DNA of 36,313 nucleotides, taken from an uncultured Clostridia bacterium (GTDB lineage Bacteria > Bacillota > Clostridia > Oscillospirales > CAG-272). The DNA lies in assembly GCA_944384515.1 (NCBI GenBank), contig CALWTU010000011.1, positions 1 through 36,313 of the forward strand, written 5' to 3'. A program made the translations under genes and the position numbers. Below, in pieces: positions 1 through 36,313 of this stretch. The notes beneath the pieces were generated by a model. It did not search any database. It saw only the letters and a program-made list of their open reading frames with translations, and had not been told where the DNA came from. The first letter of the stretch is position 1; every line of letters starts with the position of its first letter.

Positions 1-67
1 CGAAATCATCAATATTCTGATTTGTCAGCGCCTTTTCGAGTGATGATACTATCTTCGCTTTAATCAT
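1..67 (-). CDS. 5' end of a gene running off the left edge (unidentified)
   Basis: An ATG at 65-67 on the minus strand is preceded by a GGAG ribosome binding site seven bases upstream and opens a frame that stays open for 22 codons to the window edge. The visible residues begin MIKAKIVSSLEKAL. The gene follows rluD after 60 bases in the same direction, so it may belong to the same transcription unit. The amphipathic start resembles the N-terminus of arginyl-tRNA synthetases, but 22 residues cannot settle that, and no function is assigned. Confidence 0.5.
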   Translation of the reverse strand, partial: MIKAKIVSSLEKALTNQNIDDF

Positions 68-127
68 AGCAGATCTCCATTCATATATTTTATAAAGGTA
101 AAAACGAACTATATTTAAAAAAGGCGA

Positions 128-1066
128 TTATGAAAAGTCACCTCTGAGAATATATAGCATTTTTTCAAAATTTTCGGGTAGCGGTGACTCAAACTCCATT
201 TTTTCACCTGTTACAGGGTGGGTAAGCGTCAGTTTTTTCGCATGCAGTGCCTGTCCGTCAAAGAGGGCGGGGTGCTGTTTTTCAAACTGAGTTTTTCCTC
301 CGCCGTAAACGGTGTCTCCGAGCAGCGGATGTCCGAGATGCGCCATATGTACTCGTATCTGGTGCGTCCTTCCCGTTTCAAGAACAAGTTTAAGGTATGT
401 TATCTGCCCGTAACTTTCGATAACCTCGTAATGTGTCACGGCACTTTTTGCGTGCGCTGTCGGCGATGTCAGCACAGCCATCCTTTTTCTGTCAACGGGG
501 TGTCTGCCGATCGGCAGGTCGACAACTCCCGTCTCCTCTTTAAAACCGCCTCGTACCAATGCGTGGTACTCTCTCACTATCTCATGCTTTTCGAGCGCCG
601 AGGAGAGAATTCTGTGCGCATTGTCGTTTTTTGCAACAACAAGAAGACCGCTCGTATCCTTGTCAATTCGGTGCACAATGCCCGGCCGCAGAACTCCGCC
701 GATTCCGGAGAGTGAATCCTTGCAGTGATACATGATAGCATTTACAAGAGTGCCGGTATAGTTTCCGGGAGCCGGGTGCACCACCATTCCCGATTTTTTG
801 TTTATGACCAGAATATCATTGTCCTCGTAAACTATGTCAAGCGCAATATCCTCAGCGGCAACAGACAAGTCCTCAGGCTCCGGTTCGTTTACGGTTATGA
901 TGTCTCCGTCCTTTATGCAGTACTTTTTCACACACGCCTTGCCGTTGACCAGACAGTCGCCGCTCTCTATGAGCTTTGCCGCGGCGCTCCTTGACATGTC
1001 GCTTACCTCTGACAGATACGCGTCGAGCCTTTTGCCCTCGTGTGTTTTTTCAGCGGTGTATACCAT
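128..1066 (-). CDS. rluD: RluD-type large-subunit rRNA pseudouridine synthase
   Basis: A 312-residue protein of the RluA/RluD family, which isomerises uridines in 23S rRNA to pseudouridine. An S4 RNA-binding domain occupies about residues 10-60. The catalytic domain follows, with the signature HRIDKDTSG holding the presumed catalytic Asp135; the usual HRLDKDTSG carries a conservative Leu to Ile change. A second conserved stretch, GRTHQIRVH, lies further on, and the length is normal. The ATG start lies one base after the lspA stop codon, with GGAAAGG inside the end of lspA as ribosome binding site, so the two genes are almost certainly co-transcribed. The exact uridine targets cannot be read from sequence. 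Confidence 0.93.
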   Translation of the reverse strand: MVYTAEKTHEGKRLDAYLSEVSDMSRSAAAKLIESGDCLVNGKACVKKYCIKDGDIITVNEPEPEDLSVAAEDIALDIVYEDNDILVINKKSGMVVHPAPGNYTGTLVNAIMYHCKDSLSGIGGVLRPGIVHRIDKDTSGLLVVAKNDNAHRILSSALEKHEIVREYHALVRGGFKEETGVVDLPIGRHPVDRKRMAVLTSPTAHAKSAVTHYEVIESYGQITYLKLVLETGRTHQIRVHMAHLGHPLLGDTVYGGGKTQFEKQHPALFDGQALHAKKLTLTHPVTGEKMEFESPLPENFEKMLYILRGDFS

Positions 1067-1067
1067 C

Positions 1068-1559
1068 CTATGACCTTTCCTTTTTCGCCTCTTTTACTAT
1101 GTCAACTATCAGCGAGAAAATAAGAATACCCGCTCCTATGCAGACGATAGAATCCGCAAGATTGAAAACCGCAAAATTTATAAGGCGAAAATCTATAAAA
1201 TCCACAACATATCCAAGCAGCAGCCTGTCTATCATGTTTCCTATTCCGCCCGACACTATGAGCGCAAGCGAGAAGCACTGAAGTCTGTTTTCCACCGCCC
1301 CTTTAAAGAGAATTACGGTGATAACAATTATGGCGAGTGCCGAAACCGTAATAAAGATCCATCTGTGATTTTTTAAAATTCCGAAAGCCGCACCTCTGTT
1401 TTCAACATAAGTCAGGTGCAAAACATCCTTTATAATCGGCACTGTATCCACTTTGGTAAGGTATGTCGCCGCAATAAACTTTGATATCTGATCAACAACA
1501 ATTCCTGTTATTATAGTCAAAGTAAAAAGAATAAAGTCTTTTATTTTAAGTATCTTCAA
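1068..1559 (-). CDS. lspA: Lipoprotein signal peptidase (signal peptidase II)
   Basis: A 163-residue, four-helix membrane aspartic protease that removes signal peptides from prolipoproteins at the lipobox Cys. Family motifs are visible: ENRGAAFG near residue 53, then GNMIDR and VVDFID, and FNLADS. The presumed catalytic aspartates are Asp120 (VVD) and Asp136 (NLAD). The start appears to be TTG at 1557-1559, with GAGAGG about ten bases upstream; no better ATG is in frame nearby. It sits between yggT and rluD in a tight minus-strand operon. Its predicted substrates in this window include the lipoproteins at 10790, 11509, 17040 and 29313. Confidence 0.93.
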   Translation of the reverse strand: MKILKIKDFILFTLTIITGIVVDQISKFIAATYLTKVDTVPIIKDVLHLTYVENRGAAFGILKNHRWIFITVSALAIIVITVILFKGAVENRLQCFSLALIVSGGIGNMIDRLLLGYVVDFIDFRLINFAVFNLADSIVCIGAGILIFSLIVDIVKEAKKERS

Positions 1560-1576
1560 TTATAAAACTACCTCTC

Positions 1577-1852
1577 TTAAATTATCGGTAACAAGCCGCT
1601 GACAATGCTCAGCAGAATGTAGGAAATGGTAAAAGACCAGTCAATCGGCGTTCCCTGCAGAATATTATACTTTTGCATAAAGTAACGCACGGGGATGATA
1701 AACGGCTCTGTAATTACCGAGAGAAATGTATAGAAATTGCTCTCCTCCGGATTTTTGAACAGGGGAAAGAACATACGCACAATCATGCATATCATGACAA
1801 AGTTTAAGCTCAGGCGTATAACCTTAGCTATTATAAAAAATATTATTTCCAC
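1577..1852 (-). CDS. ylmG: YggT/YlmG family small membrane protein
   Basis: A 91-residue protein with two hydrophobic segments (about residues 1-30 and 70-91) around a polar loop containing FITEPFIIPVR-like residues, typical of the YggT/YlmG family. The family is found next to sepF in Gram-positive bacteria and is linked to cell envelope and division, but its biochemical role is not settled. The start is GTG at 1850-1852 with AAGGA upstream. It lies 17 bases after sepF and 17 bases before lspA, so it is part of the same operon. Confidence 0.82.
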   Translation of the reverse strand: MEIIFFIIAKVIRLSLNFVMICMIVRMFFPLFKNPEESNFYTFLSVITEPFIIPVRYFMQKYNILQGTPIDWSFTISYILLSIVSGLLPII

Positions 1853-1869
1853 AAAAATTTTCCTTATAA

Positions 1870-2262
1870 CTATCTGTTGATATTTATACCGGTGGGAGTT
1901 ATTATAAATGTGTTTGGCGAGACATTTTTAACCTCTCCTCCGGTAGTGTATGTAACACCGTTTAAAAAGTCGAGCAGGCGCGTTACGCTCTCCTTGTCAA
2001 GTTCCTCAAGATTGAGAACCACGGTACATCCGTTTATGAGATAGTCGGCGATAGTGAAGATTTCCTCCATAGACTCGGGGCGCACCACCTTGAGTTCTAT
2101 GTTGTTTCCCTCGATAGAAGAGTTTGACTTAGGCTCTTCTCTCTGCGGTTCGTTATGGGACTCGGAATATGAGGGATTGAATTTTTCCTCGTAGTCTTTG
2201 AATTTCACATTATCATCCTCATTTGCAACCTGAGACAGTTTCGATCTGAATTTATCAAACAT
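1870..2262 (-). CDS. sepF: SepF cell-division protein
   Basis: A 130-residue protein with SepF architecture: a short amphipathic N-terminus (MFDKFRSKLSQ) that would bind the membrane, a charged linker to about residue 50, and a compact C-terminal domain starting near IELKVVRPESMEEIF. SepF polymerises and ties FtsZ to the membrane in Gram-positive bacteria. The C-terminal domain keeps the family pattern of a VVLNLE strand followed by a helix (SVTRLLDFLNGVTYTTGG) and a final strand. The start has a clear AAGGAGAG site. It follows yggS after a 116-base gap and precedes yggT, the usual ylm order. Confidence 0.92.
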   Translation of the reverse strand: MFDKFRSKLSQVANEDDNVKFKDYEEKFNPSYSESHNEPQREEPKSNSSIEGNNIELKVVRPESMEEIFTIADYLINGCTVVLNLEELDKESVTRLLDFLNGVTYTTGGEVKNVSPNTFIITPTGININR

Positions 2263-2378
2263 TTTTTTGCTCTCCTTTTCGGTTATTTTACATTAAAAAT
2301 ATTAATTCTCATCTTGGGAAATTATTATCCGACTGTTAAATTTAGTTTTCTTTTAACATTTTTACAGATTGGAAAAAA

Positions 2379-3071
2379 TTACTTAATAAAAAGTTTTCTG
2401 CCGACTCTTATCAATGTGGAGCCTTCTTCTATTGCAACTCTGTAACTGCCGCTCATACCCATTGACAGGGTGTCCCACTCGCCGAGGCCGTATTTTTCGC
2501 CCAGGGTGTCAAAAAGATACTTTGTCTTTTTAAAGTAAGGGCGCAAGAGCTCTTCGTCGTCAAGAGCGGGACCCATCGTCATCAAGCCTTTGAGTTTGAT
2601 GCTCGGCAGTTTTATGACCTCTTTGACAAGTGCTTCGCACATATCGGGCATAACCCCGCTCTTTTGCTCTTCGCATGCGGAATTTACCTCGATGAGGACG
2701 GGGACAACTCTGCCGCACTGTGAGGCAAGTCTCGATATGTCCTGTGCGAGTTTTTGCGAGTCCACAGAGTGTATCATGCTTACGCAACCGATAATATATT
2801 TGATTTTGTTTCTTTGAAGAGTGCCTATCTGGTGCATATTCGGAACAAATCCCGCATTTGTCAAGAGTTCGTATCTGCGTTTGAGTTCTCCGGGGCGGTT
2901 TTCTCCGATATCCAAGGCGCCGATAGACGCCAGTGCGGCAAGCTCATCATCTGTGGCGCTTTTTGTCACCGCAACGATTTTGGGCATTGTTACTCCTGCG
3001 TTTGCGGCGATGTGTGCGACCTCTTCTCTTAATTCATTGTAATTTCTTTTAATGTAATCGTAATTTTCCAT
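2379..3071 (-). CDS. yggS: YggS/YlmE family PLP-binding protein
   Basis: A 230-residue pyridoxal-phosphate-binding TIM-barrel protein of the YggS/YlmE/PROSC family, thought to buffer cellular PLP rather than catalyse a reaction. The PLP lysine lies in KIVAVTKSAT (about Lys37). Other family motifs are IGENRPGELKRRYE, HQIGTLQRNK (phosphate region) and the C-terminal SMGMSGSYRVAIEEGSTLIRVG. The ATG at 3069-3071 is preferred because AGGTGG sits five bases upstream; a GTG nine bases earlier would overlap that site. A strong promoter lies just upstream (see 3093-3121). It is the first gene of the sepF-lspA-rluD operon. Confidence 0.92.
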   Translation of the reverse strand: MENYDYIKRNYNELREEVAHIAANAGVTMPKIVAVTKSATDDELAALASIGALDIGENRPGELKRRYELLTNAGFVPNMHQIGTLQRNKIKYIIGCVSMIHSVDSQKLAQDISRLASQCGRVVPVLIEVNSACEEQKSGVMPDMCEALVKEVIKLPSIKLKGLMTMGPALDDEELLRPYFKKTKYLFDTLGEKYGLGEWDTLSMGMSGSYRVAIEEGSTLIRVGRKLFIK

Positions 3072-3092
3072 ACAAACCACCTATTATAAAAC

Positions 3093-3121
3093 ATTATAAC
3101 ATTTAATGCAAAATAATTCAA
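3093..3121 (-). promoter_or_regulatory. Promoter of the yggS-sepF-yggT-lspA-rluD operon
   Basis: On the minus strand TTGAAT (3116-3121) and a perfect TATAAT (3093-3098) are separated by 17 bases. The -10 box ends about 20 bases before the yggS ATG. This fits a vegetative sigma-A promoter. It lies back-to-back with the mrnC promoter. Confidence 0.75.
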
Positions 3122-3154
3122 GTATTTTAAAAAATATTTTAAATTATAAAACAG

Positions 3155-3183
3155 TTGATTTTTAATGCGGGATATGTTATACT
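3155..3183 (+). promoter_or_regulatory. Promoter of the mrnC-hisS operon
   Basis: TTGATT (3155-3160), a 17-base spacer and TATACT (3178-3183) form a good sigma-A-type promoter 27 bases before the mrnC ATG. The predicted leader is very short, leaving no room for a T-box before hisS. Confidence 0.72.
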
Positions 3184-3210
3184 AAAATGGTAATGCGATA
3201 GGGGAACGGT

Positions 3211-3618
3211 ATGGAAAAGGAAAAAAATATCACAAATCTTCCTCCAAGCGGCTCTTTGGCATATCTTGGAGATGCAAGACACAGCCTTTATGTCAGGAAA
3301 ATGCTTATCGAGAGCGGTATAGTCAAATCGGGCGAGCTCAATAAAAAGGCGCTTGACTATGTCACCTGCGAGGCGCAGGCGAGGATGTATGAGAAGATTA
3401 GGGAGCTTCTGACTGACGAGGAGGCGGATGTCTTCAGACGCGCCGCAAACTCCACTCACCTGAATAAGCCCAAGCGAGCCAGCGGCAGGGACTACCGTTA
3501 TGCTACGGGATATGAGGCTGTTGTCGGAATGCTTGAATGGCTGGGCAGAGAGGACAGGCTTGAATTTTTGCTGAAAAAATCTCACGAAAAGGAATTTGAA
3601 GATGATACAGAAAATTAA
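3211..3618 (+). CDS. mrnC: Mini-ribonuclease III
   Basis: A 135-residue stand-alone RNase III catalytic domain without a double-stranded RNA-binding domain, the hallmark of Mini-III, which matures 23S rRNA ends in Gram-positive bacteria. The signature region LAYLGDARHSLYVR (usually close to LAYLGDAVYELYVR) carries the metal-binding Asp, and the second motif ATGYEAVVGMLEWLG carries the conserved Glu. GGGGAACGG is the ribosome binding site. The last 17 bases overlap hisS, so translation of the two genes is probably coupled. Confidence 0.9.
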   Translation: MEKEKNITNLPPSGSLAYLGDARHSLYVRKMLIESGIVKSGELNKKALDYVTCEAQARMYEKIRELLTDEEADVFRRAANSTHLNKPKRASGRDYRYATGYEAVVGMLEWLGREDRLEFLLKKSHEKEFEDDTEN

Positions 3619-4843
3619 AGGAACAATGGATATACTCCCGGACGAGACACCGCTTTTCAGATATATTGAGAGCGTGATGAGACAAGAGGCGGAGAAATAC
3701 GGATTCGGAGAGATACGCACGCCTACTTTTGAGAATACGGAGCTTTTTGTCAGAGGCGTCGGTGACACAACCGATGTTGTGCAAAAGGAGATGTATACAT
3801 TTAACGACAGGGACGAGAACAGGTCAATATCACTGCGCCCCGAGGGAACCGCGTCGGTTGCCAGAGCGATTATTGAAAACGGTAAGTGCTCGGATCCGAT
3901 GCCGCTTAAGTACTACTATATAATTTCGTGCTTCAGGCATGAGAAGCCGCAGGCGGGCAGGAGCAGGGAATTTTTCCAGTTCGGTACAGAGATGTTCGGC
4001 TCGGACAGCCCGATGGCGGACGCAACGAGTATAGCTCTTGCAAACTCGGTTATCAAAAGGCTCGGTCTTAACAATGTTAAGCTTTGCATTAACTCTATCG
4101 GATGCCGTGAGTGCAGACCGAAATACCGTAATGCGCTCAAGGAATATCTCAGCTCTAATGCGGATAAGCTCTGCGATACCTGCAAGGAGAGACTTGAGAA
4201 AAATCCGCTGCGTGTTCTTGACTGTAAAAATCCGGACTGCAAGCTGATAGCGCAGAATGCGCCGAAAACCGTGGAGCATCTTTGCGAGAGCTGCAAGAGC
4301 AAACATGAGTTTCTCAAGAGCGCTCTTTCGAGTATGAATATCCCCTATGTGGAAGATCCGTCTATTGTGCGCGGACTTGACTACTATACAGGTACCGTAT
4401 TTGAGTTTATAGCAGAGGGTATCGGCGCACAGTCAACCGTGTGCGGCGGAGGAAGATATGACGGACTTGTGGAGTCGCTCGGCGGACCTAAGCTTTCGGG
4501 TATCGGATTCGGTATGGGAATTACGAGAATAATTCTTGCAATGCGTGAGGCGGGAGTTGCCGACATAGAGGCGAGAGTGCCTGATCTTTATATTGCGGCT
4601 CTCGGTGAGCGTGCGGCGGTACAGTCCCTCGTTATAACCGAGAGACTGCGTCAGAAGGGAAGATTTGTCGAGTGCGATGTAGTCGGCAGAAGCCTTAAAG
4701 CGCAGATGAAATACGCAAACAAGATATCCGCAAAATATACTTTGATTTTGGGAGATGAAGAAATAGATAAGGGAATTGCCCAGCTTCGGGATATGAACAG
4801 CGGCGAGCAAAGAGAGGTAGAGCTCTCATCCTTCGATATATAA
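3602..4843 (+). CDS. hisS: Histidyl-tRNA synthetase
   Basis: A class II aminoacyl-tRNA synthetase of 413 residues. Motifs are clear: KGTMDILPDE at the start, FRHEKPQAGRSREFFQFG (motif 2 region), GLDYYTGTVFEF and GGGRYDGLVESLGG (histidine-binding and motif 3 regions), then a C-terminal anticodon-binding domain. The ATG at 3602 is chosen over an in-frame TTG six bases earlier because it has AAAGGAA at proper spacing and gives the standard N-terminus. The insertion domain is rich in cysteines (CRECRP, CDTCK, CKNPDCK, CESCK), as commonly seen in Clostridia and possibly metal-binding. A terminator follows at 4942. Confidence 0.96.
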   Translation: MIQKIKGTMDILPDETPLFRYIESVMRQEAEKYGFGEIRTPTFENTELFVRGVGDTTDVVQKEMYTFNDRDENRSISLRPEGTASVARAIIENGKCSDPMPLKYYYIISCFRHEKPQAGRSREFFQFGTEMFGSDSPMADATSIALANSVIKRLGLNNVKLCINSIGCRECRPKYRNALKEYLSSNADKLCDTCKERLEKNPLRVLDCKNPDCKLIAQNAPKTVEHLCESCKSKHEFLKSALSSMNIPYVEDPSIVRGLDYYTGTVFEFIAEGIGAQSTVCGGGRYDGLVESLGGPKLSGIGFGMGITRIILAMREAGVADIEARVPDLYIAALGERAAVQSLVITERLRQKGRFVECDVVGRSLKAQMKYANKISAKYTLILGDEEIDKGIAQLRDMNSGEQREVELSSFDI

Positions 4844-4941
4844 CCGTATAATTTTCGGATTTTGTCTCTTTGGTTTTCGGGGCGCAGTCTGTATGCCGAT
4901 TGCGCATTCCGCATGACCGATCTTTTAAGTAAATTGTCTTT

Positions 4942-4971
4942 CGGTGCGACAAATTCCTCGCACCGTTTTTT
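4942..4971 (+). terminator. Rho-independent terminator after hisS
   Basis: A perfect 8-bp stem CGGTGCGA/TCGCACCG (4942-4949 and 4958-4965) with an 8-base loop is followed by six T residues. It ends the mrnC-hisS unit about 100 bases after the stop codon. Confidence 0.85.
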
Positions 4972-5206
4972 AAACATTGTCGCACGGTGAAATATCAGCC
5001 GTTAACTTGTTTTAAGGGATGTAAGCGGCGCTCTGTGATGTGATAAGGGCGGGGCGCAGTTTTATAATTCGGTGTCAAAAACTCTGTCACCGATTAGTTT
5101 TGACAGTGTATACCGCTCTCAGTTAAAGTGTGAGGCTGAAATTAAAACAGAAATCTTGCTTTAAAAATACAGCGGCAAACATATAATTTATAAGAAAGGT
5201 GAACCG
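4972..5206 (+). promoter_or_regulatory. Gap before ygiQ with a candidate promoter
   Basis: The best promoter candidate is TTGACA at 5100-5105 with TAAAGT at 5124-5129 (18-base spacer), giving a leader of about 70 bases. A TATAAT at 5182-5187 lies too close to the ribosome binding site and has no good -35. No open frame or strong secondary structure was seen elsewhere in the gap between hisS and ygiQ. Confidence 0.4.
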
Positions 5207-7195
5207 ATGAAAAACAGAGATGATTTTCTCCCCGTCAGCATGGAGGATGTAAAAAAGCGGGGATGGTCTGATATTGATTTTGTATATGTGTCGGGGGATG
5301 CATATGTTGACCACCCGAGCTTCGGTGCGGCAATAATTACCCGTGTCCTTGAGAGCCGCGGCTTCAGAGTTGCGGTTTTGGCACAGCCCGACTATAAGTC
5401 AACCAAGGATTTCATGCGCTTTGGCAGACCGAGACTCGGATTTCTTGTCAGCAGCGGAAATATTGATTCAATGGTTGCACATTATACCGTGTCGAAGAAA
5501 AGGCGTTCATATGACTATTACAGCCCCGGCGGAAAGATGGGTTACCGCCCTGACCGTGCGGTTATAGTATATAGCAACAGAATAAGAGAGGCGTACGGAG
5601 ACGTTCCTGTTATAATCGGAGGACTTGAGGCATCTTTGCGCCGTTTTGCCCATTACGACTATTGGGATGACAGGGTGCGCCGCAGTATTCTTGTTGATTC
5701 AAGGGCGGATATTCTTACATACGGCATGGGGGAGAACATTATTCTCAGAATAGCCACGCTTCTTGACCGCGGTATTCCGATTAAGAAAATCCGAGATGTC
5801 AGGGGAACGGTCTATCTTGCCAAAAAAGGAGAAAAAGTCAATTATGACTATATTGAAACGGCGGATTATGATGTTCTGAAAACGGATAAGGAGGCGTATG
5901 CAAAGGCATTTGCCGTTCAGTACAAAAACACCGATTCCGTAAGGGGTAAGGCTATACTTGAGTATTACGGCGATAAAGTGCTTGTGCAAAATCCGCCTAT
6001 GCCGCCGCTTGAGAGGGAAGAGCTTGATTTTGTTTACTCTCTGCCATATGTCAGGGACTATCACCCCGATTATGATGAGCTCGGCGGCGTCAGCGCAATT
6101 AACGAGGTTAAGTTCTCTTTGACGCATAACAGAGGCTGTTTCGGAGCATGCAACTTTTGTGCAATAGCGTTTCATCAGGGCAGAGAGGTGCGTTCAAGGA
6201 GCGAAGAGAGCGTTATAAAAGAGGCAAAGCTCTTGACCGAACTTCCCGATTTCAAGGGATATATCCATGATGTGGGCGGTCCCACCGCAAACTTCAGATA
6301 CCCCTCATGCGACAAACAGCGTGAGCAGGGCGTCTGCCCCGGCAGAAAATGCCTTTCACCCACCCCGTGTAAACACCTTAAGGTTGACCACAGCGAGTAT
6401 GCGCATCTTTTAAGGGAAATCGAGAAGATAGATAAGGTGAAGAAGGTGTTTGTCAGAAGCGGTATCAGATTTGATTACCTCATCTACGATAAAGACCCGT
6501 CATTCTTTAAACAGCTCGTTGAGCACCATGTTTCGGGGCAGCTTAAGGTTGCGCCTGAGCACATATCGCAGAATGCACTGATGATGATGGGCAAGCCGCC
6601 GGTTGAGGTTTATGAAAAATTCAGAGACAAATATTTTCATCTCTGCGAGAGGGCGGGCAAAGAGCAGTACCTTGTACCGTATCTTATGTCAAGCCACCCC
6701 GGCACGACGCTTGATGATGCGATAGAGATGGCGCTGTGGCTCAAAAAGTTCGGTTACTCGCCTGAGCAGGTGCAGGACTTTTACCCGACACCGGGAACAA
6801 TTTCGACGGTAATGTTTTATACCGGAATTCATCCGATGACGGGCAAAAAGATTTATGTTACAACCGACTATCACGAAAAGCAGCTGCAAAGAGCGCTTTT
6901 GCAATACTCAAAGCCCGAAAACCGAAATCTTGTCAGAGAGGCGCTGCACAAAGCCGGCAGAGACGACCTTATCGGCAATACAGAGGGCTGCCTTGTCAGA
7001 CCTGCTTTCGGTCAGGACAGGGACTCTTATCACAAAGTCAAGAGTTTTGAGCGAGAGGGTAAAAGAGGGGCAAAAAAGGCTCCGCACGGTCGCACCAATC
7101 AGTTTCAGCGGACAAACGGTAAAGGGAAAAGTGCAAAGAGCACAAATTCTTACAATTCAGTAACGAAAAAAGAAAAAAGCAACAAAAAAGCATAA
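5207..7195 (+). CDS. ygiQ: YgiQ family radical SAM protein
   Basis: A 662-residue member of the YgiQ family of radical SAM enzymes, whose reaction is unknown. The 4Fe-4S cluster motif is CFGACNFC (Cys311, Cys315, Cys318), preceded by a roughly 300-residue N-terminal domain with typical YgiQ stretches (GGLEASLRRFAHYDYWDD). After the cluster come GYIHDVGGPTANFR and a second Cys-rich stretch (CDKQREQGVCPGRKC), then VAPEH and LVPYLMSSHPG. The last 50 or so residues are Lys/Arg/Ser/Asn-rich and probably disordered. AAAGGTG precedes the ATG. It appears monocistronic, flanked by the hisS terminator and the DnaA-box-rich gap. Confidence 0.9.
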   Translation: MKNRDDFLPVSMEDVKKRGWSDIDFVYVSGDAYVDHPSFGAAIITRVLESRGFRVAVLAQPDYKSTKDFMRFGRPRLGFLVSSGNIDSMVAHYTVSKKRRSYDYYSPGGKMGYRPDRAVIVYSNRIREAYGDVPVIIGGLEASLRRFAHYDYWDDRVRRSILVDSRADILTYGMGENIILRIATLLDRGIPIKKIRDVRGTVYLAKKGEKVNYDYIETADYDVLKTDKEAYAKAFAVQYKNTDSVRGKAILEYYGDKVLVQNPPMPPLEREELDFVYSLPYVRDYHPDYDELGGVSAINEVKFSLTHNRGCFGACNFCAIAFHQGREVRSRSEESVIKEAKLLTELPDFKGYIHDVGGPTANFRYPSCDKQREQGVCPGRKCLSPTPCKHLKVDHSEYAHLLREIEKIDKVKKVFVRSGIRFDYLIYDKDPSFFKQLVEHHVSGQLKVAPEHISQNALMMMGKPPVEVYEKFRDKYFHLCERAGKEQYLVPYLMSSHPGTTLDDAIEMALWLKKFGYSPEQVQDFYPTPGTISTVMFYTGIHPMTGKKIYVTTDYHEKQLQRALLQYSKPENRNLVREALHKAGRDDLIGNTEGCLVRPAFGQDRDSYHKVKSFEREGKRGAKKAPHGRTNQFQRTNGKGKSAKSTNSYNSVTKKEKSNKKA

Positions 7196-7267
7196 ATAAA
7201 ACAAACAGAGTAATTTTTACGAACCAAAAACAACGAAAAAACAAAGCAGAAAAATACAGCTCCAAAA

Positions 7268-7471
7268 TGTGTAAAAAAGTGGTAAAACCGCTGAAAAATC
7301 TCGGTATAACGGAAAAATACATTTTTTAAATTCAGAGGTTTTCCACACCGTAAAATGTTGATAATGTGGAAAAGCTGTGGAGTTTTTTTGGTGGTAACCT
7401 GAATTCAACAGAAAATAACCCTTTTCAACAGTGGAGTTTTCCACAATATCAACATTACTGGATGTGGAAAA
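7268..7471. promoter_or_regulatory. Cluster of DnaA-box-like sequences in two mirror-image modules
   Basis: Exact TTTTCCACA nonamers occur at 7339-7347 (plus), 7365-7373 (minus), 7437-7445 (plus) and 7463-7471 (minus). Both plus/minus pairs have a 17-base spacer. In module 1, read on the minus strand, TTTTCCACA is directly followed by TTATCAACA; in module 2, read on the plus strand, it is directly followed by ATATCAACA. In each case 8 bases then lead to TGTGGAAAA, so the modules are inverted copies. Related nonamers are TTTTCAACA at 7422-7430, AATTCAACA at 7402-7410 and TTTTACACA on the minus strand at 7268-7276. The bacterial DnaA box consensus is TTATNCACA. No dnaA or dnaN gene is nearby. 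The rest of the 451-base gap is AT-rich with no credible ORF. Confidence 0.6.
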
Positions 7472-7487
7472 CTTTTTGTGTTTTTTT
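7435..7487 (+). terminator. Hairpin plus T-rich tract (possible ygiQ terminator)
   Basis: The two outer nonamers of module 2 form a perfect 11-bp stem AGTTTTCCACA/TGTGGAAAACT (7435-7445 and 7463-7473) with a 17-base loop, followed by TTTTTGTGTTTTTTT. This could end transcripts reading through from ygiQ. The same bases are better explained as DnaA-type binding sites, so the terminator role is secondary. Confidence 0.35.
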
Positions 7488-7498
7488 AAAAACACCTA

Positions 7499-7528
7499 TT
7501 GACAAATAGGAAATTGTGAAATTACAGT
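7499..7528 (+). promoter_or_regulatory. Candidate pcrA promoter
   Basis: A perfect TTGACA at 7499-7504 is followed after 18 bases by TACAGT (7523-7528). The last DnaA-like nonamer ends 27 bases upstream of the -35 box, so bound protein could contact RNA polymerase. The leader to pcrA would be about 110 bases. Confidence 0.5.
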
Positions 7529-7646
7529 ATTAAAAATTCAGTTTGCAAAAAAACATTTTTCCGTATTATTCTATCTACCGCAGAATATATGCAGTGTAAA
7601 AAATACGAACACAATACAAACAGATCGAAACAGAGGTAAAACAAGA

Positions 7647-10064
7647 ATGCAACAGCTTGAAAAACGCTATATTAAGGCAAAACAAAGGCTCTTTGATAAA
7701 ATATATGAAGCAAAACTTAACAGGCAGCAGTGTGAGGCGGTTTTCACTGTGAAAGGACCTCTTTTGGTTTTGGCGGGAGCCGGCAGCGGAAAGACGACTG
7801 TTCTTGTAAACAGGATTGCTTACCTTATAAAATACGGCAACGCATATTATTCCGATGTAATCTCGGAGGAACTCAGCGAGGAGACTGTGTCGGCGCTCGA
7901 GGAGGCGGTAAATTTATCTGAGGAAGAGATAAATCAGATTTTACCGAGCTTTATCTGTGATACCTGCATGCCGTACAATATTCTTGCGATAACATTTACA
8001 AACAAAGCGGCAAATGAGATAAAAGAGAGAATTGAAAAGACATTTTCTGATGATAATCTTTCAGTCTCCTCCGTAAATGCAGGCACATTTCACTCGATCT
8101 GCATGAGGATATTGCGCAAGTTTTATGACAGGCTGGGCTATGCGCCGTCGATGTCGATATACGATACTGATGACAAAAAGCGGCTTATCTCTGTTTGTAT
8201 GAAGGAGCTCGGAATTGATGAGAAGAATCTGCCCGCGCGCAGCGTGTGCAACGAAATAAGCATTGCAAAGGACAAACTTATAGGTTGCGACGAGTATTCA
8301 AAACCGACCGACCCGAGAGAAGAGCGTATCCGGAGTATATATAAGCTGTATGAGAAAAAGCTCAGGGAGTACAACGCCGTTGACTTTGACGATATAATTA
8401 TGAAAACGGTAAAGCTGCTTTCGGAAAATGAGGATGTTTTAAAGTATTATCAAAACAAATTCAAATATATTCTTGTAGATGAGTATCAGGATACGAACTA
8501 TGCTCAGTTTGAACTTGTAAATATGCTTGCCGGGGGCACAAAAAACATAATGGTTGTGGGAGACGATGACCAGAGTATTTATGCCTTCAGAGGTGCGACG
8601 GTAGAAAATATTTTGGGCTTTGACAAGACATACCCAGACGCAAAGGTGATAAAGCTTGAGCAGAACTACCGCTCGACCGAAAACATACTGAATGCCGCAA
8701 ATGCTCTGATACATAATAACACCGACAGACATGAAAAAACACTCTGGTCCGACAAGGGTGAGGGAGAGAAGATAAACCTCAAGGAAGTTGATGATCAGTT
8801 CTGCGAAGGAAAGTATATAATTGAGAAAATTTCACACGGTGTCAGGGTAGACGGCAGAAAGTATTCGGATTTTGCCGTGCTTTACAGAGTGAACGAGATG
8901 TCGAGATCGCTTGAGACAGCCTTTGCAAAGAGCGGAATACCGTATAAAATTTTAGGCTCGATGAGGTTCTATGACCGCAAGGAAATAAAGGATATCGTCT
9001 CATATCTCACTTTGCTTGTCTCTCCGACAGACAATTTAAGGCTTAAAAGGATAATCAATGAGCCCAAGCGCAAAATAGGCGCGAGTACGGTTGAGGCAAT
9101 AGAGCAGCTCGCAGAGGAAAACGGCACTTCAATGTACGAGATAATCTCGAGGGCGGATAAATATACCATTTTGGCAAAGAGCAAGGATAAGCTGTGCGAT
9201 TTCTGCAATATGATGGAAAGTATTAAGGCGTCCGCCACTCTGCCGTCAGAACTGCTCAATGCGATTTTCATAAAGACAGGTTATTACGATATGCTCAAGG
9301 CAGAGGGCTTTGAGGGTGAGGGCAAGATCTCGAACATAAAAGAGTTTATTTCAGCCGCCATTGAATATGAAAAAAGATGCGAGATCAGCGGCAGTGAGAT
9401 AACACTTGTCGGATTTCTTGAGGAGATTAGCCTTGTCAGCGATGTCGACAAATATGACGGCGAGGCTGATTCGGTTGTCCTTATGACTATACATTCCGCC
9501 AAGGGACTTGAGTTTCCCGTTGTATTTTTGGCGGGTATGGAAGACGGAATATTCCCGTCTGTTCAAAATCTCTTTGATCCCGCGGCGATGAGCGAAGAGC
9601 GCAGGCTTGCGTATGTTGCAATAACAAGAGCAAAGGAAAAACTTTATATTACCCACTCAAAGCAGAGAACAATGTACGGAAAAACAGAGCGCAATCCGCT
9701 CTCTGTATTTATAAAAGAGATACCGGATAATCTCTTCAGTCATGAGTCTGAGCGGAAAATTCCGCCACGGCAAAAGAGCGACTATCAGACAAGACCTGTA
9801 AGGCAGGTTCGTGAAAAGGTGTCGGATGAGTTTACCCGCTCCCCCGAAATATCTACGGCAAACCGCGGCAGGCGCGGCGCCGCAGATTATGGTATAACCA
9901 AGTTTTCCGTTGGACAGAGGGTGCTGCATTCCTCTTTCGGCGAGGGCGTTGTCCTCTCCGCCAAGGATTTGGGCGGAGATGTACTTTATGAGGTTAAATT
10001 TAACACGGGTGTTACCAAAAAACTTATGGCGACCTTTGCAAAACTAAAGCCGGTAAGGGGATAG
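7647..10064 (+). CDS. pcrA: PcrA/UvrD-type ATP-dependent DNA helicase
   Basis: An 805-residue superfamily 1A 3'-5' helicase used in repair and in clearing replication-transcription conflicts. Motifs run in order: Q motif LNRQQCEAV, Walker A GAGSGKTT (Lys49), ITFTNKAA, Walker B VDEYQDT, GDDDQSIYAFRGA, LEQNYRST, TIHSAKGLEF and YVAITRAKEKLYI. The C-terminus (about 750-805) has the Tudor-like fold region of PcrA, VGQRVLHSSFGEGVVL, which in PcrA contacts RNA polymerase. Roughly 45 extra acidic residues lie between Walker A and motif Ia (about residues 58-105). AGAGGT precedes the ATG. The DnaA-box cluster sits upstream. Confidence 0.93.
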   Translation: MQQLEKRYIKAKQRLFDKIYEAKLNRQQCEAVFTVKGPLLVLAGAGSGKTTVLVNRIAYLIKYGNAYYSDVISEELSEETVSALEEAVNLSEEEINQILPSFICDTCMPYNILAITFTNKAANEIKERIEKTFSDDNLSVSSVNAGTFHSICMRILRKFYDRLGYAPSMSIYDTDDKKRLISVCMKELGIDEKNLPARSVCNEISIAKDKLIGCDEYSKPTDPREERIRSIYKLYEKKLREYNAVDFDDIIMKTVKLLSENEDVLKYYQNKFKYILVDEYQDTNYAQFELVNMLAGGTKNIMVVGDDDQSIYAFRGATVENILGFDKTYPDAKVIKLEQNYRSTENILNAANALIHNNTDRHEKTLWSDKGEGEKINLKEVDDQFCEGKYIIEKISHGVRVDGRKYSDFAVLYRVNEMSRSLETAFAKSGIPYKILGSMRFYDRKEIKDIVSYLTLLVSPTDNLRLKRIINEPKRKIGASTVEAIEQLAEENGTSMYEIISRADKYTILAKSKDKLCDFCNMMESIKASATLPSELLNAIFIKTGYYDMLKAEGFEGEGKISNIKEFISAAIEYEKRCEISGSEITLVGFLEEISLVSDVDKYDGEADSVVLMTIHSAKGLEFPVVFLAGMEDGIFPSVQNLFDPAAMSEERRLAYVAITRAKEKLYITHSKQRTMYGKTERNPLSVFIKEIPDNLFSHESERKIPPRQKSDYQTRPVRQVREKVSDEFTRSPEISTANRGRRGAADYGITKFSVGQRVLHSSFGEGVVLSAKDLGGDVLYEVKFNTGVTKKLMATFAKLKPVRG

Positions 10065-10088
10065 GCATCTTTAAATATATTTGCCGTC

Positions 10089-10118
10089 TTGAGTTTTATA
10101 GTTTTATGGTAGTATAAC
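10089..10118 (+). promoter_or_regulatory. Candidate promoter for the HAD phosphatase gene
   Basis: TTGAGT (10089-10094), an 18-base spacer and TATAAC (10113-10118) lie just before the gene at 10137. The -10 box ends 18 bases before the ATG, with AGAGAGG between. Confidence 0.5.
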
Positions 10119-10136
10119 CGATAGAGAGGTGTAAAA

Positions 10137-10802
10137 ATGATAAAGTGCTGTATATTTGATCTTGACGGTACGGTTCTTGATACCGTCGGCACGATAGCAC
10201 ATTTTGTGAATTTGGTTTTTTCAAAACACAATATACCGAGTATTACCGCAAAAGAGGCGGGATATTTTGCCGGGGACGGTGCAAGGGTGCTGATTAAGCG
10301 CTCTTTGGCGTCACGGGGTATAGAGGACGAGGAAATTTATAATGCGGTATATTCTGAATATATGTACGCATATGACAATGATCCGATAGGCATTACCAAA
10401 CCTTTTGACGGTATAGAAGAAATGCTGAGTGCGCTGAAGGGAATGGGAATAAAACTCGTCCTGCTCTCTAACAAGCCTGACTTTGTCACGCAAAACGTCG
10501 TGGAGCATTTTTTTCCGGGCATCTTTGACGGTGTCTTTGGGGCAAAAGATTCGGTCAAACTGAAACCCTGCGCCGACTATGCGCTCTCAATTCTCGATAA
10601 AATGGGGATAAAACCGTGCGAGAGCGTATTTATCGGCGATACTTCGGTTGATATAAAAACAGGTATTAATATGGGGGCGTGCCGCACCGTCGGCGTGCTT
10701 TGGGGCTTTCGTGACAGGGCGGAACTTGCCGAGGCGGGTGCCGATGTAATAGTGGGAGCGCCATGTGAAATTGCGGAGGAAATTAAAAAATGGGTAGACT
10801 GA
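10137..10802 (+). CDS. HAD-superfamily phosphatase, phosphoglycolate-phosphatase-like
   Basis: A 221-residue HAD hydrolase of the Gph type. The nucleophile motif is FDLDGTVLDT (Asp8 nucleophile, Asp10 acid/base), motif II is LLSNKP, the conserved Lys is in the SVKLKPCADYAL region, and motif IV is IGDTSVDIKTG. The helical cap between motifs I and II matches phosphoglycolate phosphatases, which clear 2-phosphoglycolate formed during DNA repair; other small phosphate esters are possible. Position next to a repair helicase is compatible with that role but does not prove it. Its end overlaps the next gene by 13 bases. Confidence 0.82.
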   Translation: MIKCCIFDLDGTVLDTVGTIAHFVNLVFSKHNIPSITAKEAGYFAGDGARVLIKRSLASRGIEDEEIYNAVYSEYMYAYDNDPIGITKPFDGIEEMLSALKGMGIKLVLLSNKPDFVTQNVVEHFFPGIFDGVFGAKDSVKLKPCADYALSILDKMGIKPCESVFIGDTSVDIKTGINMGACRTVGVLWGFRDRAELAEAGADVIVGAPCEIAEEIKKWVD

Positions 10803-11275
10803 TCAAATTGAGTATACTCGTGCTGACTGTTATATCCCTGCTTGTCTCATGCGGCAAAAAGCCTTACGGGCATCTTGAGATTGTTGTCCCTCTTGGCGAT
10901 GATTTTGAGAAGAGTGAGACGGAGGATTTTGATGTCTCTTACTCAAACGGTGAGTGCGTTGTCGGAATTATCAGGATGTCTTTTGCGGCGTGTATTGAGG
11001 CGGGTATCAGCGAGGCGATGACGCCCAAGGATTTCGGCGCGTATTGGCTTACCCGTGTCGGCAGGGATGAGGCGCCTGTGCTGGTGGACGAGAGCACGCC
11101 GTATGCGACATATTACGACTCGGAGGGAATGAGCGAGGTATTTTATATGGCGACCTTCTATCGCTCGCCGTATGCGTATTTTGTGGTGCTCTATTCCTGT
11201 ATGGCACAGGATCGCGAGAGACTCAGAAGTGTGTTCCTTGACTATGCGGAGAATACATACTTTGATATTGACTGA
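10790..11275 (+). CDS. Small secreted lipoprotein of unknown function
   Basis: A 161-residue predicted lipoprotein. A signal peptide ends in the lipobox LVSC (Cys21), and the mature part of about 140 residues is acidic and likely a single globular domain. The ATG is preceded by GGAGG located inside the end of the HAD gene, so the two genes are translationally coupled. By eye, its order of elements (short strand-rich start, central YATYY, C-terminal YFVVLYSC, then a helix) resembles the lipoprotein at 17040-17558, suggesting distant paralogs on both sides of the MBOAT operon. No known family was recognised. Confidence 0.75.
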   Translation: MGRLIKLSILVLTVISLLVSCGKKPYGHLEIVVPLGDDFEKSETEDFDVSYSNGECVVGIIRMSFAACIEAGISEAMTPKDFGAYWLTRVGRDEAPVLVDESTPYATYYDSEGMSEVFYMATFYRSPYAYFVVLYSCMAQDRERLRSVFLDYAENTYFDID

Positions 11276-11381
11276 GTGTGATTTTTTTAATATCTGAATA
11301 ACCCCCGGTATACACTTATCTGTCATGCAGAAAACCGACTCTGTGTCTTAAAAAAGTTTGGTGTATAAAATAAACAAAGTT

Positions 11382-11433
11382 AAATTCGCAGTTTTGTATA
11401 ACTCTTATACGGAGAATGCAAAATTGCGAATTT
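11382..11433 (+). terminator. Long inverted repeat, probable terminator
   Basis: The 15-base arms AAATTCGCAGTTTTG (11382-11396) and CAAAATTGCGAATTT (11419-11433) pair fully with a single G-U. The 22-base loop contains a smaller stem TATAA/TTATA. A T-rich stretch follows. It probably ends the pcrA-HAD-lipoprotein unit and separates it from the operon at 11509. Confidence 0.55.
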
Positions 11434-11467
11434 TATTTTAAAACCCCCTTTATTTTATTTTAAAACC
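11431..11467. repeat. 15-bp direct repeat with 22-bp period at the -35 region
   Basis: TTTTATTTTAAAACC occurs at 11431-11445 and again at 11453-11467. The second copy overlaps the predicted -35 box of the MBOAT operon promoter. A 22-bp period places both copies on the same face of the helix, as expected for a dimeric regulator, but low sequence complexity makes chance possible. Confidence 0.45.
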
Positions 11468-11488
11468 ATGCTATCATTTCATTATAAT
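11460..11488 (+). promoter_or_regulatory. Promoter of the LRR-SGNH/MBOAT operon
   Basis: TTAAAA (11460-11465), 17 bases and a perfect TATAAT (11483-11488). The weak -35 box suggests activator dependence. The ATG at 11509 follows with GGAGAG as ribosome binding site. Confidence 0.55.
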
Positions 11489-11508
11489 TCTTAAGTGGAG
11501 AGATAACA

Positions 11509-13845
11509 ATGCGTAAAACCTTATATCTGTTTTTTTTAATTTTTACACTCTTTGCTCTTTCTTCATGTAAAGATGTTGTCCCAACGCCGAAGGACGACCA
11601 ATCCTATACGGTCATGCTCGGATGTGACAGCGGAGTGAAGGTTGACGGTACTAACCCCGTCAAAGTAAAGAGCGGCGAGACTGCAAGTTTTAAACTTGTT
11701 CTTGAATCAGGATATGTTTTCAAATCGTCCGACGGCGGAGTTTATGACTACAAGACGGGCGTGCTCACTGTTGAGAATGTCACTGAAAAAATGTACATAA
11801 AGGTAAAGAGCGAGTTTTTGGGATATGACACAACCGAGGAGGTTGCGTTTATTTTCAGAGGCGAGGCTAACGACACCACAAGTATAGCACCGGGACCCAA
11901 TATCAAGCAGGGCACCGAGGTGACGGTAAAGTCGAATACATATAACAGAATTTTCTCAGGCTGGTCTGTCGGCGGCAGTTTGTCAAACGGCGGAATACTG
12001 CTTTCAAAAGACAGAGAGTTCACATTCAGAATTTCCCCTGATATTGTTAAAAACGGCACGCTGTACATTTATGCCAACTATAAAGATTCCAATGTATTCT
12101 ACTATGACGCAAACGGCGGAACAATAAACGGCGGATCAATCAATCTTAAGGAAAATCAGTATTATACATCCGAGATAAACGGAAACAAAATTAAGATAAC
12201 AATGGGCGAGAAGCTGTTCAGCTTTGCAGAGTGTCCGTATTCTTTCTGGGATGACGGAACATTTACAAGAGAGGGATATGTGCTCATTGAGTATAACACC
12301 AAACCTGACGGTTCGGGAGAGTCGTACGGACTCGGTTCACAGTTTTTTACAGTCGGGGATGACGACTATGTAACTCTTTACTGTATCTGGGCTGAGAACA
12401 CCAATAAGGACAGCTTTACCGTTGAGAATTTTGAGTATAAAAGACCATCTGCCGTTTTTGAGCAGAATGCACTCAACTGGCATGAGAGTGGCGTTATCAT
12501 TACAAAGTATAACGGAAATGAAGATGTGGTTGTTATACCTGAGACGATACAGGGCAAGCCCGTAATTGCCATAGGAGCGGGGGCGTTCTCGGACCTTACG
12601 ACAAAGAAGGTTATCTTCTCGAAAAATCTTCTTCTTGTAGAGGACGGCGCATTTACAAACTGTCAGTATCTTGAGACGATTTACTTCTCCGACGGTATCT
12701 ATCAGATGAACAACGAGGCTCTGGATGAGCTCTCATATAAAAACTTCAAACATCTCTATGTAAATGCAACCATTGCTCCGAGATTTATCAACAAAGGTGA
12801 CGGAGCGTTCGGCGTAAAACTCTCAAGGCTTCTTGCATCATATAACGAGAACAGAGTGATAGTAGTTTCGGGCTCATCCTCGTATGAGGGACTGAGTACG
12901 ACATATCTTGAAGCACTGCTTGAAGGTTATACTGTCATTAACTTCGGCACCACGAGAACTACACATGCGCTGATATATCTTGAGGCAATGCGTGAGCTTG
13001 CCCACGAGGGAGATATTATAGTTTACGCACCCGAGAACTCTTCATACCTCTTTGGCGAGCCGGAGCTTTACTGGAAGACACTGCGTGACCTTGAGGGAAT
13101 GTACAATATGTACAGACTCATAGATATTTCGGGATACACCAATGTATTCGGCGCGTTTACTGAGCTTAATCAGCAGTATAAGTATCTTAGAGCGCCTACC
13201 CGCTACGAAAATATCTGCGAGAAGTCAAATACCGACAAATACGGCGACCAACAGAACTCCAAAAGGCAGGATTATAACGATATCACAAAATATACAGACG
13301 CATACTATATAACACTCAACGAAAGAGTGAAGTCTAAGTTTGAGGGTGAGTGGAACGACGAGGAAGATCAGGAGGCAAACAAGGACTACAAGGATCCGAA
13401 TAATACTACATGGTGCAGTATAACAGACACAAAGTATACAACACTGATGAACCACGCAATAGATGCGGCAAAGACATCGGGAGCCAAAGTTTATTTCGGC
13501 TTCAGCCCTGTAGACGCACAGTCGATAGTTGACGAGGCGAAGAACGCCGAGTGGCTTATGGCATATGACAAGCTGATTGCGGATACATATAATTTTGACG
13601 GAGTTTTGGGTTCGTGCGCGGGACACATATTTGACAGAAAATATTTCTATGACTGTGCATTCCATCCCAACGATTACGGCAGAACATATCATACATACCG
13701 ACTCTATCTCGACTTGACAGAGGTGATTGAAACGGAGAGAGTCAAGGGCATATATGATGAGGGCGTCGACTTTAACGGATGCCTGTTTGAACAGGGCAGT
13801 GACGGAACACCTAATACCAATGTAGACTTTTTGAAAGGCAGATAA
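11509..13845 (+). CDS. Lipoprotein with InlB-like repeat, leucine-rich repeats and C-terminal SGNH-like domain
   Basis: A 778-residue predicted lipoprotein. The signal peptide ends in the lipobox LSSC (Cys20). Two beta-rich segments follow, the second (about 197-299) matching InlB/Listeria-Bacteroides repeats (YDANGG start, YCIWAEN end). BspA-type leucine-rich repeats lie at about 338-418 (AIGAGAFSDL, VEDGAFTNC). From about 445 there is an SGNH hydrolase-like domain: SGSSSYEG with candidate nucleophile Ser456 or 457, then EGDIIVYAPE, and the terminal DCAFH motif (Asp715, His719). SGNH proteins paired with MBOAT proteins usually transfer acyl groups to extracellular polymers (AlgX/AlgJ, DltD). 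The C-terminal domain is clearly related to that of the gene at 15607. It is first in the operon, four bases before the next gene. Confidence 0.8.
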   Translation: MRKTLYLFFLIFTLFALSSCKDVVPTPKDDQSYTVMLGCDSGVKVDGTNPVKVKSGETASFKLVLESGYVFKSSDGGVYDYKTGVLTVENVTEKMYIKVKSEFLGYDTTEEVAFIFRGEANDTTSIAPGPNIKQGTEVTVKSNTYNRIFSGWSVGGSLSNGGILLSKDREFTFRISPDIVKNGTLYIYANYKDSNVFYYDANGGTINGGSINLKENQYYTSEINGNKIKITMGEKLFSFAECPYSFWDDGTFTREGYVLIEYNTKPDGSGESYGLGSQFFTVGDDDYVTLYCIWAENTNKDSFTVENFEYKRPSAVFEQNALNWHESGVIITKYNGNEDVVVIPETIQGKPVIAIGAGAFSDLTTKKVIFSKNLLLVEDGAFTNCQYLETIYFSDGIYQMNNEALDELSYKNFKHLYVNATIAPRFINKGDGAFGVKLSRLLASYNENRVIVVSGSSSYEGLSTTYLEALLEGYTVINFGTTRTTHALIYLEAMRELAHEGDIIVYAPENSSYLFGEPELYWKTLRDLEGMYNMYRLIDISGYTNVFGAFTELNQQYKYLRAPTRYENICEKSNTDKYGDQQNSKRQDYNDITKYTDAYYITLNERVKSKFEGEWNDEEDQEANKDYKDPNNTTWCSITDTKYTTLMNHAIDAAKTSGAKVYFGFSPVDAQSIVDEAKNAEWLMAYDKLIADTYNFDGVLGSCAGHIFDRKYFYDCAFHPNDYGRTYHTYRLYLDLTEVIETERVKGIYDEGVDFNGCLFEQGSDGTPNTNVDFLKGR

Positions 13846-13849
13846 AGAT

Positions 13850-14140
13850 TTGGAAACTTACGAAATAATAATACTGTGCGCTTTACTCTTTTGTATAGCG
13901 GTTTTGCACGTAGCCGTACCGAGAACTAAATCCGCTCTTTACAAAGTACTTGTCACTTTGAATGTGGTTTTACATATTGCAGCCCTCGTGTGGCTTTATG
14001 TAATGGGCAGTAAGATAGATCTTGCGGTTACCGTGATAATGGGAAGCGTGTTTGTTTACTCTCTTTCCGTGTACTTAAAAAAAGATAAAAACGAAAAAAA
14101 TGCAGGTTGTGACACCGAGATAGGGGGTAAAGATAAATGA
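13850..14140 (+). CDS. Small three-TM membrane protein of the MBOAT operon
   Basis: A 96-residue protein with three hydrophobic segments (about 5-22, 31-50, 54-75) and a charged Lys/Asp/Asn-rich tail. The likely start is TTG at 13850, with AAAGG about ten bases upstream. Its stop overlaps the MBOAT start in ATGA, so the two are translationally coupled and probably act together. No family was recognised; small membrane partners are known for some MBOAT systems (DltX in the Dlt system), but sequence similarity to them was not established. Confidence 0.7.
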   Translation: METYEIIILCALLFCIAVLHVAVPRTKSALYKVLVTLNVVLHIAALVWLYVMGSKIDLAVTVIMGSVFVYSLSVYLKKDKNEKNAGCDTEIGGKDK

Positions 14141-15594
14141 CATTTAACTCATGGGAATTTATACTGTTTTACCCCGTAGTTCTCCTGCTTTATTTCGTCC
14201 TTCCGAAAAAGGCAAGATGGCCTATGCTCCTTGTGACGAGCTACTTCTTCTACATGTGCTACCAGACGGAGCTTATCGTACTGATTTTCGGCACAACCCT
14301 TGTATCATGGGTTATGTCAAATCTGATAGAAAAAACGGAGAATACCAAACTCAAAAAATTAGCGCTTGCAATTACGCTTATAACATCGCTCGGAGTACTC
14401 TTCTTCTTTAAATACTTTAACTTCCTTGCGGACAGCGTATTTGATATAGCTAAGTATTTCGGTGCATCAATCTCTCCTGTGACGCTGAACCTGATGCTCC
14501 CGGTCGGAATATCCTTCTATACATTCCAGACGCTCTCTTATGTAATAGACGTATACAGAGGAGATATCAAAACCGAGCGCAACTTCTTCTTTTATGCACT
14601 CTTTGTTTCGTTCTTCCCGCAGCTTGTTGCAGGACCTATCGAGAGACCTGACAATCTTGTTCCTCAGTTAAAAGAGGTACATGTTTGGGACAAGGACAAT
14701 GCCATTCGAGGCGCAAAATATATGCTTCTCGGCTTCTTTAAGAAAATCTGCGTTGCGGATTTGCTTGCCGGGTTTGTTAATACTGTTTACAATAACCCCA
14801 CCGAGGCATCCGGACTCGGAGTTATTATAGCAACGGTTATGTTTGCCGTGCAGATATACTGCGACTTTTCGGGATATACCGATATAGCTACCGGTTGTGC
14901 GAGAATTATGGGAATCAAGCTTATGAAGAACTTTGACAGTCCCTATTCCGCAATGACAATCAAGGAGTTCTGGTCGAGGTGGCACATATCCCTTTCAACA
15001 TGGTTCAGAGATTATCTCTATATACCGCTGGGCGGTAATCGTGTTAAAAAATACCGCTACTATATAAACGTGCTTATAGTATTCCTTGTGTCGGGACTTT
15101 GGCACGGCGCCGCGTTTACATTTGTTATTTGGGGATTAATACACGGCGTTTATCAGATAATAGGCTCAATGACGATAAAAGGGCGTAACAGACTTATCGA
15201 GAAGGTGGGGCTGAGTGTAAAATCACCTCTTGTTGTTTGGGTGCGCAGATTTAACACTTTTTTCCTTGTATTGATAGCATGGCTGTTTTTCAGAGCGAAC
15301 AGCATGGCGGATGTAGGTGTGCTGTTCAATAAGCTTTTCACCGGTTGGAATGTGAGCGTTGCGGATACCTTTGAGCAGATGGGACTTGACATTACGCTTT
15401 GCGTGCTTGCGGTTTTCTCGGTGCTCTCGCTGTTCATTCTCGACAGAATGCTTGTCTGGGGCGACGCTCCCGACAGATCGGATGTTCTGGTTAAGAACGG
15501 AGCGTTTGTATACATAAGCTGGGCGATAATTCTTTGTTGGTGTCTGCTCCTCTCCAAGGACATGATATCCACCTTTATCTATTTCCAGTTCTGA
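14137..15594 (+). CDS. MBOAT-family membrane O-acyltransferase (AlgI/DltB-like)
   Basis: A 485-residue polytopic membrane protein of the MBOAT family, which passes acyl (often acetyl) groups across the membrane to polysaccharides or teichoic acids. Hallmarks are LPVGISFYTFQTLSYVIDVYRG, AGPIERP, QIYCDFSGYTDIA, the WSRWHISLSTWFRDYLYIPLGG motif (His283) and GLWHGAAFTFVIWGLIHG with the conserved catalytic His323. The N-terminus FYPVVLLLYFVLP is typical of AlgI-like members. It sits between a small membrane protein and an SGNH partner, the standard arrangement for secreted-polymer O-acylation. The polymer cannot be inferred; no polysaccharide biosynthesis genes lie in the window. Confidence 0.92.
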   Translation: MTFNSWEFILFYPVVLLLYFVLPKKARWPMLLVTSYFFYMCYQTELIVLIFGTTLVSWVMSNLIEKTENTKLKKLALAITLITSLGVLFFFKYFNFLADSVFDIAKYFGASISPVTLNLMLPVGISFYTFQTLSYVIDVYRGDIKTERNFFFYALFVSFFPQLVAGPIERPDNLVPQLKEVHVWDKDNAIRGAKYMLLGFFKKICVADLLAGFVNTVYNNPTEASGLGVIIATVMFAVQIYCDFSGYTDIATGCARIMGIKLMKNFDSPYSAMTIKEFWSRWHISLSTWFRDYLYIPLGGNRVKKYRYYINVLIVFLVSGLWHGAAFTFVIWGLIHGVYQIIGSMTIKGRNRLIEKVGLSVKSPLVVWVRRFNTFFLVLIAWLFFRANSMADVGVLFNKLFTGWNVSVADTFEQMGLDITLCVLAVFSVLSLFILDRMLVWGDAPDRSDVLVKNGAFVYISWAIILCWCLLLSKDMISTFIYFQF

Positions 15595-15606
15595 TAGGAG
15601 GATGTT

Positions 15607-17043
15607 ATGAGAATACTGAGAAATACTCTGATATGCGTACTTTGTACGGTTTTGCTGACTCTGCCTTTCTTCGCCCCGATAGTAATGGCGTTTTCACTGC
15701 CTGAGCAGTATGACAACAGTTTTATGGGTGCGCTTGATGAAAAATATGAGGCATTGACCAAAACCGAGGGTAAAAAAATGGTTGTGATAGGCGGCTCATC
15801 TGTTGCATTCGGAGTCGATACAAGGCTTATTCAGAAATATGTCAATATGCCTGTTATAAACTTCGGACTCTATGCAGCTCTCGGAACAAAACTTATGCTT
15901 GACCTCTCTTATAAGCATATAAACGAGGGGGATATAGTGGTTATTGCGCCGGAGCTTGACGCACAGACACTGTCACTTTACTTTAATTCGGAGTCTACTC
16001 TGCAGGCAATGGAATCCGACCCTAAAATGTTAACCGAGATAAGAGAGGAGAATCTCTTTAACCTGCTCGGTGCGACGTGGAACCTGGGCACGAGTAAACT
16101 GCAATACATTATAAACAATAATAAGCCCAACCCCGACGGCGTATATAATTCCAAAAACTTCAATGAGTACGGCGACCTTATTTTTGAGAGAAGTGAGAAT
16201 ATAATGCCGCTCTACTATGAGCCGACTCAGCTTGTAAATCCGACGGCGTCTATCGTCTCAGATGATTTTATTGAATATCTTAACGAATATATAAACCACT
16301 GTAAGAGGGAAGGCGCTGAGGTTTATTTCAGTTTCTGCCCAATGAACGAGAAGGGACTTGATCCTTCGGTTACCGAGGAGAGCCTTGACGAGTTTTCAAA
16401 CTACCTGCAGAAGGAGCTTGACTGCGAGATTATCAGTGATATAAACGATTATGTCTATGAGGCGGGATATTTTTACGACACTAATTTCCACCTTAACAGT
16501 GCAGGTGCCACAACTCATACACTTAATTTGATATATGATTTGATTTTGGAGACAGAGAATGTTGTTTTTGTAGAGGAGGACGCACCGGCGGCACCCGAAC
16601 TTCCGGCTGTGGATTTCAGATGGTTTGAGGATGACGAAAACGCTAAGTATTTCACATTTAACAGAGCAGAGAACGGGGCATACTATGTTTCAGGACTAAG
16701 TGAGCTCGGCAAGACTATGCAAACTCTGACTCTTCCGCTCGGATATGATACCTATAAAGTGCTCGGTACCGAGGAGGGATTCCTTGAGGGAGGCGTTTGC
16801 ACAAAACTCATTCTGCCCGAGAACACAAACATAAGATATTTTGCCGACGGCAGTTTCAAGGGCGCAGGCACGCTCAGAGAGATGTGGATATACTATCCCA
16901 ATGAGTCGGATATATTGCCTCCCGCAAACTTTGCCGGTGTGGCGAGTGATTTTGTAGTTCATATACCTTACGACTCCAACTACGATGTAGGTTATTATTG
17001 GGGCGAGAGAGGTTTAATGTTTAAGAAGGATATAGGAAAATGA
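15607..17043 (+). CDS. Secreted or anchored SGNH-like protein with C-terminal leucine-rich repeats
   Basis: A 478-residue protein with an N-terminal hydrophobic segment (about 6-30), either a signal anchor or a signal peptide cleaved after VMA. The SGNH-like domain starts with VVIGGSSVAFG (candidate Ser64 or Ser65), continues through NFGLYAALGTKL and EGDIVVIAPELD, and ends with DTNFHLN (Asp291, His295). From about 372 the sequence turns into BspA-like leucine-rich repeats (FLEGGVCTKLILPENTNIRY, FADGSFKGAGTLREM). The domain order is the reverse of the protein at 11509. It follows the MBOAT gene after 12 bases with TAGGAGG as ribosome binding site, and overlaps the next gene by four bases. Confidence 0.82.
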   Translation: MRILRNTLICVLCTVLLTLPFFAPIVMAFSLPEQYDNSFMGALDEKYEALTKTEGKKMVVIGGSSVAFGVDTRLIQKYVNMPVINFGLYAALGTKLMLDLSYKHINEGDIVVIAPELDAQTLSLYFNSESTLQAMESDPKMLTEIREENLFNLLGATWNLGTSKLQYIINNNKPNPDGVYNSKNFNEYGDLIFERSENIMPLYYEPTQLVNPTASIVSDDFIEYLNEYINHCKREGAEVYFSFCPMNEKGLDPSVTEESLDEFSNYLQKELDCEIISDINDYVYEAGYFYDTNFHLNSAGATTHTLNLIYDLILETENVVFVEEDAPAAPELPAVDFRWFEDDENAKYFTFNRAENGAYYVSGLSELGKTMQTLTLPLGYDTYKVLGTEEGFLEGGVCTKLILPENTNIRYFADGSFKGAGTLREMWIYYPNESDILPPANFAGVASDFVVHIPYDSNYDVGYYWGERGLMFKKDIGK

Positions 17044-17558
17044 AATTCAAAAAGTTAATTATTTTGCCCCTTATAACAGTTATGATCTTACTTGCTGTTA
17101 CATCCTGCGGGGATGACAGTTTGCCTAAGGGTTATAAGAAATACTCGGACTTAGGGCTTACATTTGCATTGCCTAAAGATATGGACAGCAAAAAGGTCAA
17201 TTATGCACCGATATGTTTTTCTAAGGATGATGTGTACTTCTTTGCAAATGTTTTTGATAAAATTCAGCTTGAGGAGATGGATGTTGACCCTGAAATAACG
17301 GTGGAGCGGTATACCGAAAAGTTTATACTTCTCAACGGATACGATGCAGAGTATGTGTACGATGCCGCAACAAATGTTGCGACTTTCGGAGTTGAGTACA
17401 ATAACGAGCTTGTAGAGGGCGATTACCAGTACTATTACCACTATATAACAAGAGGCAAGGAATGTCTATATGTCGTGATTATGTCCTGCGATGTTGAGAA
17501 TGCCGCGACATACAAGAGTGTTTTTGAGGAGTGGGCATCTTTCATCTCGGTTAAGTGA
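17040..17558 (+). CDS. Small secreted lipoprotein ending the MBOAT operon
   Basis: A 172-residue predicted lipoprotein with signal peptide and lipobox VTSC (Cys23). The mature domain (about 150 residues) begins YKKYSDLGLTFALPKDM, a pattern seen in small lipoproteins that read as a strand-rich domain. Its C-terminal YHYITRGKECLYVVIMSC and closing helix resemble those of the lipoprotein at 10790. Its start overlaps the SGNH gene stop (ATGA), so it belongs to the operon and probably helps the acylation complex or binds the modified polymer. Function is otherwise unknown. Confidence 0.75.
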   Translation: MKFKKLIILPLITVMILLAVTSCGDDSLPKGYKKYSDLGLTFALPKDMDSKKVNYAPICFSKDDVYFFANVFDKIQLEEMDVDPEITVERYTEKFILLNGYDAEYVYDAATNVATFGVEYNNELVEGDYQYYYHYITRGKECLYVVIMSCDVENAATYKSVFEEWASFISVK

Positions 17559-17709
17559 CAGATTGCGACAAAATATAATAAAATAAACATTTTGTTCCAT
17601 GAAGGAACAGTATAATTGGATATTAATTCTCAAAAGAGGAAATTAAATCGCTAAAACCGAACCGAGAAAAGAGACACTCGGGACTAAGTGCATTTATCTT
17701 TTCAAATGG

Positions 17710-17757
17710 GGCTGTATCAAATGCAAATTTTAATCATTTGATACAGCCTGTTTATGT
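17710..17757. terminator. Terminator hairpin between convergent genes
   Basis: A perfect 14-bp stem GGCTGTATCAAATG/CATTTGATACAGCC (17710-17723 and 17735-17748) with an 11-base loop, followed on the plus strand by TGTTTATGTTATTT. It probably ends the MBOAT operon. Between the operon end and this hairpin there is a 6-bp inverted repeat TGTTCC/GGAACA next to a TATAAT, but no gene follows it. Confidence 0.65.
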
Positions 17758-17802
17758 TATTTGTCTGTTGCGAAAAGAAAAAGTCTCAAATGATGAAAAA
17801 AA

Positions 17803-17840
17803 GACGGCCGCTTACCTCTCGGTAATAAGCCGTCGTTTTT
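17803..17840. terminator. Bidirectional terminator, mainly for the MFS-GH2 operon
   Basis: The outer stem GACGGC/GCCGTC (17803-17808 and 17829-17834) encloses an inner TTACC/GGTAA pairing. On the minus strand it is followed by seven T residues, and on the plus strand by GTTTTT. It is positioned 30 bases after the GH2 stop codon. Confidence 0.75.
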
Positions 17841-17869
17841 CAAACTGTCATAAAAGACGCCTGAAGTAT

Positions 17870-19621
17870 TCAGTTGTTTTCAATAACCGCTTTCTTTGAA
17901 AAAACGGCATAGAACTTCTCTTTGCTGAATTTAAACTCACGATCGTAAGTCAAAAGTCCGTTTTGCTCTTGCTCAACATCGTAAAGCTGTGTGTAGCAGA
18001 AACCGAAGATGTACGGATTTGAGAGCATTACATCGGTAAGACCGCGCAGTCTCTCAAAGAACTCGTATTCGGACTTAACATCCTTTCCGTATCCCCAGGC
18101 TGACGCATCTTTATTGAGCGCCCATTTTATTCCGCCGTATTCGCTGACGAAAACGGGGAGATTTTTGTCATACTTCTGTCTGTTTTTATATGTTCGGTAG
18201 AGCGGGTCCTGTATAATTCCGTCCTTTATCTGTGAGTAGTATTCGCTGAATTTGTCTGCATCCTGCTCATAGTCGTGTACGTCATGAGCGTCGGTTCTTA
18301 TAACAGGGAAGGAACCGCTGTTGGTTATAATAGGTCTTGTGTTGTCTACTGATTTTGTCGCCATATATACAAGATCAATCATTTTATTAGACTGCCTTCT
18401 TCCGTCAATATCCCATGTCTCATTGAACGGGCACCAGCCGATTACACTCGGATGAGAGAAATCCCTTTCCACCTCTTCAAGCCATTCAGGCAGGAAATTA
18501 TATATGTTATCGGGGTCTGTGTGGTCGAGTCCCCAGTTGCCGCACTCAGCCCATACCATGTAGCCGAGCCTGTCTGCGTGATAGAGAAATCTCGGTTCAA
18601 ATACTTTTTGGTGCAGCCTTGCGCCGTTGAAACCGCACTGCATAGACGCTTCAATATCAAATATCAACGCCTCGTCTGTCGGAGCGGTGTAAATTCCGTC
18701 GGGATAAAATCCCTGATCCAAAACAAATCTGCCGAAAACAGTCTCTCCGTTTATTTTAAGTCCCTCTTTTGTAAGTGCAACTTCTCTCAAACCGAAGTAA
18801 CCTGACATTTCGTCGGTCTGACTGTCTTTTGCAAGTGTAAATTTCAGGGTGTATAAATTTCCTTCTCCTACTTTCCAAAGATGCTTTTCGCTCAAATTTA
18901 CGGTTACCGCTGTCTCGCATGAGTTTATTACAGCGGATGCCTCGCCGACTGCTTTTCCATCGAAAAAGGCAGCAACTTTAAGCTCTGCGCCGACACTCTC
19001 TCTGCTTGTGCGTACCGAGAGGGTGACGGAGGGGTCGGATATGTTGGGATAAACTCTGTAATCTTTTATGTAGGCATCAGGCACGGCCTCAAGCCAAACA
19101 CTCTGCCATATACCGGTTGTGCGTGTATAAAAACAGCCGTAGGAGTCAAGACTGTGTGACTGCTTTCCGCTTATCTGGCGGGTGCTTCTGATATCATCCT
19201 GAACATAAAGTGTAATATAGTTGCACTCAGCGACAATTAAATCCGTAATATCAAATTCAAACGGTGTGTATCCGCCAAGATGATTGCCTGCATATTTTCC
19301 GTTTATATAAACATTTGTCTCATAGTCACATGCGTCAATGTGCAAAATAATTCTCTTGCCGGTCATACTTTCCGGAATGTCAAAATTGCGTCTGTACCAA
19401 ACGGCATTCATAAAATCCGTCTCGCCTACTCCCGAAAGTTTGCTCTCGGGACAGAAGGGAACAAGTATTTTTTTCTCAAGCGACGGACGAAGATAATATT
19501 GTCTGTAAATTCCGTTTTTTGCGTTGTCGATTTCAAAGTCCCACAGACCGTTCAGGCACAGCCAGTTTTCTCTTTGTCTGTCAGGGCGCGGGTGTTCGCT
19601 GCGTGGAATTGTGTTTTTCAT
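17870..19621 (-). CDS. Glycoside hydrolase family 2 enzyme
   Basis: A 583-residue GH2 enzyme (beta-galactosidase/beta-glucuronidase superfamily). A jelly-roll sugar-binding domain covers about 10-180 (LNGLWDFEID, WYRRNFDIP, VYINGKYAGNHLGGYTPFEFDIT), then an immunoglobulin-like domain, then a TIM barrel with the acid/base in PFNETWD (Glu401) and the nucleophile in VSEYGG (Glu494). There is no signal peptide, so the enzyme is cytoplasmic and acts on imported glycosides. It follows the MFS transporter gene in the same direction. The sugar specificity cannot be read; LacZ-specific C-terminal domains are absent. GGAGG precedes the ATG. Confidence 0.88.
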   Translation of the reverse strand: MKNTIPRSEHPRPDRQRENWLCLNGLWDFEIDNAKNGIYRQYYLRPSLEKKILVPFCPESKLSGVGETDFMNAVWYRRNFDIPESMTGKRIILHIDACDYETNVYINGKYAGNHLGGYTPFEFDITDLIVAECNYITLYVQDDIRSTRQISGKQSHSLDSYGCFYTRTTGIWQSVWLEAVPDAYIKDYRVYPNISDPSVTLSVRTSRESVGAELKVAAFFDGKAVGEASAVINSCETAVTVNLSEKHLWKVGEGNLYTLKFTLAKDSQTDEMSGYFGLREVALTKEGLKINGETVFGRFVLDQGFYPDGIYTAPTDEALIFDIEASMQCGFNGARLHQKVFEPRFLYHADRLGYMVWAECGNWGLDHTDPDNIYNFLPEWLEEVERDFSHPSVIGWCPFNETWDIDGRRQSNKMIDLVYMATKSVDNTRPIITNSGSFPVIRTDAHDVHDYEQDADKFSEYYSQIKDGIIQDPLYRTYKNRQKYDKNLPVFVSEYGGIKWALNKDASAWGYGKDVKSEYEFFERLRGLTDVMLSNPYIFGFCYTQLYDVEQEQNGLLTYDREFKFSKEKFYAVFSKKAVIENN

Positions 19622-19739
19622 AAAGATCCTCCATAATATGTAATAAGTAAAATTTTGTTTTATCGGTGAATACAGTCATAAAAACCGGTAAAACCGCTTT
19701 TGTCAGTATCAAAAATAAGTGCTCTAAAGAGAGAACAGA

Positions 19740-20984
19740 TCATTCTTTTTTACCGTCGGATGTGCGTTTTGCCGATCTGAGGTTGAAGATGAAGATAATT
19801 ACCGCAATCAGTGAAAAAATAAAGCCTAAGAATATGCCGAGTTTCATTCCCATGATGTCAGCGCTTACTCCGAAGAGTTCTGCGAGTTTTTTCGTAAAGT
19901 TTAATTTTGGTGCATAATCTATTATAACTCCGGTAAGCTGAGGACCGAATGAAGCTCCGAGGTCTCCGCCGGATGCCATAATTCCGTACATCAGTACGCC
20001 ACCGGTCGGGAGATATTTTTCAGCGAGCAGCAGGCTTCCGGGCCACATCATTGACGCTGCAAGACCGGTCATGGCACATGCCACAACAGCAACCTGCGGT
20101 ATGTTTGTCGTCGCCGCAAAAAAGTAGCAGACAACAGCTAAAATACTGCATCCGAGCAGAACTTTGCTGATATTTCCGCCTCGTTTGCCGTAAAGAGCCC
20201 TGCCGATACCAAGCATCAGTCCGAACAGCGCAACTCCGAAAATATCTCCCCATATTTTCGGCACAGACATTGCCACCTCAAGATAACTTGACGCCCACTG
20301 CGCCATAGTGCACTCAATTGCTCCTGCAAGGAATATTGATATAACGCACAGCCATATCTTTGTGTTTTTCAGGAAGGAGAAGGTATCTTTTGCGCTCTTT
20401 TGACTGCTCTGAAGAGGAATATGGGTACCGAGAAAGAGTATAATCGAGCTTATGGGTATAAGACAGAAAATTAAGGGCAAAAACTGCCAGTTTTTCTCAC
20501 CGAATACATATAAGAACAGTGTGCTTACAATAATCATTCCGACAACTCCGAACGCGTATACGGAATGGAGTTTGCTAAGTTCTTTTTCTGTGTTATCGCC
20601 GGAAATAGAGGCTATTGTCGGGCTGGTGAGCACCTCGCACAGTCCGCTTGATGCGGCTAAAAGAACAGTGGAAATTACAAGACCCAAATAACAGAACTTG
20701 GGGCTTATTGTGGGTATTGCGGCATAAAGCACAAGCCCGAGCAATGTCAAAATCGGAGTAAATTTTATTGTCTTTTCAATACTAAATTTATAAGACATAA
20801 ATGAAAAAACCAAGTCCATAAGCAGCTGTGTACAGAAATTAATCAGCACCAGTAAACCTAACAGAGAAAATGAAATATTGTATACATTGTGAAATGTAAC
20901 AAAAAGCACCGGTGAGAGATTTCCAACAACCGACATTGATAAACTTGTAGTATAGCAACCGTATTTTATGCGTTTTATGTTCAT
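19740..20984 (-). CDS. Major facilitator superfamily transporter, sugar-permease-like
   Basis: A 414-residue integral membrane protein with about 12 hydrophobic segments and the MFS pattern of two six-helix halves joined by a polar loop (near HIPLQSSQKSAKDTF). Its length and its NFCTQLLMDLVFS and ASGGDLGASFGPQLTGVI stretches look like fucose/sugar permease-type MFS proteins. It precedes a cytoplasmic GH2 gene by 118 bases, so a glycoside is the likely substrate. GAGGTAG lies upstream of the ATG, and a strong promoter is at 21016-21044. Confidence 0.82.
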   Translation of the reverse strand: MNIKRIKYGCYTTSLSMSVVGNLSPVLFVTFHNVYNISFSLLGLLVLINFCTQLLMDLVFSFMSYKFSIEKTIKFTPILTLLGLVLYAAIPTISPKFCYLGLVISTVLLAASSGLCEVLTSPTIASISGDNTEKELSKLHSVYAFGVVGMIIVSTLFLYVFGEKNWQFLPLIFCLIPISSIILFLGTHIPLQSSQKSAKDTFSFLKNTKIWLCVISIFLAGAIECTMAQWASSYLEVAMSVPKIWGDIFGVALFGLMLGIGRALYGKRGGNISKVLLGCSILAVVCYFFAATTNIPQVAVVACAMTGLAASMMWPGSLLLAEKYLPTGGVLMYGIMASGGDLGASFGPQLTGVIIDYAPKLNFTKKLAELFGVSADIMGMKLGIFLGFIFSLIAVIIFIFNLRSAKRTSDGKKE

Positions 20985-21015
20985 TGACCGTCTACCTCAC
21001 TTGTTTTCAAACAGA

Positions 21016-21044
21016 ATTATAAAGCATAATCAATATAAAGTCAA
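21016..21044 (-). promoter_or_regulatory. Promoter of the MFS-GH2 operon
   Basis: On the minus strand TTGACT (21039-21044), a 17-base spacer and a perfect TATAAT (21016-21021), ending about 30 bases before the transporter ATG. Confidence 0.75.
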
Positions 21045-21129
21045 CTGAATTTTTGCTTTTTGTTTCTTTTTGTTAAAAGTAATAAAATTAAGGAGTATTA
21101 AATGATAAAAAATATATAATATATATAAG

Positions 21130-21170
21130 TAAAAGACAATTGTTCAAAATTAAAAGACAATTGTTCAAAA
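21130..21170. repeat. Tandem 20-bp direct repeat, candidate operator
   Basis: TAAAAGACAATTGTTCAAAA occurs at 21130-21149 and identically at 21151-21170, a 21-bp period (two helical turns). Each copy is centred on the palindrome ACAATTGT between A-rich flanks. The second copy ends seven bases before the -35 box of the lipid operon promoter, an activator-like position. Confidence 0.7.
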
Positions 21171-21177
21171 GTTTGTA

Positions 21178-21206
21178 TTGACTTGTTTTTGGATTATGTG
21201 TATAAT
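21178..21206 (+). promoter_or_regulatory. Promoter of the flippase-pssA-psd operon
   Basis: TTGACT (21178-21183), a 17-base spacer and a perfect TATAAT (21201-21206). The tandem repeat sits immediately upstream. Confidence 0.78.
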
Positions 21207-21254
21207 TGATGTGATATTAATTAATTAAATTTATAATTTATCGGGGAAAAAAGG

Positions 21255-22346
21255 TTGATAAACGGAATGAATGATACCAATAAAGAGAGCAAGGAAAACG
21301 AAAATTTCGGTAAGATCAGTCACAATAAATGGTGGGGCTTGCTCTTTATAGTGCTTGTGGTGCTGACCGTATGGACAATTACTACTCAGGCTAAGAGTTT
21401 TTCTTTCAAATCTTTCTTTGGTTTTATAAAAAATCTTAATCCGGTATATGTTGTCTTAGCGTTTTCAGCTATGATTTTATTTGTGCTGTTTGAGGGAATG
21501 GCGCTCAGATGCTTGCTGAGAGCTTTCGGATGTAATAAGAGTGTATGGAGCGGCTTTGTTTATTCGTCGGCAGATATATATTTTTCTGCCATAACCCCGT
21601 CTGCCAGCGGAGGACAGCCGGCAAGCGGACTTGTTATGGTAAAGGACGGTATTTCCGTATCTTTGACAACGGTGGTGCTCATTGTAAATCTCGTGATGTA
21701 TACATTCGCAATAATCATAATAGGAATTATCACTTTTGTTGTGAGACCGAGTATATTTCTGAATTTTTCAAGCCTTGCCAAAGGGCTGATAATATTCGGG
21801 GTTGTATGTCAGTTTTTGCTTGGTCTTTTCTTCATTATGATACTGAAGCATCACAAAATCGTACATAAAGTTTTGGATAAGATTTTATGTTTTCTTGCGA
21901 AAATACACATTGTAAGAAAGCTTGAGAAGAAAAGAGAAAAACTTGATCAAGGAATCAAGGCGTACAGAGCATGCGTCTTTGAGATAAAAAATAAAGGCTC
22001 ACATCTTTTTTTGATGCTGATATACAACATTTTGCAGCGCGTATCTGTGTTGCTTGTGCCGTTTTTTGTTTTTTTGGGTGCAGGAGGAAATGTAAAGGAC
22101 GGGATAGATGTTATTGCCGTGCAGAGCTTTGCGGTATTGGGGTCAAATACTCTGCCGATACCCGGCGCAATGGGAATTATAGACTATCTGCTTCTTGACG
22201 GATTCGGAGAAATAATGGACGGCGCCTTTGCGGTAAATCTCGAGCTTTTCAGCAGGGCTGTATCCTTTTACTCATGTGTTATAATGTGCGGAATTGTGTT
22301 TTTGAGCTTCTTTATAAGAAAGCGGACAAAATCACGGTCTCTTTGA
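21255..22346 (+). CDS. Lysylphosphatidylglycerol synthase TM-region / UPF0104 flippase-like protein
   Basis: A 363-residue membrane protein with about eight hydrophobic segments, matching the stand-alone transmembrane domain of MprF-like flippases (UPF0104/YbhN). Typical stretches are FEGMALRCLLRAFG, ITPSASGGQPASG and SNTLPIPGAMGIIDYLLLDGFG. The catalytic aminoacyl-transfer domain of MprF is absent, so a role in moving lipids across the membrane is more likely than lipid modification. The start is uncertain: TTG at 21255 has GGGG upstream, and ATG at 21267 has a weaker AAGG. It leads an operon with pssA and psd, which suggests phosphatidylserine, phosphatidylethanolamine or a derivative as substrate. 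Confidence 0.8.
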   Translation: MINGMNDTNKESKENENFGKISHNKWWGLLFIVLVVLTVWTITTQAKSFSFKSFFGFIKNLNPVYVVLAFSAMILFVLFEGMALRCLLRAFGCNKSVWSGFVYSSADIYFSAITPSASGGQPASGLVMVKDGISVSLTTVVLIVNLVMYTFAIIIIGIITFVVRPSIFLNFSSLAKGLIIFGVVCQFLLGLFFIMILKHHKIVHKVLDKILCFLAKIHIVRKLEKKREKLDQGIKAYRACVFEIKNKGSHLFLMLIYNILQRVSVLLVPFFVFLGAGGNVKDGIDVIAVQSFAVLGSNTLPIPGAMGIIDYLLLDGFGEIMDGAFAVNLELFSRAVSFYSCVIMCGIVFLSFFIRKRTKSRSL

Positions 22347-22382
22347 CGGCACAGTATCTCTTTAAAAAAGAAAGGAAAAAAT

Positions 22383-23078
22383 ATGATAGGATTTTACAAT
22401 TACACGATGTGGCTTACATATGCATCTTTGACGAGTGCGGTAATCGGAATTTTTGTCTCATTGAGTGGGGCAGGACACCCTTATATCGGAATGTATTTTC
22501 TGATGCTTTCCGGTTTATGCGATGCGTTTGACGGCAGAGTTGCAAGAAAGAAAAAGAACAGATCAAGTCTTGAAAGCAAGTTTGGCGTACAGGCGGATTC
22601 GCTCTCGGATATTGTTGCATTCGGAATATTGCCGTGCGCTATTGGCGTTGCGCTTTACAGGAGGTCCCACTTTATCAGCGACCATTTAAGTGCGGGCTTG
22701 AAGACGGTTTTGGTGATTATAGCATTTGTTATTATGGCAGTGTTTGCAATATGCGCATTGATAAGGCTCGGATATTACAATGCGACGGAGGATGAGAGAC
22801 GGGATGAAAATACAGGTGCCGTAAAATTCTACACGGGGCTTCCGGTGACATCATCAGCTGTTATTTTTCCTACAGTGCTGCTTCTGAATTTCTTGTTTAC
22901 AAAGGCATGGGACATTGACCTTGTATTTTTGTACTTTATTGTCATGGCAATTATGGCGGTATGCTTTGTATTGGGCTTCCGTCTGAAAAAGCCGGGTACC
23001 GTTGCAATTTATGTTATGCTTGCGGTAGGAATAATTGAGGCAATACTTCTTATTGTTATCAGAAAATATTTCGGATAG
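22383..23078 (+). CDS. pssA: CDP-diacylglycerol-serine O-phosphatidyltransferase
   Basis: A 231-residue CDP-alcohol phosphatidyltransferase making phosphatidylserine from CDP-diacylglycerol and serine. The motif is spread over DAFDGRVAR (Asp47, Asp50, Gly51, Ala54, Arg55) and FGVQADSLSD (Gly68, Asp72, Asp76). The longer-than-standard gap within it, with KKNR, is typical of Gram-positive PssA. The N-terminal helix NYTMWLTYASL and several transmembrane segments fit. AAAGGA precedes the ATG. The psd gene follows after ten bases, which makes the serine specificity convincing. Confidence 0.92.
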   Translation: MIGFYNYTMWLTYASLTSAVIGIFVSLSGAGHPYIGMYFLMLSGLCDAFDGRVARKKKNRSSLESKFGVQADSLSDIVAFGILPCAIGVALYRRSHFISDHLSAGLKTVLVIIAFVIMAVFAICALIRLGYYNATEDERRDENTGAVKFYTGLPVTSSAVIFPTVLLLNFLFTKAWDIDLVFLYFIVMAIMAVCFVLGFRLKKPGTVAIYVMLAVGIIEAILLIVIRKYFG

Positions 23079-23088
23079 AGGGTATGGC

Positions 23089-23922
23089 GTGTTAAAATTT
23101 CTGTATAAAACTTTTGTCGGAAGAGTAATACTTCAGCTTCTTTGTATGAGATGGGTATCGGTTGCGGTCGGAAAATTTCTTGACAGTCGGCTCTCAAAAA
23201 TATTTATAAAAGGGTTTGTCAGGAGAAACAATATAGATCTCTCAGAGTATTACAGCGACTCGTTCAGATCATTTAATGACTGCTTCACAAGACAGATTAG
23301 GGAGGGCAAGCGCCCGATAAGCTATGACCCGTGTCAGTTTATTTCTCCTTGCGACGGACTGCTGAGTATTTACAATATAGATGAGGGCACAAAATTTTGT
23401 GTGAAAGGCTCATCCTATACCGTTTCTTCTCTCTTAAATAATTCCGATATTGCCAAAGAGTTTTGCGGCGGGACGGCATTGGTATTCCGTCTGTGCGTCA
23501 GCCATTATCACAGATACATATATATTGACAATGCCGAAAAGTCTGATAATGAGTTTATTAAAGGAAAACTGCATACCGTGCGCCCCATAGCGCTTGAGAA
23601 TGTGCCTGTTTTTAAGGAAAACTGCCGTGAGTATACGGTGCTTGATACAGAGAACTTCGGTAAGGTTGTACAGATTGAGGTTGGCGCAATGTTGGTAGGT
23701 AAGATAAAAAACCATCACGGAAAAGCAAAGGTCTTGCGCGGGGAGGAAAAAGGAATGTTCCTCTATGGCGGCTCAACCGTAATATTGCTTGTTAAAAAGG
23801 ATGCGCTGAACCTTAGCGAGTCGCTATTGCCCATTGCCGATACAGGCAGGGAATTTGATGTGCTTATGGGAGAGTGCTTAGGCAGAAAAAACGTCTGCCA
23901 AAATAATCTGCAAACCGAATAA
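23089..23922 (+). CDS. psd: Phosphatidylserine decarboxylase proenzyme
   Basis: A 277-residue proenzyme that cleaves itself to form a pyruvoyl group and then converts phosphatidylserine to phosphatidylethanolamine. The cleavage site is YGGSTVILL, with Ser229 becoming the pyruvoyl residue. Catalytic-region motifs include FISPCDG, the LCVSHYHRYIYID stretch, and VGAMLVGKI. The GTG start at 23089 is chosen because GAGGG lies just upstream and the gene then begins ten bases after pssA; the longer frame from 23035 would overlap pssA and has no good ribosome binding site. Two hairpins follow the gene. Confidence 0.93.
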   Translation: MLKFLYKTFVGRVILQLLCMRWVSVAVGKFLDSRLSKIFIKGFVRRNNIDLSEYYSDSFRSFNDCFTRQIREGKRPISYDPCQFISPCDGLLSIYNIDEGTKFCVKGSSYTVSSLLNNSDIAKEFCGGTALVFRLCVSHYHRYIYIDNAEKSDNEFIKGKLHTVRPIALENVPVFKENCREYTVLDTENFGKVVQIEVGAMLVGKIKNHHGKAKVLRGEEKGMFLYGGSTVILLVKKDALNLSESLLPIADTGREFDVLMGECLGRKNVCQNNLQTE

Positions 23923-24036
23923 AGCAAAATACTCACCGTAAAAACAAAACTGTATTGGGTACTCAATTTTCATAAGAGAATACTCAACTTAATTAGTCCT
24001 GTAAATTTGTTAAATTTAATAAAAACCAAGTATGTG

Positions 24037-24072
24037 AAAGGTGCATAAACTGTTTTGTGTACCTTTTATATT
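24037..24072 (+). terminator. First hairpin after psd
   Basis: Arms AAAGGTGCA (24037-24045) and TGTACCTTT (24058-24066) form a 9-bp stem with one G-U pair and a 12-base loop, followed by TATATTTTT. Probable terminator or processing hairpin. The 100 bases between psd and this hairpin hold nothing recognisable. Confidence 0.55.
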
Positions 24073-24076
24073 TTTG

Positions 24077-24117
24077 AGGACAGGTAATATTTTCAATTGC
24101 CTGCTCCTTTTGCATTT
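24077..24117 (+). terminator. Second hairpin after psd, rho-independent terminator
   Basis: AGGA-CAGGTAAT (24077-24088) pairs with ATTGCCTG-C-TCCT (24095-24108) with one bulge and one G-U pair, followed by TTTGCATTTT. Together with the hairpin just upstream it forms a tandem stop for the lipid operon. Confidence 0.65.
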
Positions 24118-24156
24118 TAAGCAAAAATGTCAATATTGTTCAATTATAAACAAAAA

Positions 24157-24169
24157 TTTGCATTGCAAA
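24157..24169. promoter_or_regulatory. Perfect palindrome overlapping the -35 box (candidate operator)
   Basis: TTTGCA-T-TGCAAA (24157-24169) is a perfect 13-base palindrome that contains the -35 box of the next promoter. A dimeric repressor bound here would block RNA polymerase. Confidence 0.45.
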
Positions 24170-24191
24170 AATCACTATGCTGCTGTATAAT
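24163..24191 (+). promoter_or_regulatory. Promoter of the Gfo/Idh-isomerase operon
   Basis: TTGCAA (24163-24168), a 17-base spacer and a perfect TATAAT (24186-24191). GGAGG lies before the ATG at 24227. Confidence 0.75.
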
Positions 24192-24226
24192 GAAATCACA
24201 AAATACATTTTTCGGAGGAAATAAAA

Positions 24227-25402
24227 ATGGCTGATGTACTTGACGCTTTCAAGGAAAATCAAACAACAAATACAGTTGACGCCACCAAAAAAATGAGGAT
24301 AGGCATTATAGGAACAGGATGGATTGCAAACGCGCATATTGCTTCATATCTTAAGCAGCCCGATGTAGAGATTGTTGCAGGTGCTGATTTAATCCCCGGC
24401 AAGGCTGAGGCTTTCTTTAAAAAGCATAAGGTTGAGGGTGTTAAATGCTACACTTCCGGCGAGGAGATGGTGAACGACAAGTCTTTGAAGCTTGACGCTG
24501 TTTCGATTTGTACATATAACCGTCAGCACGCACCCTGCGCAATTCAGGCACTTAATGCGGGCGTTCACGTTCTGCTTGAAAAGCCTTTTACGGTTACAAC
24601 GGAGGAAGCTATCGAGGTTATGAAGGCAGAGAAGAAGAGCGGAAAGGTTCTTTCTATCGGCTTCCAGCCCAGACTTGATGACAACATGATTATGGTTAAG
24701 GATATTGTTCAGTCCGGCGTACTCGGTAAGATATACTACGTTCAGACAGGCGGCGGCAGACGCCGTGGAATTCCCACTCCTTTCGGCACAACATTTATTG
24801 AGGATGAGACAGCGGGTCTCGGCGCTCTTGCAGATATCGGATGCTATTCTCTCGATATGGTTCTCAATGCGCTCGGATATCCCAAGCCCCTTACCGTGTC
24901 CGGTGTTAAGACCGATTATTTCGGCAAGGATCCCAACTATATCGGTTATAAAAACTGCGGTCATCCCGAGTATTACAAGAAGTTCGGCGTAGATGATTTT
25001 GCGGCTGCATTTATTCGTCTTGAGGGCGGAATTATAATCGACTTCCGTATCGCATGGGCTATGAACCTTGATACATCAGGAGACACGATTATATACGGTA
25101 CAAAGGGTTCACTCAGAATTCCTTCAACCGAGTGCTGGAACGGAACTATCGGCGGCGACCTTACGATTTATCACGAGGTTGCGGGCAAGCAGGTTGAGAC
25201 AAAGATACCTCAGATTTTCCCCAAGCCCGGCGATCCCTCGAACTTTGACAAGAAGATTCGTACATTCCTTGACGCTTGCAAGTACGGTAAGCCCGCTCCC
25301 GTTCCGACAAGCGAGATTATCTACAACCAGGCGATCCTTGACTCTATTGCAAAATCAAGCGATCTTTGCAGAGAGGTTGAGGTAGTAATTCCCGAAATTT
25401 AA
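24227..25402 (+). CDS. Gfo/Idh/MocA family oxidoreductase
   Basis: A 391-residue NAD(P)-dependent sugar or inositol dehydrogenase-type enzyme. The Rossmann fold starts at about residue 23 with RIGIIGTGWIANAH. The family motif EKP lies in HVLLEKPF (Lys119, catalytic). The C-terminal alpha/beta domain starts around 145 and carries the conserved DIGCYSLDMVLNALG stretch with the substrate-binding region. The first 22 residues form a polar extension before the Rossmann fold. GGAGG precedes the ATG. The gene pairs with a TIM-barrel isomerase/epimerase, as in inositol- and keto-sugar-processing pairs; the substrate is unknown. Confidence 0.87.
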   Translation: MADVLDAFKENQTTNTVDATKKMRIGIIGTGWIANAHIASYLKQPDVEIVAGADLIPGKAEAFFKKHKVEGVKCYTSGEEMVNDKSLKLDAVSICTYNRQHAPCAIQALNAGVHVLLEKPFTVTTEEAIEVMKAEKKSGKVLSIGFQPRLDDNMIMVKDIVQSGVLGKIYYVQTGGGRRRGIPTPFGTTFIEDETAGLGALADIGCYSLDMVLNALGYPKPLTVSGVKTDYFGKDPNYIGYKNCGHPEYYKKFGVDDFAAAFIRLEGGIIIDFRIAWAMNLDTSGDTIIYGTKGSLRIPSTECWNGTIGGDLTIYHEVAGKQVETKIPQIFPKPGDPSNFDKKIRTFLDACKYGKPAPVPTSEIIYNQAILDSIAKSSDLCREVEVVIPEI

Positions 25403-25441
25403 CCGTAATTTTATTACGATTTCAAATCATAAAACACGCAA

Positions 25442-25464
25442 AAAGGTGCCTTGTCGGCACCTTT
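25442..25464 (+). other. Intercistronic hairpin
   Basis: AAAGGTGCC/GGCACCTTT (25442-25450 and 25456-25464) forms a perfect 9-bp stem with a 5-base loop between the dehydrogenase and isomerase genes. No T tract follows on the plus strand, so it is more likely a processing or partial attenuation structure than a full terminator. Its arm shares AAAGGTGC with the hairpin at 24037. Confidence 0.55.
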
Positions 25465-25481
25465 AAAGATAGGAGATAAAT

Positions 25482-26318
25482 ATGAAAAAATTTAAAGTAG
25501 GCATACAGTTATACGGCGTTCGTGATGCGATGGCTGCGGACTTTGAGGGCACTCTTAAAAAGCTTTCCGAGATGGGATATGAATATGTGGAGTTTGCGGG
25601 TTATTACGGAAAGAGCAGTAAAGAGATAAAGGACTGCCTTGACAAATATAACCTCAAGTGCGTGTCTGTTCACCAGAGTATTGATTTTTATGATGAAAAT
25701 CCGCTTGACAAGATAGAATACCTTAAGGGCTTCGGAGTAAAATATTCGGTTATTCCGTGGTACGAAAAGAGTTTGCTCAGCGACAAAGAGACTCTCGCAG
25801 ATACTCTTGAGAAATTTAATAAGATAGGCAAGCTGCTCTCTCAGAACGGTATGAAGCTCGGATACCATAACCACGACTTTGAGTTTGACAAGATAGACGG
25901 AAAATATATACACGACTATATATTTGACGGAGTGAAAGAAGAGTATATCGAGCCTGAGCTTGATACATGCTGGGTGCGCTATGCGGGAATAATGCCTCAG
26001 GATAAAATCGGTGAGTTCAGCGGTAGAGTTACACTCCTTCATCTTAAGGATTTTGTATGCGACAATATGAGCGGCGGACCTGTTTATGACCTTATCGACT
26101 CTACAGGCAAGGGCCTTGGTGCAAAGGGATCGGGTAACGCATTTGAGTTCCGTCCTCTCGGCAAGGGTGTGCAGGACTTTGCGGCAATTCTCGATGCGGC
26201 AGAGCGTGCAGGTACGGAGATCGTTATAGTAGAACAGGACAAAACAAGCCTTGGACTTACAGAACTTGAGGCGGCAAAAGTTTCAAGAGATTATCTGCGC
26301 GACACATTCGGAATTTGA
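25482..26318 (+). CDS. Sugar phosphate isomerase/epimerase-like TIM-barrel protein
   Basis: A 278-residue protein of the xylose-isomerase-like TIM-barrel superfamily (AP endonuclease 2 family, as in IolE/IolI). Metal-site residues are suggested by GYEYVEFAGYYG (Glu), KLGYHNHDFEF (His), EPELDTCWV (Asp), LLHLKDF (His, Asp) and IVIVEQD (Glu). No signal peptide is present. It follows the Gfo/Idh/MocA gene after 79 bases and probably acts on the same metabolite. A ribosome binding site AGGAG precedes the ATG, and a terminator follows at 26423. Confidence 0.85.
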   Translation: MKKFKVGIQLYGVRDAMAADFEGTLKKLSEMGYEYVEFAGYYGKSSKEIKDCLDKYNLKCVSVHQSIDFYDENPLDKIEYLKGFGVKYSVIPWYEKSLLSDKETLADTLEKFNKIGKLLSQNGMKLGYHNHDFEFDKIDGKYIHDYIFDGVKEEYIEPELDTCWVRYAGIMPQDKIGEFSGRVTLLHLKDFVCDNMSGGPVYDLIDSTGKGLGAKGSGNAFEFRPLGKGVQDFAAILDAAERAGTEIVIVEQDKTSLGLTELEAAKVSRDYLRDTFGI

Positions 26319-26422
26319 GCAGTAGGGATCGGTTTTGTTTTTATATACCGGCTTTACGATTTCGGTCTGAGAGCTTATCGTTTTTCACTGCTCGGTGAGA
26401 AAAAGTAAATTTTAAAGTAATG

Positions 26423-26446
26423 GGCCGCGATAGCGGCCCTCTTTTA
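26423..26446 (+). terminator. Rho-independent terminator of the dehydrogenase-isomerase operon
   Basis: GGGCCGC/GCGGCCC (26423-26429 and 26434-26440) with a GATA tetraloop, followed by TCTTTT. Confidence 0.85.
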
Positions 26447-26604
26447 ATGTGAGAGTTCGTTGAGCCTTAGCCCAACCTGAAATTAATTTCAAAATCTAAG
26501 ATGAGTTTTAAAGCTCATAATATATTTCAAAACGGAAAATGTCTTTGACAACTGGAAACAAATTTTAAAACTCAAAATCAATTTTCAAAAACGCCTTTGA
26601 AAAT
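26447..26604 (-). terminator. AT-rich spacer with weak hairpin at the end of the folate operon
   Basis: On the minus strand ATTTTCAAA/TTTGAAAAT (26581-26589 and 26596-26604) forms a 9-bp, AT-rich stem just at the stop codon of the tautomerase gene, followed by T-rich sequence. The spacer also holds a 14-base palindrome TGAAATTAATTTCA (26478-26491) and several TTTCAAAA/TTTTAAAA-like words. Termination is plausible but weak. Confidence 0.35.
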
Positions 26605-26945
26605 CAGAAGTTAAAGCCGTTATATCCCCAGTTTTCAACCTCGTCGTATTTTACATAAATACGGTCTTTTTTTATTTTGCATACACTGTTCATAATATCA
26701 CAAAGTTTTTCCGTGAGTTTTTCGTACTCGCCTTTTTTTGCACATCCGAAAAGCTTTACTTCGAGAATGGCACAGTCATCAAAGCTTCCTCTGAAAGCCA
26801 TATCCTTTCCGCCCTCAAAACTGAGCATAAGCCATTCTTCGCTTTTTCCGGGAATGATTTCTATTGCCTTTCCAAAATACTCCGTCAGGGCTTTTTTGTC
26901 ACCCTCGGTCAGTTTTACGGTTGTTTTTGTCTCGATAAACGGCAT
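26604..26945 (-). CDS. MIF-like tautomerase superfamily protein
   Basis: A 113-residue protein of the macrophage migration inhibitory factor/phenylpyruvate tautomerase family. The start is ATG at 26943-26945, with GGAG upstream inside the end of folC; it exposes Pro as the residue after Met (MPFIET), the catalytic base of the family. The longer frame starting 27 bases earlier would bury this Pro. Further matches are a Lys in the GKSEEW region (MIF Lys32 position), MAFRGS (MIF MAFGGS) and a C-terminal DRIYVKYDEVENWGYNG. It lies three bases from the folC stop, so it is co-transcribed under the THF riboswitch. The real substrate is unknown. Confidence 0.87.
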   Translation of the reverse strand: MPFIETKTTVKLTEGDKKALTEYFGKAIEIIPGKSEEWLMLSFEGGKDMAFRGSFDDCAILEVKLFGCAKKGEYEKLTEKLCDIMNSVCKIKKDRIYVKYDEVENWGYNGFNF

Positions 26946-26946
26946 A

Positions 26947-28230
26947 TCAGATCTCCTTTGTAATTTTTTCAAAATATCTTATTACATCGACATAGGTGTA
27001 AAGAGAACCGAGGCAGATAAGCGGAGTATTATCTTCCTTTGCAATCCTTACAGCGTATTCGAGCGCATTCTCGATACCGTCACGGCTTGTTGCGTCAACT
27101 CCGCATGATTTAAGTACATCCGCATATTCTTCAGCCTTCAGAGCTCTTGGATTACCGGGAGTTATTGTCACGGCCCTCGATATAACCTCGCTGAGCTTTG
27201 ATGCGATATAGTTGTAGTCCTTATCTCTTAAAACACCGGTGAGCGCATAGATTTTTTTATCTTTAAAATAAAATTTTATGCTCTCGACAGCCGCATCTAT
27301 TCCTTGGGGATTATGTGCACCGTCAAAGATTACAAGGGGGTCGTGTGAAATTATTTCAAATCTAGCAGGCCATTTTGCTTTAGATAAACCTTCGCGCAGA
27401 GCCTTTTGCGTGATACGGTAGCCGAGTGTTTTCAGTATATCCGCCGCCTCAAGTACAATAGCGGTGTTTTTGGGCTGATATAAGCCGTTAAGATGTATTC
27501 TGATGTGCAGGTGCGACTTATATGACAAGACAGCGCCGTCTAAGTCCGCAGTGGAAATTCTGAGCTTTGAGTAGTCCGTGGTGTAGTATTCCGCCCCCAT
27601 CTCTTCCGCTCTCGACTTTATGACGCTCTCTGCGTCTTTGTCCTCGCCTCCGAAAATTACGGGGGTGTTCTTTTTGATAATTCCCGCTTTTTCCCACGCT
27701 ATCTTGGGTACCGTGTCGCCTAAATATGCTGTATGATCAAGTGCAATGCCTGTAATTATGCTCAGCACGGCGGTGTTTATTATATTGGTAGAGTCAAGTC
27801 TTCCGCCCATGCCGACTTCAAGCACAACAATATCGCATTTTTCCTCATAGAAATACTCAAATGCAATTGCAGTGATAATTTCAAACTCCGTCGGCTTATC
27901 CTGCATCTTATCGACTATTGATTTTATCTTTTCGGTGAGAGCGGCAAGTTTCTCGTTTGAGATGTTTACTCCGTCAACCCTCATTCTCTCGTTGAATTCA
28001 ACGATATAAGGGGAAGTGTATAAACCTACTTTAAGACCGCATTCTCTCAGCACGGAGTGTAACATACAGGAAACCGAGCCTTTTCCGTTTGTACCTGCAA
28101 TATGGATAAATTTGAGTTTATCCTGCGGGTTTGAGAGCTCACTGCAAATATATTTGATCCTGTCAAGACCGGGATTACAGAATGTCGGGTTCACCCCGTG
28201 TATATATTCCAAAGCTTCCTCGTATGTCAT
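26947..28230 (-). CDS. folC: Folylpolyglutamate synthase / dihydrofolate synthase
   Basis: A 427-residue Mur-ligase-type enzyme that adds glutamate to folates or dihydropteroate. The P-loop is AGTNGKGSVS, the second signature is EVGMGGRLDSTNII, and the C-terminal domain has FDGAHNPQG. The length is normal. It lies 15 bases after folT. Whether it has both activities or only polyglutamylation cannot be judged; pairing with a folate uptake component favours trapping of imported folate by polyglutamylation. No other folate synthesis genes are in the window. Confidence 0.92.
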   Translation of the reverse strand: MTYEEALEYIHGVNPTFCNPGLDRIKYICSELSNPQDKLKFIHIAGTNGKGSVSCMLHSVLRECGLKVGLYTSPYIVEFNERMRVDGVNISNEKLAALTEKIKSIVDKMQDKPTEFEIITAIAFEYFYEEKCDIVVLEVGMGGRLDSTNIINTAVLSIITGIALDHTAYLGDTVPKIAWEKAGIIKKNTPVIFGGEDKDAESVIKSRAEEMGAEYYTTDYSKLRISTADLDGAVLSYKSHLHIRIHLNGLYQPKNTAIVLEAADILKTLGYRITQKALREGLSKAKWPARFEIISHDPLVIFDGAHNPQGIDAAVESIKFYFKDKKIYALTGVLRDKDYNYIASKLSEVISRAVTITPGNPRALKAEEYADVLKSCGVDATSRDGIENALEYAVRIAKEDNTPLICLGSLYTYVDVIRYFEKITKEI

Positions 28231-28245
28231 AAATCCCTCCGTAAA

Positions 28246-28800
28246 TTATTCTCCTTTGATAGAACCGACCTGCCTTAAAAATGCTTTGTTCTTGAGAAGA
28301 TAACCTAATATCAAACACTCTATTGCACCAACAATAACATAGTTCAGCAGTCTCCACAGCATGAGTATATATATCTTCATATCATAGAAGACAGCAAGAC
28401 CTATTGTCTTTATCACAACTGAGCCGACAATGTGTGCGATAATAACCGAAAAAATGATTTTTACATAGTAGTTTACATTAAAATGATTAAAAATCATATA
28501 GGCAAGACCTGAAACAAATCCGATAGAGGCGGCGCCCAAGGTAACTACAATATTGATATCGTATCCTACCAAAAGACATCCTACAAGATCCGCTACGGCA
28601 CCGATAAACATTCCGACAAACGGACCGAAGAGCATTCCTCCGAGTATTATAGGTGTGTTTTCAAGGCTGAAGCGCATAACATTTCCGACAGGGATCTGCA
28701 AATATTTTCCCATAGCGATGCTGAGTGCGCTGAGCAGTGCGGCACAAGCTAAAATTTTGATTGATTTGAACACTGCAAGCTTTGTTTTGTTTACATACAT
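28246..28800 (-). CDS. folT: ECF transporter S component for folate
   Basis: A 184-residue membrane protein with about six hydrophobic segments, the substrate-binding S component of an energy-coupling factor transporter. The AALLSALSIAMGKYLQIP start and the RFSLENTPIILGGMLFGPFVG stretch match FolT, and the upstream THF riboswitch supports folate as ligand. The shared EcfA/EcfA'/EcfT module is not in this window and is presumably encoded elsewhere. AAAGGAGG precedes the ATG; this site may be masked by an upstream CCTCC (28843-28847 on the minus strand). Confidence 0.9.
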   Translation of the reverse strand: MYVNKTKLAVFKSIKILACAALLSALSIAMGKYLQIPVGNVMRFSLENTPIILGGMLFGPFVGMFIGAVADLVGCLLVGYDINIVVTLGAASIGFVSGLAYMIFNHFNVNYYVKIIFSVIIAHIVGSVVIKTIGLAVFYDMKIYILMLWRLLNYVIVGAIECLILGYLLKNKAFLRQVGSIKGE

Positions 28801-28877
28801 AAAAAATACCTCCTTTGCACAGATTTACATCTTCCGTACCGTGGAGGCTAAAAATATAGTATGCGACCTTGGTAACA

Positions 28878-28972
28878 GTGGGATGCGAAGGATATACCGC
28901 AAGGCAAAGCCTATTCGTCCGTGCGACAACTCCCCGTTCACACAGCACTAAAGCGCATATCCTTCTACTCTG
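28878..28972 (-). ncRNA. Tetrahydrofolate (THF) riboswitch
   Basis: Read on the minus strand, this stretch carries THF riboswitch features: AGAGTAGAAGGATAT, then GCGCTTTAGTGC, GTGTGAACGGGGAGTTGTC and GCACGGACGA, closing with GGTATATCCTTCGCATCCC. The P1 helix pairs GAAGGATAT with ATATCCTTC. It lies about 80 bases upstream of folT, the classic target. The leader then holds CCTCC (28843-28847), which can pair with the folT Shine-Dalgarno GGAGG (28809-28813), pointing to translational control. The class was recognised by its conserved sequence, not by a covariance search. Confidence 0.88.
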
Positions 28973-28989
28973 TTAGTATGTATGTAATA

Positions 28990-29018
28990 AGTTTAGCACA
29001 AAAACTGCACGTTTACAA
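28990..29018 (-). promoter_or_regulatory. Promoter of the THF riboswitch-folT-folC operon
   Basis: On the minus strand TTGTAA (29013-29018), 17 bases and TAAACT (28990-28995) lie about 15-20 bases before the riboswitch, so transcription would start close to its 5' edge. Confidence 0.55.
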
Positions 29019-29214
29019 TAGCAATTTATTACAAATTTTATTACCTGAAAAAACCTTTATTTGAAATAGATTACAAAATGTTTTTTGTACTATGCTTTTT
29101 CAGATTTCAAAATATTAATTCACCGACACTTCACGCAAGATAAAAGAGAGTATTAAAAAATGTAATATGGCTACATAAATTATTAATGTTCATGTAAAAC
29201 TTTATTAAAAACTA

Positions 29215-29244
29215 TTGACATTTTTTATTGTACAATGTTAAAAT
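29215..29244 (+). promoter_or_regulatory. Promoter of the giant lipoprotein gene
   Basis: A perfect TTGACA (29215-29220), an 18-base spacer and TAAAAT (29239-29244). The leader to the ATG is about 60 bases, AT-rich, without an obvious hairpin. The stretch between this and the riboswitch promoter (29019-29214) holds no recognisable feature. Confidence 0.65.
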
Positions 29245-29312
29245 ATAGTTGGTGTTGGTATATTATAACAAAATAGTACATTATAAATTATAATTTGATA
29301 AAGGAGGCAGCT

Positions 29313-32300
29313 ATGAAATTTACGAGAAAAGCGGCAATAACTTTATTATCGGTCATCTTTGTTATCGTAGGAATGTTTGCGTTTAACTCCTGCGGTAACG
29401 ACGAGTGTTCTCATGAGTTCGGGGAATGGACTGTCACTAAGCAGGCTACCTGTCTTGAGGAGGGCACAAAGGAGAGAGTTTGCTCAAAGTGTAACGAAAA
29501 AGAGACTTTGAGCATTGAGAAAGGTGCGCATGCATTTGCGGATGCGACCTGTACCGCGCCGAGGACATGTACTGTTTGCTCGGCAACCGAGGGCGAGGCG
29601 CTCGGGCATATCGAGAAGACACCTGCTACCTGCACGGAGCATGCGGTCTGCTCAAGATGCAATCAGGAATACGGAGAACTTCTCGCACATGTATTTGACA
29701 AAGAAATTGCAGATGACAAATATCTTGTAAGCGAGGCAAATTGTCAGTCTGCGAGCGTGTACTCAAAGTCATGCGTATGCGGCGCTAAGGGAAGTGAAAC
29801 CTTCACTCACGGCGAAAAACTTGCGCATACTTTTGATAAAGAGGTTGCGGACGAGAAATATCTTGTAAGTGCGGCTACATGTCAGTCTCCGAGCGTGTAC
29901 TCAAAGTCATGTGCGTGCGGCGAGGCGGGAAGCGAAACATTTACGCACGGCGAGAAGCTTGCACATACTTTTGATAAAGAGATAGCTGACGATGAATATC
30001 TTGCAAGTGCGGCTACCTGTCAGTCCGCGAGCAGGTATTATAAGTCATGTCAGTGCGGCGAGGCAGGAAAGGAAACTTTTGAGAGCGGAGTGCCGCTGGC
30101 GCATAATTATGTTGAAATTTCGCGTACTCCACAGACTTGTACAGATGCACAAACCATTACATACAAATGTACAAATTCCGGATGCAACTCGCAGTATACC
30201 GAGACTGTAGGGGATAAAAAAGGACATAATATTCAGGATGTAACGCCTACAGAGATACTTGTTGACGGAACGACTTGTGAATATGTTCTGGTTTACATAT
30301 GCCATGACTGTAAAAAAGAGGTTGAGGGCGAACATGTATTCCACCACGAGTACATAGCCGAGATAACTCTGCCGGCGACTTGTAAGACAGGAGGACAAAA
30401 GACATTAACATGCGATCATTGCACTGATAAGCAGACTGTCGATATTCCGATAGATACAGAGACCGGACATAAGTGGCAGAAAGGCGAGGTTGTAAGCGGT
30501 GAGAGAGTTGACACATGCCTTCATTGCGGAGCTCAAAAAACCGTAAAGGTTTATGATGGAAACAATACATCAGAGACTCCTGTCAGAGAGTTTGAAAATC
30601 AGGAAATAGAGCTTAATGACGCAAATATCAGCTTGGACAGCGGAGTTATCGAGAGTATAGGAGATAAATCGGTTACCGTGTCGGCAGATAAATTTGTCGG
30701 AGACGACAGGCTTGATTTACCTGTAACCGAAGAGCAGCTCAAGCAGGTTGGCGACAGCCCGATATACAACTTTACTATCAATGACGGAAGCGTAAATATA
30801 TCTGATTTCGGAGACGGACTTGTAACAGTGACACTTCCGTATACGCTCTCTGTGGGCGAGGATGTAGACAGTATAGCGGTATGGTTTATCAACGAAAACG
30901 GCGAGCTTGAAGCGATAAAGGCTGTCTATAACGACGGTTATGTAACATTCAAAACAAATCACTTCTCGTATTATACCGTAACAAGACTTACTCCGGCGGA
31001 GAGATGCAGTCTTTACGGACACAATTATGTCAGCGCTGTTTTGGACGGCGGATGTACTGCGGATACATACGAGATAAGTGTATGCGTGCGTTGCCATGAT
31101 ACTAAGACTGTACTTGTAAATAAAGCTACCGGTCACTCATATACCGAATTTGTTGAAGAGGCGACCTGTACAGAGGACGGTTATACAGAGTTTACCTGTG
31201 AAAAGTGCGGATATTCGTACAGAACGAAGATAAACAGTACGGGGCACAACTGGCAGATCAAAGAGCAGAGTGAGTCTACATGTACCGAAAACGGAAGCGT
31301 GACATACTGCTGCGAGAGATGTGACGAGGAGTATACCGAGTTTCTGCCGAAGGCGGCGCATGATTTTACCGATACAGTGATACCGCCCGCATGCGAGAGT
31401 GAGGGATATACTCTCCATCAGTGCAAAAACTGCAGCTACGCCTATAAGGACGGCATAACGCCGATGCTCACGCACAGTTATGAGCATTCCTTTGTTTGGG
31501 CAGATGATTTCAGCAGTGCAAAGCTTGTGTTCGTGTGCAGTAACAATTCCGAACACAAGATAGAAATTGACTTGGTAGTCAAGGTTGAGACATTTAAGGG
31601 CGAGTGCTCTGACTTTACAAGAACAGTATATACAGTATCAGTTACATACAACAAGATAAATTATACAGATGTTAAAACCGTCGAGACGGGAAATCCGTCG
31701 CACACATTCTCAACCGAGTGGAAATATGACGGCGAAAATCACTGGCATGAATGCGTTTGCGGCGCTAAAACCGACATCGAGGCACACAGCTTCGGCGAAC
31801 AGACGGTTACAATGGAACCTACCTGCGGCAAGGACGGTGAAGCGGTGCAGACATGTGCTTGCGGAGCAAAAAAGGTAACAATTCTTCCCGCAACGGGTGA
31901 GCATGTATTTGTTGACGGCGTTTGCACAAATTGCGGTGCATTGGATGAGGGAGGATTTTATACATCTCTTCTGAAATCCGCTCTGAGCATGGACAGCTTA
32001 AAAATAGAACTTGAAGATTTGATGTTTAAAGCTCATATTCCGAGTAAGGATATGCCGGGAGAATGGGATGTTATCGGAAGCATTGAAGCTGTAAATATGG
32101 CAGAATTGACAGTGGGCTTTGAAGACGGAATAATATACGGCGGAGCAAAGGGAAGCTTTATTGTCTTTAATTACGACAACAACGGTAATACCTTAGTTTT
32201 CAACTTTGAGGCTGTAATTGAGGGTGAATACCTTTACATTATATATGAACCCCAAGAGGCTGATCAACAGGCAGACAAAACTCAGATTAAAGTATCTGTT

Positions 32301-35300
32301 GAGGAGTTTGTAAACGGTTTTGTAAACAAGTATATCAGTCTTGGGGACAATTCGTACAGTTTGGTTGTAAACTTTATCCGTGAGACGGTAGTCGGCGCGC
32401 TCCTTCAAATGGCAGATGCAAATGCAGGTACAGTCGAGCCGATTATTGAAAAACTCTTCAATATTATTTTCACAACAGAGTCAAATGCTGACGGCGGATA
32501 TACCGTTAAGCTCGATGCCGACAAGCTTAAGATTTTGAATGAGAAACTTTATTCAGGCTCTCTTAAGGACACGGTGGAGTATTATTTCGGTGCCGGAAGC
32601 TTTGAGATGCTGGCTGAGCTTGCAAAACAAATACTCGGTATAAAGCTCTCGGATATCCCGCAGTACCTTGCACAGCTTGGTGTTGATACAGACAAACTTG
32701 TACTTGATATCAATACATTCTGTAAGGCCTTGGGTGCGGGGGATGATTTTGATATCCTCGAGATATTGAACAGTCAGGAATACAGGGATATGACGGTCGG
32801 AATGTTTATATTCGGAACCGGTGACAGTTCTTATCTTACTCAGATAGATGAGTATATTCAGGCGATGAGGGAGTACTCTCTGTATTCTATGATTTCAGGC
32901 TCAGGCGCAGATCAGCTTAAGGAGAATATCGGGAAATTAATTGAAGGAGCAGAAAACACAGATATTTCCCTGATTGCGGATAAGAGCGGCGCTCTGAAAG
33001 AAATTGTCGTTAATTCGGATAAGTTTGTGTTTGAAGATTTTAACGGTAACTACTCATATGATATATCAGTGAGTCTCAGCGCAAAGGTAAATGAGGTATC
33101 GGTTATAACATGGACTGATATTATAGACGAAATAAACGGCAATACGCTGATTCCGTCGGATGAGATTCTCGGTGACGGCGGTAATGACACCGTATACGGC
33201 GATCAAGGTTATATAACATATAAAGGCGTTGAGTATAAAGCGAGAATAACGGTTATTGAAAAGCTCATAATCGATAAATCCCGCATCATAAGTGTTATTA
33301 TAGAAAATGACTGCGCCGGATGGAAAAAGTATAACATCAGTTTCGGATTCAAGCGCTGTATAATAACAATAGAGGAGTTGTTTGATAAAGAAACGGGAGA
33401 TCTTAAATATACTCTCATACGCAATAATAATACCGGAGAGGTAGCCGAGGCTGTAATTGAGCAGGATGCTATAAAGGTGACTTACGCTGACGGCAGTGTG
33501 CGTGAGTTCAGCGCAGAAGAGGTTGCGTCTGTTTCGGATTTTGCGGCGGCTGTTTTCGGCGGCGAGGGATTTGTCAGTGTAAACGGAGCGAGCAGAGGCT
33601 ACTATTTCTACTATAACAGTGAGAATGATGAATATTCGGATTCGAGCATGCACGATATGGAATATGAGTATATTATGAATTCGGATAACTGCGAGGACGG
33701 ATATAAAAAGATAGGTCACTGTGAGTTGTGCGGCAAAACAGAGAGTTACAGCGGTTTTGCGCATATAGTCAGACAGGAAAAAGTTGAGCTTGAACAATTC
33801 GGCTTGTGCGGCGGAAGCTTTGTTATCGTGGAAAGCTGCGAGATATGTAATAAGGTCATGAATTATTCCATAGATGATAAAGAGGGATGCGTATGGATCC
33901 TTGAGGAGGCTACGGAGAACGGAGAAGTATTCAGATGCGAAAAATGCGGTGCCTATAAATCAGTAATAACCGTTGAATCACCCAAAGACGAAAACTGCAT
34001 GTATGAGCTGACTGAAACAGTAATATACACGAAGGATTCTCAGGAGGTATACAGGGTTGAGACAACTCGCAAAATAGAGGATCATTCAATAATATACGAT
34101 TTCGAGCTTAAAGGAGAGTCATGTACCGACGGCTACACGGTGCATAAGAGATGCAGTGACTGCGGAGCCGTAATGAATGATTATGAATCTTACGGTCATG
34201 AAGAATTCCTGCTGTTCTCATCCGAGAAATCCGGATTTGATACCTGTACTGACCATCTTGTTGAAATATACGGTTGCCCATGCGGCATGAAGTCGTACAT
34301 AAACTTTAATAAAGACAGCTTCTTCTACAATGAAGAGACGGAACGCTTTGAGTGTAAGAATTGCCCGCTTGTATTGGTTGACAGACAGAGTACCTCTGAG
34401 AGCGGTTGCAGCTTGGATATAACAAGAACAGTTGAGGTATACTTTGAAAATCAACAGCTTTATTCGATGAATATCGAGAAGACAGTGGAAAATCATGATT
34501 TTTCAAATATACAGACTTTCAGCGAGGGAAATAAGACTGTTCTTGAAATAAGCTGTGCAGTTTGCGGAGTGAAGTATACAGAGGAAATAGTCGAGGCGGA
34601 ATTTTTGCCGTATGAAAACAATGATTATTTCTTTGAGATAAGGTATGTTCCCGAAATTGACGGAAGCTATAATTTGTGGCTGTTAGCCGAAAAGATGAAT
34701 GTAGATGTTTATCTTTACATCTTTAATGAGGGTGCGTACGAAGAAATTGCAAATTATAATAGTTTTGAAGGATCTTGGCTTTCCTTCTATCTTAACGGAG
34801 GCGTTGAGTATCTTTTCAGAATAGTAACAAGACCTGAGACAAAATGCAGTATCAGCTATATGCTGAGCATTGATAAAAACGGAGAGGGAATGTGTGAGCA
34901 CGGTAAGTTCTATGATAGAAGCGTTCTGCTTGGCGGAAATACGAGCTGTGAGGAAGGTGTGCTTTCATTAAATATTTGCAGTCAGTGCTCATATATAAAT
35001 TATATTTCATATCAAACGTCGCATGTGACAGACTCGGAGCAGAGAATTGATCTTGCCGGAGAGGGAGCATGCTACGGAGAAGTGATAGTAAGCGAATGCG
35101 CCTGCGGCGAAAAGAACAATTTCAGTTTTTACGGTTGTGAAAATCAGTACACCGAGAACAGTTACTATGACGAAGAGGGCAGACTTGTAAGAGTTGAGGT
35201 CAGAAGCTGCAATGAATGCGGATTAAGGTATGAGAGATCCTATTACATTGTAAGTGATGAAAACAGCTGTATCGAATTCTATTATTACACTTATAATATC

Positions 35301-36026
35301 AGCATAAACGATAAGCTTATTCTGACATCAAATACGGTAGAGAGTGTGGAAAGCCATGACTTTGATATCAGTTACAGCCTGCATAATCCGGACGGAACAT
35401 GCGAGGACGGCGTGACGCTTATCTATACATGCAAGAACTGTAATTACAGTTATGAGAAAGAGCATTATTCACATGAGATGCTTGAAAAAGAGAGAATAGA
35501 CCTTAAAAATTACGGTTGTGTATGCGGAGGATATGTCAGTGTTTATTCCTGCCCATGCGGACAAAAGCAGGATGCAAATATTGATAATGTTTTGTGCGAT
35601 TTCGGCTTCCACAGTACACCTATATGGATAGCGGGAGTTATTGAAGGGGAGCATCGTCATATAGGCGGAGTAGATTATTATTACTATTCTGCTGATAAAT
35701 ATATCTGCGCAGTTACAGATCCCGAAACGCGGGCGTGCGGATATGTCATAAGATATGCGACATACTGGCTTAAGGCAGACGGTGAGTGCTTGGCGGAGGA
35801 GTATGTAACATGGCAGTTCGGCGTGGATGAGGAAAACGGCACTGTTGCGTATGAATACACATACAAAACCGGAAATACGAGACTTTACCATCTCTATGAG
35901 GAAAATTCCACACAAGAGGGCAATGTCACCACCGTTGAACAAATCTGCAAGGACTGTCAGAGCACATATAAGACGGTCTTGAAAGTACTCCTCATAATCC
36001 TTGCTTTTTGTTTGGTGTTAAATTAG
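29313..36026 (+). CDS. Giant Cys-rich multi-repeat surface lipoprotein
   Basis: A 2237-residue predicted lipoprotein. ATG at 29313 is chosen because AAGGAGG sits just before it; an upstream in-frame TTG would overlap that site. The signal peptide ends at Cys27 (FNSC, an imperfect lipobox). The chain has about twenty CxxC and nine CxC pairs. Approximate layout: ATC-x-EG/CxxCG-type repeats to 125; three 46-residue tandem repeats 126-263; more Cys repeats; a beta-rich domain 427-558 ending KTNHFSYYTV; Cys repeats 566-880; an unassigned domain 883-1266; four long Cys repeats from 1459, 1604, 1879 and 2030; and a PPC-like beta domain about 1763-1853 between the second and third. It ends in a hydrophobic VLLIILAFCLVLN. 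Likely cell-surface binding; no enzymatic motif seen. Confidence 0.85.
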   Translation: MKFTRKAAITLLSVIFVIVGMFAFNSCGNDECSHEFGEWTVTKQATCLEEGTKERVCSKCNEKETLSIEKGAHAFADATCTAPRTCTVCSATEGEALGHIEKTPATCTEHAVCSRCNQEYGELLAHVFDKEIADDKYLVSEANCQSASVYSKSCVCGAKGSETFTHGEKLAHTFDKEVADEKYLVSAATCQSPSVYSKSCACGEAGSETFTHGEKLAHTFDKEIADDEYLASAATCQSASRYYKSCQCGEAGKETFESGVPLAHNYVEISRTPQTCTDAQTITYKCTNSGCNSQYTETVGDKKGHNIQDVTPTEILVDGTTCEYVLVYICHDCKKEVEGEHVFHHEYIAEITLPATCKTGGQKTLTCDHCTDKQTVDIPIDTETGHKWQKGEVVSGERVDTCLHCGAQKTVKVYDGNNTSETPVREFENQEIELNDANISLDSGVIESIGDKSVTVSADKFVGDDRLDLPVTEEQLKQVGDSPIYNFTINDGSVNISDFGDGLVTVTLPYTLSVGEDVDSIAVWFINENGELEAIKAVYNDGYVTFKTNHFSYYTVTRLTPAERCSLYGHNYVSAVLDGGCTADTYEISVCVRCHDTKTVLVNKATGHSYTEFVEEATCTEDGYTEFTCEKCGYSYRTKINSTGHNWQIKEQSESTCTENGSVTYCCERCDEEYTEFLPKAAHDFTDTVIPPACESEGYTLHQCKNCSYAYKDGITPMLTHSYEHSFVWADDFSSAKLVFVCSNNSEHKIEIDLVVKVETFKGECSDFTRTVYTVSVTYNKINYTDVKTVETGNPSHTFSTEWKYDGENHWHECVCGAKTDIEAHSFGEQTVTMEPTCGKDGEAVQTCACGAKKVTILPATGEHVFVDGVCTNCGALDEGGFYTSLLKSALSMDSLKIELEDLMFKAHIPSKDMPGEWDVIGSIEAVNMAELTVGFEDGIIYGGAKGSFIVFNYDNNGNTLVFNFEAVIEGEYLYIIYEPQEADQQADKTQIKVSVEEFVNGFVNKYISLGDNSYSLVVNFIRETVVGALLQMADANAGTVEPIIEKLFNIIFTTESNADGGYTVKLDADKLKILNEKLYSGSLKDTVEYYFGAGSFEMLAELAKQILGIKLSDIPQYLAQLGVDTDKLVLDINTFCKALGAGDDFDILEILNSQEYRDMTVGMFIFGTGDSSYLTQIDEYIQAMREYSLYSMISGSGADQLKENIGKLIEGAENTDISLIADKSGALKEIVVNSDKFVFEDFNGNYSYDISVSLSAKVNEVSVITWTDIIDEINGNTLIPSDEILGDGGNDTVYGDQGYITYKGVEYKARITVIEKLIIDKSRIISVIIENDCAGWKKYNISFGFKRCIITIEELFDKETGDLKYTLIRNNNTGEVAEAVIEQDAIKVTYADGSVREFSAEEVASVSDFAAAVFGGEGFVSVNGASRGYYFYYNSENDEYSDSSMHDMEYEYIMNSDNCEDGYKKIGHCELCGKTESYSGFAHIVRQEKVELEQFGLCGGSFVIVESCEICNKVMNYSIDDKEGCVWILEEATENGEVFRCEKCGAYKSVITVESPKDENCMYELTETVIYTKDSQEVYRVETTRKIEDHSIIYDFELKGESCTDGYTVHKRCSDCGAVMNDYESYGHEEFLLFSSEKSGFDTCTDHLVEIYGCPCGMKSYINFNKDSFFYNEETERFECKNCPLVLVDRQSTSESGCSLDITRTVEVYFENQQLYSMNIEKTVENHDFSNIQTFSEGNKTVLEISCAVCGVKYTEEIVEAEFLPYENNDYFFEIRYVPEIDGSYNLWLLAEKMNVDVYLYIFNEGAYEEIANYNSFEGSWLSFYLNGGVEYLFRIVTRPETKCSISYMLSIDKNGEGMCEHGKFYDRSVLLGGNTSCEEGVLSLNICSQCSYINYISYQTSHVTDSEQRIDLAGEGACYGEVIVSECACGEKNNFSFYGCENQYTENSYYDEEGRLVRVEVRSCNECGLRYERSYYIVSDENSCIEFYYYTYNISINDKLILTSNTVESVESHDFDISYSLHNPDGTCEDGVTLIYTCKNCNYSYEKEHYSHEMLEKERIDLKNYGCVCGGYVSVYSCPCGQKQDANIDNVLCDFGFHSTPIWIAGVIEGEHRHIGGVDYYYYSADKYICAVTDPETRACGYVIRYATYWLKADGECLAEEYVTWQFGVDEENGTVAYEYTYKTGNTRLYHLYEENSTQEGNVTTVEQICKDCQSTYKTVLKVLLIILAFCLVLN
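29688..30101 (+). repeat. Three 138-bp tandem repeats within the giant gene
   Basis: Units start at 29688, 29826 and 29964 and each encodes 46 residues beginning HVFDKE or HTFDKE, with YKSC or YSKSC, CxCG and an EKLA-type end. DNA identity is high between units, so recent duplication and copy-number change are likely. The encoded unit resembles a repeat common in Clostridia surface proteins. Confidence 0.9.
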
Positions 36027-36313
36027 ATTATGGGAGTTGTAAAGGCAGAATGTAAACCTACGCAGAACGCAGAAATAGAGACTGTTAGTGTTAAATGTGC
36101 ATCAGGTGTCGGGTAATGATTTGGAAGTGCATCTATTTCTGTAATCTGCCTAAATCCGTTTTCCCATCATTATGCCATTTTGTGCCACTCGAAGCCAAAC
36201 TATCTGACCGTCAGCGAGAATACTCAAATTCGCTTTATTCTGCGGTTTATCCTATTATTTTTTCGGCTAACGCGCCCCGCTTCAGGCCTGCCGTACGGCT
36301 GCATAGCCCATCT
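36027..36313. other. Non-coding tail with nested inverted repeats
   Basis: No credible gene is seen between the giant ORF and the window end. Nested inverted repeats are present: AGGCAGA/TCTGCCT (36043-36049 and 36145-36151) enclosing CAGAAATAGA/TCTATTTCTG (36070-36079 and 36132-36141). Near the edge is a 10-bp palindrome GCCGTACGGC (36290-36299) in locally GC-richer sequence. A minus-strand frame open from the edge to a stop near 36227 could be the tail of a gene outside the window, but this is weak. Confidence 0.4.

Follow-up and report, generated by a model that had tools for sequence, protein, structure and literature searches.

A cluster of DnaA-box-like sequences, arranged as two mirror-image modules of three boxes each, occupied the non-coding gap between the ygiQ and pcrA genes of an uncultured Clostridia bacterium, and the same geometry was conserved in many genomes of its genus. 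DnaA is the protein that starts chromosome copying, and on balance the cluster is probably a non-coding DnaA-binding locus outside the origin, acting mainly on DnaA availability or activity. This reading builds on the box spelling shared with the dnaA-dnaN gap of the same genome, the conserved geometry, the independence of the cluster from the gene 3' of it, and the lack of an origin signature at the cluster in a relative. The window analyzed here is the whole of contig C11 (36,313 bp), which belongs to a 1.93-Mb draft genome (129 contigs, completeness 85%). To our knowledge, only a few model bacteria have had their extra-origin DnaA-box clusters studied well. Because the present cluster retains a strict layout in dozens of gut Clostridia although the gene behind it varies, it offers a natural series for asking whether clusters of this kind hold DnaA, change its activity or steer promoters.

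A sequence scan of the 36,313-bp window located the exact nonamer TTTTCCACA only at 7339-7347 (+), 7365-7373 (-), 7437-7445 (+) and 7463-7471 (-). The count of four compared with a mean of 0.48 in 100 shuffles, none of which reached four (0/100). Both facing pairs left a gap of 17 bp between boxes, and the pattern TTTTCCACA-N17-TGTGGAAAA was found at only two places in the 1.93-Mb draft genome, which were the two modules of the window. Over the whole draft genome, TTTTCCACA occurred 63 times, against 28 for the pattern read backwards. The first module (7339-7373, (-) strand) combined the first two TTTTCCACA boxes with TTATCAACA at 7356-7364 (-), and the second (7437-7471, (+) strand) combined the last two with ATATCAACA at 7446-7454 (+). 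TTATCAACA and ATATCAACA each abutted one box, leaving an 8-bp gap, and each module thus measured 35 bp: a box, an abutting box in the same direction, the 8-bp gap and a facing box. Once module 2 is reverse-complemented, its AATGTTGATA core has the offset found in module 1, and the modules scored as an inverted repeat of 36 nt, 83% complementary, with 63 nt between the arms. Three related nonamers accompanied them, two being read directly from the sequence, namely a weak outlying box, TTTTACACA, at 7268-7276 (-) and AATTCAACA at 7402-7410 (+), and the third being the TTTTCAACA box at 7422-7430 (+), where many relatives displayed TTTTTCGACA or a similar sequence at the same place. Coordinates and shuffles therefore bore out the layout described in the first-pass annotation, with its four exact nonamers in two inverted pairs of equal 17-base spacing, its abutting nonamer and 8-base gap in each pair, its mirrored second module with a common core offset and its three further nonamers.

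The 5' neighbor of the cluster was ygiQ (5207-7195, +), encoding a YgiQ family radical SAM protein (NCBIfam TIGR03904 at 846.7 bits, over the cut-off, and Pfam), and its 3' neighbor, as in the rest of the window's subclade, was pcrA (7647-10064, +), encoding a PcrA/UvrD-type helicase. The best NCBIfam match of the latter was pcrA at 809.8 bits, below the model cut-off of 911.2, and its Pfam UvrD domains scored over their cut-offs. The best named PcrA relatives came from Clostridia metagenome assemblies from ruminant guts. A promoter-like TTGACA-18-TACAGT stretch was present at 7499-7528 (+), its TTGACA (7499-7504) standing 27 bases past the last box. Of the pcrA promoter proposed by the first-pass annotation, the motif and its distance were confirmed, whereas the promoter scan of the region stayed at chance level (2 sites versus 1.7 in shuffles). 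No terminator-like site was found in a scan of the region. An RNA element was dismissed, as the sole Rfam match was at chance level (a microRNA family, E 0.096, 22.5 bits versus a gathering score of 69). Elsewhere in the window, a 2243-codon open frame near the right contig end (29295-36026) gave no Pfam match at E 0.001, and a 778-codon frame (11509-13845) gave a weak BspA-type leucine-rich-repeat match at the family cut-off.

DnaA is the likely binder of the cluster boxes, because the same nonamer was found in the dnaA-dnaN gap of the window's genome. This gap, on contig C81, where dnaA itself is truncated by the end of the contig, held six exact TTTTCCACA (at 1439, 1455, 1471, 1495, 1541 and 1637), and exact TTWTCMACA boxes numbered six at the cluster and six in the gap. 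The likeness to origin-type DnaA sites was thereby supported: the genome's own dnaA-dnaN gap had the same spelling as the cluster and not a different one, and close relatives kept the boxes. Boxes of the genome's oriC spelling, several of them within non-coding DNA at a distance from dnaA, are one feature that the locus shares with extra-oriC clusters of the Bacillus subtilis kind. A third group of four TTTTCCACA was observed in the same genome on contig C93 (L004 10026-10195), 3' of an FtsZ-like gene, recognized by eye, which we take to be ftsZ.

Across the genus, boxes were spelled TTTTCCACA or TTTTCAACA both at the cluster and in the dnaA-dnaN gap. The spelling at the two places was correlated (rho 0.68 in the 28 genomes that have two or more boxes at each), and with phylogenetic contrasts on the DnaA tree the correlation was r 0.20 (27 contrasts), a value equaled or exceeded in 3096 of 20000 contrast permutations. 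By sign, 12 contrasts were the same, 6 opposite and 9 zero, too few independent pairs for a test, and the co-variation between cluster and oriC gives weak support for DnaA. The DnaA recognition-helix motifs of the genus were DHTT, DHST, DHAT, DYST, NHST and NHAT (L003 1380-1775; dnaA-dnaN gaps of 58 genomes), and in the same 58 genomes the box spelling drifted between TTTTCCACA and TTTTCAACA. At both places, the six DHTT genomes had mostly CCACA boxes and the four DHAT/NHAT genomes mostly CAACA boxes (6 versus 4 genomes; without tree correction, p 0.003 for dnaA-dnaN and p 0.004 for the cluster). When all dnaA-dnaN gaps that hold boxes were taken (14 genomes with T versus 13 with A at the residue), the trend weakened (p 0.012), with G400 among the former and G434, G441, G443, G445, G448 and G450 among the latter going against it. 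The clade pairs altered DnaA recognition helices with drifting box spellings.

That the boxes bind another protein favoring the same sequence appears quite unlikely. The boxes of relatives often read CAACA, or CGACA in the block before module 2, in place of the classical DnaA box, and the tree-corrected co-variation with oriC is weak, both of which would suit such a protein. However, CAACA boxes also filled the dnaA-dnaN gaps of the same genomes, the spelling in the window was that of its own dnaA-dnaN gap, and TT(T/A)TCAACA has been proposed as a mollicute DnaA-box motif in a passage of a paper that also doubts its full coverage (PMC3322544).

The two-module geometry was widespread in the genus. 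The sample comprised 69 genomes (PcrA at a strict cut-off in 60, dnaN in 65); in these 60 genomes the box scan covered at most 700 bp 5' of pcrA, and the stretch 3' of ygiQ was examined in 17 genomes with ygiQ and pcrA apart or pcrA not found, plus G327, while G403 was rescanned 5' of pcrA. The geometry test took one region per genome in 61 genomes. It required, with one mismatch allowed per box, two facing boxes at a spacing of 24-27 bp and another box standing 80-125 bp ahead of the facing box; in eight genomes the region 3' of ygiQ was used, chosen since boxes had already been seen there. The geometry was found in 38 of the 61 genomes and in part in three (G415, G426, G438), and in none of 1240 mononucleotide-shuffled regions. 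The examined regions of the other 20 genomes contained no cluster, so that the cluster is dispensable or moves.

Spacing within these 38 genomes fell into narrow classes. The two facing boxes had a spacing of 26 bp in 31 genomes and of 25 bp in 7, with a tandem box at +9 in 30. Distances between modules were 86-88 in 8 genomes and 96-99 in 25, the others being 105, 107, 108, 120 and 120, and no distance fell at 89-95 or 100-104. The distance in the window was 107 via the inner box (the choice of the script) and 98 via the outer boxes. Only four changes of distance class were obtained on the tree, for which the alternative pairing of 98 was set by hand for G000 and G433 and G422 was left out; the distance classes may hint at a helical phasing of the modules. 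Within the subclade with PcrA at least 59% identical to that of the window, the layout was present in 33 of 35 genomes (not in G408, and only partly in G415). Box geometry before pcrA, which the first-pass annotation had proposed to compare, was therefore kept in close relatives, boxes and two-module layout alike. Of the named PcrA relatives, 80 in number, two or more boxes within 900 bp were found only in the four nearest, some loci being shorter than 900 bp.

The sequence around the modules was also partly conserved. Before module 1, the block ACGGAAAAATACATTTTTT (7309-7327, +) was conserved as ACGGAAAA in the pcrA subclade, and in 19 of the 32 anchored sequences of this subclade (31 genomes and G327) the last facing box was preceded, at 153-157 bp, by the related ACGGAAAAG. 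CGGAAAAG was almost absent from dnaA-dnaN gaps (1 of 58). In the sister genomes examined, a TTGTGCAAAT-GCACA-like palindrome was seen by eye at a place similar to that of the ACGGAAAAG block, and all seven of these genomes displayed, also by eye, a TTGACA after the cluster.

Promoter control is the main rival to an effect on DnaA availability or activity. The cluster would then be mainly an operator, at which DnaA, or its ATP form, represses or activates the pcrA promoter and links helicase supply to replication, a possibility that we take seriously while holding it for the less probable one. In the 32 anchored sequences (31 genomes), a distance of 166-240 bp separated the cluster from the start of pcrA 3' of it, ygiQ, cluster and pcrA were linked in 33 of the 35 subclade genomes, and a promoter-like TTGACA follows the cluster, as it often did where the cluster was seen, which fits local control as well. 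In addition, some DnaA-box clusters of Bacillus subtilis control promoters, according to the sections of PMC4447404 that treat them. Against an operator stand the chance level of the promoter scan and five sister genomes (G180, G299, G405, G407, G420) in which the same cluster stood 3' of ygiQ before other genes, while their pcrA had no exact box. As identified by Pfam, the gene after the cluster was nrdR in G180 and a ThiF-family gene in G299, G407 and G420, and in G405 a NUDIX gene was followed by a ThiF-family gene. A pcrA-specific operator, with the cluster only before pcrA, is not what these five genomes display.

Genomes with more distant PcrA (53-58% identity) pointed in the same direction, as 24 of 25 had no exact box in the 700 bp 5' of pcrA (440 bp in G445); G360, of this group, had a single stray box there. 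The cluster was not a constant companion of ygiQ: no box was found in the stretch read 3' of this gene in G217, G284, G340, G403, G408, G410, G417 and G434, and the short stretches available had none in G448 and one in G394. In G403, where ygiQ and pcrA were apart and a histidyl-tRNA-synthetase-like gene preceded pcrA, a decayed cluster remained before pcrA. A keyword search found no literature joining a DnaA box with ygiQ. The tie to pcrA that had been proposed for the cluster is weakened by its persistence 3' of ygiQ with other genes behind it and by the distant-PcrA genomes without boxes. Since it was kept in many relatives although the next gene differs, the cluster probably has its effect on DnaA and is not just a switch of the adjacent helicase gene.

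An alternative or second replication origin, which the first-pass annotation had also considered, is highly improbable. The number of exact boxes does match that of the dnaA-dnaN gap (six and six). However, on the dnaN contig of the relative G352 (140 of 177 kb) the cumulative GC-skew minimum was at dnaA-dnaN, while on its pcrA contig (260 of 262 kb) the curve dipped only slightly and locally at the cluster and was lowest at the contig end. In the window's genome, the cluster was on C11 and the dnaA and dnaN matches on the separate contig C81, in agreement with the earlier remark that replication initiation genes are far away. Exact facing pairs 25-26 bp apart were found in none of 57 dnaA-dnaN gaps (7 of 57 with one mismatch, the window's genome included) and in 33 of the 38 clusters, a set picked for that spacing. 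With such facing pairs missing from the dnaA-dnaN gaps, the cluster is no copy of oriC.

Under the preferred reading of a locus acting on DnaA, the two mirror-image modules, of three boxes each, would together take up about six DnaA molecules and cooperate in one nucleoprotein complex. This complex would hold part of the DnaA pool or change DnaA activity, and might in this way help to time initiation at dnaA-dnaN. We infer titration, or some other action on DnaA, to be the best fit; the promoter-like stretch immediately 3' of the cluster might be affected as well, as a secondary matter.

Related modules occurred at other loci. In the family, the strict single-module pattern was found in 25 of 395 genomes and 6 of 71 genera, and the reversed control of this pattern in none of the 395 genomes. 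The places of the pattern outside the ygiQ locus included tsaD in four genomes of genus g7 (Pfam for two), gyrB-gyrA in three genomes of g30 (Pfam for one) and parA-parB in G267 and G327 (Pfam for both). Module-like boxes stood beside tsaD in G656 as well, a mirror pair of modules lay 3' of a YifB-like gene in G340, and another mirror pair was present in G217. In other families, yabQ or divIC was flanked by a related three-box unit whose facing boxes are separated by 23 bp (L322-L328, L330-L332; genes identified by Pfam for L324, L325, L331 and L332 and by eye for the others, neither gene being recognized in L326). The related 23-bp unit was also found before parB (L334) and beside tsaD (L338). 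DnaA-box groups were observed beside tsaD in L104-L107 and L338, and tsaD also flanks a strong B. subtilis DnaA site.

At the level of the phylum, at least 138 of 348 genomes had a facing TTWTCCACA pair 3-33 bp apart. Among 75 listed pairs, tallied by hand, the gap was 14 bp in 21, 3 bp in 13 and 17 bp in 6, and two of the six listed pairs with a 17-bp gap were the window's own. Facing boxes thus favored, among the matches listed, gaps of 3 and 14 bp, which are about one helix turn apart. Twenty places from the listed pairs were examined, with dnaA in the stretch at 6 and not at 14.

Among known systems, the DnaA-box clusters of B. subtilis share several traits with the cluster. Six of them lie outside oriC, and their deletion leads to early initiation, as summarized in the relevant part of a review (PMC13220808); the strongest in vitro DnaA sites listed in sections of PMC4447404 include the gap 3' of gcp (tsaD). 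Like the cluster, they group several DnaA boxes within non-coding DNA at a distance from dnaA, and the tsaD neighborhood is shared by the related modules of another genus of the family and of G656. The layout here is a fixed mirror of two modules, and the comparison with B. subtilis covers boxes and position. The B. subtilis clusters are also named oriC-proximal, whereas in the one draft relative G427 the contig reaches 206 kb on one side of dnaN and 288 kb on the other without pcrA, so that the cluster would probably not be near the origin there.

Escherichia coli offers other points of comparison. Its datA, which works with boxes around an IHF site according to passages of PMC4585315 and PMC5742627, is likewise a non-coding DnaA-box group outside oriC and itself acts on DnaA. 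Double DnaA boxes, for which joint binding is known in E. coli, resemble the neighboring same-direction boxes of the modules; 2 or 3 bp between boxes are preferred there, as reported in a part of PMC11317965, whereas the tandem boxes abut here. A likeness in dimensions was seen with DARS1 and DARS2 of E. coli MG1655. With up to two mismatches allowed per box, both carry two tandem boxes at a distance of 12 bp and, 26 bp from the first of these, a facing box. DARS releases ADP from DnaA, and DARS2 needs IHF and Fis. As in DARS, each module has a three-box core of 35 bp in all, in which box I points against II and III and the starts of the outer boxes are separated by 26 bp, and the three-box description agrees with the passage on DARS in PMC5742627. 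The middle box stands at +9 here and at +12 in DARS1 and DARS2, a 3-bp shift, so that the spacing is 0, 9, 26 instead of 0, 12, 26, and the module is present here in two mirrored copies.

A clostridial equivalent of the DARS core, exchanging or removing the DnaA nucleotide, is an unlikely reading of the module, though worth stating. In such a counterpart, DnaA on the two tandem boxes would face DnaA on the opposite box, the arrangement being doubled in mirror image. According to its passages on B. subtilis, the review cited above (PMC13220808) reports this species to be without datA, DARS1 and DARS2. A DARS-like module would thus be a DnaA-activity switch on DNA, in the 35-bp frame of E. coli, in a lineage for which the review reports none, and the DARS-like spacing is one specific idea that could be directly tested in vitro on a short DNA fragment.
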